The notes beneath the pieces were generated by a model that saw only the letters and a program-made list of their open reading frames with translations, did not search any database and had not been told where the DNA came from. A stretch of 64,000 nucleotides of DNA from a virus. Numbering within the stretch: the first letter of the stretch is position 1; the number at the start of each line of letters is the position of its first letter. Below, piece by piece: positions 1 to 64,000 of this stretch. The DNA lies in IMG/VR virus record IMGVR_UViG_3300034031_000020, positions 1 through 64,000 of that record, one strand, 5' to 3'. The translations under genes and the position numbers were made by a program.

Positions 1-2
1 AC

Positions 3-296
3 GTCACCGTCGGGTACATCCACCAGCAGTACGGCTCGGCGCTCCTCGGCGCGATCGTGGTCGCCGGTGCCCTGTGGGCCGAGAACCACCTCCACAACCT
101 CCGCCCGGTCACCCCGCGCGGCCCCCGCCCCACCCCCGCTCCGGCCCCCGCCGCGAAGCCCGCGAAGGACCCGGTCAAGGTCGCCGCCGCCCGCAAGGCA
201 GCCGCCACCCGGGCCGCCCGCAAGGCAGCCGCCCCGACCGTCACCCACCCGGACACCGCAGCCGCCCTCGGCGAGGACGTTCGCGGATACCTCTGA
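3..296 (+). CDS. Hypothetical protein, 5' end cut by window edge
   Basis: The frame is open to the left edge, so the true start lies outside the window. The visible part holds one hydrophobic stretch (SALLGAIVVAGALW) that could be a membrane segment. A Pro/Ala/Lys/Arg-rich tail with two AARKAA blocks follows, ending at a TGA just before the first repeated promoter. Such a basic, disordered tail after a membrane helix would fit a small membrane-anchored phage protein. No family is recognised and the function is unknown. Confidence 0.6.
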   Translation, partial: VTVGYIHQQYGSALLGAIVVAGALWAENHLHNLRPVTPRGPRPTPAPAPAAKPAKDPVKVAAARKAAATRAARKAAAPTVTHPDTAAALGEDVRGYL

Positions 297-303
297 GACA
301 ATC

Positions 304-344
304 ACGCCCGGGGGGTTGCATTCTCACCCCCCGGGCGTTAGGCT
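304..344 (+). promoter_or_regulatory. Promoter P1 with embedded palindromic operator
   Basis: The -35 is TTGCAT (316-321) and the -10 is TAGGCT (339-344), 17 bp apart. Perfect 13-bp inverted arms (ACGCCCGGGGGGT, 304-316, and its complement, 326-338) overlap the -35 and fill the spacer, so a bound protein would block RNA polymerase. It is the first of eight related sites. It should drive the gene starting at 377, with a leader of about 26 nt that includes a purine-rich ribosome site. Confidence 0.8.
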
Positions 345-376
345 AGGTACATCACCACCGAGGAACGGAGAACGAC

Positions 377-1666
377 ATGACCGCCGCAGGGAAGACCAAC
401 GCCAGCCGGGTCCAGATCAACGACCGGATCATCGTCAAGGTGACCCAGCTCGCCGCCGACGCCAGTTGCACCGACGCCAGCCGCACCAAGACCGGCGAGG
501 GCGTCCAGATCGCCCGGGTGATCGGCAAGGAGAAGTGCGGCAACCGGCGCGGCTACATGGTCAAGACCTCCGCCGGGACGTTCTACGCCGAGCCGGTCCA
601 GACGATGTGGCTGGCACCCGAGGACGCTGCCGGGGTCAAGCGGGCCCGGGTCGAGGCCGAGGCCGAGGACATCGCCCGGGACGCCGTCAAGGCGACCGCT
701 GGCCGAGTCGAGCGGGACCACGCCGAGGCGGTCGCGATCAACGACGAGATCGACGCCGTCGCGGAGACTCCGGCGGCGACCGCCCCCCGCTACACCGTCC
801 AGATGATCGACCGCCGCAAGGGCCGCGAGTTCGCCTACATCAACGACGCCGTGACCGGCGACGTGGCCAAGACCGCCAGTGGCATGACCGAGGCCGAGGT
901 CCAGGCCATCGCCGACAAGCTGAACGTCGACGCGGAGACCGAGAACGCCGTCCGGACTGGCGCAACCCGGGGATGCTGGACGCCGCTCGACGAGCGGGAG
1001 ACCGAGGCCCAGGTCGCGGCCTGGGAGGGGCGCCACGCCAGGCTCGGCGCCGACACCAGCCGCCAGGCGTACCCGCCCATTGCGTACCGGATGGCCGATG
1101 AGGTCGAGGCCCACGAGGAGAACGCCCGCCGGGACGCGCTGGCCGCGTGGAAGACCAGCGCGACCCGCCTCGTTGCTGGGAAACGACTGTGGGAGGACGC
1201 ACAGGCCGAGGCCCGGCAGTACCAGGACACCGGGTTCGGCCTTCTGGTGGCCACTGAGTGGGCGGCGCGGGGTACCCGGGACGACCGGTACGACGAGGCC
1301 GTCACGGCGGCCAGGGACGCCGTGTGGGTGGCGTGGGAGAACCGGCTCACTACCGCGCTAGCCCAGCACATGCTCGGCGACCCGGCGCCGGTGGTGGATG
1401 AGGTCCTCGCGCGGGCCAGCAACTACCACACGATCAGTCGCGGGGACGTCCTCCTCGGGGCGACCCGGACCGAGGAGGAGCACGTAGCGATGGCGCACAC
1501 CTGGCGGACGAGCCAGGCACCCCTCGCCGCCCGCCCCGCCGACCCCCTCGCCGGGCGGACCGACTCGGAGATGTCCCTCGTGGAGATCCTGGCCCGGGGC
1601 CGGGCCGAGGCCGCCGAGGTCTGCCAGTCCTGCAAGACCGCCGGGTGCGTGGAGTGCACCTGCTAG
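377..1666 (+). CDS. Hypothetical 429-aa protein with C-terminal Cys cluster
   Basis: ATG start preceded by GGAACGGAGAACGAC and promoter P1. The N-terminal about 80 residues are compact and the middle is rich in charged helices (Ala, Glu, Arg). The last 14 residues carry a CxxC...CxxCxC cluster (CQSCKTAGCVECTC) typical of a small zinc knuckle. The gene stands alone between promoters P1 and P2, so it is probably its own transcription unit. No family is recognised; an early host-takeover or nucleic-acid-binding role is only a guess from its position. Confidence 0.75.
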   Translation: MTAAGKTNASRVQINDRIIVKVTQLAADASCTDASRTKTGEGVQIARVIGKEKCGNRRGYMVKTSAGTFYAEPVQTMWLAPEDAAGVKRARVEAEAEDIARDAVKATAGRVERDHAEAVAINDEIDAVAETPAATAPRYTVQMIDRRKGREFAYINDAVTGDVAKTASGMTEAEVQAIADKLNVDAETENAVRTGATRGCWTPLDERETEAQVAAWEGRHARLGADTSRQAYPPIAYRMADEVEAHEENARRDALAAWKTSATRLVAGKRLWEDAQAEARQYQDTGFGLLVATEWAARGTRDDRYDEAVTAARDAVWVAWENRLTTALAQHMLGDPAPVVDEVLARASNYHTISRGDVLLGATRTEEEHVAMAHTWRTSQAPLAARPADPLAGRTDSEMSLVEILARGRAEAAEVCQSCKTAGCVECTC

Positions 1667-1680
1667 GACCTGAGATTGTC

Positions 1681-1722
1681 ACGCCCCGGGGGTTGACGTG
1701 GTCACTCCCGGGGCGTTAGGTT
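1681..1722 (+). promoter_or_regulatory. Promoter P2 with embedded palindromic operator
   Basis: The -35 is TTGACG (1693-1698) and the -10 is TAGGTT (1717-1722), with an 18-bp spacer. Inverted arms ACGCCCCGGG (from 1681) and CCCGGGGCGT (to 1716) flank it. It drives the two-gene unit 1810-2317 with an untranslated leader of about 80 nt. Confidence 0.78.
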
Positions 1723-1809
1723 TAGGGCACAACACCACAGCACGTCACCTCGGGGGACCGGCCCGCGACAGCGAGCCGCCGCCCCTGCCGACCGAGGGAG
1801 TCTGCCGAC

Positions 1810-2037
1810 ATGTCCCGTCGCCGTTCGCACAGCCGTACCAGCCGCCACACCGGCCTCGGTCTCGCCGGGTCGCTGTTCCTGCTCCTCCTGGCCGCCGTCG
1901 GCCTCGGGGCCATCGCGCAGACCACGCCGATCCCCGACGGGGTCATCGGGTTCGCGTTCGTCGTCGTGCTCGTCGTCGCCCTGGCGACCGGGTCCGGGTC
2001 CAGCTCCAGCAGCCGCTCCGGCCGACGCCGGTACTGA
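1810..2037 (+). CDS. Small membrane protein, two predicted helices
   Basis: 75 aa. A basic, Ser/Arg-rich N-terminus is followed by two hydrophobic segments (about residues 16-36 and 43-60), then a Ser/Arg tail. The ATG is preceded by GAGGGAG. The gene after it begins 13 nt downstream, so the two are probably co-transcribed from P2. Many phage early regions encode small membrane proteins of this size for exclusion or membrane remodelling; nothing in the sequence says which. Confidence 0.7.
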   Translation: MSRRRSHSRTSRHTGLGLAGSLFLLLLAAVGLGAIAQTTPIPDGVIGFAFVVVLVVALATGSGSSSSSRSGRRRY

Positions 2038-2050
2038 CCGAGGAGAACCG

Positions 2051-2317
2051 ATGCTTGACCAGGAATTCGCCCGGCACACGTGCACCCCCACCGGCAAGGC
2101 CCTGCCGTTCGGTCGCAAGGCCCCGGAGGGTGAGTGCCTGCGCTGTGACCAGCTCCGGGCCGGGGCCGCACCCCGGGAGGCCCCACACGGGATCCGGGAG
2201 CGCAAGGCCGCCGAGGCGGAAGACGCGCGGCGCGCCACCGAAATCTCCGAGCACTTCACGGGCGAGCGCCACCGCTCCGGCGGGTGCGGGCCGGTATGCA
2301 CGTTCGGGGACTGGTAA
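2051..2317 (+). CDS. Small Cys-containing hypothetical protein
   Basis: 88 aa with ATG start and GAGGAGAACC ribosome site overlapping the end of the previous gene region. It has a central CLRCDQ (CxxC) motif and a C-terminal CGPVC pair, so a metal site is possible. The middle is rich in Glu, Ala and Arg. It shares promoter P2 with the membrane protein upstream. No family recognised. Confidence 0.65.
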   Translation: MLDQEFARHTCTPTGKALPFGRKAPEGECLRCDQLRAGAAPREAPHGIRERKAAEAEDARRATEISEHFTGERHRSGGCGPVCTFGDW

Positions 2318-2332
2318 CCGCTCAAGATTCTA

Positions 2333-2373
2333 ACGCCCCGGGGGTTGCAGGCTCACTCCCGGGGCGTTAGACT
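2333..2373 (+). promoter_or_regulatory. Promoter P3 with operator, probably leaderless
   Basis: The -35 is TTGCAG (2345-2350) and the -10 is TAGACT (2368-2373), spacer 17 bp, with inverted arms ACGCCCCGGG and CCCGGGGCGT. Only six bases (TCAGGT) separate the -10 from the ATG at 2380, so transcription should begin at or next to the start codon. Confidence 0.78.
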
Positions 2374-2379
2374 TCAGGT

Positions 2380-2598
2380 ATGACGAAGACGAGCACCCCC
2401 GCCAAGTTCACCACCGAGTTCGCCGCCGACATGACCGTCCAGTACAAGACGGTCAGCAAGGTCCGGCTCGTCGAGCTGGTCGAGGACTTCGGGCGCTCGC
2501 AGAGCTGGAAGGTCATCCCGCTGACCGGCCCGGCGAAGTTCCGGGGTGTCGAGACGGTCGTCTACCTCCGCACCGACGGCTCCGTCCAGCTCTACTGA
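2380..2598 (+). CDS. Small hypothetical protein on a leaderless transcript
   Basis: 72 aa with no room for a ribosome-binding site between the P3 -10 box and the ATG. Leaderless translation is common in actinobacteria, which supports this start. The sequence alternates short beta-like segments (YKTVSKVRLVELVEDF, WKVIPLTG) and ends VYLRTDGSVQLY, suggesting a small beta-rich fold. No family recognised. Confidence 0.7.
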   Translation: MTKTSTPAKFTTEFAADMTVQYKTVSKVRLVELVEDFGRSQSWKVIPLTGPAKFRGVETVVYLRTDGSVQLY

Positions 2599-2609
2599 CC
2601 CACCCGCCC

Positions 2610-2633
2610 GCCGGGCCCCGACCGGGGCCCGGC
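2610..2633 (+). terminator. GC-rich intercistronic hairpin
   Basis: Perfect 10-bp stem GCCGGGCCCC / GGGGCCCGGC with a 4-base loop, directly after the stop of the 2380 gene. There is no U-tract, so it may be a weak actinobacterial-type terminator or an RNA-end stabiliser. A near copy follows the next gene at 2972-2996. Confidence 0.5.
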
Positions 2634-2657
2634 CACACAACCCGACAGGGAGAGACC

Positions 2658-2963
2658 GTGAAGCGCAGTGCCAATGCCTCGAAGCGACAGATCGTCCTCG
2701 TAAAGATCAGAATCATCGCGGAGCGGGCCAACTGGATCAAGAGCACGTGGAAGGTTCCGACGACCGTCTACGTCGAGCCCGCCAACCGCCAGCCAGGCGA
2801 GAGCCTGCACCTCCGACCCCGCCAGGAGGACGAGTACCCGGAGAACCGGGCCGACGCCTGGTACGACCTCGCCAGGCAGGCCGCCGCGATGGCGCGGGAG
2901 GCTGAGCAGCTCCGGGCCTTCGCGATGAAGGAGTACGAGCGGATCAACTCCGCCGCCACCTAG
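2658..2963 (+). CDS. Hypothetical 101-aa protein
   Basis: Begins GTGAAGCGC after an AGGGAGAG ribosome site. It has a basic N-terminus (KRSANASKRQIVLVKIRI) and an Ala/Glu-rich helical C-terminus. It lies between two nearly identical GC hairpins, suggesting a compact gene cassette. No family recognised. Confidence 0.65.
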   Translation: MKRSANASKRQIVLVKIRIIAERANWIKSTWKVPTTVYVEPANRQPGESLHLRPRQEDEYPENRADAWYDLARQAAAMAREAEQLRAFAMKEYERINSAAT

Positions 2964-2971
2964 ACCCGCCC

Positions 2972-2996
2972 GCCGGGCCCCGGTTCGGGGCCCGGC
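2972..2996 (+). terminator. GC-rich intercistronic hairpin, second copy
   Basis: Perfect 11-bp stem GCCGGGCCCCG / CGGGGCCCGGC with a 3-base loop after the 2658 gene. Stem and flanking CCCGCCCGCC match the hairpin at 2610-2633. No U-tract follows. A shorter relative (GCCGGG...CCCGGC) sits just before the gene at 4683. Confidence 0.5.
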
Positions 2997-3033
2997 AGCC
3001 AAAATGATCATCGCAGCACTCTGGAGGCATTAA

Positions 3034-3525
3034 ATGATCACCACAGCTACCCGACACCTGACGGCTTCGATGGTCGTCTTCGATGCCGAGACCATCGACC
3101 ATGCTCCCCGCGTACTGCTGGTACACCACAACGCCACCGGCAAATGGGTGTTCCCCGGCGGACACGTGGACGAGAACGAAAGCCCCCATGAGGCTGCTAT
3201 CCGCGAAGTGCTGGAGGAGACGAAGGTCCAGGCGGCCATCGAGCCTGACCCCGCGCTGCCCGGCCTGAATCAGCATCCCGCGCCGTTCATGGTGGCCGAG
3301 TTCCCGGCACCCGCGAAGCCGGAACGGCCGGGCAAGCCTGCCGAAGTGGCCCACTCGCATATCGACATGCTGTACGTGGGGACAGCGAGGTGCGCGGCCC
3401 TTGAGGCCGCCCTTGACGAGGTATCCGACGTGCGATGGGTACATGCGGCCGACCTCAACGAGCTTGATGTGCGTGCCGAGGTACCAGGCGTGGCCCGTGC
3501 CGCCTGGTACTGGGTGACGCGATAA
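3034..3525 (+). CDS. Nudix hydrolase
   Basis: 163 aa with a Nudix box at residues 43-65: G43, E49, then REVLEE (57-62), the metal-binding helix that hydrolyses nucleoside diphosphates linked to another group. The usual Gly after the EE pair is replaced (E-T-K), a departure from the consensus. A VFPGGHVDENE lead-in and a C-terminal VRWVHAADL segment match the family fold. The length is normal for a single-domain enzyme. Likely roles are sanitising modified nucleotides or reshaping host nucleotide pools. The ribosome site is TGGAGG; the local sequence is less GC-rich than its neighbours, hinting at separate acquisition. Confidence 0.88.
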   Translation: MITTATRHLTASMVVFDAETIDHAPRVLLVHHNATGKWVFPGGHVDENESPHEAAIREVLEETKVQAAIEPDPALPGLNQHPAPFMVAEFPAPAKPERPGKPAEVAHSHIDMLYVGTARCAALEAALDEVSDVRWVHAADLNELDVRAEVPGVARAAWYWVTR

Positions 3526-3547
3526 TTTCGACCAGAGAAGGAGAGCC

Positions 3548-3976
3548 ATGGAACTCCAGGACATCGCCACCGCTCCCAAGTTCGTCCAGCATCAGGCCGC
3601 ACACGCCCTGGCGACGCAGCGCGCCATGAGCGCGCGACTCGGCAAGATCCGGGAGATCGTCATCGGACGGTGGCCTGGCCGGTACGTCGGCGAGGTCCTG
3701 CCGCTCGACGGATCCAATCCGACCGACGACACCATCCCCGCCGGGGACATCTCCAACGACGTGTATGTGGTGGAGGTCCTCGGCAAGGACCCCGACGACC
3801 CCATGTGGACGACGGTCGTTCACGGCGAGTCGGACCGGATGCTGTTCTCCGGCGACGCCGCCCGGTGGACCGCGATCCTCCACGCCATCGCACAGATCCA
3901 CAGCGGGTCGGACAGTCACGCGACCGCCGCGTTCTACGCGGGCCGGGTCCTCGGCCTGCCGGAGACGAAGGACTGA
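3548..3976 (+). CDS. Hypothetical 142-aa protein
   Basis: ATG preceded by AGAAGGAGAGCC, a strong ribosome site, 22 nt after the Nudix gene, so the two are probably co-transcribed. Mixed alpha/beta character, with an acidic middle (GKDPDDPMW) and an Ala-rich helix near the end. Ends just before promoter P4. No family recognised. Confidence 0.7.
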   Translation: MELQDIATAPKFVQHQAAHALATQRAMSARLGKIREIVIGRWPGRYVGEVLPLDGSNPTDDTIPAGDISNDVYVVEVLGKDPDDPMWTTVVHGESDRMLFSGDAARWTAILHAIAQIHSGSDSHATAAFYAGRVLGLPETKD

Positions 3977-3982
3977 TTCATC

Positions 3983-4023
3983 ACGCCCCGGGGGTTGCGG
4001 TCTAACCCCCGGGGCGTTAAGCT
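3983..4023 (+). promoter_or_regulatory. Promoter P4 with operator, probably leaderless
   Basis: The -35 is TTGCGG (3995-4000) and the -10 is TAAGCT (4018-4023), spacer 17 bp. It has the longest perfect arms of the set, 14 bp (ACGCCCCGGGGGTT, 3983-3996, against 4004-4017). The same TCAGGT hexamer as at P3 links the -10 box to the ATG at 4030, again implying a leaderless mRNA. Confidence 0.82.
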
Positions 4024-4029
4024 TCAGGT

Positions 4030-4221
4030 ATGACGCAGACGATGAAGCCCCGGGGATTCTGGAACCTGGCCAACCGCGAGATCCAGATCGACGGCACCTG
4101 GCACCAGCTCGGAAGGTGCTCCCTGATCGGCTCCCGCAACTGGACGATCCGGGACGCCAGCGGCGAGATCCTCGCCCGCTGCTCCGGGAACGCCGAGTTC
4201 CAGATCCGCGAGATCGTCTGA
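4030..4221 (+). CDS. Small hypothetical protein on a leaderless transcript
   Basis: 63 aa. The ATG lies six bases after the P4 -10 box. The sequence reads like a small beta barrel or sheet: alternating strands such as REIQIDGTWHQL, NWTIRDASGEILAR and FQIREIV. This resembles LURP/tubby-like or lipocalin-like short repeats only loosely. It is followed by a second gene in the same unit. Function unknown. Confidence 0.7.
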   Translation: MTQTMKPRGFWNLANREIQIDGTWHQLGRCSLIGSRNWTIRDASGEILARCSGNAEFQIREIV

Positions 4222-4264
4222 AACCCCCGCCCGCATCCACGACCACCAGGGAGCGACCACGGCC

Positions 4265-4597
4265 ATGTTCTTCGAGAAGCCCGGAAGCGTGAAGATCCTG
4301 TACACCGTCGCCGTGACTGGCGGCATGACGTCGGTCCGAGGGGCCGACATGACGCGGGACGTCGTCCCCGAGGTCGCACAGGTCGAGTTCTGGGCCGACG
4401 ACGACGGCATCTCCTGGACCGTCAGGGTCCAGGGCCACGTCCAGCGCAAGGACGGCACCGCAGGGGCCTCGATCCAGGAACACGAGTTCTCGTCGTTCTG
4501 GCACAGCCACGGCATTACCGCGCCGGAGGCTGTCCTGGCGTTCGTCGAGCGGTTCCAGCCGAGGGCGGTCGCGGCGATTGCCGCCGGGAGGGAGTAG
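4265..4597 (+). CDS. Hypothetical 110-aa protein
   Basis: ATG after CCAGGGAGCGACCACGGCC. A central beta-rich portion (VEFWADDDGISWTVRVQGHV) is followed by a helical tail (APEAVLAFVERFQPRAV). It is probably transcribed with the 4030 gene from P4. No family recognised. Confidence 0.68.
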   Translation: MFFEKPGSVKILYTVAVTGGMTSVRGADMTRDVVPEVAQVEFWADDDGISWTVRVQGHVQRKDGTAGASIQEHEFSSFWHSHGITAPEAVLAFVERFQPRAVAAIAAGRE

Positions 4598-4682
4598 CCC
4601 GGACCGGTAGATCACCCGCGAGAGCTCCGGCCACTGACCCACCTGCCGGGCCCACCCGGCACCCACGATCGAGAGGTACGAC

Positions 4683-5033
4683 ATGACCGCCACCGCAGCA
4701 CGCCGCATGTTCAAGCTCCAGTCCTCCACCACCACCGCGACGTACGCCGTCGACGGCGGGCCCACCACCGAACTACCCGACATGACGCTCGGGAATCTGG
4801 ACTGGGTGACCGGCTCGCTGTTCTTCACCCCGACCGAGGTCGCCGTCTGCGTGAACTGGACGACCGGGCTCACCGTCATCGAACTCACCGGCCCCCGCAC
4901 CCGCGACGAGAAGAGCAGCGGGTGGCACCGAATCACGCTCGGTCACTACGGCGAGGGCCACACCTCCGAGTATCAGATCGTCCGGGACGTCGTCAGCCAG
5001 GTCGTCACCGACCACGCTCCCCGCAAGGTCTGA
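4683..5033 (+). CDS. Hypothetical 116-aa protein
   Basis: ATG after CGAGAGGTACGAC. The protein is beta-rich, with a segment DWVTGSLFFTPTEVAVCVNW. A short GC hairpin of the GCCGGG...CCCGGC type lies in the gap before it. No family recognised. Confidence 0.68.
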   Translation: MTATAARRMFKLQSSTTTATYAVDGGPTTELPDMTLGNLDWVTGSLFFTPTEVAVCVNWTTGLTVIELTGPRTRDEKSSGWHRITLGHYGEGHTSEYQIVRDVVSQVVTDHAPRKV

Positions 5034-5109
5034 CCCCCATGCGTCCGGCCGGGTGGGGGCCCGGCTGGGCCATGGACGCCAGAACCCGACGCACGAGAGG
5101 ACGAACACC

Positions 5110-5772
5110 ATGCCTGCCGACACCATCGCCCCACGCTGGCAGCTCACCACGAAGGACATGCTCGCCGCCATGGCCGTTGACCTCCCGGAGGCCGAGCTGG
5201 ACGGGTACCGCATCGAGCGCTTCATCGTCGGCACCGACGTGCGCTCACAGATCGAGCGCTCCAGGCTCGGCGCCAGGGCGCCGCTGCCGGGCACGTACAC
5301 CCGGCTCCGCAGGGGCAACCGGGTGTGGATGTCCGATGTCACCGCCGAGCGGACGGACCACCTGGAGCCGCTGGTTCAGATCGCGGACCGCCGGGCCCGC
5401 CGCGTCGTGATCAACGGCCTCGGCCTCGGGATGGTCGTCAAGGCGGCCCTGGCCTTCGACCACGTCGAACACATCGACGTGGTCGAGGTGAGCCCGATCG
5501 TCGCGAAGCTCGTCGGCCCGACGTACGAGGCCACCGGCCGGGTTCGGGTCCACGTCGCGGACGCGTTCGCACAGATGACCCGCTGGCGCAAGGGGACCCG
5601 GTGGGACGTCGGCTGGTCGGACATCTGGCCGGACCTATGCACGGACAACCTCCCGGCGATGGCCAGGCTGAACCGCTCCTACGGGCACCGCTGCGACTGG
5701 CACGCGTGCTGGAGCCAGCGGGATGTCCGTGCCCACGCCGTGCGGGAGCGGATGCGGAGCGGGTGCTGGTAG
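5110..5772 (+). CDS. Class I SAM-dependent methyltransferase-like protein
   Basis: 220 aa. The start at 5110 is chosen because GAGAGGACG precedes it; an upstream in-frame GTG would add a low-complexity leader. Residues 98-110 (RVVINGLGLGMVV) hold the Gly-rich SAM loop (GLGLG, 103-107). E126 (VVEVSP) would contact the ribose and the D151 region (HVADAF) the adenine, as in spermidine-synthase-like methyltransferases. Substrate unknown. Similar short proteins are widespread in actinophages, so protection or modification of DNA, RNA or a small molecule are all possible. Confidence 0.7.
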   Translation: MPADTIAPRWQLTTKDMLAAMAVDLPEAELDGYRIERFIVGTDVRSQIERSRLGARAPLPGTYTRLRRGNRVWMSDVTAERTDHLEPLVQIADRRARRVVINGLGLGMVVKAALAFDHVEHIDVVEVSPIVAKLVGPTYEATGRVRVHVADAFAQMTRWRKGTRWDVGWSDIWPDLCTDNLPAMARLNRSYGHRCDWHACWSQRDVRAHAVRERMRSGCW

Positions 5773-5780
5773 AACTGATC

Positions 5781-5821
5781 ACGCCCCGGGGGTTGCAAGC
5801 TCACCCCCGGGGCGTTATGCT
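5781..5821 (+). promoter_or_regulatory. Promoter P5 with embedded palindromic operator
   Basis: The closest of the set to consensus: -35 TTGCAA (5793-5798), 17-bp spacer, -10 TATGCT (5816-5821). Perfect 13-bp arms ACGCCCCGGGGGT (5781-5793) and complement (5803-5815). It drives the gene at 5856 with a leader of about 27 nt. Confidence 0.85.
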
Positions 5822-5855
5822 GTGTACGTAGCCGCCGCAACGGAAGGACACGAGG

Positions 5856-6470
5856 ATGAAGATCACGGACATCAAGACCGGAGTCCGGTACCTCTACGCG
5901 ACAAGCCCCGACTGGATCAAGTACCTCAACGCCTACAACCGGTTTGAGGTCCGGATCGACGACCTGACCCGCTACAGGAAGGCGGGCCTCTACAAGAACT
6001 CGTACCACGAGGACCCGAAAGGCTCGTACCTCAAGGCCCGCCGGATCATCACCCAGGCCGTGGGCGACGGTACCCAGATCGAGCAGGAGGAAATGGACGT
6101 CTTCGTGATGGCCCGGTTCCTTGTCGGCGAGTACGCCGAGTGCAAGCGCCGGGCCGACGAGCACCGTGCGGCGATGACCACCGCACGTAACGAACTGGAG
6201 ACCGCCGCTACCGCTGCTGCCGCCCGAGCCGCGAAGCTCGCCGCGCGAGTGAAGACCCTCGGTCTCGATGGGGCGATCGTCGTCACGGCGGATCGGGGAA
6301 GCGAGTACCTGGGGGAGCGCCCAAAGGTCAAGGTCCGCTTCGGCCGTGACGTCGAATCGGTCCTGGACGATCTCCTGTCCCGCCTGGAGCGGGCGTCAAC
6401 GCGCGACCGTCAGTGCCCGGCGGGTCCCGCGTGCTCCGGAGCCGCCTTCCCGGGTCACCCGGCGCATTGA
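5856..6470 (+). CDS. Hypothetical 204-aa protein with helical core
   Basis: ATG after GGAAGGACACGAGG. It has a mixed N-terminal domain (to about residue 95), then a long Ala/Glu/Arg helix likely to form a coiled coil (EYAECKRRADEHRAAMTTAR onward), then a short beta region and a Cys-containing disordered tail. It stands alone between promoters P5 and P6. No family recognised. Confidence 0.7.
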   Translation: MKITDIKTGVRYLYATSPDWIKYLNAYNRFEVRIDDLTRYRKAGLYKNSYHEDPKGSYLKARRIITQAVGDGTQIEQEEMDVFVMARFLVGEYAECKRRADEHRAAMTTARNELETAATAAAARAAKLAARVKTLGLDGAIVVTADRGSEYLGERPKVKVRFGRDVESVLDDLLSRLERASTRDRQCPAGPACSGAAFPGHPAH

Positions 6471-6475
6471 GCAAG

Positions 6476-6518
6476 TCACCCCCGGGGGGTTGCAGGATCA
6501 CACCCCGGGGGTTATGCT
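6476..6518 (+). promoter_or_regulatory. Promoter P6 with direct-repeat operator
   Basis: The -35 is TTGCAG (6490-6495) and the -10 is TATGCT (6513-6518), spacer 17 bp. Here the half-site TCACnCCnnGGGGGTT occurs as a direct repeat (6476-6491 and 6498-6513, 14 of 16 identical, 22 bp apart) instead of a palindrome. It drives the Xre-type regulator gene. Confidence 0.75.
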
Positions 6519-6541
6519 GAGAGGGTAAGTCAGACAGAGCC

Positions 6542-6616
6542 CCTGGCGGGGGCACCCGTTCCGCCCCGACACCCCGCAACGGGGGTGAGCGGCTCCGGCG
6601 AGTAGCCCCCGCCAGG
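6542..6616 (+). promoter_or_regulatory. Structured mRNA leader of the Xre-type gene
   Basis: A perfect 12-bp closing stem (CCTGGCGGGGGC, 6542-6553, with GCCCCCGCCAGG, 6605-6616) encloses at least one inner hairpin (CACCCC-GCAACG-GGGGTG, about 6570-6587). It lies wholly within the leader between the P6 -10 box and the AAAGGAGGGGG ribosome site at about 6639. It looks like a folded regulatory RNA, but no known riboswitch class is recognised. Confidence 0.6.
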
Positions 6617-6654
6617 CAAACCCCATCACCACCAACCGAAAGGAGGGGGTCCCG

Positions 6655-7026
6655 ATGCCGGGACGTGACCCCGACGCCGCGCAGCGATCCGCTGCCGTCG
6701 CTGCGGAGATTCGCGCCGTTATGAAGCAGCAGGGCCTATCCGGCGCTGAACTGGCTGACCGCCTGCGGGACGCCGGGGTCCAGGTCTCGAACGCCATGTG
6801 GGTCACACGTCGGCTCACGGGCCAGGTCAACCTCGTCGAGCCGGAACGCGTCATCTACGGCCCCACGGACGACCTGGCCGCCATCGCCGAGGTACTCAAG
6901 GTCGACCCGAAGCGGTTCGTTCGGGTCGTCAACAGCAAGGCCAGTCACGCGGCGACGTCCGCCACCGGTGGACGTCGCCGCGCACACGCCGCCGCGTACG
7001 ACTCGCCCGACCAGGCCGCCGAGTAA
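6655..7026 (+). CDS. Xre/HTH-type transcriptional regulator
   Basis: 123 aa. Residues about 14-60 fit a helix-turn-helix of the Xre/HTH_3 type: AEIRAVMKQQGLSGAELADRL, then a recognition stretch around SNAMWVTRRLTG, then a helix near DDLAAIAEVLKV. The C-terminus is basic and flexible. A very strong ribosome site (AAAGGAGGGGG) and its own promoter and leader precede it. It is the best candidate in the window for the protein that binds the repeated operators, including its own variant site, which would give autoregulation. Confidence 0.72.
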   Translation: MPGRDPDAAQRSAAVAAEIRAVMKQQGLSGAELADRLRDAGVQVSNAMWVTRRLTGQVNLVEPERVIYGPTDDLAAIAEVLKVDPKRFVRVVNSKASHAATSATGGRRRAHAAAYDSPDQAAE

Positions 7027-7080
7027 CACCCCGCCGATCGAACCCCAGTAGCACCACCGATCGAAAGAGAGCCGATCTCC

Positions 7081-8382
7081 GTGGAACTCACCGCCCGCAA
7101 CACCGACCTCCAGACCCTCGCCACCCTCCTGAAGACGCAGGAGGGGGCGAAGGCCGACGCGATCATCCCCGCGACGAAGCTCACCGCGACCAACACCGGA
7201 GAGATCCTCATCGACGGGACAGAGCCGCTGAAGGTGGCCGACGAGATCCTCACCGACGACGGCGTCACCCCCGCGAAGTACCTCGACATGAACGGGGCGT
7301 ACACCCTGTCCGAGACCGCCGTCCGGCACTTCGCGGAGCGGCTCGGCATCGACACCCGGTACGCCCGCAAGCTCGCCGACCGGCGCCCCGACATCCTCGC
7401 CGCGAACATCAACGGCTGGATCCACGGGCACAAGGACTCGACGCTGACCGACAGCGAGACGATCCCCGGCGGGCTGGAGCACAAGACCATCCACCCCACC
7501 GACCCCCGCTCGTTCACCGTGCGGGCGTTCCACACCCCCGAGGGCAAGTTCTTCCGGGGTCTGCTCTCCGACCGGTACTCCGTGATCGACAACCTTGACG
7601 TGCTCGACTCCGTGCTCCGGGGCATCCAGGCCGCCGGGCTCGACCGTGACAGCCTCGTCATCTCCGGGTGCGACCTGACGGAGAACCGGATGCGAGTCCG
7701 GGTCCTCGTCCCGGCGGCCGTCATCGCGGCACCGGCGCTGTTCGCCGGGTACCGGGACCCGTTCGAGGGCCGGGACGTCCGGGTCGGCGGGCGCGGCGGC
7801 TGGACCATCGAGCAGGCCCGCGAGGCTGCCGCCCGGGAGGGTCAGAGCTACGAGCCGGGCACCGAGCCGATCATGTGGGCGGGGTTCGAGTTCGGTAACG
7901 GGGAGCTTGGCGACGCCGCGACGTACGTCGTTCCCCGCGCTGAGGCGTTGATCTGCCGGAACGGTCTCGTCCTGCCGTTGGACGCCACCCGCAAGACCCA
8001 CGTCGGCGAACGGCTGGAGGAGGGCGTCATCAACTGGTCGGGGGAGACCCGGCGGCGTCAGCTCGAACTGATCACCTCGAAGGTCGCCGACGCGGTCCGC
8101 GAGTTCGCCTCCGTCGGGTTCTGGGAGGCGAAGGTCGCCGAGCTGAGCGAGCTCGCGGCGAAGCCCGTCACGGACGCTGACAAGACCATCAAGGCCGTGT
8201 CGAAGACGATGCGGTTCTCCGAGGTGGAGCAGACGTCGATCCTGGACATGTTCATCCACGGCGGGCAGATGACCGCCGCCGGGGTCATGAACGCGGTCAC
8301 GGCCGCAGCGCAGACGATCGCCGACCCGGACCGGGCCGCCGAGGTCGAGCGGACCGCCGTCAGGGTCCTCGCCGCCGTCTGA
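7081..8382 (+). CDS. DUF932-like phage/plasmid protein
   Basis: 433 aa with GTG start 54 nt after the Xre gene and a GAAAGAGAG ribosome site. The overall plan matches the DUF932 family found in phages and plasmids: an N-terminal region naming a short target, a central SVIDNLDVLDSVLRGIQAAG stretch, a GFEFGNGELGDAATYVVPRAEALICRNGL core, and a helical C-terminus. The family's function is not established; association with phage replication or recombination operons is usual. Normal length for the family. Confidence 0.72.
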   Translation: MELTARNTDLQTLATLLKTQEGAKADAIIPATKLTATNTGEILIDGTEPLKVADEILTDDGVTPAKYLDMNGAYTLSETAVRHFAERLGIDTRYARKLADRRPDILAANINGWIHGHKDSTLTDSETIPGGLEHKTIHPTDPRSFTVRAFHTPEGKFFRGLLSDRYSVIDNLDVLDSVLRGIQAAGLDRDSLVISGCDLTENRMRVRVLVPAAVIAAPALFAGYRDPFEGRDVRVGGRGGWTIEQAREAAAREGQSYEPGTEPIMWAGFEFGNGELGDAATYVVPRAEALICRNGLVLPLDATRKTHVGERLEEGVINWSGETRRRQLELITSKVADAVREFASVGFWEAKVAELSELAAKPVTDADKTIKAVSKTMRFSEVEQTSILDMFIHGGQMTAAGVMNAVTAAAQTIADPDRAAEVERTAVRVLAAV

Positions 8383-8432
8383 TCCACATGAAGCACGGCG
8401 CGCCCCGTCTAGTAGGTCCGGGGAAAGCGTCG

Positions 8433-8515
8433 GTCACGGAGCAGTCCAGCCGTTGCAGCGGCGGGGACGCCAGGCCCGGCCGGGGCCTGTGAGGGTTCGA
8501 GTCCCTCCCGTGACA
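8433..8515 (+). tRNA. tRNA-like gene, anticodon unassigned
   Basis: A perfect 7-bp acceptor stem (GTCACGG, 8433-8439, with CCGTGAC, 8508-8514) and a canonical T arm (GAGGG-TTCGAGT-CCCTC, 8491-8507). The interior 50 nt do not fold into a standard D arm plus anticodon arm: no GG pair is visible in a D loop. The best small hairpin is GCCG-TTGCAG-CGGC with a 6-base loop, and a CAGGCCC/GGGCCTG stem sits where a long variable arm would be. It is either a diverged or decayed tRNA or an unusual tRNA-like RNA. It lies in a 324-nt gap (8383-8706) with no protein gene. Confidence 0.5.
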
Positions 8516-8591
8516 CGGGAGCAATCCACGGTGAGCAGACCACCATTCCCCGCGAGGGGTGCAATGGTTACCAGGTCAAAAACCCGTGGGG

Positions 8592-8672
8592 TTCGGTGAG
8601 TGGCCCTTGCCGGGGCTGGGCACGGCGGGCGCGGCAACGCCTACCGGGCGGGTTCGACCCCCGCCACCGACA
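8592..8672 (+). tRNA. Possible second tRNA-like element
   Basis: A canonical T arm (GCGGG-TTCGACC-CCCGC, 8648-8664) is followed by CACCGAC, which pairs at six of seven positions with TTCGGTG at 8592-8598. GGCC/GGCT could be a D stem. The anticodon region (GGGCG-CGGCAA-CGCCT) has a 6-base loop without the required U33, so it may be a remnant rather than a working tRNA. Confidence 0.25.
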
Positions 8673-8706
8673 CGCACGCATCCACTGCCGACGAAAGGCC
8701 CTGCCC

Positions 8707-9054
8707 ATGCCGTACATCAGGATCCAGCCACAGCCACTCATCGACAAGTTCATGGAGGACGGTGTCGAGTGGCACCCGTTGCCCTACCCGTTCTACGTCG
8801 CCGAAGACGGGAGCGTCCAGCGCCAGGACGTCTGGAAGGGCAATCCCGCCTGGGTGATCGGATTCGTCGCCGACAAGGACCGGCACGAGGTCGACGTGAC
8901 CTGGGAGGAGGTCGACCCCACCGACCCCGCGCGGTTGGCGGAGGTCGTCGGGATGTTCCTGGTCGTGGCGGACACCGACTGGAGGTTCGCCACGTTCAGC
9001 GCGGCCATCGGCAAGGCCGAGATTGTCAGTGAGGCCGAGGTCGACGGCCTCTGA
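8707..9054 (+). CDS. Hypothetical 115-aa acidic protein
   Basis: The ATG at 8707 is chosen over earlier in-frame starts because those would run through the tRNA-like region. CGAAAGG precedes it. The protein is beta-rich at the front (PYPFYVAEDGSVQRQDVW), then acidic with an alpha/beta C-terminus. No family recognised. Confidence 0.65.
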   Translation: MPYIRIQPQPLIDKFMEDGVEWHPLPYPFYVAEDGSVQRQDVWKGNPAWVIGFVADKDRHEVDVTWEEVDPTDPARLAEVVGMFLVVADTDWRFATFSAAIGKAEIVSEAEVDGL

Positions 9055-9093
9055 GTCAGCTCAGACCGCACACCTACTGCCGAAGGGAGCGCC

Positions 9094-9258
9094 ATGCACG
9101 GATCGGACATCGTCATGTGGTCCAGCATTTTCATGCTGGTCACGATCATCGTAAGCATCATCTTCCACGTCGGAAAGGAAGTGACCCGCCACATCGCCAC
9201 GGCTTGGATCCTGGGCCAAATCGCGATGATCGTCGTCTTCGCCGTCTTCTGGCGATGA
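9094..9258 (+). CDS. Small two-helix membrane protein
   Basis: 54 aa, ATG after GAAGGGAGCGCC. Two hydrophobic segments (MWSSIFMLVTIIVSIIF and AWILGQIAMIVVFAVFW) are separated by a short charged loop (HVGKEVTRH), so it is almost entirely membrane-embedded. It sits between small early genes. A holin-like, exclusion or membrane-modifying role would fit; none is proven. Confidence 0.65.
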   Translation: MHGSDIVMWSSIFMLVTIIVSIIFHVGKEVTRHIATAWILGQIAMIVVFAVFWR

Positions 9259-9382
9259 CAGCCCGGAGCCCGTCACGCGGAGGGGGTGCGGCGGGCTCCG
9301 AGCGGCGGCACACTTCTAGCGGCGTGGCCCCGGCCGTACGCACACGGGGCACCCACACTGCCGACCAGCGAAAGGACTGATC

Positions 9383-10402
9383 ATGACAGCACGTCCGGGG
9401 AACTTCTGTTCCCCCGTAGGGAGCACCGGCACCACAGGGGCCGGGACGCCGATGGTGTGTGCCGTCGGCGACAAAGGGGGCCGCGCACGCTGGCGGGCCA
9501 GCGGGGACCAGGCCGAGCGCAAACGGCTCCGGCGGGCGCTCCTCGACGAGGCGAAGCGGGCCGGGGTCACGGTCCCGCGCGGCCTGCCGGACGACAAGGT
9601 CCGGGACCTCATCAACGCGGCTTCGTACGAACCGGTCGGCGAGTACCCGCTACCGGTCGCGCCGGTGCCGGTCGTCGTCGAGCCCGCACCCGCACCCGCT
9701 CGCGGGCCCGCACCGGCGCCACTGAGCCGGGGATGGCACGAGCAGCGGGAAGCTGAGTTCGAGCAGCAGCACCCGCTGAAGGAGGGCCCGCCCCGCCCGG
9801 GACGGCCGACCCTCGACGAGATCCGTCAGGCGCACGTCGATGCGGTCCGCGCGCAGGGCGGCGACGCCACCAAATGGGACGGCTCACCCGTGATGATCGC
9901 CGCGCTGCGGCGGCACCTGCCGCCCGGCTACGCGAAGGCTGAGGTCGACGCCGCGCTTGTCGACATGTCGTCCAGGGGTGGCAACGGGGTCGTTCTGTTC
10001 CCCGAGTCGAACCAGAAAGCCCTCCTGAACGTCCACCGGGACGGGGCCTTACGGATGGGAAACCAGGACAAGCACCTGATCTGGCTGACCCCGTACGACC
10101 TGCCCGGCAAGCCGAGGACGACGCTGCACGCAGTCTGGGCGACGTACAGCAAGTTGGCCGGGGAGCCGGGCCGTCCGGTACGCCTGTCCGCCCTGCGCAG
10201 TGCGCTGCCGGATGTGTCCCGCGACGACATGAACACCGTCTTGCGCTGGCTGACGTACAACGATCAGCGGGTCCGGCTGGAACCGGAGCCCTTCCGGCAC
10301 AGGATCTCCGCCGCCGACCGTGAGGCTGCGCTCCAGCTTGGCGGGGAACCTCGCCACACGATCCTCATCGGGGCCCGGCTCAACCAGACCGGCGGCGCCT
10401 GA
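9383..10402 (+). CDS. Hypothetical 339-aa protein with Gly/Cys N-terminal motif
   Basis: ATG after GCGAAAGGACTG. The N-terminus carries CSPVGSTGTTGAGTPMVC and then a short RARWR block, a Cys-flanked Gly/Thr motif of the kind that recurs at the start of actinophage proteins. A basic helix, a Pro/Ala/Val linker (about residues 92-114) and two alpha/beta segments follow; the last (residues about 240-300) is helical with LSALRSALPDVSRDDMNTVL, winged-helix-like. A DNA-binding role is possible. Its TGA overlaps the next ATG. Confidence 0.65.
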   Translation: MTARPGNFCSPVGSTGTTGAGTPMVCAVGDKGGRARWRASGDQAERKRLRRALLDEAKRAGVTVPRGLPDDKVRDLINAASYEPVGEYPLPVAPVPVVVEPAPAPARGPAPAPLSRGWHEQREAEFEQQHPLKEGPPRPGRPTLDEIRQAHVDAVRAQGGDATKWDGSPVMIAALRRHLPPGYAKAEVDAALVDMSSRGGNGVVLFPESNQKALLNVHRDGALRMGNQDKHLIWLTPYDLPGKPRTTLHAVWATYSKLAGEPGRPVRLSALRSALPDVSRDDMNTVLRWLTYNDQRVRLEPEPFRHRISAADREAALQLGGEPRHTILIGARLNQTGGA

Positions 10403-10830
10403 TGGCCGTCGGGGGTGGCCGGGCACCGGTCGTGGTGGCGCTCCAGCTCGCGGTCCCGCTGTGGCTGGCGGAGTTGGAGGCGCTGCCGAAGGCGGAGGGT
10501 GACGCGCTCGCGCAGAAGTGGGCGGACGCGGGCGCGACCCTGGTCGTCGAGCACGGCGAGGATCCGCAGTACGACCGACCCGGACGCCGAGCGGTCGTCG
10601 TGAGGGGGCTCGCGCGGGGGCTCGCGGCCCTGGCACGATGCCCGGGTGGGGTCCGCTTCCTGGACCTCATGTGGTGCTCCCGGCACTCGACGGGCGGGCG
10701 CCCGGCGGAGTCGTGGGAGGCGTGCTGCCGGTACTGCGTCAGCGCACACGAAGGCGTACAGCACCTGCCGGACCGGCCGGAGCCGCTGCGCCGGTTGCAG
10801 GAGATCATCGTCAGGGAGGTGACGCTGTGA
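10402..10830 (+). CDS. Hypothetical 142-aa protein, translationally coupled
   Basis: Starts at an ATG sharing its A with the previous TGA and ends in a GTGA overlap with the next gene, the first links of a long chain of coupled genes. An Ala/Leu-rich N-terminus is followed by a C-terminal Cys group (WCSRHS... CCRYC) that could bind metal. No family recognised. Confidence 0.68.
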   Translation: MAVGGGRAPVVVALQLAVPLWLAELEALPKAEGDALAQKWADAGATLVVEHGEDPQYDRPGRRAVVVRGLARGLAALARCPGGVRFLDLMWCSRHSTGGRPAESWEACCRYCVSAHEGVQHLPDRPEPLRRLQEIIVREVTL

Positions 10831-11402
10831 GTGAATGCCAGTTCCTGATGGTCCCCGTCGACGGACCGGTCCGGGTGGTCGGGAGTCACCCGCACCCGCA
10901 CCGGGTGTCAGACGCCCTCGGCGGGGCTATCCCCGCGCCGGTGTACTTCGGCACAGGGCGGCACGCCGCGTGGGTGCGGGAGGACTGCCAGTCGGAGGGT
11001 CTGGAACGCAACATCCTGGCCACGATCATGGGTCTGATCCTGGGTGGTGTACCGGTGCCGATCCTCGGCCCGGCGGCGATCACCCAGATCGCTGGCGAAG
11101 CCAGCGGCGGATACGTCGTCGGGGTGGCCGAGGGCTTCGACGATGGCCAGTGCCAGGCGTTCCTCCGGATCGGCATGGACTGCCGGTGGGCGATCGACGG
11201 CCACGACGACGGGTTCAGCTACGACACCATGGACGCGGAGTGGGCGGCGAACGTCCGCAAGGCCGCCGAGTGGTGCCACGACCTGGACATCCCGCAGAAC
11301 TACCCGTACTGCATGGCCGCCGCGCCGGACGACGACGTCGCGACGATCCTGCGTCGCCTGGGCCTCGGCCAGCAGTTCGCCCCCGTACCGATCCGGGCGT
11401 AA
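10827..11402 (+). CDS. Hypothetical 191-aa protein
   Basis: GTG start overlapping the upstream TGA (GTGA), which decides the start over longer in-frame options. It has an alpha/beta pattern, one hydrophobic stretch (NILATIMGLILGGVPVPILG) that could be buried or membrane-associated, and an acidic C-terminal half with two Cys. It ends just before a short terminator-like hairpin. No family recognised. Confidence 0.65.
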   Translation: MSECQFLMVPVDGPVRVVGSHPHPHRVSDALGGAIPAPVYFGTGRHAAWVREDCQSEGLERNILATIMGLILGGVPVPILGPAAITQIAGEASGGYVVGVAEGFDDGQCQAFLRIGMDCRWAIDGHDDGFSYDTMDAEWAANVRKAAEWCHDLDIPQNYPYCMAAAPDDDVATILRRLGLGQQFAPVPIRA

Positions 11403-11420
11403 CCAGGGCCGAAGCCCTGG
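11403..11420 (+). terminator. Short hairpin after the 10827 gene
   Basis: A 7-bp stem CCAGGGC / GCCCTGG closes a stable CGAA tetraloop directly at the end of the 10827 gene. No U-tract follows, so termination may be partial. Confidence 0.45.
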
Positions 11421-11426
11421 CGAAGT

Positions 11427-11482
11427 AACGGCCTCCCTGTTATTCTGTAGTGGTAATCACCACTGCCGACAGGGAGGCCGTT
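11427..11482 (+). promoter_or_regulatory. 14-bp perfect inverted repeat covering a ribosome site
   Basis: Arms AACGGCCTCCCTGT (11427-11440) and complement (11469-11482) enclose an inner 6-bp stem AGTGGT-AATC-ACCACT (11449-11464). The Shine-Dalgarno GGGAGG for the ATG at 11486 lies inside the right arm. In RNA it would be locked away. In DNA the repeat flanks a possible -10 (TATTCT, 11441-11446), so an operator is equally possible. Confidence 0.65.
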
Positions 11483-11485
11483 CCT

Positions 11486-11776
11486 ATGCCGACCGACACC
11501 CCCAAGGGCCGCAAGCTGGTCCCGCTGTACCCGACGAGGTCCCGCCTGTCCCTGCTCCGGCTCGTCCGGGACGGCGCCGTGTACGAGCCGACGTGGGAGC
11601 CGCGCACGTTCCGCGTGGCGAACGCCGGAGTCGTCACCAGCCTCATCCGGGGGATGCATCGGGCAGGGTGGGTCAAGCTCACCCCCGCCACCCGCGACGC
11701 CGAGACCCGCCTCCGCCAGGTCGTCCTCGACGACCTCGGTGCGCGGATCCTCGCCAAAGACGAGAGGAAATCATGA
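11486..11776 (+). CDS. Small winged-helix-like protein, candidate autoregulator
   Basis: 96 aa. The ATG at 11486 follows GGGAGGCCGTTCCT. Residues about 20-75 read as helix-helix-strand (RLSLLRLVRDGAVY, AGVVTSLIRGMHRAGWVKLT) like a small winged helix. It sits right behind the large inverted repeat, so it may control its own synthesis. Its stop overlaps the next ATG. The fold is inferred from pattern only. Confidence 0.6.
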   Translation: MPTDTPKGRKLVPLYPTRSRLSLLRLVRDGAVYEPTWEPRTFRVANAGVVTSLIRGMHRAGWVKLTPATRDAETRLRQVVLDDLGARILAKDERKS

Positions 11777-12630
11777 ACAGACTGACCGAGGTCCCCGAGC
11801 TGTGCACCCGGGCGACGTGCGACGGCCAACGACCGCACATCGTCCACCCCGCCGACGGCCGGGTGTTGCCGCCCGTGCCCGCACCGCCCACCCTGCGGAT
11901 CCCCCTCGACTTCGTCGACGACCTGCCGGAGGGCCCGGAGGTGACAGAACTTAGCGAGGCAAACCCACGCGGGCAGCAGATCCACCAGCTCGCGCAGGAC
12001 CTCCTCCGAGGTGAGACGGTGTCGGCGCCGGTGACGCTGCCGGTGCCGGTGCCGAAGGGCTCCGCCGGGCACGAGTTCGCGCTTGGGGCGTACGCGGGGA
12101 GCCCCGACTTGAGGGGAATCGGGGTTGCCGACAAGGTCGCTGACGCGGACGTCGGACTCTACGAGGCGGGATCGGATTGGTCCGGCCCTGACGGGATCCG
12201 GTTCCAGCGACTCGAAGACCTCCACCGGCTGGAGCGCGGGCGGGCCCGGCTCGCCGCCGCGCTGGCCGAGGCGTTCAGCCGGGAGGAGCTGGGCCGACTG
12301 TTCGACGACCTGCCGGACAGCGAGGCGAACCCCACGGAGCGGGCCCTGGTGACCGCCGTCGGGACCGCGTGGTCCGAGTATTCGACGCTGAGAAACCTGA
12401 CCCGGCACACGGAACAGGAGGCCGAGCAGGCGGGCATGGGGGCTCACCCGGAGCGGGGGGACGAGGTGGAGGCGTGGCTGAAGCGGCGCCGTGACAGTCA
12501 CGTCGACGCCGGTGGCTGGGGCTCGCCGGAGTGGCACGCCGTGGACTCGCTGCTGGACGACTACCGCGAGCACGCCGACACGGGGACCCCGCTGGACCTC
12601 GACGTCATCGGCCCCGGCGGGGTGGAGTGA
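11773..12630 (+). CDS. Hypothetical 285-aa protein carrying a nuclease fragment
   Basis: ATG with ATGA overlap and AGAGGAAATC ribosome site. Residues 66-83 (RGQQIHQLAQDLLRGETV) and a GAYA segment near 105-108 are close copies of parts of the Cas4/RecB-like nuclease encoded 1.3 kb downstream, but the catalytic D and DxK parts are absent. The rest is unrelated: a Pro-rich N-terminus and a helical C-terminus with EDLHRLERGRARLAAALAEA. It is either a mosaic protein or the remnant of a second nuclease copy with a new tail. Confidence 0.65.
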   Translation: MNRLTEVPELCTRATCDGQRPHIVHPADGRVLPPVPAPPTLRIPLDFVDDLPEGPEVTELSEANPRGQQIHQLAQDLLRGETVSAPVTLPVPVPKGSAGHEFALGAYAGSPDLRGIGVADKVADADVGLYEAGSDWSGPDGIRFQRLEDLHRLERGRARLAAALAEAFSREELGRLFDDLPDSEANPTERALVTAVGTAWSEYSTLRNLTRHTEQEAEQAGMGAHPERGDEVEAWLKRRRDSHVDAGGWGSPEWHAVDSLLDDYREHADTGTPLDLDVIGPGGVE

Positions 12631-12631
12631 C

Positions 12632-12805
12632 GTGGCGCAGACAGCCGAAGCCGCCGCGCTCGTCGCCGTCCTGAACGAGGACACCGACGAGGCCCGCCGC
12701 GTGCTGGAGGACTTCTTTCCGACCGAGCTTCATGAGTTCGCCAAACAGGTCTCTGACCTGGCCGACCTGATCGACGAGACGCTCCGGGGGAAGGGCGCCC
12801 GATGA
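12632..12805 (+). CDS. Small helical hypothetical protein
   Basis: 57 aa from GTG at 12632, one base after the previous TGA. Almost entirely helical and acidic (TDEARRVLEDFFPTELHEFA). It ends with an ATGA overlap. Its size and context suggest an accessory subunit in the recombination operon, but no family is recognised. Confidence 0.6.
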   Translation: MAQTAEAAALVAVLNEDTDEARRVLEDFFPTELHEFAKQVSDLADLIDETLRGKGAR

Positions 12806-12990
12806 ACTTCCTGCAACGGATGGAGGCTGGGCAGCGGATCGCTGCCCGGCTCGGCGCCGGGCAGATCGACCGGGCGACCGCCGAGGTCGAGCTGTTCCTG
12901 GCGTGGGACGGAACCGTCGCCGCGACCGACGGCACCGTCCAGCGGTTCCTCGACAACCACCAGACCGCACCGGAGGGGAGTCGCCCGTGA
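12802..12990 (+). CDS. Small hypothetical protein
   Basis: 62 aa, ATG overlapping the upstream TGA. Two short helices (FLQRMEAGQRIAARLGAG, RATAEVELFLAW) and a short tail. It ends in a GTGA overlap with the nuclease gene, so its translation is coupled to it. Confidence 0.6.
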   Translation: MNFLQRMEAGQRIAARLGAGQIDRATAEVELFLAWDGTVAATDGTVQRFLDNHQTAPEGSRP

Positions 12991-13880
12991 GGCCGAAGCT
13001 GAAGCGCGCCGGGCGGAGCCGGTACTACGTCGACCTTGACGCGCCGGAGCCCGGCCAGCCCGCCGACCTGGACCCGAAAAAGGTCAAGTACCAGCGCATC
13101 CCGGGGGTGACCACGATCGTCCGGAACGGGATGCCGAAGGAGGCCCTCACCCGGTACGCGGGGACGTCGACGGCGGAGTACGCCGTGGACTACTGGGACG
13201 AGCTCGCCGCACTGCCCCCGGCGGAACGCCTCAAGCGGATCAACGCTGGCCGGTACGAGAACCGCGACAGCGCGGCGCAGCGCGGGCAGCAGATCCACCA
13301 GCTCGCGCAGAAACTCGTCCGAGGAGAGACGGTGCCCGTGCCGGAAGACCTCAACGGGTACGTCCGGGGCGCCGTCCGATTCATGGACGAGTTCGCGATC
13401 GAGCCGATCGTGGAAGAGCTGACAGTGTTCTCGCCGACGCACTACTACTGCGGGACGCTCGACCTGGGGGCGTACGCGGAGATCCCCGACCTCCCCGACT
13501 TCGACTGGATCCCGATCGACGACGACGGCCGGGCGCGGGGGCTGTTCGACTACAAGACCAGCCGGTCCGGGATCTGGGGGGACCTGGCGTACCAGTTGGC
13601 CCCGTACCGGTTCGCCGAGTTCGCCATGGTGCCCGACGGGGACGGCGGGTTCGAGATCGACACGGTCCCCGAGTTCGATTTCTGCGCCGGGGTGCACCTA
13701 CGGCCGGACGGCACGTACAGCGTGGTCCCCGTCGAGTGCGAGTGGGGCCAGTTCGAGGACTTCCTGGTCATCAAGGCGAACGCCGGGGTCGTCGAGCGCA
13801 GCAAGAACCTCGTCCTCTCCGAGCTGGTGCCGCCGCGTACGACCCGTTTCCGCCTGACTGAGATTGCCGAGGCCGTGTGA
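12987..13880 (+). CDS. Cas4/RecB-like PD-(D/E)XK exonuclease
   Basis: 297 aa from a GTG overlapping the upstream TGA. The expected motifs come in order: H104 (RGQQIHQLA), an acidic E143-E144, D159 (GTLDLGAYA), then D188-Y-K190 (GLFDYKTS), followed by a QxxxY-type helix (AYQLAPYRFAEF) as in RecB/Cas4 and lambda-exonuclease-like enzymes. No Cys cluster for an iron-sulfur centre is visible. It would resect DNA ends to make single strands for the annealing protein encoded immediately after. Catalytic assignment is by motif only. Confidence 0.82.
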   Translation: MRPKLKRAGRSRYYVDLDAPEPGQPADLDPKKVKYQRIPGVTTIVRNGMPKEALTRYAGTSTAEYAVDYWDELAALPPAERLKRINAGRYENRDSAAQRGQQIHQLAQKLVRGETVPVPEDLNGYVRGAVRFMDEFAIEPIVEELTVFSPTHYYCGTLDLGAYAEIPDLPDFDWIPIDDDGRARGLFDYKTSRSGIWGDLAYQLAPYRFAEFAMVPDGDGGFEIDTVPEFDFCAGVHLRPDGTYSVVPVECEWGQFEDFLVIKANAGVVERSKNLVLSELVPPRTTRFRLTEIAEAV

Positions 13881-14770
13881 TGACCGAACCGCCCCAGGGC
13901 TCGCCCCTGATGAACATCACGCCGGAGTTGTGCGCCGCACTGGCGAAGCTCCAGGCCGACCTCCCTGAGATCGCCCGGGACCGGAAGGTGGAGGTAGAGA
14001 CGAAGGGCGACAAGCCGAACTACTCGTACTCCTACGCCACCCTCGCCTACATCACCAAGCAGATCATGCCGAAGCTCGGCACCCTGGGCCTGTCGTACTC
14101 GGCGTACCCGGGGACGTCCGTCGACGGCAAGGGGATGTGCCTGCGGTACTTCCTGCTCCACCTCTCCGGCGGGTTCATCGGTGGGGAGTTCCCGCTGTCC
14201 GGGGAGGGAGGGATCCAGACCCTCGGCGGGCGGATCACGTACGCGAAGCGGTACGCGCTGCTGGCCGTGACTGGGCTCGCCGCCGAGGAAGACGACGACG
14301 CCGCCCGCGCGCAGGCCGAGGACGAAGCCGCCGGGGGCGGGCGGACCGCGACCCGCAAACCCCGTCCTGCCGCCGCCGCCGCCCGGGTGGAGCAGGCCGC
14401 GACGAACACAGCCCGGCGGCGGGCGGCCGTCACCGGCGAACCTCCCGCCGAGGCGAGCGCGCCCGCGCAGGCCGAGCCGGTGCACCCGCCGACGGTGCCC
14501 GACGACCCGGCGTCCGGGCCGCAACAGCAGACGCTCGCGATCCAGTTCAAGAAGCTGAACGTCCCGGAACGTGACAGGCGGCTCCAGATCGTGTCGGGAC
14601 TCATGGGCCGCGACGTCGGATCGATCAAGGACCTGTCCGCCGGGGAGGCCCACGAACTGATCGACTTGGTTGACATCGCCCTGCGATCGGAACAGCCTAT
14701 GGAGACCCTGCGCACGGCCGCCGAATCACGGTCGGCCGCCGCAACTGCCGAAGGGACACCGGAACAGTGA
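13880..14770 (+). CDS. ERF-family single-strand annealing protein
   Basis: 296 aa. The ATG at 13880 overlaps the nuclease stop. Residues about 12-140 fit the ERF family: LAKLQADLPEIARDRKVEVE, YSYSYATLAYITKQIMPKL, LGLSYSAYPG, GGRITYAKRYALLAVTGLA. An Ala/Arg/Pro-rich linker and a helical C-terminal domain (about 215-290) follow. ERF proteins coat single-stranded DNA and anneal complementary strands; the pairing with an end-resecting nuclease is the classic phage recombination pair. Confidence 0.82.
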   Translation: MTEPPQGSPLMNITPELCAALAKLQADLPEIARDRKVEVETKGDKPNYSYSYATLAYITKQIMPKLGTLGLSYSAYPGTSVDGKGMCLRYFLLHLSGGFIGGEFPLSGEGGIQTLGGRITYAKRYALLAVTGLAAEEDDDAARAQAEDEAAGGGRTATRKPRPAAAAARVEQAATNTARRRAAVTGEPPAEASAPAQAEPVHPPTVPDDPASGPQQQTLAIQFKKLNVPERDRRLQIVSGLMGRDVGSIKDLSAGEAHELIDLVDIALRSEQPMETLRTAAESRSAAATAEGTPEQ

Positions 14771-15054
14771 TCACGCACACCGGTCCGATCAGCCCCGTCC
14801 GGGCCATCCGGAACGGGCTCAACCTGGCCGCCGACACCCTCGACCCGCTGCGCAACGGCGGGGAGACCCACGAGGTCCGACTCCCGGGCTACCTCGTGGC
14901 GGAGCTGCTGCGCGACGCGGCGAACACGTACGCCGACCTGGAGGACCGGACCGGACCCGGCGACTCGCCGGAGGACATCCTCCAGGCGACCGCCCACGAC
15001 CCCGCCGTCCAGGTCGCGAACATCGTCCTAGACGGCGTGGTGATCCACTCATGA
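14767..15054 (+). CDS. Hypothetical 95-aa protein
   Basis: GTG start with GTGA overlap and ATGA overlap at its end. Helical front (VRAIRNGLNLAADTLDPL) and acidic middle (DLEDRTGPGDSPEDIL). Coupled within the recombination operon. No family recognised. Confidence 0.65.
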   Translation: MITHTGPISPVRAIRNGLNLAADTLDPLRNGGETHEVRLPGYLVAELLRDAANTYADLEDRTGPGDSPEDILQATAHDPAVQVANIVLDGVVIHS

Positions 15055-15317
15055 CCGGCCAGGGCATCACCCGCGCCGAGGCACTCACCCACGCTGTGCG
15101 GCTGGCCCGGTTGAGCGAGGACCCCTGCACGGCCGCCGAGCGCGCGGACGTGGTTCGTCGGGCCACCATGTGGGCGAGTATCGCCTCGCTACTGGAATCG
15201 GAGCGGGAGGGATACCAGTTCGCACGGTGCCCTCATCAGAAAATCGTGTCATTCAACGACGGCACGTGGATGCACACCAATACGGACCGGTGCGACCGGA
15301 TGGGGGTCGGATCATGA
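15051..15317 (+). CDS. Hypothetical 88-aa protein
   Basis: ATG start by ATGA overlap. Helical N-terminus (ITRAEALTHAVRLARLSEDP) and a C-terminal part with Cys and His (CPHQK, CDRMG) that might bind a metal. Ends in an ATGA overlap. No family recognised. Confidence 0.62.
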   Translation: MTGQGITRAEALTHAVRLARLSEDPCTAAERADVVRRATMWASIASLLESEREGYQFARCPHQKIVSFNDGTWMHTNTDRCDRMGVGS

Positions 15318-15586
15318 GGCGCCGACTCGCCGACCTGTTGCGCCGGTGGGCCGACCGGGTCGACGACACGTCCGGGCCTCGGATGATGGGGCCGCACTCC
15401 TTCACCATCGAGCCGAGGGAAGGAGTGAGGTTCCGCACCGATGGCCGGGGGACCCCGCTGTGCTACCTGATGGAGCACTACCACCTGGCGCACGACGAAG
15501 CCGACACGGAGCACACCGTCGTCCTGTGGCGCAACATCGTCGAGGGCAAGGTCCCGTTCACCCGCCGGGCGGGGGGCCTGTCGTGA
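15314..15586 (+). CDS. Hypothetical 90-aa protein
   Basis: ATG start by overlap. Basic amphipathic N-terminal helix (MRRRLADLLRRWADRVDD), then a beta-rich portion. Ends in a GTGA overlap with the RuvC-like gene. No family recognised. Confidence 0.62.
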   Translation: MRRRLADLLRRWADRVDDTSGPRMMGPHSFTIEPREGVRFRTDGRGTPLCYLMEHYHLAHDEADTEHTVVLWRNIVEGKVPFTRRAGGLS

Positions 15587-16233
15587 ACGCGGTCATCGGC
15601 GGGGACCTGTCCCTGAAGCGGACCGGGATCTGCCTGCCGAACGGGCAGACGTTCCACATCGCGACCGGTGAAAAGGTGCGCGGCGACTACCGCCTCCACG
15701 ACCTGGGGCGGGCGTGGCGGCACTACCTGCGCGCGAACCCCTGCGACCTGGCCGTCCTCGAACACCCCGTCCGGTTCCAGTCGGCCGACGCCGCGATCGC
15801 CGTCGGCATGGCCCACGGGGTGTGCCGGGAGATCCTCGCCGAACTGCGGATCCCCGTCGCCCTGATCAACCCCAGCACCCTGAAGATGTTCGCCTGCGGG
15901 AAGGGGAGCGCAGACAAAGCCGAGATGATCGCCGCCGCGAACCGGCACCGGGAGGCCCGGCGGGCGTGGCCCGGCGCGCCGGAGATCCGGCCGATCGTCG
16001 ACGACAACGAGGCTGACGCGTGGTGGTTGCGGGCCATGGGCCTGTGGCACCTCGGGGAACGCGTCGTGAACGAGTCCGCTGACTCGTTCCTGCACGCCGA
16101 CACGGTCCGGGAGAAGGCGTGCCACGGGCCGTGGAAGGTCGAGGGGAAGTCGGGCGCGAAGTGGCCCGAGGTCGGAGCGCGGACCGCCGCTCGCGCTACC
16201 ACCCGACCTCGGGCCACTCGCGGCCGACTGTAG
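15583..16233 (+). CDS. RuvC-like Holliday-junction resolvase
   Basis: 216 aa from the overlapping GTG. Motifs of the RuvC/RNase-H fold: D8 (GGDLSLKRTGIC), E60 (LAVLEHP), a Lys/Ser-rich region (KMFACGKGSADKAEM) and acidic D140-D141 with D145 (VDDNEADAWWL), together making a two-metal site. The C-terminal 40 residues are basic and disordered. It would cut branched DNA made during recombination or before packaging. The last gene of the recombination set. Confidence 0.82.
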   Translation: MNAVIGGDLSLKRTGICLPNGQTFHIATGEKVRGDYRLHDLGRAWRHYLRANPCDLAVLEHPVRFQSADAAIAVGMAHGVCREILAELRIPVALINPSTLKMFACGKGSADKAEMIAAANRHREARRAWPGAPEIRPIVDDNEADAWWLRAMGLWHLGERVVNESADSFLHADTVREKACHGPWKVEGKSGAKWPEVGARTAARATTRPRATRGRL

Positions 16234-16302
16234 CCGTCGGCCTGACGCTCTCACCGCCCGCACACCTGACCAGAGACGCACTATCGAGAGAGACGATCGC
16301 AG

Positions 16303-16800
16303 ATGAGCATACTCACCCCCGGGCAGGATCTCAGATATCAGGCGCAACGCCGGGCGTACGCCCTGGGCGGACCGGTCCAGGTACGGGACTGGGAACTCCC
16401 GGCGGGCGACGGTGCGTGGACCCTCCTGGCCCGGTGCGGGCAGCAGCAGCCGGGCGCCCCTGACCCGGACATGTTCTTCCCACTGAAGAGTGACAGCGCC
16501 GAGACGTACCAGGCGCAGGCGTACTGCGCGCAGTGCCCCGTCCGGGACCTGTGCGACCAGGCGGCCACCAAGAACCGGTGGGTCGGCGTGTGGGGCGGCA
16601 TCCTGCGCGACGACCGGGGCAACCCGGTGCCGCTGTGCAAGGAACCCGGGTGCCTGCGGTACCGGGCCGTCGGCGCCGCCCGGTGCGGACCGTGCGGCAC
16701 CCGGTTCGGCCGCCCCCGCGCATCCCGGGCGGCATCACAGACCCCGGCGACCGAACTGGTCGCCGAGACCACCGAACGAGAGGTGGTGATGGTCGCGTGA
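16303..16800 (+). CDS. WhiB-family iron-sulfur transcription factor
   Basis: 165 aa. It has the four-Cys signature C45-x29-C75-x2-C78-x5-C84 that holds a 4Fe-4S cluster, followed by the GVWGG turn at about residue 94 and an extra C-terminal Cys-rich zinc-like segment (CKEPGC, CGPCG). WhiB proteins bind the main sigma factor and are confined to actinobacteria and their phages, which identifies the host group. ATG preceded by GAGAGAC. The phage copy may redirect host transcription or affect superinfection. Ends in a GTGA overlap. Confidence 0.88.
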   Translation: MSILTPGQDLRYQAQRRAYALGGPVQVRDWELPAGDGAWTLLARCGQQQPGAPDPDMFFPLKSDSAETYQAQAYCAQCPVRDLCDQAATKNRWVGVWGGILRDDRGNPVPLCKEPGCLRYRAVGAARCGPCGTRFGRPRASRAASQTPATELVAETTEREVVMVA

Positions 16801-17033
16801 GCATCCTCCGCTGTCACTGGTGCGGCAACGAAGCACAGCACCGGGTCAAGGCCCGGGGCGGCGACGGCGGACGTATGGAGATCGTGTACTGCGACCCGGA
16901 GGCGCCCTGTTGGGACAAGACGTTCAAGGTCGCGAAGAACCATCCGTATCAGGACTGGACACCGATCGAGCAGGCCAAACGGGGCCACCCCGACCTGTTC
17001 GATCTCTTACCCGATGAGGGGAAAACCGCATGA
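16797..17033 (+). CDS. Small zinc-ribbon-like protein
   Basis: 78 aa from the overlapping GTG. CHWCG at residues 6-10 and CDPEAPC at about 32-38 make a plausible four-Cys zinc site. A His/Pro-rich C-terminus follows. Overlap (ATGA) with the next gene. No specific family recognised. Confidence 0.65.
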   Translation: MSILRCHWCGNEAQHRVKARGGDGGRMEIVYCDPEAPCWDKTFKVAKNHPYQDWTPIEQAKRGHPDLFDLLPDEGKTA

Positions 17034-17815
17034 GTGGTGGATCGAAATTCAGCTCCGAAGTCCCGAAGGGCGACGCGTGGGGCGTGGAGAACGCCGTCGC
17101 TGAGGCCGCCGCCGAGTTCGAGGCGACCGGCCACAGCCCGATGATCCCGTGCATCGCGGTGATCGGAATCAAAGAGGTTCAGCTCCGGTCCGGCGACGAC
17201 GGCCCCACCCGGGTCGCGGTCGTGAACATCCGCCGGATCGAGGCACTCACCACCGACAGCGCCATCCGGACCGGGCAGAAGCTCGTCATGAAGGCGATGG
17301 AGAACCGGCGCGGCCCCGACACCATGCTCCCGTTCGACGAAGCCGAAATGATCACGCAGGCATTCGGCGGGGTCGACGTCGCGACCCTCGAACGAGAGGA
17401 GCAAGACGCCCGGGAACTGGCCGAGGACAAGGCGATGGACGACCCGCAACGTCTACGGCGACACCTCGTCGCCGTCCACAACCACACTGCCGACGAGATC
17501 GAAGGCATGGAGTGGGCCGACGTCCGGACCCTGCACGACTCCGACCACGAACGCGACCCCGCCGACGGCCTCGTCCCCCACGACAAGGACTGGTGGGAGT
17601 GGCGACGGGCCTCGCTCGAAGCGGCCGAAGCGGACGCGGACGCCGAGAACACTGCCGACCCTGACGACGGACCCGCCACGGAGATAGAGGACGGCGAGGA
17701 CGAGGAGGAGGACGACCTGCCGACGCACATGGTCGACAACCTGCCCGACGACGACGCTCCCGCAGTGCCGGGAGTCGAGTTCAGCGGCGACGACAAGAAC
17801 AGCACGGAGGACTAA
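17030..17815 (+). CDS. Hypothetical protein with very acidic C-terminus
   Basis: 261 aa, ATG by overlap. Residues 1-90 are mixed alpha/beta (IPCIAVIGIKEVQL, TRVAVVNIRRIEAL). The last about 70 are strongly acidic (EIEDGEDEEEDDLP), as seen in proteins that mimic or shield DNA or bind single-strand-binding proteins. Its place between recombination and replication genes fits a DNA-transaction accessory role. Not assigned to a family. Confidence 0.66.
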   Translation: MSGGSKFSSEVPKGDAWGVENAVAEAAAEFEATGHSPMIPCIAVIGIKEVQLRSGDDGPTRVAVVNIRRIEALTTDSAIRTGQKLVMKAMENRRGPDTMLPFDEAEMITQAFGGVDVATLEREEQDARELAEDKAMDDPQRLRRHLVAVHNHTADEIEGMEWADVRTLHDSDHERDPADGLVPHDKDWWEWRRASLEAAEADADAENTADPDDGPATEIEDGEDEEEDDLPTHMVDNLPDDDAPAVPGVEFSGDDKNSTED

Positions 17816-18136
17816 ATGCGCTGGGCGGAACTGGTTGCGGACTGCCGCGACAAGGGTCTGACCCCCCCGACGTACCGGCAGATGGACGGCTGGTCGACGA
17901 AGGGTCTGATCAAGTTCGAGAACCGACTGGGACACCCCGGGGGCCAGTTCCGCTGGTGGCCGCCGGAGGAGATCGGCGTCGCTGTGGCCGTGGCGCGGCT
18001 CGTCCGCGTCGGCCTGGACGTCGACCTCGCGTTCCAGGTCGCCAGGACGAAGCCGGACAAGTTCGGGTGTCGGCGCCTCATCCTGGACGGAGGCTCGCGC
18101 CCGCGAATCGCGGTCGAGATCGACGGCTTCCAGTGA
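17816..18136 (+). CDS. MerR-like winged-helix regulator
   Basis: 106 aa starting at the base after the upstream stop. DGWSTKGLIKFENRLGHPGGQ followed by RWWPPEEIGVAVAVARL matches the MerR/excisionase type of helix-turn-helix with its wing. Length is close to a bare DNA-binding domain with a short tail. It may be a transcription regulator or an excisionase-like factor; no integrase is visible in the window. Confidence 0.65.
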   Translation: MRWAELVADCRDKGLTPPTYRQMDGWSTKGLIKFENRLGHPGGQFRWWPPEEIGVAVAVARLVRVGLDVDLAFQVARTKPDKFGCRRLILDGGSRPRIAVEIDGFQ

Positions 18137-18582
18137 CCGCCGAGCAACTGCTGTTGCCGCTGCCGGGCCCACTCATGGGCCCGGCAGCGGCGCCGCCTAA
18201 GCCGGACGAGTCCCCGGACCGGCGGCGCACCCGGCGGCAGCGCGAAGCGGTCACGAACGGGGTCCACCCCCTCACCGTGTCCCTGTCCGGACCGCTCGGC
18301 CTGCACCGTCAGGCCGCCGAGCAGGGACGCACGTGCGGGAACTGCCGATTCCGGGACCTGATCCAGGGCCCCAGTGCCAGCGCCCACCCGAAGTGCCTCG
18401 TCGAGCGGGGGCCGCACAGCCGGACCACCGCCTACGACTGCCCGTACCCCCGGGTCTCGTTCGGCTCGGGCACGGACGTGCGGAAGTGGTGGCCCGCCTG
18501 CCCTGATCACGAGTGGGGAGACAACGGACTCAGCCCGGACGCCGCCCGGTCCGGGCCTGCCGACGTCAACGCAGACGAATAG
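18133..18582 (+). CDS. Zinc-binding hypothetical protein
   Basis: 149 aa from a GTG overlapping the upstream TGA. Disordered basic first third, then CGNCRF, with more Cys at KCL, DCPYP and ACPDHEW giving a likely zinc site of the kind found in small phage replication-region proteins. Just upstream of the replication ATPase gene. No family recognised. Confidence 0.65.
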   Translation: MTAEQLLLPLPGPLMGPAAAPPKPDESPDRRRTRRQREAVTNGVHPLTVSLSGPLGLHRQAAEQGRTCGNCRFRDLIQGPSASAHPKCLVERGPHSRTTAYDCPYPRVSFGSGTDVRKWWPACPDHEWGDNGLSPDAARSGPADVNADE

Positions 18583-18592
18583 AGATCACACC

Positions 18593-19993
18593 ATGACCAG
18601 AGACGCTGACGTCCTGTCCGTACCCGACGACCCATGGGAGGGGATGCTCGACGAGAACGGCGACGTCGTTGAGCCGCCGGACGATGACGCGACCTCGGTC
18701 ACCCGCGCCGAACGGGCGTCCGCCGACCCGGACGACTTCTGGCAGGCCCGGCCGATCCTGAAGCACATCCACGCCTTCGCCCGCAGCCAGCGGGTAGGCC
18801 CGTGGGCGGTCCTCGGGACGGCGCTGGCCCGGGTCATCGCGCAGACGCCCCCGGAGATCCAGCTCCCCCCCACCATCGGCTCGTACGCGAGCCTGAACCT
18901 GTTCGTCGGCCTGGTCGGGGAGTCCGGCGACGGTAAGGACGCCGCGCAGGAAGTCGCCGCCGATGCGCTCTACATCGAGAACCCCACGTTCCGGGTCGCC
19001 CCCCTCGGTTCCGGTGAGGGGCTCGCGCACATGTTCATGCGGCCCGGCAAGGCCACGAAGGACGACCCGTACCCGGAGGCCGAGCAGTACAACCGGTCCA
19101 GCCTCGTCACCATCGGGGAGATCGACTCGTTGGCCGCCCTCGTCCAGCGACAGTCGTCCACCGTGACGACGCAGCTCCGTCAGGCGGCCATGGGGCAGCA
19201 GCTCGGGTTCTTCTACGCCGACGCGGCGAAACGGATGATGGTCCCGCCGCACTCCTACCGGCTGTGTCTCGTCGCGGGCATCCAGCCGGAGCGGTCCGGC
19301 ATCCTGTTGAACGACGAGGCCGGTGGGACCCCGCAGCGGTTCATCTGGCTGCCGACCGGCGACCCCGGCGCGCAGCGCAGCGTCCCCCCGGCGCCGACCC
19401 CCATGATCTGGCAGCCGCCGGACTGGATGTATGCCGAGCGGGCGCACTCCAACGGGCAGATGAGACGACTCGTCACCCTCCCGGAGATCGTCCGGGACAT
19501 GATCATTGACGCGCGGGTGAGCAGGCTCCAGGGGACCGGCGAGAAGCTCAACTCCCACGCGTTGCTGACCCGGGCGAAGGTCGCCGCCGCGTTCATGATC
19601 CTGGACGGCCGGTACCGGCCGGAGGAAACCGACTGGGACCTGTCCGGCACCGTCATGACGGTCTCCGACACGCAGCGGGCCCGCTGCCAGCGCGCACTCC
19701 AAACCGAGGCGAAGAAGGCCAACCTCGGCAAGGCCCTGGCCGACGCGGACCGGACCCTCGTCGTGGAGGAGCACATCGACCGGGTAAAGGTCACGAAGTG
19801 TTCCGAATCGGTCAAGCGCATCTTAAGGATCAACGGCGCAGTGACCAGTGGGGTGCTCCGCCAGAAACTCCACGTCAGTAACCGAGAGTATATGGACGCG
19901 GCGGTTGACGTTCTCCACCTGGCGGGGGAGATTCAGGTCGAGGAGACTGAGTACCGGGGGCAGAAGGGGAAGCGGATATGGCTCCCCGAGTAA
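18593..19993 (+). CDS. Replication-type AAA/RecA-fold ATPase with C-terminal winged helix
   Basis: 466 aa. A P-loop-like GLVGESGDGKD (residues 106-116) has Asp where Ser/Thr normally follows the Lys. A Walker B-like SLVTIGEIDSL follows about 70 residues later. The last about 60 residues (KCSESVKRILRINGAVTSGV to LAGEIQVEE) read as a winged helix. The plan resembles DUF3987-like and helicase-type replication proteins that open an origin or unwind DNA. It lies immediately before the AT-rich inverted-repeat region, which supports an initiator or helicase role. Confidence 0.68.
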   Translation: MTRDADVLSVPDDPWEGMLDENGDVVEPPDDDATSVTRAERASADPDDFWQARPILKHIHAFARSQRVGPWAVLGTALARVIAQTPPEIQLPPTIGSYASLNLFVGLVGESGDGKDAAQEVAADALYIENPTFRVAPLGSGEGLAHMFMRPGKATKDDPYPEAEQYNRSSLVTIGEIDSLAALVQRQSSTVTTQLRQAAMGQQLGFFYADAAKRMMVPPHSYRLCLVAGIQPERSGILLNDEAGGTPQRFIWLPTGDPGAQRSVPPAPTPMIWQPPDWMYAERAHSNGQMRRLVTLPEIVRDMIIDARVSRLQGTGEKLNSHALLTRAKVAAAFMILDGRYRPEETDWDLSGTVMTVSDTQRARCQRALQTEAKKANLGKALADADRTLVVEEHIDRVKVTKCSESVKRILRINGAVTSGVLRQKLHVSNREYMDAAVDVLHLAGEIQVEETEYRGQKGKRIWLPE

Positions 19994-20009
19994 CGCGAGT
20001 CAGTTTCGC

Positions 20010-20176
20010 TTTAAGGGGTGTAGGGGTGTACCAGGTACACCCCTTGGCTACAAATAAGCCTGAATCGACGATCATCGAAAAAGGCTCTGACCTGCATATA
20101 TATAAAAAAATGGTCTGATATATAGAGAGGGTTTGCGGCCAAGGGGTGTACCAGGTACACCCCTACACCCCTTAAA
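20010..20176. other. Candidate replication origin: long inverted repeat around an AT-rich core
   Basis: Two 39-bp arms (20010-20048 and 20138-20176) are inverted copies matching at 38 of 39 positions. Each arm contains a palindrome GGGGTGTACC-A-GGTACACCCC beside a further AAGGGGTGTA block. The 89-bp centre is AT-rich, with runs such as ATATATATAAAAAAA, in an otherwise very GC-rich genome. It lies in the 220-bp gap right after the replication ATPase gene. Iteron-like palindromes flanking an easily melted core are what an origin needs; a paired terminator or partition site is the main alternative. Confidence 0.65.
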
Positions 20177-20213
20177 TCAAGATCACGGCACGTCGAGCGA
20201 AGGAGCCATCCAG

Positions 20214-20882
20214 GTGAGCGAGCGACCCGACAGCGACCACAGCGACAACGTCCCGGACGTGACCACCTCAGCCGGGGAAGACATCACCGAGAACACACAG
20301 CGAGTGACAGACGGCCGTCCGGCGGTTCCTGTCGATGCGGTCGAAGGCCGGACCCCGACGGGCGGCGAGGGCGGTTCGCGGCAGGGCCTGGGTACGGGTC
20401 GGGTGTCGGTGGTCCACGTGGACGCGGCCTCCGGTGCCTCGCTCCCCCCGTTCGACGTCTCGGCGGCGGTCGCGGCGTGCGTCGCGGCGACCGGGGCACC
20501 GGTGGCGCTCACGCCCCCGCAGTGCTGCCCGGTGTTCCCGGACGGCGCGCATCGGTGCGGCCTGCCCGCGACGCACCTCGCTGGCACCTCTGAGAGCGCC
20601 GTGGAGGGCCGTTCGGCGGCGGACCACGTCTGTGGGTGCGGCTTCGTGTGGTGTTCGACCTCGGGCGGCGTGAGCGGGCTGTGCGCGGACATGGAGCAGT
20701 CGTCCCGGTCGGGCGCTGAGCGGGTCGTGAGCCGGATCGTGGAGCGGCTGACGAAGGTGGGGTACGACCTGACCGACAAGGAGTGGCGGGTCGCGGCGGG
20801 TGCGGGCGGCGGCGGCCGTTCGGGGTTCTCCCCGGTGGAGGTGGTCCGGCAGGTGGCGCGCCGGGAGGGCGCCGATCTGTGA
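20214..20882 (+). CDS. Hypothetical 222-aa protein with Cys-rich core
   Basis: GTG start at 20214 with GAAGGAGCC upstream. The first 85 residues are disordered (Ser/Thr/Gly/Asp). The middle has several Cys pairs (QCCPV, HRCGL, CGCGFVWC), and the C-terminus has a helix (VVSRIVERLTKVGYDLTDKE) and a Gly-rich turn. A zinc-binding core is likely. First gene to the right of the candidate origin. No family recognised. Confidence 0.65.
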   Translation: MSERPDSDHSDNVPDVTTSAGEDITENTQRVTDGRPAVPVDAVEGRTPTGGEGGSRQGLGTGRVSVVHVDAASGASLPPFDVSAAVAACVAATGAPVALTPPQCCPVFPDGAHRCGLPATHLAGTSESAVEGRSAADHVCGCGFVWCSTSGGVSGLCADMEQSSRSGAERVVSRIVERLTKVGYDLTDKEWRVAAGAGGGGRSGFSPVEVVRQVARREGADL

Positions 20883-20930
20883 GACCCTTCTGGGCGGTAT
20901 GAACTGCCTGCCGACTTGGAGGACCTGAGG

Positions 20931-21638
20931 ATGATCACCAACACGGACGCCCCCGTGCACGGCCACACGGCCGACAGCACGGGGGCGCGCACCGACGAGG
21001 CCCCGACGGATGTCCTCGACGACCGCGCGGATTGTGAGCACTGCCGAGGGACGGGGAAAGCGTTGCGGACGTCGGACTGGCTGGCGGCGTCGTTGACGCT
21101 GTTCCCGACGGAGTCCCCGGAGAAAATGGACTCGATCATCGCGGAGTTCTACCGGCGGCTCGTGGCCGCCGACGAGGGCAAGGACCTGGGCGACCGGGTC
21201 GCCCCGCTGTTCCCGGCGGACCTGACGACGGGTCCGGCGTTGAACTCGAAAGGCAACCGGCAGCGGGACATGCTGCTGCACGCGATCGTGAGCTTGGTCG
21301 AGAACTTCGACCCGGATCATCTGAACTCGGCGAACATGCGCCAGTTGGTGGAGATCCTCCGGAAGGAGGGCCGTAACCACGCCGCATTCGAGCGCCCGGA
21401 CGGCACGGTGCGTGGGGTGACGCGGGCGGAGTACGAGGAAGTCGGCGCCGTCCTGATGACGATGCTGCGGGAAGTGTTCGCCGACCTGTGGCTACCCCAG
21501 TTCGACGCGGGGTGGGTCGAGGCGTACGAGTTCGCGATGATCGAGATGCTGCACGCGCAGCAGCACTATCGGATGCCGGACGGCCGCCGACCGCAGTTCG
21601 GGCGCCGGGTCCGGGCCTCCGTGGGGGGTGCCGAGTGA
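20931..21638 (+). CDS. Globin-domain protein
   Basis: 235 aa. The ATG at 20931 is preceded by GGAGG. Residues about 48-212 fit the bacterial globin fold: Y74 (EFYRRL, B10), F94 (PLFPAD, CD1), H150 (EGRNHAAF, the haem-binding F8 position), then GVTRAEYEEVG (Y168, G5) and WLPQFDAGWVEAYEFAMIEML as the G-H helices. Loops before F94 and after H150 are longer than in Vitreoscilla haemoglobin. The N-terminal extension has a CEHCRGTG motif like a DnaJ zinc half-site. Likely binds haem and an oxygen or NO ligand; the role in infection is unknown. Confidence 0.7.
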   Translation: MITNTDAPVHGHTADSTGARTDEAPTDVLDDRADCEHCRGTGKALRTSDWLAASLTLFPTESPEKMDSIIAEFYRRLVAADEGKDLGDRVAPLFPADLTTGPALNSKGNRQRDMLLHAIVSLVENFDPDHLNSANMRQLVEILRKEGRNHAAFERPDGTVRGVTRAEYEEVGAVLMTMLREVFADLWLPQFDAGWVEAYEFAMIEMLHAQQHYRMPDGRRPQFGRRVRASVGGAE

Positions 21639-21877
21639 TCACCGGTCAGAAAGTGGTCACGCCGGGGGCTTTGGCCGCCGCGTTCACGGAGTGGGACCGC
21701 CGGTACCGGGAGGACCCGGAGGGTTTCGACCGGGAGTACCAGGCGACCTCGTCGGCGACGGAGTACGGGGCCCGCGCGGCGGAGTACCTGTTGAAGGTCC
21801 TCCGCAGCCAGGGCGGGGTCGCGACCCTGTCCGAGGGTGCGATCGTCCGTGACCCGGTCGTCGAGGGTGACGCGTGA
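21635..21877 (+). CDS. Hypothetical 80-aa protein
   Basis: GTG start by GTGA overlap with the globin gene, ending in another GTGA overlap. Helical with many charged and aromatic residues (AAFTEWDRRYREDPEGFDRE). Such overlap ties its output to the globin gene. No family recognised. Confidence 0.64.
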   Translation: MITGQKVVTPGALAAAFTEWDRRYREDPEGFDREYQATSSATEYGARAAEYLLKVLRSQGGVATLSEGAIVRDPVVEGDA

Positions 21878-22119
21878 CGCGCCGGTCCGGCCCCGGGGTC
21901 CGGGCGAAGCGGCAACAGGCCCGCGACGCGCGGCGCCGGGCGGCGAAACCGTTGACAGTGGCCGCGATCGCGCGGTCGGTGGCCACGAACTCGTTGTCCG
22001 GGGCCGTCCTCGGCGGCCAGCCGCGTACGGCCCGGGTCCCGGCGTACCGGGCTGACCCGGCGGTCCAGCGCCCGAACCTGATTCAGCAGTGGATGAGGGC
22101 GAGGGGCCGGACGCGGTGA
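21874..22119 (+). CDS. Small basic protein
   Basis: 81 aa from an overlapping GTG. The N-terminal third is strongly basic (RAKRQQARDARRRAAKP), suggesting nucleic-acid binding. The middle (LTVAAIARSVATNSLSGAVL) could be a short helix-turn-helix. Coupled to both neighbours. No family recognised. Confidence 0.6.
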   Translation: MTRRSGPGVRAKRQQARDARRRAAKPLTVAAIARSVATNSLSGAVLGGQPRTARVPAYRADPAVQRPNLIQQWMRARGRTR

Positions 22120-22193
22120 GGTGGGTCGAGTGGTTGCATCAGCACGACTGGGAGTTCTTCCTGTGGTGCTGGCTGATGGTGATGATCTTCTGA
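22116..22193 (+). CDS. Possible 25-aa hydrophobic peptide
   Basis: GTG overlapping the previous TGA, running 25 codons rich in Trp, Phe, Leu and Met (EFFLWCWLMVMIF at the end). It is kept because it continues the start-stop overlap chain and would make a single membrane helix. It is too short to be sure. Confidence 0.35.
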   Translation: MRWVEWLHQHDWEFFLWCWLMVMIF

Positions 22194-22197
22194 TGGG

Positions 22198-22506
22198 GTG
22201 GGTTCACGCATGTTGATGACACCTGCCCCGCCGAGGGGCACCGATGAGGCCATCACGATCATCCGGGACGAGGACGGGCGCCTGCACCTGGAGGGCGACG
22301 CCGAGCCGCCCGCGTACACGGCGTTCTCGGCGGAGTTGCTGGCGATGCTGCGCCGCAGCGGCTCGCTGTGGGCGTCGCTGGACGGCGACACGGTCGTGAT
22401 GCGGTTGACGGGCCTGACCCTGCGGTACCAGCTCACCGGGGAGGTCGACCTGGGTGACGCCCACGTCGGCCAGCGGGTCACTGAGGACGGGGAGCCGTGG
22501 CCATGA
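22198..22506 (+). CDS. Hypothetical ~100-aa protein
   Basis: The start is uncertain: GTG at 22198 or ATG at 22210 or 22216. A DEAITIIRDEDGRLHLEGD segment and a TLRYQLTGEVDL segment suggest a small beta-rich domain. ATGA overlap with the DUF1353 gene. No family recognised. Confidence 0.6.
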   Translation: MGSRMLMTPAPPRGTDEAITIIRDEDGRLHLEGDAEPPAYTAFSAELLAMLRRSGSLWASLDGDTVVMRLTGLTLRYQLTGEVDLGDAHVGQRVTEDGEPWP

Positions 22507-23042
22507 GGATGCGGCTGGCGACGTCCCGGTTCGACGACGAAACGCGTGTCCTCGTGGAGGCTCTCGACGCTGAGCACTGGAAGACGCTGCGCGACATCAC
22601 GTACGGCCCGTACACGGTCCCGGCGGGGTTCCGCACGGACTTCGCTTCGGTCCCCCGCGTCGCCGTGTGGTTGATCCCCCGGTTCGGCCGGTTCACCCTC
22701 GCCGCGATCCTGCACGACTATCTGTTGACCTTGGTTCGGGCGGGTTCGCTGGCTTCGGTGGAGGCGGACCGGGTGTTCCGGGAGGCCCTGGCCGGGTTGG
22801 ATACCCCACCGGTCCGGCAGTGGTTGATGTGGACGGGTGTCCGGTGGGGCGCGGCGGCGAGCCCGTACCGGCGGGCCGGTTGGTGGCGGACCGCGCCGCA
22901 GGTCCTGGGGATGACGGTGGCCGTGTTGTCGACGGTGGTCATCCCGGTCGCCGTGGTCGCGGTCGCGCTCGGGCTGGCGGTCTATTCGCTGTTCGAGGCC
23001 GCAGCGACCGGCGGGCGCCGCCGGGGCAACCTGACCACGTAG
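22503..23042 (+). CDS. DUF1353 family protein with C-terminal membrane helix
   Basis: 179 aa from the overlapping ATG. The DUF1353 signature is clear: ITYGPYTVPAGFRTDFASVP then a hydrophobic helix and AAILHDYLL, with conserved D, H and D residues. A single long hydrophobic segment (about residues 138-166) anchors the end. DUF1353 proteins are common in phage genomes next to structural or lysis genes; the function is not established. It is the last gene of the long coupled operon. Confidence 0.8.
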   Translation: MRMRLATSRFDDETRVLVEALDAEHWKTLRDITYGPYTVPAGFRTDFASVPRVAVWLIPRFGRFTLAAILHDYLLTLVRAGSLASVEADRVFREALAGLDTPPVRQWLMWTGVRWGAAASPYRRAGWWRTAPQVLGMTVAVLSTVVIPVAVVAVALGLAVYSLFEAAATGGRRRGNLTT

Positions 23043-23238
23043 GGTGCGATAGGATTACCCCTGATCGAAACTAGCGGTCCTGCTGCTCGATCAGCTTCGC
23101 GATAGCGCCGGTCACCCAGTGGGTGACCGGCGTTTCGTGTCTACACGGCACGTGGGCCCTTGCCACCTGGCCGCCCGTGCCGTGTGATCGACGCACAGGG
23201 CGGCCAGGTTCGGTCCCCCGCGACGAAAGGACCCCGAC
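23043..23238 (+). other. Structured gap between the early operon and the 23-kb virion-type genes
   Basis: It holds one 8-bp inverted pair (CTGATCGA / TCGATCAG, about 23061-23095) and a strong terminator hairpin at 23106-23132. There is no convincing promoter: TAGGAT at 23050 lacks a correctly spaced -35. A short attenuator-like RNA or simply the end of the operon are both possible. Confidence 0.45.
23106..23140 (+). terminator. Intrinsic terminator
   Basis: Perfect 12-bp stem CGCCGGTCACCC / GGGTGACCGGCG with a 3-base loop, followed by TTTCGTGT. It separates the coupled operon ending at 23042 from the gene at 23239. Confidence 0.75.
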
Positions 23239-23604
23239 ATGGCCGTGATCACCCCCACCGGACACAGCCCGCTCTCCGCGCAGTGGGGCCAGCCCACCGC
23301 CGGGCAGGTCGTCACCCCCGCCACCCCGAACATCGGCGGGGACACGGTCCCGCTTCAGGGCACGTACGTGCTGCTGCGATTCCAGACGACCGGTACCGCC
23401 ACGGTGATCACCCTGGACTCCGTCGAGTTGTCGAACTTCGGGACCGACGTCAACGTCACGATCACGATGACGGCGACGCAGATCCAGAACGTGGCGATCA
23501 AGACCGACAGCCGGTTCAAGCAGACGACGGGGAACGTCGGGAATCTGAACCTGTCGTACACCTCGGTCACGGGTTTGACCCTGGAAGCGTCGTACGTGGC
23601 GTAA
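23239..23604 (+). CDS. Probable virion-type beta-rich protein
   Basis: 121 aa, ATG after GCGACGAAAGGACCCCGAC. The sequence is mostly Thr/Val/Asn-rich beta strands (TYVLLRFQTTGTATVITLDS, NVTITMTATQIQNVAIK), like head-decoration or minor tail proteins. It stands alone between two terminators, a layout expected for a highly expressed product. No family recognised. Confidence 0.66.
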   Translation: MAVITPTGHSPLSAQWGQPTAGQVVTPATPNIGGDTVPLQGTYVLLRFQTTGTATVITLDSVELSNFGTDVNVTITMTATQIQNVAIKTDSRFKQTTGNVGNLNLSYTSVTGLTLEASYVA

Positions 23605-23624
23605 TCTGGACTCCGACCCCCCTA

Positions 23625-23658
23625 CGAAGACCCGCCACCCCCCGTTGGCGGGTCTTCG
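23625..23658 (+). terminator. Intrinsic terminator
   Basis: A 13-bp stem CGAAGACCCGCCA / TGGCGGGTCTTCG follows the 23239 gene. About 145 nt of sequence without a gene follows. Confidence 0.75.
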
Positions 23659-23768
23659 GCCGTCTGAGAGCGTTTCTAAGCCAAGATCCTCCCGACGGTG
23701 CCCAAGTCCCCGGCCGAGCCCTGTTCGGCACTGAGGCGCCCGGCGGGCCCGGTCGCCGGGCCGTTTCC

Positions 23769-23798
23769 TTGCCGACCGACTGATCCCCGGCGCATGAT
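23769..23798 (+). promoter_or_regulatory. Possible leaderless promoter
   Basis: TTGCCG (23769-23774), an 18-bp spacer and CATGAT (23793-23798). Six bases separate the -10 from the ATG at 23805, the same spacing as at P3 and P4. There is no operator palindrome. Moderate match only. Confidence 0.4.
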
Positions 23799-23804
23799 GT
23801 CCGC

Positions 23805-23993
23805 ATGGCGGTCGGGCGGCGTGACAACGGGGACACCCCGGACGACTCCGCCGCCCGCTTAGCCAGCCAGGAGGACCACCGCTGGCTGACCGACACCGAG
23901 GACGAGCCGGAACCGCGCCGCCCCGCGCTGAAAGTCGGCAGAGTCCGGCTCCGGAAGGTGCGGGCGGTCCGGGGCGCCACCCGCCGCCGGTGA
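23805..23993 (+). CDS. Small charged hypothetical protein
   Basis: 62 aa with no ribosome site, probably leaderless. Acidic first half (DTEDEPEPRRP) and basic end (KVGRVRLRKVRAVRG). Short and disordered. A scaffolding-like or DNA-contacting role cannot be told from the sequence. Confidence 0.5.
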   Translation: MAVGRRDNGDTPDDSAARLASQEDHRWLTDTEDEPEPRRPALKVGRVRLRKVRAVRGATRRR

Positions 23994-24304
23994 CCCTGGT
24001 TCACCAGGGCCCACCGTGCGACGATCACCCCGTGAAGTCATGGGACTGCCGTCCCGGCCGGGGAACCCCCGTCGACCGGGACAAGCTACTCACCCTCGGG
24101 TACCTGGCGCGTGGCCGGACCCGGTCGAACGTGACGGAAGGCCGGGCCCACCCCGACACCGGGCGCCCGTTCAAGACGGTCGAGACCGAGGCCGGTTCGG
24201 TGACCGAGCACGCGACGCCCGACGACCGCGTTGACGCGGTCGCGAAGGTCGACACGGTGAAGGCCGTAGCCGACCCCGCCTCAGGAAAGGTCGAGAACCG
24301 ATGA
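23990..24304 (+). CDS. Hypothetical ~104-aa protein
   Basis: Either GTG at 23990 (GTGA overlap) or GTG at 24032. A CCCTGG-TTCA-CCAGGG hairpin (23994-24009) lies between the two candidate starts. The C-terminal half is acidic and repetitive in Val/Asp/Lys (DRVDAVAKVDTVKAVADPA). No family recognised. Confidence 0.55.
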   Translation: MTLVHQGPPCDDHPVKSWDCRPGRGTPVDRDKLLTLGYLARGRTRSNVTEGRAHPDTGRPFKTVETEAGSVTEHATPDDRVDAVAKVDTVKAVADPASGKVENR

Positions 24305-24684
24305 CGCCGACGAAACCGAAGACCTACGGCGACGCGGTCGCCAAGGCCCGGGACATGGTGGCCGCCGCCCGTGTCGCCGACCCGGGCGAGCATTTCCCCT
24401 ACCACAGGGGTGCCGTCGAGGCGCTGCTGGACGCGAACGAGCCAATGCCCGTCGACGACGCCGGTGACGACGACCGGACCGTGCACGACTACACCTCGCA
24501 GGCCATCGTCGAGGCGTCGGAGCGGACCGTCGACGCGCAGGAGGCGTACCTGACCGACGCGACCGAGACCAACCGGACCGCGTACTACGACGCACAGGAC
24601 GCGCTCGTCGCGGCCCGCCGCGAGCACCGTGCGCACCGGACCGGTACCTACGTGGGTGCCCGCGCCCGCAGGGCGGGGGAGTAG
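24301..24684 (+). CDS. Hypothetical 127-aa helical protein
   Basis: ATG by ATGA overlap. Mostly helical and Ala/Asp/Glu-rich, with a DAQEAYLTDATETNRTAYYD stretch and a basic tail. A scaffold-like or chaperone-like role would suit its place among virion-type genes but is not shown. Confidence 0.6.
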   Translation: MTPTKPKTYGDAVAKARDMVAAARVADPGEHFPYHRGAVEALLDANEPMPVDDAGDDDRTVHDYTSQAIVEASERTVDAQEAYLTDATETNRTAYYDAQDALVAARREHRAHRTGTYVGARARRAGE

Positions 24685-24686
24685 CC

Positions 24687-25163
24687 ATGGCGATCACCGC
24701 GAGCGGCCTGTACGTCCAGAACATGATCGACGAGTTGGACGTCACGAACCTCGGGTTCGACTGGACGCTGACGACGCACCGCCTGTCGTTGATCTCGAAC
24801 GTCGCAACCCCGAACTTCGACACCGACACCGTCTGGAGCGCCACGAACGAGGTCAGCGGGACCGGTTGGGCGGCGGGCGGGGTGCTGCTGTCCGCCGCCG
24901 CCGCCGGGGGCACGTCCACGGTCCCCACCCTGACGGTCAGCCCGGCCGGGACGATGATGTACGACATGAACGACGTCGCCGTGTCCGGCACGACGGTGAC
25001 CAGCGCCAGGGCGGTCCGGCTGTACGCCGACGCGTTGACCACGCCGACGGCGGACGCCCTGATCGTCCTCATCAACTTCGGCGCGGACTTCAGCACGAAC
25101 AACGGCACCTTCGGGATCCAGTTCCCCGGCACCGGTGTGATCGCCCTGGACCTGACGCCGTGA
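24687..25163 (+). CDS. Probable virion-associated beta-rich protein
   Basis: 158 aa, ATG after GGGCGGGGGAGTAGCC. Long runs of Thr/Val/Ala strands (GTSTVPTLTVSPAGTMMYDM) and little charge, like small minor tail or decoration proteins. It is followed by a similar gene. No family recognised. Confidence 0.62.
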   Translation: MAITASGLYVQNMIDELDVTNLGFDWTLTTHRLSLISNVATPNFDTDTVWSATNEVSGTGWAAGGVLLSAAAAGGTSTVPTLTVSPAGTMMYDMNDVAVSGTTVTSARAVRLYADALTTPTADALIVLINFGADFSTNNGTFGIQFPGTGVIALDLTP

Positions 25164-25188
25164 CCTCGCCGAACGCGAGGGGGTAGCG

Positions 25189-25581
25189 GTGGGTACCGAC
25201 AGTTCCGTAGCGATCACCGCAGGATCAGGGACCTCGATCGACACGTTCGCGAAAACCGACGGTCAGCACCAGCAGATCGTCCGGCTCGCGCAGGGCGACA
25301 CGGTCACCACGAACGCGTGGGCCGCGAGTACGACCGCCGCGACGAGCGTGGTCGCCGCCGACATCAACCGGCTGATGGTCTTGATCCTGAACAACTCGAC
25401 CGGCCGGGTGTATCTGCGGTTCGACGCGACCGCGCCGACCACCGCCACGAACGGTCACCACCTGTGGTTGGACCCCGGCGACATGTACGAGTGCCCCGTG
25501 GAACTGGCGACGCTGGCGGTGTCGATGCTCGCGGCCACCGTCAGCGGGCACGTCGTCTCGACACTCGTCACGGAGGCGTGA
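25189..25581 (+). CDS. Probable virion-associated protein
   Basis: 130 aa from GTG at 25189. Beta-rich, with Ala/Thr repeats (TTNAWAASTTAATSVVAAD) and NGHHLWLDPGDMYECPV near the end, reminiscent of short receptor or decoration modules. Its stop abuts the SGNH gene start (25582). No family recognised. Confidence 0.6.
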   Translation: MGTDSSVAITAGSGTSIDTFAKTDGQHQQIVRLAQGDTVTTNAWAASTTAATSVVAADINRLMVLILNNSTGRVYLRFDATAPTTATNGHHLWLDPGDMYECPVELATLAVSMLAATVSGHVVSTLVTEA

Positions 25582-27342
25582 ATGCCCGTCACCCGGCTCC
25601 AGTCCTCGCAGAAACCCGACTTCTGGTGGGCGTTCGGCCACTCCTGGCTGGAGAACCAGCTCGGTAGCCGCAACCAGACGGGCCGCCCCGACGGGATGTT
25701 CCGCGCGGCGAACGACATCGAGTTCAACAACTGGCGCAACTTCGCCGTCACCGGCTCCCGGATCATTCAGCAGGGCGTCGCGCAGGGCGGGTACTCCCGG
25801 CTGTTCCAGTCCGTCCCGAAGGTCTCCTTCGGTGCGCCGTACGTCTCCCAGGACGGCGGCCTGATCCTCTGCTGGGGGATCAACGACATGGGCAAGTCGG
25901 GTCCGGGTGTGACGTACATGAACGCGTTCATCGACGCCCTACGGTCGTGCGTGGTGCGGTGGCGGGCCGGTTCGTTGCGGGAGAACACCGATGCCTCGAT
26001 CGCGTGGGGCGCCGGGTTCGGCCTGTCGTCCGGCAGCGACGAGTGGACCTCCGGCAGCTCGTACCGGACGGCGACCACGACGACGAGCGCCACCTTTACG
26101 ATCACGATCCCCGCCGACTACACCGGGACCCCTATCTCGATCGTCTACAACGGCATCGTCAACGGGGGCACGGTCACGTACTCGGGGACGGCGGGCGTGA
26201 CGGGAACGTTCTCCACGTCGGCGATCATCCCGGCGGGTGAGGTGTCGCACTGCCCCCGCACCCACCGGATCAAAACGTTGACGGCGGCGAACGCCGGTCA
26301 GACGATCATCGGAACCGTCACGCAGATGGACGCGTCCGGCTCCGTCGACTTCGACTGCTACATCATCGAGGCGGAGAACTCACCACCGGTCATCCTCTGC
26401 GACATCGCCCGTTTCAACACCCTGGGGTACAGCGGGTTCCCGCAGCTCTCCGGGAACACCGTCGCGGTGAACGACGCGTCCGTCCAGACGTGGAACACGG
26501 CGATCTACAACCTCGCGGCCGAGTTCGACCCCATGGTCCAGGTCGCCTACTTCGACGCGGCGATCAACAAGGACGCGTCGAAGCTGTGGTCCGTGGACGG
26601 GGTGCACCCGAACGAGAAAGGCTCGGCGGTGCTCGCCGATGCCCTGTTGGACGCGCAGCGCCGGTTCCGCCCGTCGGCGACGACGGTCACGTCCCCGCCG
26701 ACGGGAATCACCGCGTCCATCAACCCGCCGTCACCCCGGGAGGGCGCCCTCGTCCGGCACCACGTCACCGGCCTGAACCGCTGGTACACGGCGGAGTTCT
26801 TCGGCGGGTACGGCACGGCGTACACGCCGGTGGCGGGGGACATGTGGGCGATCCCCGTACAGGTCACCGTCTCCAACGCCCGGGTGAGCATGTTCGGCGT
26901 CGATCAGGTGGCCGCCGGGACCGCGACCGGCACGATCCGTTGGGGCCTGTACGACGACCCCGGCGGCACCGGGTACCCGTTCTCGTTGATGCATGAACTG
27001 ACGGCGTCGTCGGGTGCGTTCACGCTGACGCTGGCCACGGGCATCAAAACCAGTCCCGCGCCGACCGCGTCGGGGAGCATCGACAAGCCTCTCGATCCGG
27101 GGCTGTTCTGGCTGTGCCTGAAAATCATCACCGCCGGTACGGGGATCACCCTGCGGACCCTGCTCGGCCCGAACCTGATCGTCTCCCCCGTCAACCACTC
27201 CACCGGCGCCGCGCTCTCGGCGACCACGTACGGCATGGGGTACAAGCTGACCGGGCAGGGAACCACTGTCCTCCCGGGCCGGTACCCGACCACGGCGACG
27301 CAGTCCGATGCGTGCCCGATGGTCTCGTTCCGGCTGACGTAG
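25582..27342 (+). CDS. SGNH/GDSL-type esterase, likely tail-associated
   Basis: 586 aa. The catalytic blocks are in order: G19-H-S21 (AFGHSW, with His in place of the usual Asp of GDS), G99-I-N101-D (WGINDMG), and D339-G-V-H342 (DGVHPNEKG). This gives the Ser/Asp/His triad and Gly/Asn oxyanion residues of SGNH hydrolases. A C-terminal beta-rich domain (about 390-586) resembles a carbohydrate-binding or jelly-roll module. Such enzymes in tails remove acyl groups from surface sugars to help adsorption. Confidence 0.8.
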   Translation: MPVTRLQSSQKPDFWWAFGHSWLENQLGSRNQTGRPDGMFRAANDIEFNNWRNFAVTGSRIIQQGVAQGGYSRLFQSVPKVSFGAPYVSQDGGLILCWGINDMGKSGPGVTYMNAFIDALRSCVVRWRAGSLRENTDASIAWGAGFGLSSGSDEWTSGSSYRTATTTTSATFTITIPADYTGTPISIVYNGIVNGGTVTYSGTAGVTGTFSTSAIIPAGEVSHCPRTHRIKTLTAANAGQTIIGTVTQMDASGSVDFDCYIIEAENSPPVILCDIARFNTLGYSGFPQLSGNTVAVNDASVQTWNTAIYNLAAEFDPMVQVAYFDAAINKDASKLWSVDGVHPNEKGSAVLADALLDAQRRFRPSATTVTSPPTGITASINPPSPREGALVRHHVTGLNRWYTAEFFGGYGTAYTPVAGDMWAIPVQVTVSNARVSMFGVDQVAAGTATGTIRWGLYDDPGGTGYPFSLMHELTASSGAFTLTLATGIKTSPAPTASGSIDKPLDPGLFWLCLKIITAGTGITLRTLLGPNLIVSPVNHSTGAALSATTYGMGYKLTGQGTTVLPGRYPTTATQSDACPMVSFRLT

Positions 27343-27352
27343 GGGGAACCCG

Positions 27353-29044
27353 GTGACGCTCCTGTTGGTGCTGCCCGGCGGCGCCACCTCCACCCCCGCC
27401 ACGGCCACCCCCGCCACCATCGCCCGGACCGTGGCCGTGGCGGGGGCGCCCGCGACCGGCTCGACGGCGGCCCCGGTGACCATCGCGCGCACCGTCGCCG
27501 TCGCCGGTACCGCAGCGACCTCGTCGGCGGCCACGGCCACCCCCGCCACCATCCCCGCGACGACGACCGTCGCCGGGTCCGCGTCCACCTCGGCGGCGGC
27601 CACCGCCAACCCGCCCACCGTGGCGGGCACGACGACCGTCGCGGGCGAGCCGGGCGCCGGTTCCACCGCGTCACCGGCCACCGTCACGCGAACCGTCGTG
27701 ATCGCGGGCACGGCGATGGCGGGCGCCACCGCGACCCCGACGACGGTCGCTCGGACGGTGGCCGTCGCGGGGGTGGCCACAGCGGGATCCACACCGGCCC
27801 CGGCCACGATCACCTCGACGGGAGCCGTCGCCGGGGCAGCGCAGGGCGGGGTCACCGCTGTACCCGCGACCGTCACCGCCGTCACCGCCGTGGCCGGTAC
27901 CGCCGCCACCGCGACGGGCTCGTCCGCGACCCCGCCCACCGTCACCGGGTCGGCGGCGGTGAGCGGCGCGCCCGCGACCGGCGCCACACCCGCTCCCGCG
28001 ACGACGATCACCAACGCGGCCGTGGCCGGTGCCGCCACAGCGGGCACCGCACCCACACCCGCGACCGTCGCCCGCGCCGCCGTGCTCGCGGGCGCGGCGT
28101 CCGCGAGCCGGACCGCCACCCCGGCCACGGTCCCGGGCGTCACCGCCGTCACCGCCACGGCCACGCTGCCCGCCGTCGCCACCCCGGCCACGGTCGCGCG
28201 GGCCGTGGTCGTGGCCGGTGACGCGTCGACGGGCCTCGCGCCGCTCCCACCGACGATCGCGCCCCCGGTCGTCGCGGTGGCCGGGCAGCCCGCCGTGGGT
28301 CACACGGCAACCCCCGTGACCGTCGCCCCGCCAGCGACCGCCGTCGCTGGTACCGCCGTCGCCGCGTCGGGTTCCACGGCCACCCCGGCGACGGTCAGTC
28401 CCGCGACCACGGCGGTCGCGGGATCCCCCGCCGCCGGTTCCGCTCCAGCTCCCGCGACGACCGCCCCGCCCAAGGTGACCGTCGCGGGTGTCGTCGCACT
28501 GTCGCGGACCGCCACCCCCGCCACGGTCGCGCGGACCGTGGCCATCGCGGGTGTCGCGGGCGCTTCACGGACGGCCACCCCCGCCACGGTCGCGGGTTCC
28601 GTCACGGTGGGCGGCATCCAGGCGGCGGGAGTGGCCCCCGCCCCCGTCACCGTCGTCGGCGCGGTGCTCATGGCGGGTGTCGTCCAGGTCGGGTCGACGG
28701 TCACGGCGACCACCGTCACGGCCGTCGCCGTGATCACCGGGCCGACGGTCACCAGCCCGACGACGGTGGTCGTTGCGACGCTGCACGGCGCGGCCGTCAC
28801 GGCGGGTTCGGCGTCCGCGAGCCGTAGCGCCACGGTTCCCGTGCTGACCGTGGCGGGGTTCGCGTGGGTGTCGGCGACCGTGTTCAGCGACGTGATCCCC
28901 CACGTGGATGTGGAGTCCGCGACCCGGTTCGTCGCGGCACTGGACGGCGTGGCCCGCATGACGTCCACCCCCGGCTCGTCGACCAGGTTGACCGCGTCGA
29001 CGGAGAACGTAGGGTCGGCGACCGTCACGGGGGTCGTCGGGTGA
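27353..29044 (+). CDS. Protein of about twenty 21-residue repeats
   Basis: 563 aa from GTG at 27353, 10 nt after the SGNH gene. Nearly the whole protein is a tandem array of units like TPATVARTVAVAG followed by an 8-residue Ala/Gly/Ser/Thr stretch, period about 21 residues, roughly 20 copies with drifting sequence. The last about 90 residues are non-repetitive. The composition (Ala, Thr, Val, Pro, Gly, almost no charge) fits an extended beta-solenoid or fibrous spacer on the virion. Not a recognised family. Confidence 0.75.
   Translation: MTLLLVLPGGATSTPATATPATIARTVAVAGAPATGSTAAPVTIARTVAVAGTAATSSAATATPATIPATTTVAGSASTSAAATANPPTVAGTTTVAGEPGAGSTASPATVTRTVVIAGTAMAGATATPTTVARTVAVAGVATAGSTPAPATITSTGAVAGAAQGGVTAVPATVTAVTAVAGTAATATGSSATPPTVTGSAAVSGAPATGATPAPATTITNAAVAGAATAGTAPTPATVARAAVLAGAASASRTATPATVPGVTAVTATATLPAVATPATVARAVVVAGDASTGLAPLPPTIAPPVVAVAGQPAVGHTATPVTVAPPATAVAGTAVAASGSTATPATVSPATTAVAGSPAAGSAPAPATTAPPKVTVAGVVALSRTATPATVARTVAIAGVAGASRTATPATVAGSVTVGGIQAAGVAPAPVTVVGAVLMAGVVQVGSTVTATTVTAVAVITGPTVTSPTTVVVATLHGAAVTAGSASASRSATVPVLTVAGFAWVSATVFSDVIPHVDVESATRFVAALDGVARMTSTPGSSTRLTASTENVGSATVTGVVG
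27395..28760 (+). repeat. Tandem repeat array, unit about 63 bp
   Basis: DNA-level counterpart of the protein repeats, with recurring GCCACCCCCGCCAC and GTCGCCGTCGCCGG-like blocks at about 63-bp steps, all in frame. Copies differ enough that recent expansion is limited to short blocks. Confidence 0.65.
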
Positions 29045-29376
29045 GCCGCTCCGGCCGGTCGGGGACCGGGAACTCGGCGTACCGCACGAACCGCGCGCAG
29101 TTGCTCGCGCAGACGGACCGATGCGCGCTGTGCGGGCACGGCGGCGCGAAGACGGCCGACCACAAGGTGCCTCACGCGTTGTGGCCGCGCGACGCCCGGG
29201 GCGCGCTGCACCCTGGCTTCGATGACCTGGCGAACCTGCAACCGGCGCACGGCAGCATGGGCGGCCGTCAGCCGCACAACCCGTGCCTGGTGTGCGGGGA
29301 GATGTGCAACCAGAAGCGGGGGGCCCGGGTCCGGCACCGGCCACAGACCCGGGACTGGTTCCCGAACCGCACCTGA
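29041..29376 (+). CDS. HNH endonuclease
   Basis: 111 aa, GTG by GTGA overlap. The first zinc pair C28-x2-C31 (RCALCG) is followed by D40-H41 (ADHKVP), N65 (ANLQPAH) and a second Cys set C82-x2-C85 with C89 (CLVCGEMCNQKRG). This is the beta-beta-alpha metal HNH layout with a structural zinc. Phage HNH proteins often assist terminase cleavage; here the gene is 12 kb from the terminase, so it could also be a free-standing mobile nuclease. Confidence 0.82.
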   Translation: MSRSGRSGTGNSAYRTNRAQLLAQTDRCALCGHGGAKTADHKVPHALWPRDARGALHPGFDDLANLQPAHGSMGGRQPHNPCLVCGEMCNQKRGARVRHRPQTRDWFPNRT

Positions 29377-29438
29377 CCAGCGGTTACGCAGGCGGGGTTC
29401 CACTTTTGCCACCGACAATGAGGCGTTATCGGACACGA

Positions 29439-29481
29439 TCACGTCCGGGGGGTTGCACAATCACGTCCCGGGGGTTAGGCT
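29439..29481 (+). promoter_or_regulatory. Promoter P7 with direct-repeat operator
   Basis: The -35 is TTGCAC (29453-29458) and the -10 is TAGGCT (29476-29481), spacer 17 bp. The half-site appears as a direct repeat, TCACGTCCGGGGGGTT at 29439-29454 and a copy differing at one base at 29461-29476, 22 bp apart, as at P6. It drives the gene at 29526. Confidence 0.75.
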
Positions 29482-29525
29482 TTGGGTATAAGGCACGACG
29501 ACAACTCCAAAGAGTGGAACCCAAG

Positions 29526-29801
29526 ATGATCGACATCGTTGAGACCGTCCTGATCAACAACGACCAGACTGTCAAGACTCCCGCCGGTGAGTTCGCGGTC
29601 AGTCAGCGAAACGAGGGGTTCGCCGTCAACGACGGGACGTGGAACGTCACGCAGCTCCCGGAGCTGTACTGGTCCGGGGCTGGCGTTCTCCGCCAGCGTC
29701 GTTCGGAGCGATTCCTCGGAGCCTTCGCCGACACGGCCGCCGCCGCCGCCGCGATTGAGTCCGCCGACCTGATGCCCCTCACGGATCGGATGGTTCGCTG
29801 A
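29526..29801 (+). CDS. Hypothetical 91-aa protein in an isolated unit
   Basis: ATG at 29526 after CCAAAGAGTGGAACCC. Beta-rich start (DIVETVLINNDQTVKTPAGE) and an Ala-rich helix (ADTAAAAAAIESADLM). It is bounded by promoter P7 and a terminator, so it is a self-contained early gene placed between virion-type and lysis genes. No family recognised. Confidence 0.66.
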   Translation: MIDIVETVLINNDQTVKTPAGEFAVSQRNEGFAVNDGTWNVTQLPELYWSGAGVLRQRRSERFLGAFADTAAAAAAIESADLMPLTDRMVR

Positions 29802-29807
29802 CAGACC

Positions 29808-29837
29808 CTCGACCCCCGGCCGACACCGGGGGTCGAG
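29808..29837 (+). terminator. Intrinsic terminator
   Basis: Perfect 12-bp stem CTCGACCCCCGG / CCGGGGGTCGAG with a 6-base loop just after the 29526 gene. Confidence 0.75.
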
Positions 29838-29871
29838 TCATGTCCCGAGAGAAAGAATCACATCCGGGACG

Positions 29872-29900
29872 TTGACCCCTCACTCATGGGTCGTTATGCT
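29872..29900 (+). promoter_or_regulatory. Promoter P8, diverged operator
   Basis: The -35 is TTGACC (29872-29877) and the -10 is TATGCT (29895-29900), spacer 17 bp. Instead of the CCCCGGGGG operator there is only a short GACCC...GGGTC pair around the spacer, so this member may escape the common regulator. Confidence 0.68.
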
Positions 29901-29930
29901 CCCGGCGTAACCACAACTGCCGGAGGCTCC

Positions 29931-30329
29931 ATGACCGCCACGACCCCCGCCGCCGCTCGCCACCGCACCGCGACCCGGGCACCCGCCGTGACCCGCCGAC
30001 CCGCCGCCCCACCGCTGACCACCTTCGCCACCGTGCCCGGCGGTACCAGGGCCCGCCGCCGGGGTAAGCCTGGACATGTGCTCATCACCCGCGACGACCG
30101 ATCCCCGGGGGAGCGGTACCACGTCGTCCGCAACGGTGACGGCGTCGTCGGCGCCATCGAGGAAGACGGCGGGAGCTGGATCCTCGACGTCGGGACCTTC
30201 CGGGGCTGGTCGTACCTGTGGACGAGCCACGGCCCGTTCCGGCTCCACCCGGACGCGTGCGTCCACACCGAATGGCTACGATCGAAGGACGAAGCGATGG
30301 CCCGCGCGGCGAAGTGGTTCTGTTCCTGA
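29931..30329 (+). CDS. Hypothetical 132-aa protein in an isolated unit
   Basis: ATG after CCGGAGGCTCC. Basic, disordered N-terminus (about 45 residues), then a compact beta-rich domain (VLITRDDRSPGERYHVVRNG, GSWILDVGTFRGWSYLW). It is bracketed by P8 and a strong terminator, a second single-gene unit beside the P7 unit. No family recognised. Confidence 0.66.
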   Translation: MTATTPAAARHRTATRAPAVTRRPAAPPLTTFATVPGGTRARRRGKPGHVLITRDDRSPGERYHVVRNGDGVVGAIEEDGGSWILDVGTFRGWSYLWTSHGPFRLHPDACVHTEWLRSKDEAMARAAKWFCS

Positions 30330-30337
30330 GTCACCCA

Positions 30338-30376
30338 GGCGAAGACCCCCACCTGAACAGGTCGGGGGTCTTCGCC
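30338..30376 (+). terminator. Strong intrinsic terminator
   Basis: A 13-bp stem GGCGAAGACCCCC / GGGGGTCTTCGCC is extended inward by ACCT/AGGT around a GAAC loop. Confidence 0.8.
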
Positions 30377-30600
30377 GTCCAGGCGGAGCCGTATCAGGGG
30401 AAACACCGGGGGCGGGTCACTCCGGGCCTGAGAGGACCCCGGGCGACCCGCCCCACCGGCGGACCGGACCGGGTGAAACAGCCCCTGCGGGAGGTGGGGC
30501 CCGCGCGAGCCGACCACGTCCCGGGGCGCATCCTCCGCCGTCCGATCTGTGCTTGACCATACCCGCCGACCTGCCATGATCGGAGGAACAGGGAGGGGAG

Positions 30601-32496
30601 GTGACGGGGGTGACCCTCAACCTCGTCGACGTGTCCCGCTATCAGGTCGAAGTCGACAACCCGCTCGACCTGGTCAAGGCGAAGACCGCCGGGTACCAGA
30701 TCATCAACGTGGCGCTGACCGGCGGCAAGGGCTACGTCTCCGGTGCGTGGGCCCGGACCTACCTGGAGCAGGCCGCGACCCTCGGGTACGGCCGCATGGT
30801 CTACCACTGGCTCGACGGGCGCAGCACCGGCGCCGCGCAGGCCGCCGCGCAGATCAAACGGATGAAGGACCTCTTCGGGTCCGCGCTGACCGGGTTCGCG
30901 CATCAGGTCGACGTCGAGGAGACCGGCAAGGACGGGATCCCGCCGCCGACATGGGCGCACGTCCGCGAGTACGTCGACGCCGTCCAGCAAGCCCTCGGCC
31001 GACACATGGTCATCTACTCCGGGGACTGGTGGTGGAAACCGAAGGCGTGGCCCGGGGCTACGGTGACCCCGTACCTGATGGCGCAACCCAACACGGGGAA
31101 GCTGACGGCGTACCCCGGCGACACGGCCGCACAGTGGACCGCCGGGTACGGGGGGTGGGACACCCTGGCCATCATGCAGTGGGGTGTCCACGCACTACCC
31201 GGCACCGTCGGCTGTTCCCTCGCCGCGCTCCGTGACCACGGGGTGTGGGCGGACCTGACTGGAGGCGATGCACTGATGCCGCAAGCTGACCCCGGCAACG
31301 CACAGCCGGACGCGTGGATAGGACCTGCCGCGCCCTCGGCGCTGGTCGCCGAGCTCGCCGACGTGGGCCGCGACCTGATGCGCCAGGCCGCCGAAGCCGA
31401 CGAACCCCGGCACCTCGACGACGCAGGGGACCTGGCCCGGTGGGCGGCCACCATCGGTGGCGACGTCGAGCGTGACCCGCTCCGGCTCGACCTGATGCCG
31501 ATGGGCGCCGGTGAGGTGTGCTCCTCCACGATCGTCGCGGAGATGGACGACTGGATCGCCGCCGGGGGGACGAACCTCGGCTGCGTCGGCGACAAGGACC
31601 ACGGCACCGGGTTCCACCGAGGCGCGAACTACATCCCCGCCACCGACTACAGCAGACGGCGGGACCCGAACGGCGCCGACGGCCCGTTCATCAACTGGAA
31701 CGCGTCCTGCGCGGGAGACTTCCGCCACGGCGGGAAAGCCGCCCTGCGGGAAGCGGGCCGCAAGCTGCTCGCCGTGCTCATGGCCGGTGGCTACCCGATG
31801 ATCTGTGAGTTCATCGGCCAGCCGTGGCCCGACCGACCCGTCATGTACTGGGCCAGGTGGGAGGGTGTCAGCAATCTCCGGGAGTACACCGGCTCCGGTC
31901 ACGACGTCTGGTACCACATCTCGTGGTACCGGTCCCGCTCCGATCAACGCCCGTACATGTGGAGGAACAGCATGGCACTCGAAGCCACCGACAAGACCTG
32001 GCTCACCTCGGCCGCGTTCACCAACGCCGTCGCGGCGGCCACCGTTGAGGCGCTGCTCACCCGGAAGATCGACCCGACGAACGACCTCAACCCGAACCGG
32101 ACCTTCCACACGTTCATCCTGGACGTTCAGAACATGCGCGACGCGTGGCGCCACGCCCTCACCGACCCGAAGGTGAAGGGGCGCCCGCTGCCCGGCTCCG
32201 GCTTCGACAAGCTCATGAAGTCGGCGGACACCCTCGCCGCCGGGCTCGCCGCCCTGCGCACCGAGAACAGCGCGGCGGAAGCGGCCACGGCCGCGTTGGT
32301 GCGGGAACTGATCCAGCTCGTCCAGGCCGGAGGCGGTGACGTCGACTCGGCGGCGATCCTCAGCAAGCTTGACACCGTCCAGGCCGAGGTCCGCGCCGCC
32401 GCCACCGAGGCCGGTGACCGGGCCCGGGAGGATGTCCTCGACGCGCTGCGGAGGGGGGCCGAGGCCGAGGCCGCCGCACTTCGCAGCACGGAGTGA
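30601..32496 (+). CDS. Endolysin with GH25 muramidase domain
   Basis: 631 aa, GTG after AGGGAGGGGAG. Residues 1-210 match glycoside hydrolase family 25 (lysozyme): DVSRYQ (D9), MVYHWLDGR, D104-V-E106 (QVDVEETGKDG) and YSGDWWWKP, with the acidic pair that cleaves peptidoglycan glycan chains. Residues about 300-450 form a second Trp/His/Asp-rich domain (DHGTGFHRGANYIPATDYS) I cannot name. The C-terminus is a long Ala/Glu helix, probably for oligomerisation. No signal peptide, so it needs a holin or pore. Confidence 0.82.
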   Translation: MTGVTLNLVDVSRYQVEVDNPLDLVKAKTAGYQIINVALTGGKGYVSGAWARTYLEQAATLGYGRMVYHWLDGRSTGAAQAAAQIKRMKDLFGSALTGFAHQVDVEETGKDGIPPPTWAHVREYVDAVQQALGRHMVIYSGDWWWKPKAWPGATVTPYLMAQPNTGKLTAYPGDTAAQWTAGYGGWDTLAIMQWGVHALPGTVGCSLAALRDHGVWADLTGGDALMPQADPGNAQPDAWIGPAAPSALVAELADVGRDLMRQAAEADEPRHLDDAGDLARWAATIGGDVERDPLRLDLMPMGAGEVCSSTIVAEMDDWIAAGGTNLGCVGDKDHGTGFHRGANYIPATDYSRRRDPNGADGPFINWNASCAGDFRHGGKAALREAGRKLLAVLMAGGYPMICEFIGQPWPDRPVMYWARWEGVSNLREYTGSGHDVWYHISWYRSRSDQRPYMWRNSMALEATDKTWLTSAAFTNAVAAATVEALLTRKIDPTNDLNPNRTFHTFILDVQNMRDAWRHALTDPKVKGRPLPGSGFDKLMKSADTLAAGLAALRTENSAAEAATAALVRELIQLVQAGGGDVDSAAILSKLDTVQAEVRAAATEAGDRAREDVLDALRRGAEAEAAALRSTE

Positions 32497-33569
32497 CCGA
32501 CCTGTCGTACGGCTTCGCGGCGCAGGTCTACGTCCTGGCGAACCTGGCCATCGCACTGGGGTACCTGTGCGTCCCCTGGCTCGTCCTGCCGTATATCCAC
32601 CTGCGGCGCCGGACGATAGCCGCCGGGGCCCTGTTCTTCCTCGGGTGCACCGGGTCGCACATCGACATGGTTTACGACGTCCTTGTTGGTCACGACCAAC
32701 ACCCACCCGTGGGGTGGGTGGCCGTGTGGTGGCATGCCCTTCAGGCCGTCGGGACGTGGGCGTTCATCATGCTGTTCCGGGGCGAGTTGAACACGGCGGA
32801 CAGGGTCCTCGACGAGATCCGGGCGAAGACCCCGAAGGTGGAGCAGGACATAGCCGCCCTGCCGCCCGGAGACGTCCGGGACGAACTGGTCGAGACCCTC
32901 GCCGCGCTGCGGGTCACTCACCATCCCGTCGAGCCCCCGGCGGTCGAGGTGCCCGACCCGGCGCTCCAGAAGCTCCCCGGGAAGGGCGAATGGGTCAAGG
33001 CCGCCCCCGGTGTGTTCATGATCTGCGGAACCCTCGTCGTGATCGCGATCCTCGGCGTCTACGCGACCCTCGTCGTGACCGGCTCGCCGACCGATGCGTT
33101 CTTCCGCCTGATCAACCTGTTCCTCAACGCGCTGGGCACGCTGGTGACGATGGCGACCCTGTCCGTCGGCCTTGTGCACGCCCGGCGGACCCTGGAGAAC
33201 CGGCGGATCGCGCTCAAAGGACAGGAGGAGGCTCACCGGGCGGCTGACGCCGCCGAGGCCGCCGCGAGGGGCGTCAACGGGGAGCTTACCGCCCGGATCG
33301 TCAAGGCCGCCGCCGCTGCGGCGAAGGACGCGGCGGCGCAACTCCAGCGCGAACGCGACCAGGCAGCCACCGCCCTGCAACGGTCCAGGGACGAGTCCGC
33401 CGCCGCCGTCACCGCAGCGACGAAACTCCAGACGGAACGGGAGGTCGGTGTCCGCAAGGACTACGAGAAGGATCGGCGCGTGTACGAGACCGACCGGCAG
33501 GGCTACGAAGCGGACCGGCAGACCTACGAGCAGCGGAGACAACCCGGCGAGGACGACACCGGGGGGTGA
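32493..33569 (+). CDS. Membrane protein with ethylene-receptor-like N-terminal domain and coiled-coil tail
   Basis: 358 aa, GTG overlapping the endolysin stop. Three helices (about 9-34, 40-62, 76-96) carry the pattern N17, Y24, P28, C52-x3-H56, matching ETR1 D25, Y32, P36, C65-x3-H69 in spacing around the Cys/His pair. N17 replaces the Asp. Two more helices (about 175-198, 204-226) follow, then a 120-residue Ala/Glu/Arg coiled coil. No kinase domain. Placement right after the endolysin suggests a lysis-linked membrane role; the sensor-like fold is inferred from motif spacing. Confidence 0.62.
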   Translation: MTDLSYGFAAQVYVLANLAIALGYLCVPWLVLPYIHLRRRTIAAGALFFLGCTGSHIDMVYDVLVGHDQHPPVGWVAVWWHALQAVGTWAFIMLFRGELNTADRVLDEIRAKTPKVEQDIAALPPGDVRDELVETLAALRVTHHPVEPPAVEVPDPALQKLPGKGEWVKAAPGVFMICGTLVVIAILGVYATLVVTGSPTDAFFRLINLFLNALGTLVTMATLSVGLVHARRTLENRRIALKGQEEAHRAADAAEAAARGVNGELTARIVKAAAAAAKDAAAQLQRERDQAATALQRSRDESAAAVTAATKLQTEREVGVRKDYEKDRRVYETDRQGYEADRQTYEQRRQPGEDDTGG

Positions 33570-33575
33570 ACGCGA

Positions 33576-33642
33576 CGGAGGGCGGAGACCTCACCCAGAC
33601 GACGCGCTGCCGACGCCGCGTCCGGGGGTCTTCCGCCCTCCG
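33576..33642. terminator. Hairpin between converging genes
   Basis: 11-bp arms CGGAGGGCGGA (33576-33586) and complement (33632-33642) with an internally structured loop, between the rightward 32493 gene and the leftward 33702 gene. It could stop transcription from both sides. Confidence 0.55.
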
Positions 33643-33701
33643 CCATGTTTCCCCGGGTGTCGTAACCGGGGAGCCCTACGAACGGAGATCGTAGCGCATC
33701 G

Positions 33702-34115
33702 TCACCCGAAGCCGAGCCACCGCGTCACCGTCGGCAGGATCCACGACGCCAACAGGTAGACCATGGTGACGCAGACCAGGACGTCCCGCCCGATGCCCCA
33801 CCGCAGGGACCGGCGGCGCAGCTCGTCCATCCCGTCCGACTCCACGTACACCCGGGGCACGATCAGGTCCTGGTATCGCGGCTCACCCGCCCGTTCCACC
33901 GTGATCCGCCGCGTGGTCTCCCCCACCGGCTTGGCCGGGGCCTCGTTCAGCGGGACCCGCATCGTCGGGTCCGTCGGATAGTCCGTCGAGGCCGGGTACT
34001 CCGGCGGGTCGCCGACGGCGCGGTACCCGGGCGCGTAGCTGGGGCCACCCGGAGATTCGTTCCGTCGGTGCCGACTGCTGCGACCGCTTCCGCGAGGTGG
34101 CGTCTCGAACGTCAT
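33702..34115 (-). CDS. Single-helix membrane protein, leftward
   Basis: 137 aa. The ATG at 34115 is chosen because longer versions run through the tRNA-like gene on the other strand. It has a disordered, basic first 70 residues (RGSGRSSRHRR), a short domain (RRITVERAGEPRYQDLIV) and one C-terminal hydrophobic helix (DVLVCVTMVYLLASWILP). It stands alone, reading towards the endolysin operon. Function unknown. Confidence 0.65.
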   Translation of the reverse strand: MTFETPPRGSGRSSRHRRNESPGGPSYAPGYRAVGDPPEYPASTDYPTDPTMRVPLNEAPAKPVGETTRRITVERAGEPRYQDLIVPRVYVESDGMDELRRRSLRWGIGRDVLVCVTMVYLLASWILPTVTRWLGFG

Positions 34116-34177
34116 GATCGCAGCGTACGGCGGTCGCTCGCTCGCGCCGATCGGCCGAGTTGCTACGATGCGGCGTG

Positions 34178-34320
34178 GCTCGGATGCCCGGAGTGGCCTA
34201 TCGGGTGACCGGCGGCGGCGGCGTACGAGACGGTAGCTGCGACCGCAGGGAAGACGGCTGGAGGCTGGAGTGTCTGCCCACCTCACTGGCCCACCGGGGG
34301 TTCGAATCCCCCTCTGAGCC
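34178..34320 (+). tRNA. Oversized tRNA-like gene, Ser/Tyr-type D arm
   Basis: Acceptor GCTCGGA (34178-34184) pairs with TCTGAGC (34313-34319) with one G-U. The D arm is CCCG-GAGTGGCCTAT-CGGG (34187-34205) with the conserved GG. The T arm is GGGGG-TTCGAAT-CCCCC (34296-34312). Between D and T arms lie 90 nt, where even a long-variable-arm tRNA needs about 35-40. The insert has several local stems (CTGC/GCAG, AGAC/GTCT). Either an intron-like insertion, an extreme variable arm or a decayed gene; the anticodon cannot be assigned. Confidence 0.55.
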
Positions 34321-34846
34321 ACCCTCACACCCCGTGACCTGGGAAGACTCTCCCGAACATCACTCCCCGTGAGATATCACAACGGGTGACGGTAAGGGCA
34401 AACGATGATCCAACTGGGGTCACGCAGGGTGAAGTCCGGTCCAGAGCGTGACGACTCAGACGGATTGCCGGGTGTCAAGGGGCTGAGCGCAGTAATTCTG
34501 AGTGACGGGGAGTGAACCGCAACGCTCTGACCAGGGAAAACGTGGCCTCCCCGCATTTTATGCAGTCACCCGGAGTGAAAATTACGGAGAGAGAGAATAT
34601 CGCGCGGCGCGGCGCGCCGCGACCTCTAGATCCACTAAAAAATTGGCCCCCCACAGGGCTCTGACCAGGCATTACTACACTGAGTTACGATTACTCTGCG
34701 TGAGACATAGAGGGATGTAACTCTGGGGGCGTTACGCTCACACACGGTATTTCCTGGTCATGCATGGTAACGCATAGGGATGCATGGGGGATGCGGGGTG
34801 GATGGGGAGGGTCGCCTCTACCCATCACACCATCACGCAACGTGGA
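34321..34846. other. AT-richer noncoding region with repeated TCACnCCCCGTGA motifs
   Basis: Over 500 bp without a credible gene, clearly less GC-rich than its surroundings. TCACACCCCGTGA (34325-34337) and TCACTCCCCGTGA (34360-34372) recur, with an inverted near copy at 34503-34515 and a weaker one near 34566. Each is itself a TCAC/GTGA inverted repeat. A 14-bp perfect palindrome CGCGGCGCGCCGCG lies at 34608-34621 and GCATGG direct repeats near 34760. It could hold operators, a packaging site or an attachment site. Confidence 0.5.
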
Positions 34847-36445
34847 TCAGTCGACCAACACCGTAGCTCGCTCGCTGCCCTGAGCGGCAGGGTTCACCTG
34901 TGCGCGCAAGACCCGATACGACAGCTCATGTGATGAGTAGATCTCCCTGTCAAGGATGAACCTGTGTGAATCGCATAGGCCCATGTGCAGGGGCTCCCCA
35001 TCATGTGGTGCCCACACGTACTCCCCCCACACCATGGCCGCACCCAGCAGTACCCACCACTGGGCCCTACCCTCACACCCTGGGTACGCACACCCCCACG
35101 GGGTGCACTCCTGGGAGAGCCTGTCGTACAGGTCCGCCCACGCGTGCTCCAGTAGCCGCCCCCCGTCACGCCCCCCACTCACCTCCTCCTCCATGAGCTG
35201 GACCCCCTGGAACCATCCCCCTCCCCGTGGGTGCACGAGGGCGAGCGCGTATCCGGGGGGCTGGACAAGGCCCCCGCCGGAGGCCCTCACCATGGGCACC
35301 ACGGGCGGGCCAGGGTAGGGCAGCCAGCACGACGCACAACACAGCTTCGTCATGCGTACGGCCTCGAACTGCACGAACCCCGGCAGACGGGGCGACGGGA
35401 CGGGGAACATCGCCGTCACGGGGACGGCGGTCGCGGTCACCCCGCAACGGGGGCAGACCCGGGCGTGCCGGAGCCGGGCGACGTCGCCCTGCGTGAACTG
35501 CTCCCACTGCGCGGGGGTGGACCCGGTCGGGATCGCGAGCCGGTACCCCTGCCGTTCCAGGGTCTGGACCGCGCGTACCGGCCACTCCTGCGGCGTCTCC
35601 GCCGGGGGCTGCGCGGTGGACAGGGCGGGCCACTCCGGGTGGCACGCGCGGCCGAGCCGGAAACCCTGGCGGTGGGCGCGCTGCGGGGTGCTCTGCGTGA
35701 TGACGATGCCGGGCGGCGGGTCGACCTCCACGATCGAGTACGTAGGTTCCCGGCGGGCGTAGGCCAGCGCGAGTCCGGCGGCGTCGAGCGCGTAGTCGAA
35801 GCCTGGCGGCAGGTCGGGTCCAGGGTAGATCCGCAGCGACTGGGACTCGGAAAGCGGCGGAGGTCGGAGGGGTTCGACCGCGTTCGGGTTGAGGACGAAG
35901 CGGTCGAGGGCGGCCTCGTACCGGCGCGCCAGTTCGCGGAACATCATCCCGATCTCGTCGCTCGCCGGGTCGGCTGTTCCGCCGCTCCGCCCGGTCGGTT
36001 GCACCTCAAGCCGCAGCGGTGCGACCTCCGTCCGGTCCGGCTCCGGGATGGCGTCAAGCTCGGCCTGTGTGACCTCGATCGGCCGGTCACTGGGGCGGAT
36101 GATGTTGTCACCGAGCCAGGACGGCGGAGGCTGTGTCCGGTCGGGTTCGAGCCCCCCGTACTCGTTGCGGTCCAGGGGGACGCCGCCGGACTGATAGTCG
36201 GCGACGACGCTCTGCCTCCACCGGTTGTCGCAACCCTCACCGCAGAACGTGTCGGCAGGCGACAGCCGGTCGGGGATCGGCTGGCCGCACCATACGCACA
36301 GATGTTCGCCGAGGCGCCGGTCAATCTCCGATTGTGGAAGCTCCCTCCCGGAAGCGGTTGTCCAGTCCCGGTCCAGTAGCCATGTCTGACGGGCCGTCGT
36401 GCGACGGGGCAGGCCCCCGTCGCGGAGCTGGTCGTCTGTGGTCAT
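34847..36445 (-). CDS. Large hypothetical protein with zinc-ribbon motifs
   Basis: 532 aa, last gene of the leftward operon. Four Cys pairs are visible: CVWCG and FCGEGC near the start, CPRCG and CCASC in the middle, and CAYPGC towards the end, so several zinc sites are likely. A Pro-rich central linker separates N- and C-terminal parts. It has an unusual content of Trp, Pro and Arg. No family recognised; a DNA- or RNA-contacting role is possible. Confidence 0.66.
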   Translation of the reverse strand: MTTDDQLRDGGLPRRTTARQTWLLDRDWTTASGRELPQSEIDRRLGEHLCVWCGQPIPDRLSPADTFCGEGCDNRWRQSVVADYQSGGVPLDRNEYGGLEPDRTQPPPSWLGDNIIRPSDRPIEVTQAELDAIPEPDRTEVAPLRLEVQPTGRSGGTADPASDEIGMMFRELARRYEAALDRFVLNPNAVEPLRPPPLSESQSLRIYPGPDLPPGFDYALDAAGLALAYARREPTYSIVEVDPPPGIVITQSTPQRAHRQGFRLGRACHPEWPALSTAQPPAETPQEWPVRAVQTLERQGYRLAIPTGSTPAQWEQFTQGDVARLRHARVCPRCGVTATAVPVTAMFPVPSPRLPGFVQFEAVRMTKLCCASCWLPYPGPPVVPMVRASGGGLVQPPGYALALVHPRGGGWFQGVQLMEEEVSGGRDGGRLLEHAWADLYDRLSQECTPWGCAYPGCEGRAQWWVLLGAAMVWGEYVWAPHDGEPLHMGLCDSHRFILDREIYSSHELSYRVLRAQVNPAAQGSERATVLVD

Positions 36446-36490
36446 CGTGGGGTCCTCTGGTCGCGGCGGCAGTGATCGAAGTGTATAGAT

Positions 36491-36522
36491 CGGCGGCCAC
36501 GGCCCTGAGGTCGTGGCCGCCG
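36491..36522 (-). terminator. Hairpin between leftward genes
   Basis: 11-bp arms CGGCGGCCACG and CGTGGCCGCCG in the 96-nt gap between the 36542 and 34847 genes. Transcription of the big gene may be reduced or may restart here; a TATACA on the minus strand nearby lacks a good -35. Confidence 0.5.
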
Positions 36523-36541
36523 GGTGCTGCGGGTGCTGTGG

Positions 36542-36907
36542 TCAGGCCGTGCTGTAGGGGTGGCGCCGACGCTGGCGGGGCGTCTCGACCCGGTTGATGG
36601 CGTGCTGGCGGATCTTCGCGGCGTCGTCGGGCGCCGGTTGGGCGTGGGTGTGGGTCACGTGGTGGTCGGACAGTTTTACGAGCGGTAGCCGGTTGAGGTA
36701 CGGGGCCAGCCAGGCGCGCTTCCCGCCCTTGCGGGCGTCGAGGACGTCACCGCCGTGACGCAGGCACAGCACCATTTTCTGACCGGGCTGGTACTCGCGC
36801 CCGGCGAACTCCCCGCCGAGGGCGTACAGCACGACCCGGCCGGGTTCGGTGCACCGGTGTTTGAGGGTGACGACGCAGGGTGTGACGTCGTCGGAGGGGA
36901 TGACCAT
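36542..36907 (-). CDS. Hypothetical 121-aa protein
   Basis: Leftward, ATG at 36907. Beta-rich first 55 residues with two Cys (RCTEPG, LCLRHGG), then a basic, His/Arg-rich tail (TPRQRRRHPY). Its start overlaps the end of the upstream gene. No family recognised. Confidence 0.62.
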   Translation of the reverse strand: MVIPSDDVTPCVVTLKHRCTEPGRVVLYALGGEFAGREYQPGQKMVLCLRHGGDVLDARKGGKRAWLAPYLNRLPLVKLSDHHVTHTHAQPAPDDAAKIRQHAINRVETPRQRRRHPYSTA

Positions 36908-37116
36908 CAGTGGTCCTTCCGGGGGTCGACCGTGACGGACTGCCCGTCGTAGGTCATGTGGATCGGGGTGTGTGACCGGAACGCGTCGGCGACCTCGGAG
37001 GTGAGCTCACCGACGAACTCGCCGGTCGACGAGTCGAAGACGTAGATCTTCGACGTCCGGTTAGCGACCTCGATGGGTTCCGTGTAGCGGGTGAGGGTGT
37101 GCGCGGCGTCAGGCAC
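36907..37116 (-). CDS. Hypothetical 69-aa protein
   Basis: The GTG at 37116 is chosen because GGAGG lies 8 nt upstream and it overlaps the preceding gene by only 8 nt. A small beta-rich domain (SKIYVFDSSTGEFVGELTSE, HMTYDGQSVTVDP). No family recognised. Confidence 0.6.
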   Translation of the reverse strand: MPDAAHTLTRYTEPIEVANRTSKIYVFDSSTGEFVGELTSEVADAFRSHTPIHMTYDGQSVTVDPRKDH

Positions 37117-37630
37117 TGGGACCGCCTCCGACTCGCCCTGCGTAGTCGATGTGCGGCTGACCGGCGACGCACATCGCGCCGCAGTACGTGCAGTGGTATT
37201 GGCCGAGCGGCGCGCCGACGAGCTGTTGCGGGTCCCACGGCCACGGGCACCGTTCGCCCTCCTCGTTGAGGGGGGCGATAATGTCGGTCCGGTCGGCCAG
37301 GTTGAGACCAACCGCGCTGGACGGCCGGATGTCCTGCCAGTGGCTCCGGTCGGTGTTGGCCCATCTCCAGAGGGAGGTCCGGACGCGCTCGCCGGGGGCC
37401 TCCATGATGATGGTGGGGTCGGTGTTGGTCCTGAACGGTGCGTCCTGGCCGTACAGGTTCACGGAGTAGGTCTCGGTGGGGGTCAGGCGGTCGAGGACCT
37501 GCCGGACCGCGTATCGGATCAGGTCGCGGTCGCCTTCGAGCCGGGCGTAGACCACGTCTCGGACACCGGCGGCCCGGTCCTCGTCGTTGCGGATGTGGCG
37601 CTCGACGATGACGAGGAAGAACGTCTTCAT
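37109..37630 (-). CDS. Hypothetical 173-aa protein
   Basis: The ATG at 37630 follows AAAGG; longer in-frame versions are low-complexity. Alpha/beta N-terminal domain (MKTFFLVIVERHIRND, DLIRYAVRQVLDRL) and a C-terminal CTYCGAMC zinc-type cluster. No family recognised. Confidence 0.62.
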   Translation of the reverse strand: MKTFFLVIVERHIRNDEDRAAGVRDVVYARLEGDRDLIRYAVRQVLDRLTPTETYSVNLYGQDAPFRTNTDPTIIMEAPGERVRTSLWRWANTDRSHWQDIRPSSAVGLNLADRTDIIAPLNEEGERCPWPWDPQQLVGAPLGQYHCTYCGAMCVAGQPHIDYAGRVGGGPSA

Positions 37631-37632
37631 GG

Positions 37633-37938
37633 TCAGCCTTTCCCGGGGGTACACAGGGATGGGAGGACGATCTGGATCTCGTCGAGCCCGCGCTGGATCA
37701 GGTCGACGGGCTGACCGAGCAGGGTTTGCGTGCTCGGGTGCCCCCCGAATCCGCCCCCCTCGTGCCAGTCGCCCGCGAAGTCGGGGGACCGCTTGATCCG
37801 CTCCCACAGGCGGGTGGGGATGCGCCACCGGCTACGGTGCCGGTGCTGTGTCGCGATGGTGGACAGGTCGTCGAACAGGTGTCGTCGGCAGGGGGTCCAG
37901 GTGGTGTCGTCGGCAGTCATGGTCCTTTTCCCGGTCAT
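37633..37938 (-). CDS. Hypothetical 101-aa protein
   Basis: ATG at 37938 by ATGA overlap with the upstream gene. Basic, with Trp/Arg/His-rich middle (RWRIPTRLWERIKRSP) and a Gly/His turn. No family recognised. Confidence 0.6.
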   Translation of the reverse strand: MTGKRTMTADDTTWTPCRRHLFDDLSTIATQHRHRSRWRIPTRLWERIKRSPDFAGDWHEGGGFGGHPSTQTLLGQPVDLIQRGLDEIQIVLPSLCTPGKG

Positions 37939-38342
37939 ATCTGGCCCTGGCCGGACTCCGGCAGGGTCGAACGGCGGCGGCCCCGGGCTTTGTTGAAGTC
38001 CTCGGCGCACACCCTGTGACATGGCACTCCTTTCGGTGACAGCATCATGGCGGGTTTCGTGCACATCACGCACGGTTGCGGTTTCCACGCCCTGGCCTGG
38101 CTCCACCCGTCGTCCTGGGTGAGGATGAACTCGTAGTCCACCCCCACCGGGTCCGGCGCGGTCAGCCCGTGGGCGTCGGGGTCCGGCGGCGGCGGTGGGT
38201 CGCTGAGCCTCCAGTACGTGAGGCTGTTCGGGCAGAGTTGGCAGGACGGCAGGTTCCCGGCGCCCTCGCATACCCGCTGGTCGTAGGCGACGACCGCCCC
38301 GCCGAACCCTCGGCTCGGTTCCATGTGGCACCGGGCGCTCAT
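37935..38342 (-). CDS. Cys-rich hypothetical protein
   Basis: 135 aa, ATG by ATGA overlap. Several Cys pairs (CQLCP, CVMCTKP, CHRVC) around a Pro-rich linker suggest one or two zinc sites, like small phage homing or DNA-binding proteins. Basic C-terminus. No family recognised. Confidence 0.62.
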   Translation of the reverse strand: MSARCHMEPSRGFGGAVVAYDQRVCEGAGNLPSCQLCPNSLTYWRLSDPPPPPDPDAHGLTAPDPVGVDYEFILTQDDGWSQARAWKPQPCVMCTKPAMMLSPKGVPCHRVCAEDFNKARGRRRSTLPESGQGQI

Positions 38343-38590
38343 GACCACGCCGGAGGACTGTGGCGCCAGGTGTTCGGCGGGTCGGCGGCGTCGGGCCGTA
38401 GCCAGGCCGCGACGCCCGCCGGGTCGGTGACTCCCTGCGTGGCGTAGATGTCGTTCGCGTGCGGCCAGCACACGGCGAAGGTGTCGCCGGGACTCCAGTC
38501 CTGTCCGGCGAGTCGGCCCGTCTCTGCGGCGGTGAACACAGCCTCTCCGGCCCGCTCGCATCCGGGGGCGATGCATCCGGTGGTTGTCAT
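38339..38590 (-). CDS. Small Cys-containing hypothetical protein
   Basis: 83 aa, ATG by ATGA overlap. CIAPGC near the start and a later CWPHA give a possible zinc site. Otherwise Ala/Pro/Trp-rich. Coupled within the leftward operon. Confidence 0.6.
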   Translation of the reverse strand: MTTTGCIAPGCERAGEAVFTAAETGRLAGQDWSPGDTFAVCWPHANDIYATQGVTDPAGVAAWLRPDAADPPNTWRHSPPAWS

Positions 38591-38829
38591 GCCCTCCCGC
38601 GCTTCCTGTGCTCGATGTTCTGGTGGGCGTCGCGGGCCTCGGGGGTCGGGGCCCACCACAGGCACTCCGGGCATTGCAGGTCGACGGCGGTCGCCGGTGA
38701 TGACGCCCGCAGGGTTTTCCCCCACTGCCAAGGCCATTGGTTCGTGGCGAGCAGCGCGGACACCCCGGCGAGGATGATGACGCCCGCGACGAGTCCCAGG
38801 ATCGTGGACACCCAGTCAGCCGCGCTCAC
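38587..38829 (-). CDS. Membrane-anchored zinc-finger-like protein
   Basis: 80 aa from GTG at 38829 with GGGAGG 6 nt upstream. One membrane helix (VSTILGLVAGVIILAGVSAL) is followed by CPECLWWAPTPEARDAHQNI and a further His, a C2H2-like arrangement. A membrane-tethered metal-binding module. Function unknown. Confidence 0.62.
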   Translation of the reverse strand: MSAADWVSTILGLVAGVIILAGVSALLATNQWPWQWGKTLRASSPATAVDLQCPECLWWAPTPEARDAHQNIEHRKRGRA

Positions 38830-39106
38830 GGCGGGCCTCCCGCTGCCGGGCGGCGAGCTCTTCCGCGTCAAGCTCAGCCATGTACGCGTCCCGGTCGAAC
38901 GGCCCGCACTCGACGGGTTCGATGGTGACGCAGCGGCGCAGGACCGGGTCGTGCAGGTACGGGACGAGTTCCTCGGCGGCGGCGTACAGGGCACCGGCGT
39001 GGGTCCAGAACCGGCGCGGGGAGATGTAGGGGCCCTCGGAGGTGCCGTCGGGCAGGGTGAAGGTGAAGGCGGTCCCCCACCGGCGGCGCGGCCAACGGAT
39101 CCTCAT
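38816..39106 (-). CDS. Hypothetical 96-aa protein
   Basis: ATG by ATGA overlap. Basic start (MRIRWPRRRW), then a mixed domain (YISPRRFWTHAGALYAAAEE) and a helical acidic tail. Overlaps the following gene by 14 nt. No family recognised. Confidence 0.6.
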   Translation of the reverse strand: MRIRWPRRRWGTAFTFTLPDGTSEGPYISPRRFWTHAGALYAAAEELVPYLHDPVLRRCVTIEPVECGPFDRDAYMAELDAEELAARQREARRERG

Positions 39107-39360
39107 GGCCTCTCCTCGTATCCGGCGGGGAACGGCGGGATCGGACTGTCCGTGACGACGACCCCGGTGGGGTGGGCGCGCAGGGCGGGCGGGATGTCCT
39201 CGCTGGCCCCGACCTCCGGCCACCCCGAGATGTCGATCCCCGACGGGTCCGGGTGATCGTCGGCGGGCGGGCGCGGTGCGCAGAAGTAGGCCCACGACCC
39301 GTCGGCGAGCTGCGACCACCACTCGTCGAGGGCCGGACGGTCGTTGTCCGGCCGAGTCAC
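39103..39360 (-). CDS. Hypothetical 85-aa protein
   Basis: GTG by GTGA overlap. Starts with RPDNDRPALDEWWSQLADGS and continues Pro/Asp-rich. It resembles short acidic phage proteins that bind host factors, but no family is recognised. Confidence 0.58.
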   Translation of the reverse strand: MTRPDNDRPALDEWWSQLADGSWAYFCAPRPPADDHPDPSGIDISGWPEVGASEDIPPALRAHPTGVVVTDSPIPPFPAGYEERP

Positions 39361-39626
39361 CGAGCACCCCCCAGGGGTGCCGAGGTGAGGGCGACGGGGG
39401 TTTCGGCCGGGCGCCGGGCGACGGAGGTCCCCCGGTGCTGGCAGGGGCACCGGTCGCCGCACTCGGCGTGGAGCTTGACGACGGCGGCGGCGACGGCGAG
39501 TGCGAACACCCCCTCCTCACCGTCGAGCCCCTCACGGCCATACCAGGGGTCGTCGTAGTCGCGGGTGAACAGGTCGGTCGCCGCTACCGTGAGATCGGCG
39601 GCGGTCTTACAGTTCAGGCACAGCAT
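39357..39626 (-). CDS. First gene of the leftward operon, Cys-containing
   Basis: 89 aa, ATG at 39626. It opens with CLNCKTA and has CGDRCPCQ later, a four- to five-Cys set typical of a small zinc fold, around an Ala/Val-rich helix (EGVFALAVAAAVVKLHAE). The promoter should lie in the 122-bp gap to the right, shared back to back with the late operon, but no clean -35/-10 pair is visible there. Confidence 0.62.
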   Translation of the reverse strand: MLCLNCKTAADLTVAATDLFTRDYDDPWYGREGLDGEEGVFALAVAAAVVKLHAECGDRCPCQHRGTSVARRPAETPVALTSAPLGGAR

Positions 39627-39748
39627 GGCGTGTCCTTGGCGTGTCGGCAGGGATGGTGCTTACCACCAGAGTATGACGGGAGCTGGGTTTTGTGGAGAGG
39701 GTAATCGTCAGGGAACATTTACCGTCGCATCCTCGTCTAGGTCGGAAC
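39627..39748. promoter_or_regulatory. Divergent intergenic region
   Basis: The gap between the leftward operon (from 39626) and the rightward late operon (from 39749). It should hold promoters for both, yet no sequence close to the TTGCA/TATGCT pattern occurs, so late transcription may need a phage or alternative factor. It is moderately AT-rich around 39650-39730. Confidence 0.4.
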
Positions 39749-40591
39749 GTGAACCACGACTCGGCGAGCCGTACCTACAGAGTGGCCCCCCTGCGGTCCC
39801 TCGCCGACCTCGGTCCCGTCCGGCACGCCGCGCAGATCCCCGTCCTCGATCAGGGCGCCCTCGGGTCGTGCACGGGGAACAGTGGCGTCGCGGCCATCTA
39901 CCGGGCCCCGTTCGTCGCCGGTGTCGTGAAGCCGTGGAGCTACCCGGCCACCCAGGACGGCGCGGTGAGCCTCTACAGCGACGCGACCGCGCTGGACCCG
40001 TTCCAGGGCACCTACCCGCCTGACGACACCGGCTCCGACGGCCTGTCCATCGCCAAGGCGCTCAAGGCGAAAGGGATCATCTCCGGCTACCTGTGGGCGT
40101 TCAGCATCGAGGAAGCGCTGGGTCAGCTCATGAAGACGCCCCTGATCACGGGGGTGCCCTGGTACCACAGCATGTTCGAGACCACCTCGCAGGGCCGCGC
40201 CGGACATGTCCGCATCGACAAGGCGTCAGGGATGGCCGGTGGTCATGAGATCTGCGTCGACGAACTGATCCCGGTGGGTGCCGACTTCATGCAGTGGTAC
40301 GTGGGTGGCCCGAACTCGTGGGGGACGTCATGGGGTGACGGTGGCCGCTGGTACTGGACGGTCGCGGAGTGGAAGTGGTTGCTCGACCAGCGCGGTGACG
40401 TGACCGCGTTCGTCGCGAAGACGCAACCCACCCCCGACCCGACCCCGGCGCCTGACGGTGACGCCGTCACGGTGGCGGGTGACAAGCTGTGGGCGGCCAC
40501 GCGGGTGTGGGCGGGCGCCCCGCACACCGGGTCGAACGCGAAGGCGGCCACCTCGGTTCGCCGGTGGGCCCGGGAGACGGGTCGCGCGTGA
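39749..40591 (+). CDS. Papain-family (C1) cysteine protease
   Basis: 280 aa from GTG at 39749 (an earlier in-frame ATG at 39692 is possible). The catalytic set is complete: oxyanion Gln in DQGALG, C41 (GSCTGNS), H166 (GGHEIC) and N189 (GPNSWGTSWG). An Ala/Thr-rich tail follows. C1 peptidases are unusual in tailed phages. First gene of the late operon, so it could process a virion protein or attack host proteins. No signal peptide or propeptide is visible. Confidence 0.82.
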   Translation: MNHDSASRTYRVAPLRSLADLGPVRHAAQIPVLDQGALGSCTGNSGVAAIYRAPFVAGVVKPWSYPATQDGAVSLYSDATALDPFQGTYPPDDTGSDGLSIAKALKAKGIISGYLWAFSIEEALGQLMKTPLITGVPWYHSMFETTSQGRAGHVRIDKASGMAGGHEICVDELIPVGADFMQWYVGGPNSWGTSWGDGGRWYWTVAEWKWLLDQRGDVTAFVAKTQPTPDPTPAPDGDAVTVAGDKLWAATRVWAGAPHTGSNAKAATSVRRWARETGRA

Positions 40592-41061
40592 ACGTCGTCG
40601 TGCCGGGTCCGGCGGCGGTGCGGGTGACGCCGTGGCGCGGATACCGGGCGTACCTGTCCAGGCCGCACGACGGTGACTCGTTCTGGGTCGTGTACGACGC
40701 CGGGTGTGATGTGCGGGTCGAGCCGGAGCTTCGGCTGGCTGACGTCAGCGCGCCGGAGCTGCTCATCCGGATCCCCCGGGGCGCGCAGCCCGGCGCGGTG
40801 GAGGCGACGAGCTTCGTCAACGACTGGATGACGGTCGCGGCGTCGGCGGCAGGTGGGCGCCGGTGGCCGCTGTGGATCGAGACGGCGATGACGTCGACGC
40901 TGGAACCGAACGAGCGGTGGACGTTCCGCCGGGTCGTCGCGAAGGTGTGGCGGGTCGTGGACTGCCCGTCGTGGGGCCTGCCCCCGGCGGACACGTTGTC
41001 ACTGAACGCGGCCGTCCAGACGTACCTCTCCGGTCACCCCGAATGGCCACCGGGCCAGTGA
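40588..41061 (+). CDS. Staphylococcal-nuclease-like (SNase) protein
   Basis: 157 aa, GTG by GTGA overlap. The SNase core is readable: SRPHDGDSFWVVYDAG, then RLADVSAPEL (Arg and Glu of the active site) and GAVEATSFVNDWM. It would cut DNA or RNA with calcium. A second catalytic Arg may be in the FRRVV stretch. Close to the terminase genes, as in several actinophages, so a packaging-linked role is possible. Confidence 0.74.
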   Translation: MNVVVPGPAAVRVTPWRGYRAYLSRPHDGDSFWVVYDAGCDVRVEPELRLADVSAPELLIRIPRGAQPGAVEATSFVNDWMTVAASAAGGRRWPLWIETAMTSTLEPNERWTFRRVVAKVWRVVDCPSWGLPPADTLSLNAAVQTYLSGHPEWPPGQ

Positions 41062-41174
41062 TCTACTTACCGGGTGAGCTGACCGAGGTCCTGTTCACGG
41101 TTGCGCTGGTGTCTGCCAGCGCGGCCGTGCCCGCGCTGGTCGACTGGATCTGGGGAGGCGACCATGACGGCTGA
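41058..41174 (+). CDS. Tiny membrane protein
   Basis: 38 aa from GTG by GTGA overlap, with one hydrophobic helix (EVLFTVALVSASAAVPALVD). It overlaps the next ATG by 11 nt. Plausible because it keeps the overlap chain intact; function unknown. Confidence 0.5.
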   Translation: MIYLPGELTEVLFTVALVSASAAVPALVDWIWGGDHDG

Positions 41175-41544
41175 ACCGCGCGAGCCCGGCGAGGTGGAGA
41201 AGGCCGTGGAGACCGACCTGGCCGGGATCGACCGGCTCGGTACCGGCAAGGTCTTCCTCGCGGCGAGCGCGAGGAAGTTGGCCAGGGCGATCGACGCCCG
41301 GGGTGACGACGAGGCGCCGTCGGCGCTGGCGAAGGCGGTCGACTCCCTATTCAAGGTCATGGCGGCCCTGATGGCGAAGGATGGGACAGGCCATGACGAC
41401 CTCAAACAGCTCCAAGGGCTCTTCGGCAGTCCTGACGCAGGAAGCTCTTCGGTGTCCCCCGCGCTTCGGTACCCGCCGGAGCCTGGACCGGCCAACGGTC
41501 GGACCCGCAATCGCCAAGGTCGCAAGGGCGCTCGACCCGAGTAA
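41164..41544 (+). CDS. Probable terminase small subunit
   Basis: 126 aa, ATG at 41164. Helical N-terminal half (VEKAVETDLAGIDRLGTGKV, LARAIDARGDDEAPSALAKA) and a disordered basic tail, as in small subunits that recognise DNA ends. Its last 150-odd nt overlap the large-subunit gene in another frame. Assignment rests on position and composition, not on a signature. Confidence 0.55.
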   Translation: MTAEPREPGEVEKAVETDLAGIDRLGTGKVFLAASARKLARAIDARGDDEAPSALAKAVDSLFKVMAALMAKDGTGHDDLKQLQGLFGSPDAGSSSVSPALRYPPEPGPANGRTRNRQGRKGARPE

Positions 41545-43042
41545 GGAATCCCTACCCCACCAGCGGTACATGTACGACGTGATCGGCGAACTGGACCCGG
41601 AGACCGGGCTGTTCGCGTACGACGACGTCACCCTAGTCGGGCCCCGGCAGGTCACCGGGAAGACCGAGTTCCTGTTGCCCCTGATGGCGTGGAGGTGCAC
41701 CGGCCTCGGACATGAGGTCGTCGAGTTCGCGCGGCGGGAGTTCGGCATCGACGTCCCCGAGCCGGGACCACAGAAAGTCATGTACACGGCGCAGCGGGCG
41801 GAGGACGCCCGGCAGAAGTGGCGGGACGTCCACGTCGAGCGGATCAAAGAGTCCCCGATGCGGGCGCTGTGGTCGAAGCCGCCCCGGCTCCGGCTCGCCG
41901 CTGAGGCCATGTTCTGGCGCAACGGGTCCGTGTGGGTGCCGGGTTCGACGACGGGGAAGTCCGCCGGTACCGGTGACCAGCTCGACCTCGGCGTCATCGA
42001 TGAGATGTGGGCGCAGACGGACGGCGGGACGGAGATCGGGATGCGCCCGACGATGCTGACCCGGCCGTGGCGGCAGTTGGTCCGGGCCAGCATGGTCCCG
42101 GGCCTGTCGCGGGTGGCGCCGGAGAAGTGGGCGTACATGCGGCAGAAGATGTCCGCCGGGCGCGCGAAGGTCGAAGCGGACCTGCGGCACGGTTCGGCGT
42201 ACTTCGAGTGGTCGGCGCCGCCGGACGCGGCGCCGTCGGACCCGGACACGTGGTGGAACTGTATGCCCGCCCTGGGGTACACGGTGCCGTTGAAGAACGT
42301 CCAGTCGGACTTCGACGACCTCGACCTGATCGACTTCTGCGCGGAGTATCTGGGCTGGCCACCGACCGGCGCGCTACCCATGTGGAGCGTCATCTCGGAG
42401 CAGACGTGGGCGGACCTGTGGCACCCGGGCCGGTATCAGGAACCCATCGCGATCGGGGTCGACTCGAACCCGGAACTGACCGTTGCGTCGCTGGGGATGG
42501 CCGCGCAGTGCACCGACGGCGGGGACATCCACCTGGAGCTAATTGATCGCAGGGCTGGCGTCAACTGGCTCGTAGAGGCGATCCTGTCCATATGCAGGTC
42601 ACAACCCGTGTGCGCGGTCGGCATCGACCGCAACGGTCCGTTAGCGGGCATTGTGCGACCGTTGCAGCGTGCGGCGGAGGAGCAGCGGCTGGACATCACC
42701 ATCGCCGGGAACCACGAACAGGGCCTGAACTCGGCCGAGGTCGCGGCGGCGTGCGCGCAGCTCTACAACGAGACAGGGGAGCACGATGACGATGATCCCG
42801 AGGCCGAGGCGGCGACCCTTCGCCGTGTGCGTCACATCGGCCAGGAGGAGCTCACAGCGGCCGTCGGCGGCGCGGTCCGGCACTACCAGGGGGACCGGTG
42901 GCGGTGGCACCGGGCGGGGTCCGCTATCGACGTCTCCCCTCTGTACTCGGTCACTCTGGCGCGAGCTGCGGGTGAGGCTGAGGAGTGGATGGGCGGCGCC
43001 TATGACATCACTACCTCCCTCGGTGGGGCTGTTCGCCAGTGA
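41381..43042 (+). CDS. Terminase large subunit
   Basis: 553 aa counted from ATG 41381 (41393 also possible). ATPase P-loop GPRQVTGKT (residues 87-95), Walker B-like LGVIDEMW, and a C-terminal nuclease domain beginning near IAIGVDSNPELT (first Asp) with IDRNGP and later acidic residues of the RNase-H-like fold. It packages and cuts phage DNA at the portal. Length normal for the family. Confidence 0.88.
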   Translation: MGQAMTTSNSSKGSSAVLTQEALRCPPRFGTRRSLDRPTVGPAIAKVARALDPSKESLPHQRYMYDVIGELDPETGLFAYDDVTLVGPRQVTGKTEFLLPLMAWRCTGLGHEVVEFARREFGIDVPEPGPQKVMYTAQRAEDARQKWRDVHVERIKESPMRALWSKPPRLRLAAEAMFWRNGSVWVPGSTTGKSAGTGDQLDLGVIDEMWAQTDGGTEIGMRPTMLTRPWRQLVRASMVPGLSRVAPEKWAYMRQKMSAGRAKVEADLRHGSAYFEWSAPPDAAPSDPDTWWNCMPALGYTVPLKNVQSDFDDLDLIDFCAEYLGWPPTGALPMWSVISEQTWADLWHPGRYQEPIAIGVDSNPELTVASLGMAAQCTDGGDIHLELIDRRAGVNWLVEAILSICRSQPVCAVGIDRNGPLAGIVRPLQRAAEEQRLDITIAGNHEQGLNSAEVAAACAQLYNETGEHDDDDPEAEAATLRRVRHIGQEELTAAVGGAVRHYQGDRWRWHRAGSAIDVSPLYSVTLARAAGEAEEWMGGAYDITTSLGGAVRQ

Positions 43043-43126
43043 CGCGGCCCGGGTCCGGGTCGGATATGGCCTCGCCCCGATCTATCTCCCCCCGCCGCCG
43101 GTGTCGATCCTCTCCATGTTGACGAC

Positions 43127-43471
43127 ATGACGTCACCGACGGTCGGCCGTATCCCCGCCGAGATGACGCCCGCTACCGAGCTGGTCGAGGTCGAACCCGC
43201 CGAGACGGTGAAAGAGCACGTGTCGACGCTGCTCTCCAACGTCGCGATCCTGGCGATGGTCGTCGGCCTGACCTGGGGCCTGTGGTCGCACCTCGGCCCG
43301 TGGGCGCTGTGCGCCGGGGGTTTCGCGCTGGCCGTCCTGGTGAGCGTCACCGACTTCGCCCGTCGGCCCCAGCTACTCCCCGAGGCCGAGCCCGCCCCAC
43401 CGCCGAAGGGCCCTCCGGGGCCGACGTCGGCGGGCAACCTCCACACGAAGGGACCGGGTGCTGAGTCATGA
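43127..43471 (+). CDS. Two-helix membrane protein
   Basis: 114 aa, ATG at 43127. Two adjacent hydrophobic helices (about 38-54 and 56-74) lie between an acidic start and a Pro/Gly-rich tail. It overlaps the portal start. Membrane proteins between terminase and portal are uncommon; function unknown. Confidence 0.62.
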   Translation: MTSPTVGRIPAEMTPATELVEVEPAETVKEHVSTLLSNVAILAMVVGLTWGLWSHLGPWALCAGGFALAVLVSVTDFARRPQLLPEAEPAPPPKGPPGPTSAGNLHTKGPGAES

Positions 43472-44838
43472 GCCAGTGGTCGAGGGCGTACACCCGCCCC
43501 CGCGCGACGCGGGCGTTCACCGGCATCTCCGGGGCCTCCGAGACCCTGGCCGGAGTCACCATCCCCGGCCGTGGGGGCGCGGGACGGCACGGGACAGTCC
43601 AGGTGACCGAGTCGAAAGCCATGACCCACTCGGCGTACTGGGCGTGTCTGCGCCTGCGGGCGGACCTGTTGTCGACGTTCCCCGCCGACGTGTACCGCGA
43701 CTTCGAGGGCATCGCCATCGAGATGCCGAAACCGCCCGTCATGGTCGACCCGGGTGGGGTGGAGTGGGACTTCGTCGACTGGATGTGGGCCAGCCAGCGG
43801 GACCTCGACTCCACCGGCAACGCGATCGGGATCATCCGGGAACGCAACGCGATCTCCACCCGCTACTACCCCGACGGCCTCCCCTCGATGATCGAACTGG
43901 CGGACACCCGGGGCTGCTCCATCGTGGTGCACAAGGGGAAGAAGCAATACCGCATCGACGGGAAGTTCTACAACCCGAACGAGGTCTACCACGAACGGCA
44001 GTACCGGATGTCGGGCTCCCCGGTGGGCCTGTCCCCGCTCATCATGGCGGCGGCGTCCGTCGGCGAGTACCTGTCCCTCCAGCAGTACGGCTTGGACTGG
44101 TTCCAGGGCGGCGGCATCCCGAAGGCGTGGATGCAGAACACCCGCAAGTCGCTCCAGGATGAGGAGCGGACGGCGGCGAAACAGTGGTATCAGGACACCG
44201 TCGGTAACGGCGACCTGATGGTCACGGGCCGTGACTGGGAATACAACATGATCCAGGCGGAGACGGCGGGCATGGAGTGGCTGGAGGGCCGCCGGTACGG
44301 CATCGCCGAGGTGTGCCGGTTCCTGTCGACGCCGCCGGAGATGGTCCACGGCGCGGTGTCAGGCCAGTCGGTGACGTACGCGAACGTCACCCAGGCGAAC
44401 CTCCAGTTCCTGATCATGCACCTTGCCCCGGCTGTGATCCGGCGGGAGAAGAACCTGTCGAAGTTCCTCCCGATGCCGCGTTACGTGAAGTTCAACACCG
44501 ACGCGCTGTTGCGCATGGACCCGAAGACCCGCCAGGACGTCCTCCGCTCACGGTTGGAGACGTGGCAGGTCACGAACGCTGAGGCGCGCAAGCTCGACAA
44601 CTTCGAACCCCTCAGCGCTGCCGACAAGGCCGAGATGGTGGAGATCTACGGTGCGCCGCAGATCGGTAAGGGCCCGAAGCCCGAACCGGCTCCAGCTCCC
44701 GGCCAAAGCTCGCCCGGACAGGGCGACGAGACGAACACACCGGCGATCCCCGCCGAGGCGACGTGGTCGCCGGAGCTACGGGAGATCTCCGAGTTCGCTC
44801 ACCGCGTCGAGAAGATGGCGGAGCTGACGGCGGCATGA
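43468..44838 (+). CDS. Portal protein
   Basis: 456 aa, ATG by ATGA overlap. Typical HK97-type portal content: AYWACLRLRADLLSTFPADV early, EVYHERQYRMSGSPVGLSPL, AASVGEYLSLQQYGLDWFQG, RRYGIAEVCRFLSTPPEMV, and the clip/stem helices towards the end. It forms the 12-subunit ring through which DNA passes. Length and position next to terminase fit. Confidence 0.88.
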   Translation: MSQWSRAYTRPRATRAFTGISGASETLAGVTIPGRGGAGRHGTVQVTESKAMTHSAYWACLRLRADLLSTFPADVYRDFEGIAIEMPKPPVMVDPGGVEWDFVDWMWASQRDLDSTGNAIGIIRERNAISTRYYPDGLPSMIELADTRGCSIVVHKGKKQYRIDGKFYNPNEVYHERQYRMSGSPVGLSPLIMAAASVGEYLSLQQYGLDWFQGGGIPKAWMQNTRKSLQDEERTAAKQWYQDTVGNGDLMVTGRDWEYNMIQAETAGMEWLEGRRYGIAEVCRFLSTPPEMVHGAVSGQSVTYANVTQANLQFLIMHLAPAVIRREKNLSKFLPMPRYVKFNTDALLRMDPKTRQDVLRSRLETWQVTNAEARKLDNFEPLSAADKAEMVEIYGAPQIGKGPKPEPAPAPGQSSPGQGDETNTPAIPAEATWSPELREISEFAHRVEKMAELTAA

Positions 44839-44851
44839 GAGAGGCGAAGGC

Positions 44852-46678
44852 ATGGCGGATTCACTTCACCGGCGTCGGCTGGCGGATCTAGTCGATTCGA
44901 CGGCGAACCGGGTCATCGAGCAGGCGGTTACGGACGACGTCCCGATCACGGAGCTGCGCGCGATGCGGCTGCGCTGGTACGAGATGCGCGCGGCCACCCC
45001 GGACCGGGTGCCGGGCGGCGGCACGGCGGCGAACGTCTACATCTACGACAAGATCGGCGGGAGTCTCGGGGTGAACGCGAAGACGTTCGCCGCCGACCTC
45101 GCGGACCTCGACGTCGACACGATCCACCTGCGGATCAACTCGCCGGGCGGGTCGGTGTTCGACGCGCTCGCCATCATGAACACGCTGCGGCAGCACCCGT
45201 CACGGGTCGTCGCGCACATCGACGGGATCGCGGCGAGCGCGGCCTCCGTGGTGATGCTGGGTGCGGACGAGATCGTCGTGGAGCCCGGCGGCGAGGTGAT
45301 GACACACAACGCGTCGACGACCGCCGACGGCCAGCCGACGATGCTGCGCCAGGTCGCGACGTGGCTGGAGCGGCAGTCCGACAACATCGCCGACCTGTAC
45401 GCGCAGCGGTCCGGGGCGACCCGGGAGCAGTGGCAGCAGCTCATGGACGAGGAGACCTGGTTTTACGGCGACGAGGCCGTTCAGATCGGCCTCGCGGACC
45501 GGGCGGAGACCCTGCGCGGCCCGGCGCCGGTCCCGGACGCTGACATGGCGGAGCGGATGCGCAAACGACACAGCCTCCAGGCGTTCCGCTACCAGGGCCG
45601 TGCGGCGCAACCGACCACCCCGGTCCTTCCCGAACCGATGATCAGGAAGGCGGCACCTGTGACGACGACCAGGACCGCTCGGGGTGGGGTGCCGTCCGAG
45701 GTCCGTGACGCGGCGCAGCTCCGCCGCCGCGCGTTCGACCGGCGGATGATGACCCGTTCGGCTCCCGCCGGGATCACCGTGCAGTCCCGCCGGTCCCCGG
45801 CCGGTGGGGACATCGTCCACGACATGGTCGAGCTGCGCGGCAGGCAGATGCACCGGACGAAGGGGTACTTCACGGTCTACAACCGTGGCTATGAGATGTG
45901 GGACGCGTTCGGCCCGTATCAGGAGGCCGTCGTGGACGGCTCCGGCACGGAGACGATCGGCCAGGGCCCGGACTGTATCTTCCTGGTGAATCACACCGGC
46001 TTGGCGCTGGCCCGGACCGGCGGCACGTGGAATCAGCACCGGGGGACCCTGGAGTTGTCGGAGGACACGAACGGCGGTCACCACGTCGGCTACCTCAACC
46101 CGGCGAACTCGTACGTCCAGGACCTGGTCCCGCTCATGGACGACGGTGTGATCACGGAGATGTCTTACGCCTTCATGATCACGGACGGTTGGTGGAACGA
46201 CGACTTCACCCGCTTCGAGATCCGCCGCTACGACATGGAGCGCGGTGACGTGTCCGCCGTCAACTACGGGGCCAACCCGTACACGGACATCTCCGCCCGC
46301 GCCGCTGAGGTCCTCGACGAGTTGGAGAGCCTGCCGCCGGGCGCGATCCGGGAGGCCCACCTCCGGCTCGGCCGCCGGATCGAGTCGTACGAGCAGCTCC
46401 TCCGGGACGTCGACCCGGGTCGCGCGGCGCGCATCGCGGACGTCGCCCTGGAGTCCCGCGCCGTCGGCGGGGAGTCCACCGACGACGAGATCTCAGCGGC
46501 GGAGAAGTGGGTCGCGGAGGCCCTCGGCCGGGGCGGAGCGGGCCCCGGCGTCGGGTCCGGTACTCCTGACCTGCCGCAAGACGCAACCAAGGTCATTGAC
46601 AACACGGCCCCTGAAGGGCCTACCGTGGCATCGTACGAGGCACTAGCGGCGTCGATCGGGATCAAGCTCCCTCAGTAA
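44852..46678 (+). CDS. Capsid maturation fusion: ClpP-like protease plus HK97-type prohead protease
   Basis: 608 aa. Domain one (about 60-230) is ClpP/S14-like: INSPGGSVFDAL, catalytic S129 (GIAASAAS), H152 (MTHNAS) and a late Asp. Domain two (about 275-480) matches HK97 prohead protease: TKGYFTVYNRGYEMWDAFGP, H381 (LVNHTG), S438 (EMSYAF) and SAVNYGANP. Phages usually carry only one type. An in-frame GTG at 45659 with AGGAAGG nine bases ahead could also produce domain two alone. It would process the capsid before DNA packaging. Confidence 0.84.
   Translation: MADSLHRRRLADLVDSTANRVIEQAVTDDVPITELRAMRLRWYEMRAATPDRVPGGGTAANVYIYDKIGGSLGVNAKTFAADLADLDVDTIHLRINSPGGSVFDALAIMNTLRQHPSRVVAHIDGIAASAASVVMLGADEIVVEPGGEVMTHNASTTADGQPTMLRQVATWLERQSDNIADLYAQRSGATREQWQQLMDEETWFYGDEAVQIGLADRAETLRGPAPVPDADMAERMRKRHSLQAFRYQGRAAQPTTPVLPEPMIRKAAPVTTTRTARGGVPSEVRDAAQLRRRAFDRRMMTRSAPAGITVQSRRSPAGGDIVHDMVELRGRQMHRTKGYFTVYNRGYEMWDAFGPYQEAVVDGSGTETIGQGPDCIFLVNHTGLALARTGGTWNQHRGTLELSEDTNGGHHVGYLNPANSYVQDLVPLMDDGVITEMSYAFMITDGWWNDDFTRFEIRRYDMERGDVSAVNYGANPYTDISARAAEVLDELESLPPGAIREAHLRLGRRIESYEQLLRDVDPGRAARIADVALESRAVGGESTDDEISAAEKWVAEALGRGGAGPGVGSGTPDLPQDATKVIDNTAPEGPTVASYEALAASIGIKLPQ
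45643..45661 (+). promoter_or_regulatory. Possible internal ribosome site and start
   Basis: AGGAAGG at 45643-45649, nine bases before an in-frame GTG (45659-45661) at the junction of the two protease domains. Confidence 0.45.
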
Positions 46679-46840
46679 GCGGGATCCCACCCGGCGTCGC
46701 CAGCACCCGGCCAGCCCCTCCATAGCTGCCGGACGCCGAGACGCACCCACCCGTACCTGAGCACCAACGGGCACCGTGCGCGGCCGTCCATACCGGCAGC
46801 GGACCCGATCAGGTCACCATTCCTGACTCGGAGATCAATC

Positions 46841-48295
46841 ATGGGCCAAAGCCTGGAAAGTCTGGTCACCTCGATCGAGGTGGAACTGGAGAACGCCAAC
46901 CGGCGCAAAGAGCGCGCAGCGCAGCGGGTCGTCGAGATCCTGTCGTCGGCCCGCCGTGAGGGCAACGCCACCCTCTCCCCTGCGGAGCAGGAGGAGATCA
47001 ACCGCGAGTTCCAGAACCGTCAGGTCGCTGAGAGCGACATCGACGGGATCAAGGTCAAGCTGGAGTCCGCGAAGCGGATCCAGACCCTCGAACTTCAGAA
47101 CGACGTCGGTCTCAGGGAACGCACTCCCGTCGACGCGAGCACCAGCGGCGGGGATGTCGCCCGCACCCAGTACGGGGCCCGCGCGTACGACGAGGTCGCC
47201 CGCATCGGGCAGGAGAAGCGGACCTACAGCCCCGACAACTGCCGCAAGGGCACCGAGTTCCTCGCCGACGTCATCGCGTCGTACGCCCACAACGAGGAGG
47301 CGTCGTTCCGGCTCCGGGCGCACATGCGTGAGGAGCGCGTCGAGCGCGGCGCGTACCTGGAGAAGCGGGCCAACGTCGGCACGTCGAACTTCGCGGGCCT
47401 CGTCGTCCCGCAGTACCTGACGGACCTGTACGCCCCGGCGGTCGCGGCCCTGCGGCCGTTCGCGGACATCTGCAACCAGCACGACCTCCCCGAGAACGGG
47501 ATGACCGTCAACATCTCCCGCATCACGACCACCACGGCGGCGGGGATCCAGACGGAAGGCAACGCGGCACCCACGGCGGACATCGACGACACCCTCCTGT
47601 CGGAGAATGTCCAGACCGCCGCCGGGTACGCCGACCTGACCCGCCAGGCCATCGAGCGTGGGTCCGGTGTCGAGGAAGTCACCATGGACGACCTGATGCG
47701 CCGGTTCGCGACGTCGCTGGACGGGACGCTGCTCACCCAGGCGACGACGGGCCTCACGAACGTGTCGGCGGCGACCACGTTCGACGACACGACACCGACG
47801 GTGCCGGAGCTGTGGCCCAAGTTCCTCGGCGCCATGGCGAACGCTGAAGGCGCCCTGTTGGGTATGGCGTTCCCCGACTACATCATCATGCACTCCCGGC
47901 GCTGGTACTGGCTTCAGAGCTACCTCGGCTCGCAGTACCCGTTCATCGGCCAGCCCGGCATCCCCCCGACTCAGGGCGGTGTCGCCAACGGCAACGGCTA
48001 CAACCAGGGCGTACGCGGCACCCTCCCGAACGGGATGCGGGTCATCGTCGACAACAACATCGCGACGAACGGCGGCGTCGGCACCAACCAGGACGAGATT
48101 TACGTGGTCGCGTCGTCGGAGTGTCACCTGTGGGAGGACCCGAACGCCCCGGTCTTCATCCGCGCGGAGCAGCCCCTGGCGCACCAGCTCGCGGTCCGGC
48201 TCGTCATGTACGGGTACTTCGCGTACAGCTTCCGCCGGTACACGAACGCGCAGCAGAAGATCGCCGGTACCGGCCTCGTCAGTCCGTCGTTCTGA
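46841..48295 (+). CDS. Major capsid protein, HK97 fold
   Basis: 484 aa. Residues 1-100 are a charged coiled coil (delta/scaffold domain) that the protease would remove. The mature part starts around the RTYSPDNCRKG region; TSNFAGLVVPQYLTDLYAPA, ADICNQHDLPENGMTVNISR, SDAxT-like QTAAGYADLTRQAIERG and FPDYIIMHSRRWYWL follow the HK97 pattern. A 162-nt untranslated gap upstream sets it apart, probably for high expression. Confidence 0.88.
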   Translation: MGQSLESLVTSIEVELENANRRKERAAQRVVEILSSARREGNATLSPAEQEEINREFQNRQVAESDIDGIKVKLESAKRIQTLELQNDVGLRERTPVDASTSGGDVARTQYGARAYDEVARIGQEKRTYSPDNCRKGTEFLADVIASYAHNEEASFRLRAHMREERVERGAYLEKRANVGTSNFAGLVVPQYLTDLYAPAVAALRPFADICNQHDLPENGMTVNISRITTTTAAGIQTEGNAAPTADIDDTLLSENVQTAAGYADLTRQAIERGSGVEEVTMDDLMRRFATSLDGTLLTQATTGLTNVSAATTFDDTTPTVPELWPKFLGAMANAEGALLGMAFPDYIIMHSRRWYWLQSYLGSQYPFIGQPGIPPTQGGVANGNGYNQGVRGTLPNGMRVIVDNNIATNGGVGTNQDEIYVVASSECHLWEDPNAPVFIRAEQPLAHQLAVRLVMYGYFAYSFRRYTNAQQKIAGTGLVSPSF

Positions 48296-48307
48296 TAGGC
48301 GGCTGAC

Positions 48308-48691
48308 ATGGCGAAGCTCCAGGCCATCGGCGCGGGTGGGATGCCGGACTCCGTCCTGCTCTCCACCGCGCAGACGGGCAACGGCAACTCGACGGACACG
48401 CTGGATCGCCTCGGTGGCCTGGAGGCGTGCCTACTGGAGATCACCACGACGGTCGGGGCGACCCCGACGGTGACGGTCGACGTTCAAGGCACAGCGGACG
48501 ACGTCGGCTGGTGGAACGTCCCCTACGCGGACATAGCCACACCCAGTACGTGGGCGGTCGCGGCGCTCGTCATCACCACGGCGGGGACGCGGCGGCTCAT
48601 CCTGCCCGCGAACATCCCGTGGCGGGGTCTGCGGCTCGTCTACTCGGCGAACACGAACGTCACGACCACGGCGAAGGTGACTGTCTTCTGA
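48308..48691 (+). CDS. Probable head decoration protein
   Basis: 127 aa, ATG 12 nt after the capsid stop. Beta-rich with Thr/Val strands (EITTTVGATPTVTVDVQGTA, RLILPANIPWRGLRLVYSAN), the composition of small capsid-stabilising proteins, and in the usual place for one. Not matched to a named family. Confidence 0.6.
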   Translation: MAKLQAIGAGGMPDSVLLSTAQTGNGNSTDTLDRLGGLEACLLEITTTVGATPTVTVDVQGTADDVGWWNVPYADIATPSTWAVAALVITTAGTRRLILPANIPWRGLRLVYSANTNVTTTAKVTVF

Positions 48692-49233
48692 TGCGACTGA
48701 TCCGATCGTTTCCGGACCCGACCCCTGAGGGGCGGAACTACATCGTCGACGACGCCGAGCGGGTGCTGAACACCGGCTACTCGTATAGGGGTCTCGTCGC
48801 GGTGGGCGACGATCTGATCCACCTGGACTGGGACATGGCGGTCAGCCGGGAGGACCTGGAGCGGTTCGCGACCCGGGCCCGGCAGGCGCCGGACCGTGTG
48901 CTCGTCGGTCCGCAGCGCGTCGACGTCGGTGACGGCCGTCGGCACCTGCGGGAGCCGGTGTGGAACATGCGCCGTTACGTGGGCCCTGCGATGGAGCACG
49001 TCCCGACGGGCGCACCGACCTGTGACCTGTACGGGTTCGGGATGGTGTACCTGCCGGGGAAGCTGCTGCGCGCGTTCGAGGACCGGTGGCGGGCCGAACT
49101 GGACGATGGGTCGGTGCGCTTCGACGACACCGGGTTCGCGGGGTGGACCACGAAGGAGCAGGGGCCCGCCGAGATCGACTGGTCGGTCCGGCCGGTCCAC
49201 CTTCACTACGCGATCTCGGAGGTGATCCGGTGA
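48691..49233 (+). CDS. Glycosyltransferase-like (GT-A type) protein
   Basis: 180 aa, ATG by overlap. A DxD-type motif (HLDWDMAVSREDL, D46-W-D48) follows an AVGDDLIHLD strand. Later CDLYGFGMVYLPGKLLRAFE and FDDTGFAGWTTKEQGPAEID resemble the acceptor half of GT-A glycosyltransferases. Shorter than most GT-A enzymes. With the methyltransferase next door it could decorate a head protein with a methylated sugar. Confidence 0.5.
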   Translation: MRLIRSFPDPTPEGRNYIVDDAERVLNTGYSYRGLVAVGDDLIHLDWDMAVSREDLERFATRARQAPDRVLVGPQRVDVGDGRRHLREPVWNMRRYVGPAMEHVPTGAPTCDLYGFGMVYLPGKLLRAFEDRWRAELDDGSVRFDDTGFAGWTTKEQGPAEIDWSVRPVHLHYAISEVIR

Positions 49234-49820
49234 AGCTCTACACCGTCGAGGAGCAGCTCCGGGCGGACATGTGGAACGTCGCCTACACGGCCCACCACGA
49301 CTACCGGGCGTGGCAGAACGTCGCCGAACTGGCCGAGGTCCTGTACCGGGTCGCGCACGAAGACGTCCGCGTCGTCGTGGAGATCGGGTCGGCGTGGGGC
49401 GGCACCCTCTACGCGTGGAGTCAGCTCCCCACGGAGCCGTTGGTGTTCGGCGTGACAATGGATCACTTCGGGTTGCCGGAGTACGACCACGGCGCGGTGG
49501 TCCTGGAGGGCGACAGTCACGACCGGATCACGTTGCAGCGGCTGAAGGACCAGCTCGGCGGCAGGCCCGTGGATGTGCTGTTCATCGACGGGGACCACAC
49601 CTACGACGGGGCCCGGCAGGACTGGTTGATGTATGCCCCCCTCGTCCGGGACGGCGGCCTCGTGCTGCTCCACGACATCGTGTGTGCGGGCGAGCCGGAT
49701 GTGGCCCGGGTGTGGGCTGAGATCCGCGCGGGTGGCCCGGAATGGACCGACGAGGTCATAGCGAAGGCCGGGAAACCGCTCGGCTTCGGGATCGTGCGAA
49801 TGGCAGGAGTGAAGCAATGA
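49230..49820 (+). CDS. SAM-dependent methyltransferase (Methyltransf_24-like)
   Basis: 196 aa, GTG by GTGA overlap. SAM-binding VEIGSAWGG (50-58), FIDGDHTYDG (118-127), and VRDGGLVLLHDI after it are diagnostic of the family, many members of which methylate sugars. Coupled to the glycosyltransferase-like gene and flanked by capsid genes, hence probably acting on virion glycans. Confidence 0.8.
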   Translation: MKLYTVEEQLRADMWNVAYTAHHDYRAWQNVAELAEVLYRVAHEDVRVVVEIGSAWGGTLYAWSQLPTEPLVFGVTMDHFGLPEYDHGAVVLEGDSHDRITLQRLKDQLGGRPVDVLFIDGDHTYDGARQDWLMYAPLVRDGGLVLLHDIVCAGEPDVARVWAEIRAGGPEWTDEVIAKAGKPLGFGIVRMAGVKQ

Positions 49821-50491
49821 CGCAGGACGCCGCCGACAAGGCGCATGAGGACAAGGTCGAAGCGACCGCCGACGGGGAGCGCCTCGTCGCGCACAGCACC
49901 TTCACCGAGGGGGACCGGGAGCTGCGGACCCTGATGGACGAGGCCGAAGCGGAGCGGGTCGCCGGGTACCAGGAGGCCGGGTATGTGGGTTCGCCACTGT
50001 CCGGTGACTATCACGCCGCCCGCCGGGCGGCGAAGCAGGGCGGCGCGATCGTCGCGGGGGTCGGCGGCGGCACCGTCGATGACCCGTCAGCGGCCGTCGT
50101 CGACCAGATCAGGGAGGCCATGGTGCAGGAGAACCAGGCGGCGGGCGCGGCCCGTCGGGCGGCGGGCCAGCGGCGCGGTAGCGGCCCGCAGAGCCGCCGG
50201 AGCCGGGCCGACGTCGTCCAGGAGGGCGCCTCGTCCACCGGGCAGACCGGTGGTCTACGGCCGGGCGCAGCCGAGGGTGTCGGCAAGTCCGCGAGCTCGA
50301 CGGGCACCGACACCACCGACCGGGGTATGGACGCGTCCGTCGGGTCGGCCCCGGCGAACCCGGACCCGGGTACGAAGAACACCCCGCAGGACCGGCCGGA
50401 CAGCCAGGCCGCCAGCACCGGCGGGAACGTCACCGGCGGCAAGGGCGGCAGCGCGAAGCCCCCGACGAAGACCGGGACGAAGGCGAACTGA
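49817..50491 (+). CDS. Hypothetical structural-region protein, disordered C-terminus
   Basis: 224 aa, ATG by overlap. Helical first 110 residues (RELRTLMDEAEAERVAGYQE), then about 100 residues of Gly/Ser/Thr/Lys repeats (SSTGTDTTDRG, GGNVTGGKGGSAKPP). It could be a head-tail joining or neck accessory, or a flexible capsid attachment; no family recognised. Confidence 0.62.
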   Translation: MTQDAADKAHEDKVEATADGERLVAHSTFTEGDRELRTLMDEAEAERVAGYQEAGYVGSPLSGDYHAARRAAKQGGAIVAGVGGGTVDDPSAAVVDQIREAMVQENQAAGAARRAAGQRRGSGPQSRRSRADVVQEGASSTGQTGGLRPGAAEGVGKSASSTGTDTTDRGMDASVGSAPANPDPGTKNTPQDRPDSQAASTGGNVTGGKGGSAKPPTKTGTKAN

Positions 50492-50494
50492 CCC

Positions 50495-51349
50495 ATGCTG
50501 TTCCGGGTGCTGCGCACAGCGAAGGCGACCCTCACGCGGACGCTCTACCTCGACGAGGTAGCGACCGACGCGACGGGGGCCGTCGGCGTGGCCGTGGCGA
50601 AGCCGGACGGCACCGTCGTGCAGACGGCCAGCATCCCGGCGCCGGACGCCGACCACGGGTACACGTTCACGTGGCAGGGGTCCGACGACCTCGCGGAACT
50701 GGATCTGGCGTGGAGCGCCACGGTCGGGGGCGACGCGATCGTCCTCGACCGTGACGTCATTCAGGTCGTCGGGGGTTTCTATTTCGGCCTGTCGGAGGCC
50801 CGGGGGATCGACCCGAAGTTCAAGGACACCGCCCGCTTCACCACGCAGGACCTGGTGGACCGCCGCATTGAGGTCGAAGACGAGTTCGAGGCGATCTGTG
50901 AGCAGGCTTTCGTCCCCCGGTACTGCCGGGAGGTCCTGTCCGGGACCGGCACGAACGTCATCAAACTGAGGTGGCCGCGCCTGCGCCGGGTCCTGTCGGT
51001 GACCGTCGCCGGGGTCGGCTACGCACCGGCGACGGTGGCCGGGTTCGGCCCGGACATGCTGGGGCTGCTGCGCCATGACGGGATCTGGCCGCGCGGTGTC
51101 GGCAACGTCGTCGTGGAGTACGAGCACGGCATGGACCGCCCACCGACGGACATCGCCCGGGTGTCGAAGCTGAGGATGAAGTCGATGCTGCTGACGTCCC
51201 AGTCACCGCTCCCGGACCGGGCGGAGCGGATCGCGACGACGGAGATGGGTCTCGTGACCCTGGCCGTCGCGACCGCGCGGACCACCGGCATCCCCGAGGT
51301 GGACGCCGCCCTGGACCGGCACCCGTCGCCGCGCCCCGGGTTCGGGTGA
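50495..51349 (+). CDS. Head-tail connector protein
   Basis: 284 aa. The N-terminal 100 residues are beta-rich. The C-terminal part (TTQDLVDRRIEVEDEFEAIC to RVSKLRMKSMLLT) has the helical layout of phage gp6/gp15-type adaptors that sit under the portal. Position between capsid and tail genes agrees. No exact family signature. Confidence 0.62.
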   Translation: MLFRVLRTAKATLTRTLYLDEVATDATGAVGVAVAKPDGTVVQTASIPAPDADHGYTFTWQGSDDLAELDLAWSATVGGDAIVLDRDVIQVVGGFYFGLSEARGIDPKFKDTARFTTQDLVDRRIEVEDEFEAICEQAFVPRYCREVLSGTGTNVIKLRWPRLRRVLSVTVAGVGYAPATVAGFGPDMLGLLRHDGIWPRGVGNVVVEYEHGMDRPPTDIARVSKLRMKSMLLTSQSPLPDRAERIATTEMGLVTLAVATARTTGIPEVDAALDRHPSPRPGFG

Positions 51350-51353
51350 TCAC

Positions 51354-51863
51354 ATGACGATCATCATGGCGTGGCCCCTGAAGCGGTCGGCGATCGCCCG
51401 GATCAAGTCCATCGCCGCCGGTACGCAGTCCCCGCCGATGGGGGCCGAGCTGCTGGTGTCGACGCCGGACCGGCCGATCCAGGTGGAGCATTACCTCCCC
51501 GCCGAACCGGACCCGATCTGTGTGTTCGGCACCCCGTTGTCGTTCTCCCGCCGGGAGATCACCGGGGAGTCCGGGCGTGGGGCGTGGTCGAACATCGTGT
51601 CGACGGGGCAGATCGAGACGATCCCGTTCGAGATCCGGGTCCGGGTGTACGAACCCGGTGAGGACGTCGAAGTGGTGGACCGGACCCTCGGCGACACCCT
51701 GTCCGCCGTCGCGACGGCGATCCTCGCGACACCGCTGTTCGAGCAGGGCCGGATCTACCTGTCGGGCGGCAGGCAGGACCCAACCGCGCTGGCCCCGTCG
51801 CCGGAGCCGTCGGTGACGGCGAATGCGGTCCTCATCTTCACGGCTGAGGTGATCACGTTCTGA
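51354..51863 (+). CDS. Probable tail terminator or neck protein
   Basis: 169 aa. Beta-rich core with FEIRVRVYEPGEDVEVVDRT, then an Ala-rich helix (LGDTLSAVATAILATPLFE) and a last strand, the mixed fold of tail-completion proteins. Next gene overlaps by one base. Assigned mainly by order. Confidence 0.55.
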   Translation: MTIIMAWPLKRSAIARIKSIAAGTQSPPMGAELLVSTPDRPIQVEHYLPAEPDPICVFGTPLSFSRREITGESGRGAWSNIVSTGQIETIPFEIRVRVYEPGEDVEVVDRTLGDTLSAVATAILATPLFEQGRIYLSGGRQDPTALAPSPEPSVTANAVLIFTAEVITF

Positions 51864-52162
51864 TGGCCACCAGAGTCGACGTCGACGTCACCGTCTTCGA
51901 GGGGTCGATCCGGGAGATAGCCCGGGGCCCCGAACTGCACAGCTACCTGCGACGCGCCGTCGACGAGGTGGCGGAGGGGATGCGTTCCGGCGCCCCCGTC
52001 CGGTCCGGCGCGGGCAGGGCATCGATCCGGGGTCAGGTCCACATGGGCCCGGACGGCTGGTACGGCACGGCGAGTTGGGACACCCGGCACTACTACATGG
52101 GCATTCTCAACAGCCGTCGCCAGTTCGCGGAGCCCGCAATCATGCGGGTCCGTTACGTCTGA
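51863..52162 (+). CDS. Tail completion protein, HK97 gp10-like
   Basis: 99 aa. RRAVDEVAEGMRSGAPVRSG followed by beta strands (GRASIRGQVHMGPDGWYGTA) has the look of gp10-type neck proteins, including the APVRSG turn. Located between the neck and tube genes as expected. Confidence 0.62.
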   Translation: MATRVDVDVTVFEGSIREIARGPELHSYLRRAVDEVAEGMRSGAPVRSGAGRASIRGQVHMGPDGWYGTASWDTRHYYMGILNSRRQFAEPAIMRVRYV

Positions 52163-52178
52163 GAAGGAGGGATCGACG

Positions 52179-52835
52179 GTGGCACTGAGCGACGCCGATC
52201 GAGAACTGATGGAGCTTCAGCGCTCCCTGAGTGCCAGCGGCGCGGGCCCGGCCGGTCTCCCGAGCGGGGCGGCGGTCGCGGCGGACCCGTCCGTGATCCG
52301 AACCTGGGAGCTGCGGCAGGCCGCGCAGCGCGAGGCGTACGGCCAGTACGTGGCCGACGGGGACATCTACATCGGGAACGCGCACACGTTCTCCAGCGGG
52401 CAACAGGTGCCATTGGAGCATGTGATCCGGTTCCAGCTCGTCGAGCGGGAACAGGTCAACCGGGTCGCTACCCCCGACATGGCGCGCCTCGGGAAGGTCT
52501 TCGAGGACGACGAGTCGTTCCTGGCGGCGAACCCGCACCTGAGCGGCCGTCGGCGGCTCGCCTCGGCGGGGGAGTTGCACCCGTCAGCCCTGGACCCCCG
52601 GGGCGGGGCGGCGGCGATCGACGACGCCCGTAAGCGCGGCGAGGCCGGGGACGAGACCCGGCCCGGTGACGGCAGCGACGAACGGCAGCGCGCCGTCGAC
52701 ATGCAGGCCGAGAAGATCGGCGACGTCGACGTGTCCAACCGGGACGCCGACGACGACAAGACGAGCGGTGGTAAGGCATCCACCGCGAAGAGCTCCACCA
52801 AGGGCAGCCGGACCTCCGGCACGAAGGAGGACTGA
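52179..52835 (+). CDS. Hypothetical tail-region protein
   Basis: 218 aa, GTG preceded by AGAAGGAGG. Helical start (DADRELMELQRSLSASGAGP), short beta middle, then a charged, disordered Lys/Ser/Asp tail. It lies between neck and tail-tube genes. No family recognised. Confidence 0.62.
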   Translation: MALSDADRELMELQRSLSASGAGPAGLPSGAAVAADPSVIRTWELRQAAQREAYGQYVADGDIYIGNAHTFSSGQQVPLEHVIRFQLVEREQVNRVATPDMARLGKVFEDDESFLAANPHLSGRRRLASAGELHPSALDPRGGAAAIDDARKRGEAGDETRPGDGSDERQRAVDMQAEKIGDVDVSNRDADDDKTSGGKASTAKSSTKGSRTSGTKED

Positions 52836-52838
52836 CCG

Positions 52839-53429
52839 GTGCCTACCGTCGCAACCCCGTATCTGATGCTCGACCCCGGGTTCATGTGGCACGCCCCCGC
52901 GAACACGTTGTTCCCCGTGGGCGGCGGCACGGCCGCTGGTTCCATGTTCACCGACGCGCCGTCGGTGACGTGGTACGAGATCGGCGCGACCGAGGCCGGG
53001 CACACGTTCTCGTACAGCCAGTCGATCGAGGCCATCAACGTGGCCGAGTTCGCGGACCCGGTGAAGTGGCGCACCACGGCCCGGCAGGGGTCCATGTCGT
53101 TCAACCTGGCCGACTACACCCTGAAGAACCTTCAGCGGGCCCTGAACGGTGGCTCGTTGACCGCAGTGTCCGGCACGGGCGCGACCCTGATCAGTAAGTG
53201 GGTGCCCCCGGTCGTCGGTTCGGAGACCCGGGCCGCGCTGCTGTGGCAGTCCCTCGACGGGACGATGCGGATCTTCATGTACCAGACGGTCCAGGTCAAC
53301 GAGATGGAATCGGCGTTCAAGAAAGCCCCCGACTACGCCGTCATCCCCTGTGACTTCCGCTTCGAGATCGACGCGTCGGGCAACATCTTCGAGGTCTTCG
53401 CCGCCGGTCCGACCCGGCTCGGTAGCTGA
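52839..53429 (+). CDS. Major tail tube protein
   Basis: 196 aa, GTG at 52839. Beta-sandwich-like (WYEIGATEAGHTFSYSQSIE, INVAEFADPVKWRTTARQGS, NLADYTLKNLQRALNGG) with the usual length and gene position just before the chaperone pair. It should polymerise into the tail tube. Confidence 0.78.
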   Translation: MPTVATPYLMLDPGFMWHAPANTLFPVGGGTAAGSMFTDAPSVTWYEIGATEAGHTFSYSQSIEAINVAEFADPVKWRTTARQGSMSFNLADYTLKNLQRALNGGSLTAVSGTGATLISKWVPPVVGSETRAALLWQSLDGTMRIFMYQTVQVNEMESAFKKAPDYAVIPCDFRFEIDASGNIFEVFAAGPTRLGS

Positions 53430-53451
53430 CCCACCTCCGGAAGGGGCACAC

Positions 53452-54141
53452 GTGAGCAGGAAACGCAGGAACGGCGGTGGCGGTGGCGGCCGTCCCGCCG
53501 CCCACCTCGGCGACACCAGCAGCGTCAACGGTCGGGGCGGCCCGGACCTCCGGATCGTCCGGGGCGGCGAGAACATCACCATCGGGGAGATCGGCGGGGA
53601 GAGTCACGGGAAGGTCACGGCGACGTTCGGGTTCTTCGGCCGGACGCTGCGGGTCAACCCCGACCTCACTGAACTGGAGGTCATCGACCTGTTGGAGGAA
53701 GCCGACAACGTCAAGATGACGGACATCCGGTCCATGACGATGACGAAGAAATACGCGCGGGCGCATGTCCACCCGGACGACTTCGACGAGTTCTGGCGGC
53801 TCATCAAAGCCAACAACCAGGGGACCGCCGACATCATGGTGACGTGCTGGAAGATCCTCGACGGGATCACCGCAAACCCTACTGGCGGGCCGTCCGACTC
53901 CTCGGGTGGGCAGCCCGCAACCAGTCCGTCCTCGCCGCCCGCCTCATCGACTCCGGCCGGACCCCCGTCCGACCGGCGGGCAGCGTTCCTCCAACACATC
54001 GAACGGATCCAGAACCGGACCGACGAGGACGGCAACCCGCTGCCGGTCAACGCGGCGATAGCGGCACAGCTCGCCGTGGCGGCGAAGGCGCAGGGGATCG
54101 ACCTCGACGCCGGACGTCCGTTGGAGCCCGCTACGGCCTGA
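53452..54141 (+). CDS. Tail assembly chaperone (G-type)
   Basis: 229 aa from GTG after CGGAAGGGGC. Compact N-terminal 140 residues (GKVTATFGFFGRTLRVNPDL, HPDDFDEFWRLIKANNQGTA), then the Ser/Pro-rich linker GGPSDSSGGQP common to actinophage chaperones, and a helical end (AAFLQHIERIQNRTDEDGNP). It shields the tape measure during assembly. It contains the slip site at 53874-53880 leading to the longer GT-type product. Confidence 0.82.
   Translation: MSRKRRNGGGGGGRPAAHLGDTSSVNGRGGPDLRIVRGGENITIGEIGGESHGKVTATFGFFGRTLRVNPDLTELEVIDLLEEADNVKMTDIRSMTMTKKYARAHVHPDDFDEFWRLIKANNQGTADIMVTCWKILDGITANPTGGPSDSSGGQPATSPSSPPASSTPAGPPSDRRAAFLQHIERIQNRTDEDGNPLPVNAAIAAQLAVAAKAQGIDLDAGRPLEPATA
53874..53880 (+). 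promoter_or_regulatory. Candidate -1 frameshift heptamer
   Basis: A-AAC-CCT read as X-XXY-YYZ in the chaperone frame. Slipping one base back joins the -1 frame at TAC TGG CGG, giving residues YWRAVRLLGWAARNQ, which look coding. Confidence 0.5.
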
Positions 54142-54368
54142 CCCTCGCCGAGGTGTGTGACCTGTCGTACGCCATCCAGCGGGAAGAGATCGTGGCGCGG
54201 GCCTTGGCGGAGATGCAACTGGCGCCGCACGTGGAGGACTCGACGAAGATCGCGCCACCACACGTGGCGGTCGACGAGTTCGACCAGTGGCTGAACGACC
54301 CTCCACCGGAGGTGAACAGATCCGGGGACCCGGGCCTGGAGGAACTGATCGCGGGAGGGAGGCGGTAG
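53880..54368 (+). CDS. C-terminal extension of tail assembly chaperone (T-type), reached by -1 frameshift
   Basis: No independent start with a ribosome site is visible, and this frame lies -1 to the chaperone, as in lambda G/GT. The last 75 residues (LTLAEVCDLSYAIQREEIVA, then HVAVDEFDQWLNDPPPEV) are clearly protein-like and lie beyond the G stop. The stretch from 53970 to about 54115 looks better in the G frame, so the exact slip position is unsure. Confidence 0.65.
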   Translation, partial: YWRAVRLLGWAARNQSVLAARLIDSGRTPVRPAGSVPPTHRTDPEPDRRGRQPAAGQRGDSGTARRGGEGAGDRPRRRTSVGARYGLTLAEVCDLSYAIQREEIVARALAEMQLAPHVEDSTKIAPPHVAVDEFDQWLNDPPPEVNRSGDPGLEELIAGGRR

Positions 54369-54371
54369 AGG

Positions 54372-57300
54372 GTGGCCGTTCAGACCGTCGCTGAGGCCGC
54401 CCTCATCGTCCGCCCCGACTTCTCTGGGACGTCCGCCGGTGTCCGGGCCGGTGCCCGCAAGGCCGGGGAGCAGGCCGGGGACGAGACCGGGCGGGGGTTC
54501 TCGTCCCGGCTCCAAGTCGCGATGGACAAGGCCGGGCGCGGCGGGGCGACCGCGTTCGCGAAGGGCTTCGACGGCGGCGGCGGGACCTTCGCCCGGGTTG
54601 TCGCGACGATGGCCGCGAAGATGACCCTTGCGGGTGCCGCCGTCGCGACGGTCACCCCTGGGATCGTCCAGCTCACCGCCGCGCTCATCCCGGCGGCGGG
54701 TGCCGCCGTGGCCCTCCCGGCGGCCCTGATCGGGATCCAGGCGGCGGCGGCGGTCGTGAAGGTCGCCACCGCCGGTGTCGGCGACGCGATCACGAAGGAC
54801 TTCACCGGTACCGCGAAGCAGGCCAAAAAGGCGATGGATGCGCTGCCGCCGTCTGCGCAGCGTTTCGCCCGGTCCATCATCGCGTTGAAACCCCGGATCG
54901 CTGAGCTGCGGGCGTCGGTGGCTCAACGGTTCTTCGCCCCGCTCCAGGACGAGATCCGTCCCCTCGCCGAACGGTACTTCCCGATGCTTCGCCGGGAGAT
55001 GGCGAACACGGCAGGCCCGCTCGGTGGGCTCGGCGAGCAGGTCGCGCAAACCGCCCGCAAATCCGTCGTCTTCAACGCGGTCCGGGACGTCTTCAGGAAC
55101 ACCCGGCTCGCGGCGGTCGAGCTGCGCGGCGGGATCGACCCACTCGTGGTCGGGTTCTCGAACCTGATCCGGGCGACGGTGCCGGAGCTGCCGAAGATGG
55201 CGTCCGGGTTCACCGGCGTCGCGACGTCCGTCGGGAAGTGGCTGACGCAGGCGTCGAAGTCCGGCCAGATCATGCAGATCTACCGCAACGCCATCGACAC
55301 GATCAAAGAGCTGGGCGCCATCTTCGGTGACCTCGGCGCGATCGTCGGCGTCGTCTACACCCAGTCGAACATCAGCGGCGGCAACCTGTTGCGGACCATC
55401 AAGGGTCTGACGGCGGAGGCCCGCGAGTTCGTCACCTCAGCCAGCGGGGTCAAGACCTTGCAGTCCGGGTTCGGTGTCCTCGCCAGCATGGGTGAGGGGC
55501 TACGGACCGGCCTCGGTGGGGCGCTCGTCGCGATCGGTGAGTCCATCCGCATCGCGGCGCCGCTGCTGTCGCAACTCGCCGTCATCGCGGGCCGCCTCGT
55601 CGCCGCGCTCGCGCCGCTGCTGCCCGCGATGACGATGCTCGCGGTCCAGGTCCTGACGGCGTTGCTGCCGTCTATCATTTCCCTGACGGGGTGGCTGGAA
55701 CGCAACCAGGACACCGTCCGGTCGCTCGCCCCGTACGTCCTCGGCGCGGTCGTCGCGTTCCAGGCGTACCGCCTCGCCGTGATCGTCGCGTCCGTCGCCA
55801 CCCGGACGTGGGCCATCGCGATGGGGGTCGCGAAAGTCGCGCAGGCCGGTTGGACGGCCGTCGTGTGGCTGGCCACCCTGCCGGTGAAGGCGCACACGGC
55901 GGCGATGCTGCTGTCCCGTTCCACGATCGGTACCTGGATCGGCGTGAAAGCGATCGAGGCCGGTGCGTGGGCGCGCAGCACGGCGGCGGCGGTCGCCGCT
56001 CGCGTCGCGACCCTCGGATCCACGGCGGCGACCCTGGGCCACCGCGCCGCGACCCTGGCGTCAACGGCCGTCACGAAGGCGTCAGCGGCGGCCACGGCGA
56101 CGTGGGCAGCAGTGACGGCCGGTGCCACGGCGGTGATGAAGGGCGTCCGGATCGCGGTCCTCGCCGTGAACGCGGCCATGCGCGCGAACCCCATCGGCGT
56201 CGTCATCACGATCATCATGCTGTTGGTCGGCGTCCTCGTCATCCTGTACCAGCGCAACCAGACGGTACGGCGGGTCGTCGACGCCGCGTGGAAGGGCATC
56301 AAGACAGCAATCTCCGCCGTCGGCTCGTGGTTCCAGAACACCCTTTGGCCGCTGTTCCGCAAGTATCTCGACTTCCTGATGACGCACTTCCGGCTGTTCC
56401 TGCGGATCGCGCAGTCCGTGTGGACGACCGCCCGATCGGTCATCAGTGGTCAGGTCGCCCTCGTCATCAAGGTGTTCCAGGGCCTGCGGAACTTCGTCAC
56501 GAAGACCCTCCCGGACGGCTTCAAGTCGGGTGTGTCAGCGATCCAGCGGTACTGGAAAGGCGTCCAGGAGGCCGCCCGCGTTCCGGTGGCCTTCGTCGTC
56601 AACCGGGTCGTCAACCCGTTCATCACCGGATTTAACAAGATCTCCAGCGTGTTCGGTGTGAAGGCCGTCCCCACGGTCGGCGGGTTCGCCGAGGGCGGCC
56701 AGATCCCAGGGCCCCCGTCGTCGAAGGACAACCGGGTCGCGTGGCTGAAAGACGCCGCCGGGCGCGCCGTGTCGAGTATCAGCGTCGCGACGGGTGAGTT
56801 CATCGTCAACGCCCGCGACACCGCGAAGGCGCTCCCCCTGCTCCGCTGGATCAACGACGGGATGAAGGGCGGACCGGCGGCGATCACCCGGCGTCTCGGC
56901 CGTCGGCCGGTGGACCGGGCGGGGGACGGCTCCGAGGGCTACGCGTTCGCGAAGGGTGGCCTCGTCGGGTTCCTGTCCGACGTGTGGGGCGCCATCAGTG
57001 ACCCGGCGAAACTCATCAAGGCACCCGTCGAGGCGATGATCCGGCAGATCCCCGGCGGTGGACTCGTCCGTGACGTGCTCGTCGGCATGGGCCACAAACT
57101 CATCAGTGGCCTTACCGGGTTCCTGTCCGGCGGCGGCGGGTTCGGCGGCGGGACCGCGACCGGCAACGTCGGTAAGGCGCAGTCGTTCGTCCGCGCGCAG
57201 GCCGGGAAGCCGTACGGGTGGGCGAACGCGGGCCCCGGGTCGTACGACTGCTCCGGCATCGTGTCGGCGGCGTACAACGTCATGAAGGGCAAGAACCCGT

Positions 57301-57830
57301 ACTCGCACACGTTCTCCACGGGTAGCCTCCCCGGGCCGTGGTTCGCGCAGGGCCGCCGGGTGGGTCCCCTCGTCGCCGGGTGGGCGCACCCCGGGCAGCG
57401 CGGCGCGTCCGCGAACGTCGGCCACATGGCAGGTTCCATCGGCGGGATGCCGTTCTCCAGCACCGGTTCCCGAGGTGTCCGGGTGGGCCCGGCGGCCGAC
57501 AAGGTGACCGACTTCGCGTACATCGGCGCGGCCCGCGCGGCTGGTGGCCTCGTCGAACTCCAGAAGATCGCGAAGGTCGCGCAGGCCGACTTCGGCAACG
57601 TCACCCTCGCCCCCGGGCAGAACCTGATCTATAACGGCCTCGGCCGCCCCGAGCCGCTGGTCACCCCGAAGCCCCCCACCGGTGGGCCCGGCGGCGGCGC
57701 GCGGATGCACCCCGACGACATAGCGGCACTGGCCGACGCGATCGGCGGGGTCCTCGGCCGCGCGCTGCTCGGCACCGTCCCCGCGACCCGGGCGGCGGCG
57801 CGGCAGGCAGGGCGGAGGCCCGGACGATGA
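54372..57830 (+). CDS. Tape measure protein with NlpC/P60-like domain
   Basis: 1152 aa, GTG at 54372. Long Ala-rich helical body with several hydrophobic segments around residues 75-135, 370-470 and 600-625, which set tail length and may cross the host membrane. Near the end a peptidoglycan-peptidase-like domain: C960 (YDCSGIV) and H1018 (VGHMAG) with AQAGKPYGWANAGPGS, as in NlpC/P60. It probably opens the cell wall during DNA entry. Confidence 0.85.
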   Translation: MAVQTVAEAALIVRPDFSGTSAGVRAGARKAGEQAGDETGRGFSSRLQVAMDKAGRGGATAFAKGFDGGGGTFARVVATMAAKMTLAGAAVATVTPGIVQLTAALIPAAGAAVALPAALIGIQAAAAVVKVATAGVGDAITKDFTGTAKQAKKAMDALPPSAQRFARSIIALKPRIAELRASVAQRFFAPLQDEIRPLAERYFPMLRREMANTAGPLGGLGEQVAQTARKSVVFNAVRDVFRNTRLAAVELRGGIDPLVVGFSNLIRATVPELPKMASGFTGVATSVGKWLTQASKSGQIMQIYRNAIDTIKELGAIFGDLGAIVGVVYTQSNISGGNLLRTIKGLTAEAREFVTSASGVKTLQSGFGVLASMGEGLRTGLGGALVAIGESIRIAAPLLSQLAVIAGRLVAALAPLLPAMTMLAVQVLTALLPSIISLTGWLERNQDTVRSLAPYVLGAVVAFQAYRLAVIVASVATRTWAIAMGVAKVAQAGWTAVVWLATLPVKAHTAAMLLSRSTIGTWIGVKAIEAGAWARSTAAAVAARVATLGSTAATLGHRAATLASTAVTKASAAATATWAAVTAGATAVMKGVRIAVLAVNAAMRANPIGVVITIIMLLVGVLVILYQRNQTVRRVVDAAWKGIKTAISAVGSWFQNTLWPLFRKYLDFLMTHFRLFLRIAQSVWTTARSVISGQVALVIKVFQGLRNFVTKTLPDGFKSGVSAIQRYWKGVQEAARVPVAFVVNRVVNPFITGFNKISSVFGVKAVPTVGGFAEGGQIPGPPSSKDNRVAWLKDAAGRAVSSISVATGEFIVNARDTAKALPLLRWINDGMKGGPAAITRRLGRRPVDRAGDGSEGYAFAKGGLVGFLSDVWGAISDPAKLIKAPVEAMIRQIPGGGLVRDVLVGMGHKLISGLTGFLSGGGGFGGGTATGNVGKAQSFVRAQAGKPYGWANAGPGSYDCSGIVSAAYNVMKGKNPYSHTFSTGSLPGPWFAQGRRVGPLVAGWAHPGQRGASANVGHMAGSIGGMPFSSTGSRGVRVGPAADKVTDFAYIGAARAAGGLVELQKIAKVAQADFGNVTLAPGQNLIYNGLGRPEPLVTPKPPTGGPGGGARMHPDDIAALADAIGGVLGRALLGTVPATRAAARQAGRRPGR

Positions 57831-57870
57831 TGATTCGTCAGCCGAGTAGGGTCCTCGTCATGATCCGGAG

Positions 57871-58269
57871 GTGGTCCACATCCAGCTCCAATTGACCAAA
57901 CTCTGGCTCACGAACGTCGTGACCACGGAGATGCTTGGCGCGCAGTCGTCGCCGGACCGGCCGCAGGACTACGCGGTGAAAGGTGAGATCCGCACCTACG
58001 CCGGTGGGCGGCAACGAGCCGTCGGCAGCCTCGGCGCGTCCGGGCAGTGGAAGTTCCAGCTCATGGAACTCACCGCCACCCAGGTCGAAACCCTGAAAAC
58101 GTGGATGGAAGCCGGGGTCACCGTCCTCGCCCGCGACCACCGGGGCCAATCCATGTACGGCACGTTCTTCGGCGTCACCGTCGGCGAGAACATGGCGCAG
58201 CTCTGGCAGAACGCCACCTACACGGCGGAGATCACCCTCCAGGCCGTGGACGTCGTCGAGGGGGTCTGA
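57871..58269 (+). CDS. Probable distal tail protein (short)
   Basis: 132 aa. GTG at 57871 is the only in-frame start after a stop at 57847, though the GGAGG abuts it unusually closely. Beta-rich (DYAVKGEIRTYAGGRQRAVG, EAGVTVLARDHRGQSMYGTF, EITLQAVDVVEGV), like the small phage proteins linking tape measure and tail hub. Assignment by order and composition. Confidence 0.55.
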   Translation: MVHIQLQLTKLWLTNVVTTEMLGAQSSPDRPQDYAVKGEIRTYAGGRQRAVGSLGASGQWKFQLMELTATQVETLKTWMEAGVTVLARDHRGQSMYGTFFGVTVGENMAQLWQNATYTAEITLQAVDVVEGV

Positions 58270-59424
58270 GTGCAGCCACCCACCGACGGCCCCCGCGCCG
58301 GGTACTCGGAGGCCGAAGTCGCGTACCTGATCGAGAACTCGTCCAGCTTCGACACCGACATGGGCCTCGAACTGCTCGGCGGCCTCGACACCATGACCGT
58401 CGAAGATGACCTGTCCCAGTGGATGTCCGCCGCGACCGTGACCCGCTCCAACTACGCGAACCTCCACGCGTCCGCGAGCCTGACCCTGTCGTCGCCGCTG
58501 TCCTGGGGCAACAGCATCGTCCGGCCGTACATGACGATGACCGGCCCGACGAGCCCCACATCCGGACTGACGACGATGCGGTTCTACCAGGGCGCCTACT
58601 TCGTCGACTCCCCCGAGGAAGACCTGTCGGAGATCCCACCGCAGTACGACGTCACCGGGTACGACGTACTGTCCATCCTCGACGACGCGATCGGCGACGA
58701 CTACTCCATCGCGAAGGGGACGCTGTACCTGGACCGGGTGGAGCAGATCCTCCAGGAGCGGGGCATCGCCCGGTACCACATCGACCCGGACCGGTTGTCG
58801 TCGACGGTCGCGTCGACGAAGGTCTACAACCTGGACGAGAACCCGACCTGGCTCCAGGTCGTGAACGACTGTCTCGCCGCCGTCGGGTACCAGGGGATCT
58901 GGACGGACTGGAACGGGACGTTTCAGTGCCGCTCGTACGACACCCCCGGCGACCGCTCCCCCGAATGGTTCCTGTCCGCCGAGGTCGCCAACACCTTGCT
59001 GACGCAGCGGCGCAAACGGTCCCGCGACTTCTACGACGCCCCCAACCGGTGGGTGTTCTACCAGTCGAACGTGACGGAGACGCAACCCGTCGACGGGAAC
59101 GGCCGGTACGAGTACACCAACGAGTCGAAGGGGGACACCTCCGTCGAGGCCCGGGGCGGGCGGGTCATCACGAAACCGCCGGAGGGTGTCGACGTCGCCG
59201 ACCATGCCGCCCTGATCGCGTACGCGAAACGGGTCATCGACGGCGACATGTCGATCCCGACGACCATCTCGATCGAGACCGCACCGCTGCCGCTCATCTG
59301 GCACATGGACCGGTACTCGGTGTCGGACCCCATCCTCGGGACGTCCCTGGAGGTCATGGGGACGTCGTGGACGATGAACCTCGACGGGTCCGACGTGCAA
59401 CACGAATGGACGGTCGTCGAGTAA
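58270..59424 (+). CDS. Minor tail protein, baseplate-hub-like
   Basis: 384 aa from GTG directly after the preceding stop. Beta-domain start (LGGLDTMTVEDDLSQW), a helix-rich middle with YDVLSILDDAIGDDYSIAKG and a late beta part (SIPTTISIETAPLPLIWHMD), typical of gp27-like hub proteins of actinophages. It would form the tail-tip ring. Confidence 0.7.
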   Translation: MQPPTDGPRAGYSEAEVAYLIENSSSFDTDMGLELLGGLDTMTVEDDLSQWMSAATVTRSNYANLHASASLTLSSPLSWGNSIVRPYMTMTGPTSPTSGLTTMRFYQGAYFVDSPEEDLSEIPPQYDVTGYDVLSILDDAIGDDYSIAKGTLYLDRVEQILQERGIARYHIDPDRLSSTVASTKVYNLDENPTWLQVVNDCLAAVGYQGIWTDWNGTFQCRSYDTPGDRSPEWFLSAEVANTLLTQRRKRSRDFYDAPNRWVFYQSNVTETQPVDGNGRYEYTNESKGDTSVEARGGRVITKPPEGVDVADHAALIAYAKRVIDGDMSIPTTISIETAPLPLIWHMDRYSVSDPILGTSLEVMGTSWTMNLDGSDVQHEWTVVE

Positions 59425-60110
59425 TGGCCGGGTACTCGGAGGGTCTGCTGGGCCTCATCGACTCCCGGACCGCCCGGGACGCGCCCGCGAAGATGGGGAC
59501 CGTGCAATGGCGGTCCACGGGGGCGCTGGCCGGTGACCCCGGCATGTACGCGGTGACCGTCATCTTCGACGGCAGCGGCGGTACCGCGCAGGAGGTCAAA
59601 TGCTTCGAGTCCGTCATCGTCGACGAGGGCGACCGGGTCGGGGTGATCCGGTACGAGGGTGAATGGATCGTCACCGGCAACTACCGGCTCCGGACCCTGG
59701 CGGACGCGTCGCTGCGACTCCAGTACGGCACGTCCTCGGGGACCACCTCGGCGACGTTCGTCGACATGCCCTCATCACCGACGGCGTCACCGATCAAGGT
59801 CCGGGATTACACCCTGTTCCGGATCTCCATCGACCTGTCCCTCACATCCACGGTCACGGGCACGGTCGTGGAGCTGGGGGCGTACGTCGCGAGCGTCGAC
59901 GGGACCGTGGCGTACGACGAGGTGATCTGCAAACGGGCCATCAACGCGGCGGGCGACCACCGGGAAATCGGTGGCTGGACGACCACGGCCGCGCTCGTCG
60001 GCGGCGGGTACGCGGTCACCGGCCGGTGGCGCCGGGTGTCGGGGACGGGCACGCTCAACATGGACGCCAACGACGGGGTTCACCTGCGGGTCCAGGAAGT
60101 GGTGACGTAA
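59424..60110 (+). CDS. Minor tail protein
   Basis: 228 aa, ATG sharing its A with the upstream TAA. Beta-rich throughout (GMYAVTVIFDGSGGTAQEVK, RVGVIRYEGEWIVTGNYRL). Such proteins follow the hub gene in actinophage tails. No specific family recognised. Confidence 0.65.
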   Translation: MAGYSEGLLGLIDSRTARDAPAKMGTVQWRSTGALAGDPGMYAVTVIFDGSGGTAQEVKCFESVIVDEGDRVGVIRYEGEWIVTGNYRLRTLADASLRLQYGTSSGTTSATFVDMPSSPTASPIKVRDYTLFRISIDLSLTSTVTGTVVELGAYVASVDGTVAYDEVICKRAINAAGDHREIGGWTTTAALVGGGYAVTGRWRRVSGTGTLNMDANDGVHLRVQEVVT

Positions 60111-63100
60111 TGCCAACGGTGACGACGTCGACGAGTGCTGGCGCGTTCGGGTTCCCACCCATGTCGTTCCTGGAGCGGGCCCCCGACACCGGGCACCTGT
60201 GGGTCCTGTTCCGTAGCACCGACACCCAGGTTTCCGTGTACCGGTCGACGGACAACGGCGCGACGTGGGGTTCACAGGGGTCGTTCACCCGGACCGGGTT
60301 GTATGACGTGGGTGAGGCCCGCATCGACCAGGCCGGTGACCACATCCACCTGACGTACCTGACGAACGAGTCCAGCCAGGACCGGATCTACTACAAGCGG
60401 ATCGACATCCGGTCCGGCAGCGCCTCGCTCGCGACCGGTGAGGTCCAGGTCGCGGCGACGGCGAACGGTGGCGTCGCCCGGGGCTACTGGCACTCGTGTT
60501 CGATCTACCCGTACAAGAACCCGGACGGGTCGTTCGCGGTGGTGATCCCGTCGGCGTTCCGGTCGTCGGGCGGGTCCGGGGTCTACGTGCACGGCCTGTC
60601 GATCAGGAACGACGCGGTCCTCACGACCCGCAAGAACGACGGCCTGATCCGGTCGACCCGCTCGTACCGGGTCAGCGGCGACGACACAGGCGGCCTGACG
60701 GTGTGCTGCGACGTGGAGCACAACGGCGACGGGTACACCACGAAGACCCCGAACGTATGGATCGCGTACCAGGTCCACGGGGTGGCGTACGCCCTGAAGC
60801 TGACGTGGCAGGGGTACAAGACGGGGTGGGCGTCGCCGACGACCGCGCCGACCGTCGCCGTGTCACGGACCAGTTCCCGGGACCTCCCCGCCCGGTGGGA
60901 CGGGAAACGGTTCGTCATCATGTCGACGAACCCCACCGACACCACGAAGATGGACGTCTTCGAGCGGGACGCGGGGAACACGAAGAACGTCGCGAAGCGC
61001 ACCAGCCCCACCCACCCGAACCTCACCACCACGATCAACGCGAACATGATGTCGTACAACCACGTCACCCAGGACCTGCGGATCTTCGGGGTGGGTGTCG
61101 GCGGCGGGACCGTCTACTACGTCGACTTCATCCGGGCCACCGCGACGTGGGGGACGTGGACGCAGGCGAACGCGGTCGCGCCGGTCACCTCCGAGTGGGG
61201 GATCCGTCGGTCCACGCACGGTACCAACCAGTACGACGTGTACCAGCAGTCCGGCGCCAGCAGCCCCTACACGATCTCCACGTACGCGCTGGCCGTGAAC
61301 TACGCGCCGTCGGCGCCGACGTGGGTGACGGGGAAGGCGGGCACCCCCGACACGAACGGGGCCGCGTTCGACGTCGCGTCGACGTTGCTGCTGGACTGGA
61401 ACTTCATCGACGCGAACAAGGCCGACACGCAGCAGACGTACGCCCTGCAACGGCAGATCGGGGTCGCGGCCGTCCAGTGGTGGCGGACGTCGGACTCGAC
61501 GTGGCAACTCGCCGAGACGTTCAACACGTCCAGCACGTCCGCGCTGACGTTGACCGCCGCGCAGTGGGTCGGCGGCGGCGGCGCGGCGGACGTCGCGCAC
61601 GTCTACAAAGTCAAGGTCACCGACTCGGGGGGTCTGGTGTCCGCGTACTCCGCCGGGCTGGCCGTGGTCCCGTCCACCCGCGTCGACCCGACGCTCACCG
61701 CGCCGGTCGCCGACGCGATCCTCGCGTCGGGGGTCGTCGCCGCGACGTGGACGGTGTCGGAGCAGTCCGCGTACCGGGTGCGGGTCATGCCGTCCGTGGC
61801 GAACGATGCGTTCAGCCGGACCACCTCCAACGGGTGGGGGTCAGCGGACTACGGCGGCCCGTGGACGGTCGTGTCCGGTGGGGTCCTGTCCGACTACGCA
61901 GTCTCCGGTGGCCTCGCCCGGCAGACCCACACCGTCCGCAACACGCAGCACGAGATCCGGCTCATGGACGTCATCGCGGCCGACGTCAACGTCCTCATCA
62001 ACTCGATCACCGTCCCCGGGGTGTCGACGGGCAACGCGAACGAGGTCAACGTCCGCGCCCGGTGGGTGGACACGGTCACGTACGTCGACGTGAGGGTGTT
62101 CTTCCGCCTCGCGGGGGAGATCTCCATCGTCGTCCGGTCCCTGATCGGTGGGGTGGAGTCGTTCTCCCCGTTCGTGGTCCGCACCGACCTGCCCGGGGCG
62201 GGCCCGGTGTCGGTCCGGTTCGTCGCCGAAGGCGAGACCCTGAAAGCGCGGGTGTGGTCGTCGGTGTCGAACGAACCGAACCGGTGGGACGTCGAATGCC
62301 CGGCGGGGCACGTCGCCGCCGGGGCCCTCACCGTCGGGACTGTCGTGACGAGCACTAACACGAACGCGCTGCCCTACACGTTCACGATCGACGGCATCGT
62401 GGTGTCAGACGCGTCGCTGGCGTACCACGACAGTGGGTGGGTCACCGAGTCCACCCCCGGTACCCCGCAAGTCCTCAGCTACGACGTACCCACCCTGCTC
62501 CCCGACGGGTACGCCGGGCTGCTGACCTTCCAGACCCGCAACATGGAAGGGCTGGCGTCGGTGCTGCGGACGGTGCCGTTCACCGTCGACTTCGTCGAAC
62601 CCGCCGCCCCCGTCGTCACCGCGCTGACCGCGACACCCGCGACCGGCGGTATCACGCTGACGCTGACGCAGGTCGCACCCGTCGCCGGGCAGCCCGGCAC
62701 GACCCGGATGGAGCTGTACCGGCGGAAGGTCGTCTACAGCTCACCCGCGAACAGCAACCCGTACTTCGAGGTCGACGCCGCCGACTGGGGGAACGTGTCG
62801 TACACGTCGGCGGCCCGGTCCACGACCGTCGCACACCAGGGCGTCGCCAGCCTGTTCCTGACGCCGTCGGGGGCGGCGGCCAGCCCGTACGTCCAGACGG
62901 TCACGATCACGCCCATGGGGGCCGTTCAGCGGTGGGAGGCGCGTGCCTGGTTCCGGTCCACGACCGCGCTCCGACCGGTCCGGCTCAAGCTCCAGTGGTA
63001 CAACGTCTCCAACGTCCTGATCTCCGAGTCGGTGCGGGACTTCACCGTCGTCGCCGGGGTATGGGTGTGGGCCCGGCACGTCGCCACCGCCCCGCCCACC

Positions 63101-63340
63101 GCCGTGGGGGTGCGGTGGGCCATCGGGCAGATCAACACACCGGCGGCGACGGACACCCTATACGTCGACGAGGCGGTCCTCATCCAGGCGAACGACGACC
63201 GGGGGATCCGGCTCGACGCGGGCGTAGAGTCCGGGGAAACGGTCCTCGACTGGCGGGCCGTCACCGGCGTCGACTACGAGTACGCCGGATACGCCGTCGG
63301 CGACAACGGGACCGACGTCCTCGGCCCCTGGCAGATGTGA
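60110..63340 (+). CDS. Large tail fibre with sialidase-like propeller and Fn3-like domains
   Basis: 1076 aa, ATG sharing its A with the preceding TAA. An Asp-box (YRSTDNGATWGS) at about residue 45 marks a BNR/sialidase-type beta-propeller covering about the first 370 residues. Then come Fn3-like segments (APTWVTGKAGTPDTNGAAFD, AAPVVTALTATPATGGITL) and carbohydrate-binding-like beta-sandwiches (WGSADYGGPWTVVSGGVLSD, VQRWEARAWFRSTTALRPVR). It probably binds or trims surface sugars on the host. Confidence 0.75.
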   Translation: MPTVTTSTSAGAFGFPPMSFLERAPDTGHLWVLFRSTDTQVSVYRSTDNGATWGSQGSFTRTGLYDVGEARIDQAGDHIHLTYLTNESSQDRIYYKRIDIRSGSASLATGEVQVAATANGGVARGYWHSCSIYPYKNPDGSFAVVIPSAFRSSGGSGVYVHGLSIRNDAVLTTRKNDGLIRSTRSYRVSGDDTGGLTVCCDVEHNGDGYTTKTPNVWIAYQVHGVAYALKLTWQGYKTGWASPTTAPTVAVSRTSSRDLPARWDGKRFVIMSTNPTDTTKMDVFERDAGNTKNVAKRTSPTHPNLTTTINANMMSYNHVTQDLRIFGVGVGGGTVYYVDFIRATATWGTWTQANAVAPVTSEWGIRRSTHGTNQYDVYQQSGASSPYTISTYALAVNYAPSAPTWVTGKAGTPDTNGAAFDVASTLLLDWNFIDANKADTQQTYALQRQIGVAAVQWWRTSDSTWQLAETFNTSSTSALTLTAAQWVGGGGAADVAHVYKVKVTDSGGLVSAYSAGLAVVPSTRVDPTLTAPVADAILASGVVAATWTVSEQSAYRVRVMPSVANDAFSRTTSNGWGSADYGGPWTVVSGGVLSDYAVSGGLARQTHTVRNTQHEIRLMDVIAADVNVLINSITVPGVSTGNANEVNVRARWVDTVTYVDVRVFFRLAGEISIVVRSLIGGVESFSPFVVRTDLPGAGPVSVRFVAEGETLKARVWSSVSNEPNRWDVECPAGHVAAGALTVGTVVTSTNTNALPYTFTIDGIVVSDASLAYHDSGWVTESTPGTPQVLSYDVPTLLPDGYAGLLTFQTRNMEGLASVLRTVPFTVDFVEPAAPVVTALTATPATGGITLTLTQVAPVAGQPGTTRMELYRRKVVYSSPANSNPYFEVDAADWGNVSYTSAARSTTVAHQGVASLFLTPSGAAASPYVQTVTITPMGAVQRWEARAWFRSTTALRPVRLKLQWYNVSNVLISESVRDFTVVAGVWVWARHVATAPPTAVGVRWAIGQINTPAATDTLYVDEAVLIQANDDRGIRLDAGVESGETVLDWRAVTGVDYEYAGYAVGDNGTDVLGPWQM

Positions 63341-63350
63341 GGGGGCACCG

Positions 63351-63863
63351 GTGGCGAAGCCCGGCGACAGCACCGAAGCCGACCTGAACACGAACTCGGC
63401 CACCACGGAGGACACCGTCGCGGACCTGGTGTCGGTGACGTTCATCTACGATCCGGCCCTCGGCTCCCCGGTGGAGACGCAACCCCTCGGTGGTCGGACG
63501 GTCGCGGTCCCGAAGTCGGCGATCCCCCTCCCGAAGCGGGGGAGTCTGCTGGGTCAGCAAGGGTTCGGGCGGCAAGCCGTCGTCGCGGACCCGACGTCAC
63601 CGGAGACTCCCCCGGCGACGATGATCCGGTGGGAGTGGGTCCTCCAGGGCGGAACGGACCCGGTGGACCTGTTCGTCGACAACCTGACCGGCCGTCCCGG
63701 GTGGCTCATTCCGGCATCGCGGGCGACGATCAAAACCCTTGTTCAGCGGTTATTCTCAGCGGGTATCCCCCGGTCGACGATCGTCAATCAGGTGCCGCTC
63801 ATGTATCAGGCGGTAGCTGCGGAGGTGAGGGCCGAAGACTCGGCCTCGCCTAAGGCTCCATAG
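63351..63863 (+). CDS. Hypothetical tail-region protein
   Basis: 170 aa from GTG at 63351. Beta-rich middle (TVADLVSVTFIYDPALGSPV, RWEWVLQGGTDPVDLFVDNL) and a helical end. It lies between the fibre gene and the holin gene. No family recognised. Confidence 0.62.
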   Translation: MAKPGDSTEADLNTNSATTEDTVADLVSVTFIYDPALGSPVETQPLGGRTVAVPKSAIPLPKRGSLLGQQGFGRQAVVADPTSPETPPATMIRWEWVLQGGTDPVDLFVDNLTGRPGWLIPASRATIKTLVQRLFSAGIPRSTIVNQVPLMYQAVAAEVRAEDSASPKAP

Positions 63864-63872
63864 GAGGAAATC

Positions 63873-64000
63873 ATGGGACGGTTCCCGGTAGGGCGAGACA
63901 TCGCGGAACGGGTGCTGGCAACGTTCGTCATGACCGTTCTGGGCTTGGCCACGGCCGACGGTATCAACTGGACCGACTGGGGCAGCCTCGACAACTGGCA
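63873..64000 (+). CDS. Holin, r1t-type, cut by window edge
   Basis: Starts ATG after a strong AGGAGGAAATC ribosome site and runs off the right end. The visible 42 residues (GRDIAERVLATFVMTVLGLA, then ADGINWTDW) match the N-terminus of r1t-type holins, with the ERxxATF motif before the first membrane helix. It would make the membrane pore releasing the endolysin. Confidence 0.75.
   Translation, partial: MGRFPVGRDIAERVLATFVMTVLGLATADGINWTDWGSLDNW

What the first reader, a model, noticed from the sequence alone, without database searches (positions are those of the whole stretch)
20931..21638. A phage-encoded globin
The protein carries the B10 Tyr, CD1 Phe, F8 His and G5 Tyr positions and the GV...Y..VG and W...W.EAY patterns of bacterial haemoglobins. 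Globins are rare in phages. It could scavenge oxygen or NO during infection, or use haem as a sensor next to an origin. The zinc-like CxxCxGxG start and coupled small genes 21635-22119 may work with it.
Basis: partly seen in the sequence, partly recalled or inferred. Interest (0 to 1): 0.8.

Follow-up and report, generated by a model that had tools for sequence, protein, structure and literature searches.

The report
A family of phage-encoded haemoglobins
A group of uncultured viruses that infect actinobacteria carries its own haemoglobin gene, with every key haem-pocket residue kept across six divergent virus genomes; haemoglobins had not turned up in any trustworthy phage record that I could search, and the protein probably binds oxygen and removes nitric oxide during infection.

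Summary
The finding holds. Window 20931-21638 (+) encodes a 235-residue protein that is a genuine 3/3 globin. It has Tyr B10 (Y74), Phe CD1 (F94), Gln E7 (Q111), Leu E11 (L115), His F8 (H150) and Tyr G5 (Y168). A profile of 48 cellular-type globin domains scores it 54 bits; the best of 5000 shuffles scores 8.4. A profile of phage relatives alone matches almost only solved globin structures. With an alignment it folds confidently, closest to E. coli flavohaemoglobin (Z 15.0). It lies in a 79-kb tailed actinophage record just after the DNA primase/polymerase gene. Five more phage records of the same lineage encode it (32-57% identity). The six form one clade (support 100/99), near globin domains of actinobacterial flavohaemoglobins. 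All six keep the pocket, lack a fused reductase, have an N-terminal CxxC, and carry an FG-corner insertion absent from all 54 other globins compared. No reliable globin was found among 50,697 deposited phage records. Most likely it is a haem-binding single-domain haemoglobin that captures O2 and detoxifies NO with a host reductase. That mechanism is inferred. Haem binding is strongly predicted but not shown.

The parts
20931..21638 (+). phage haemoglobin gene, 235 aa (P0001): N-terminal CxxCxGTGK (aa 35-43), 3/3 globin domain (about aa 45-213), basic C-terminal tail
20918..20922 (+). GGAGG ribosome-binding site, 8 bases before the ATG
   Evidence: read directly
21033..21059 (+). codons 35-43, CEHCRGTGK: CxxC(xGTGK) motif, half of a DnaJ-type zinc ribbon; a CxxC is in all six phage globins
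   Evidence: some of the six weakly match CxxCxGxG families
21150..21152 (+). codon 74, Tyr B10
21210..21212 (+). codon 94, Phe CD1
21222..21260 (+). codons 98-110, CD-D loop LTTGPALNSKGNR, longer than in cellular globins; conserved as LTTGxAxNSxGxx in G000, G464 and G002
21261..21275 (+). codons 111-115, Gln E7 to Leu E11 (QRDML)
21378..21380 (+). codon 150, proximal His F8
21387..21413 (+). codons 153-161, FG-corner insertion region FERPDGTVR, predicted hairpin; insertion present in all six phage globins, absent from 48 cellular-type and 6 other globins
21432..21434 (+). codon 168, Tyr G5
18374..19993 (+). DNA primase/polymerase-like protein upstream (context)
20010..20176 (.). inverted-repeat pair (45-nt arms, 77 nt apart) with a 23-nt palindrome-like repeat; candidate replication origin
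20133..20882 (+). ORF upstream with a Cys-rich C-terminal part (start codon unsure); weak relative in G464 only
21635..21877 (+). 80-aa ORF overlapping the globin stop (GTGA); no relative found
21874..22119 (+). 81-aa ORF; 51% identical relative just downstream of the globin in G464

Best explanation
It is a phage-encoded single-domain haemoglobin, descended from the globin domain of an actinobacterial flavohaemoglobin-like protein and kept by selection in one lineage of actinophages. Most likely it binds haem b through His150 (F8) and holds O2 on the iron with Tyr74 (B10) and Gln111 (E7). The oxy-haem then turns nitric oxide into nitrate (NO dioxygenase), and a host reductase returns the iron to the ferrous state. 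This would protect the infected or lysogenic cell, and NO-sensitive iron-sulphur or haem enzymes needed for replication, from NO made by the host or by neighbours. The CxxC arm probably binds zinc across a dimer or is a redox/partner contact. Shown here: globin homology, conserved pocket, phage location, single origin, no fused or phage-encoded reductase of this type. Inferred: haem binding (very likely), O2 binding (likely), NO dioxygenation (the most likely of several functions).
For: Globin profile 54 bits against 8.4 for the best of 5000 shuffles. A profile of the six phage proteins alone finds almost only globins in the PDB (38 of 39 rows, best E = 2.1e-10), and Pfam Globin matches three of the six (best 3.7e-7). 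AF2 with alignment: pLDDT 84, pTM 0.79, helices A, B, E, F, G and H; VIA-align Z 15.0 to E. coli Hmp, 14.6 to Hell's Gate globin I, 14.0 to Vitreoscilla Hb. Tyr B10, Phe CD1, Gln E7, Leu E11, His F8, Tyr G5 and Val G8 are invariant in all six despite 32-57% identity. B10, E7, E11 and G8 are among the residues that hold O2 and gate NO entry in E. coli flavohaemoglobin (PMC7948479). Single-domain globins such as Cgb of Campylobacter are NO dioxygenases (PMC6950321). No FAD/NAD reductase domain in the 79-kb record.
Against: No haem or activity measurement. The confident AF2 model used globin relatives, so it is not independent; without them the model was poor (pLDDT 40, no fold match). Two features of canonical flavohaemoglobins are missing: Lys F7 (N/D/S/S/S/R here) and Glu H23 (Q/A/G/A/S/A). 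They are also missing in the actinobacterial relatives, so an NO dioxygenase of the Hmp type is not assured. No phage reductase partner was found. The H-helix Trp (W195) is lost in G464.
Confidence: 0.5

Rival explanations
1. O2 capture and delivery, as proposed for Vitreoscilla haemoglobin: the globin raises usable O2 in low-oxygen hosts so that respiration and oxygen-dependent steps keep going during phage production.
For: Single-domain globin with the Tyr B10/Gln E7 pocket; VHb is among the closest folds (Z 14.0); no reductase needed.
Against: Tyr B10 plus Gln E7 usually gives very slow O2 release, poor for delivery (own knowledge). The function of VHb itself is unsettled (PMC6950321).
Confidence: 0.2
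2. Haem-based gas sensor: O2 or NO binding changes the N-terminal CxxC zinc/dimer part, which contacts a phage or host regulator and tunes replication or the lysis-lysogeny choice.
For: CxxC arm kept in all six and joined directly to helix A. FG-corner hairpin next to the proximal His is found only in the phage clade. In G000 and G464 the gene sits beside the primase and a candidate origin.
Against: No output domain as in globin-coupled sensors. In G002, G443 and G425 the gene lies elsewhere, downstream of an FtsK-like ATPase gene, so the link with the origin is not general.
Confidence: 0.17
3. A globin fold recruited for a task without haem, for example binding a host or defence protein.
For: Loop regions are unusually conserved (LTTGxAxNSxGxx, FxRPDGxxR). 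Globin-like folds without haem exist, such as the stress-signalling RsbR N-domain (own knowledge).
Against: His F8, Phe CD1 and the ligand-binding Tyr B10, Gln E7 and Leu E11 are invariant in six proteins only 32-57% identical to the window's; little would keep them without haem and a gas ligand.
Confidence: 0.05
4. A bacterial gene caught in a mis-assembled or contaminated virus record, not a phage gene.
For: Such errors occur: globins in deposited phage records here lie in bacterial chromosome or unverified contigs.
Against: The gene lies among phage genes, is syntenic in G464 and recurs in six related phage records as one clade apart from bacterial globins.
Confidence: 0.01

Closest known systems
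Globin domain of actinobacterial flavohaemoglobin-like proteins (Streptosporangiales, Streptomycetaceae; e.g. loci L010-L056)
   Same: Nearest in sequence (about 25-34% identity over the globin domain), same pocket, same QRDxL E-helix, same lack of Lys F7 and Glu H23
   Different: Those lie in longer open frames of roughly 360-870 codons, with a reductase domain seen in the ones read in full; the phage protein has none and adds the CxxC arm and FG insertion
E. coli flavohaemoglobin Hmp (1gvh)
   Same: Closest solved fold (Z 15.0, 145 residues aligned); Tyr B10, Gln E7, Leu E11, Val G8, His F8, Tyr G5
   Different: Hmp has an FAD/NAD module, Lys F7 and Glu H23; the phage protein lacks all three
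Single-domain bacterial globins: Vitreoscilla VHb, Hell's Gate globin I, Campylobacter Cgb
   Same: Globin domain only; distal Tyr/Gln pocket (VHb compared here); close folds for VHb and HGbI
   Different: Phage protein is closer in sequence to the actinobacterial two-domain clade, has an extra N-terminal CxxC and FG hairpin, and is carried by phages
Anti-TRAP / TIGR02642 CxxCxGxG zinc domains
   Same: CxxCxGxG pattern of the N-terminal arm (weak matches)
   Different: Only one CxxC half-motif, so a complete Cys4 site would need a second subunit

Membership tests
Globin superfamily (3/3 globin) | significant sequence similarity to globins beyond chance | tested here: met
   54 bits vs 8.4 for shuffles; phage-only profile finds PDB globins; Pfam Globin in 3 of 6 members. 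The window member alone is below Pfam detection.
Globin superfamily (3/3 globin) | globin fold with helices A-B-E-F-G-H | tested here: met
   AF2 with alignment pLDDT 84, Z 15.0 to 1gvh; not independent of the alignment; single-sequence model uninformative
Globin superfamily (3/3 globin) | proximal His F8 and Phe CD1 | tested here: met
   H150 and F94; invariant in six phage proteins and 48 others
Globin superfamily (3/3 globin) | haem binding | not testable with these tools
   needs purified protein
Flavohaemoglobin (Hmp type) | C-terminal FAD/NAD reductase domain in the same protein | tested here: not met
   235 aa, globin plus short ends; no PF00970 or PF00175 in the 79-kb record
Flavohaemoglobin (Hmp type) | Lys F7 electron gate and Glu H23 proximal relay | tested here: not met
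   F7 N/D/S/S/S/R, H23 Q/A/G/A/S/A in the six
Flavohaemoglobin (Hmp type) | Tyr B10, Gln E7, Leu E11, Val G8 distal site and tunnel gate | tested here: met
   all invariant in six; roles from PMC7948479
Single-domain bacterial globin (VHb/Cgb type) | globin domain without reductase, 3/3 fold, B10 Tyr and E7 Gln | tested here: met
Single-domain bacterial globin (VHb/Cgb type) | groups with those proteins in a tree | tested here: inconclusive
   phage clade falls with actinobacterial two-domain globins, not with VHb; Cgb not included
Globin-coupled sensor | globin fused to a signalling output domain | tested here: not met
   no room for one in 235 aa and no other domain found
Truncated (2/2) haemoglobin | short 2/2 fold with reduced A and F helices | tested here: not met
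   A and F helices present in the model; best aligned chains are 3/3 globins

The most novel reading that the evidence does not exclude
A phage-specific class of haem gas sensor: O2 or NO at the haem, read through the clade-specific FG hairpin and the CxxC zinc/dimer arm, controls phage DNA replication or the choice between lysis and lysogeny.
Probability: 0.15. Interest if true: 0.9.

Novelty: new variant of a known kind. Interest (0 to 1): 0.62.

Why it matters
No reliable phage globin was found in 50,697 phage records or as a confident match among predicted viral structures, and no paper describing one turned up. A maintained globin family in phages would mean that O2 or NO chemistry matters during infection of actinobacteria. 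It adds NO detoxification to the possible list of virus-carried metabolic functions and offers a compact globin with unusual loops and a CxxC arm for biochemical study.

Tried and rejected
Direct scan of viral contigs with the window protein or primase alone found nothing; the window's own record and near copies may be left out there. A six-sequence alignment was too diverse to give search patterns. A DNA pattern for DLTTGPA found 18 contigs; of the 17 others searched none had a globin match. 396 actinobacterial genomes held no phage-type globin and no near relative of the capsid, so the host is not identified; the tool warns that an empty answer without a positive control shows little. Structure without alignment was useless. 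BFVD gave no confident viral globin fold (a weak Yasminevirus match, probability 0.60, was not followed). A link between globin and WhiB was considered: WhiB is found in 3 of 5 globin-bearing and 4 of 14 other long lineage records, no clear association. Cooperation with the coupled small genes was rejected for lack of co-conservation. Paper searches found no phage globin.

Full report
WHAT IS THERE. The window is the first 64 kb of an IMG/VR virus record of 79,451 bases. Its genes are those of a tailed actinophage: exonuclease, ERF annealing protein, RuvC, WhiB, a DNA primase/polymerase, endolysin, terminase, portal, head protease, major capsid protein and tape measure protein. The nearest deposited relatives are phages of Gordonia and Mycobacterium (primase 36%; capsid 28%). 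The gene at 20931-21638 follows the primase gene and a repeat-rich gap. It has a clear ribosome-binding site (GGAGG) and the codon-position composition of real genes in this record.

IT IS A GLOBIN. The window protein alone is below Pfam detection, but NCBIfam flavohaemoprotein (E 0.0068) and solved haemoglobins (best E 0.011) are its weak best matches. tblastn against plasmids gives globins and hmpA as the leading annotated hits; three unannotated hits read here proved to be globin-reductase frames. A scan of bacterial genomes returned 47 actinobacterial relatives. A profile built from 48 globin domains (those 47 plus one from a 166-kb viral-collection contig, L009), with none from this phage family, scores the window protein 54.0 bits (E 5.6e-15) and the G002 relative 35.4 bits; the best of 5000 shuffles reaches 8.4. 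The reverse test is free of any circular step: a profile of six phage proteins alone finds 39 PDB sequences at E up to 0.01, of which 38 are globins (best 2.1e-10; the exception is a BID chain at 0.005). Pfam Globin matches three of the six at up to 3.7e-7.

STRUCTURE. Without relatives AlphaFold2 gave no usable model (pLDDT 40; no fold match). With 42 aligned sequences, residues 31-222 fold at mean pLDDT 84 and pTM 0.79, with helices A, B, E, F, G and H. Foldseek ranks globins first, at modest E-values. VIA-align gives E. coli flavohaemoglobin Z 15.0 (rmsd 2.9 over 145 residues), Hell's Gate globin I 14.6 and Vitreoscilla haemoglobin 14.0. This model leans on the globin alignment, so it agrees with the sequence evidence rather than adding a separate proof.

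A PHAGE FAMILY, NOT A ONE-OFF. An alignment-guided scan of viral contigs found a 47% identical protein in a 63.7-kb record (L008 = G002). That record belongs to the same lineage: terminase 51%, portal 50%, capsid 52%, primase 50%. A primase scan brought in a 76.4-kb record (G464) with the globin in the same place. Searching 50 lineage records found it in G443, G419 and G425 as well. In all, six phage records have it; most searched relatives do not, though many of those are fragments. The other five proteins are 32-57% identical to the window's. The six form one clade (support 100/99) on the side of actinobacterial globins, away from Vitreoscilla and Hmp types. One acquisition from an actinobacterial flavohaemoglobin-like gene, with loss of the reductase part, is the simplest reading; the exact donor branch is poorly supported (84/62), and the tree warns of long branches (G425 among them).

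CONSERVED ANATOMY. In all six, B9 Phe, B10 Tyr, CD1 Phe, E7 Gln, E11 Leu, F8 His, G5 Tyr and G8 Val are identical. Two features are specific to the phage clade: a CxxC just before helix A, mostly as CxxCxGTGK or a near variant (G425: CEACG), and an insertion of about eight residues at the FG corner next to the proximal His, absent from the 48 relatives and six other globins. Three members (G000, G464, G002) share a long CD-D loop, LTTGxAxNSxGxx. Lys F7 and Glu H23, which canonical flavohaemoglobins use for electron entry and proximal tuning (F7: PMC7948479; H23: own knowledge), are absent both here and in the actinobacterial relatives. P0001 has only two cysteines, so a Cys4 zinc site would need a second subunit; that the arm is a zinc clasp is inference.

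SETTING. In G000 and G464 the globin follows the primase and an inverted-repeat pair, 20010-20054 and 20132-20176 in the window. A similar pair lies just downstream of the primase in G464 and G002, so this is a candidate origin. In G002, G443 and G425 the globin instead lies a few kilobases downstream of an FtsK-like ATPase gene and small membrane-protein genes. The window's own copy of that ATPase lies outside the window and is 67% identical to that of G002. So the globin has moved within the lineage and does not depend on one neighbour. Of the two translationally coupled small genes only 21874-22119 has a relative beside a globin (G464), and 21635-21877 has none.

HOW IT MAY WORK. Invariant His F8, Phe CD1, Tyr B10, Gln E7 and Leu E11 under strong overall divergence argue that haem and a gaseous ligand are used. 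In E. coli flavohaemoglobin Tyr B10 and Gln E7 hold the bound O2 as ferric-superoxide while Leu E11, Val G8 and residue E15 gate the ligand tunnel (PMC7948479). NO dioxygenation by single-domain globins is known (Cgb; PMC6950321). The record has no FAD/NAD reductase domain, so a host reductase is assumed. I put NO removal first, O2 capture/delivery second and gas sensing third. Haem binding is very likely, but no step of the chemistry has been shown.

HOW RARE. In INPHARED neither the window protein nor its G002 relative finds a globin. Globin queries from cells find globin matches in five records: two Acinetobacter 'phage' contigs, one of which I read and which carries ribosomal protein genes and is therefore bacterial chromosome; two unannotated records marked UNVERIFIED; and a 1.5-kb unannotated Salmonella fragment. 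BFVD holds no confident globin match. Paper searches in the open-access library found no report of a phage globin; subscription journals are mostly not covered.

VERDICT. A real, previously undescribed (as far as could be searched) family of phage haemoglobins: a new variant of a known kind. My own estimates: globin identity about 0.98; haem binding about 0.9; NO dioxygenation as main role about 0.5.

Noticed in passing
window 20010-20176; L165 11434-11606; L081 13936-14104: Inverted-repeat pair (arms 29-53 nt, 67-111 nt apart) just downstream of the primase/polymerase gene in three related phages: AGGGGTGTACC...GGTACACCCCT in the window, similar in G464, GGGGTGGACA...TGTCCACCCC in G002. Looks like a conserved origin or replication-protein binding site.
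   Followed up: partly
L002 13687-15927 (record 73687-75927, - strand); L008 3586-5787: Large protein with Walker-type motifs and N-terminal membrane stretches, FtsK/Tra-like by eye, 67% identical over its whole length between G000 and G002; no Pfam match. It sits upstream of the globin in G002, G443 and G425.
   Followed up: partly
window 16303-16800: WhiB-like regulator (Pfam E 2e-12). Cellular WhiB proteins carry NO/O2-sensitive iron-sulphur clusters, so it could share a stimulus with the globin, but it does not clearly co-occur with the globin across the lineage.
   Followed up: yes
G425 (IMGVR_UViG_3300034134_000009), both ends: The globin gene appears to run across the two ends of this 62.7-kb record, suggesting a circularly permuted or circular genome.
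   Followed up: no
CAKLQH020000003.1 and CAKLQF020000004.1 (Acinetobacter phage MD-2021a): The first, deposited as a phage contig, is bacterial chromosome around the match (ribosomal protein operon, hmpA, nsrR); the second gives the same hmpA hit and is probably the same. A source of false phage globins.
   Followed up: partly
L009 7923-9080 (IMGVR_UViG_3300021406_000010, 166 kb): A two-domain globin-reductase frame of 385 aa in a contig classed as viral; probably cellular DNA or a different kind of element.
   Followed up: no
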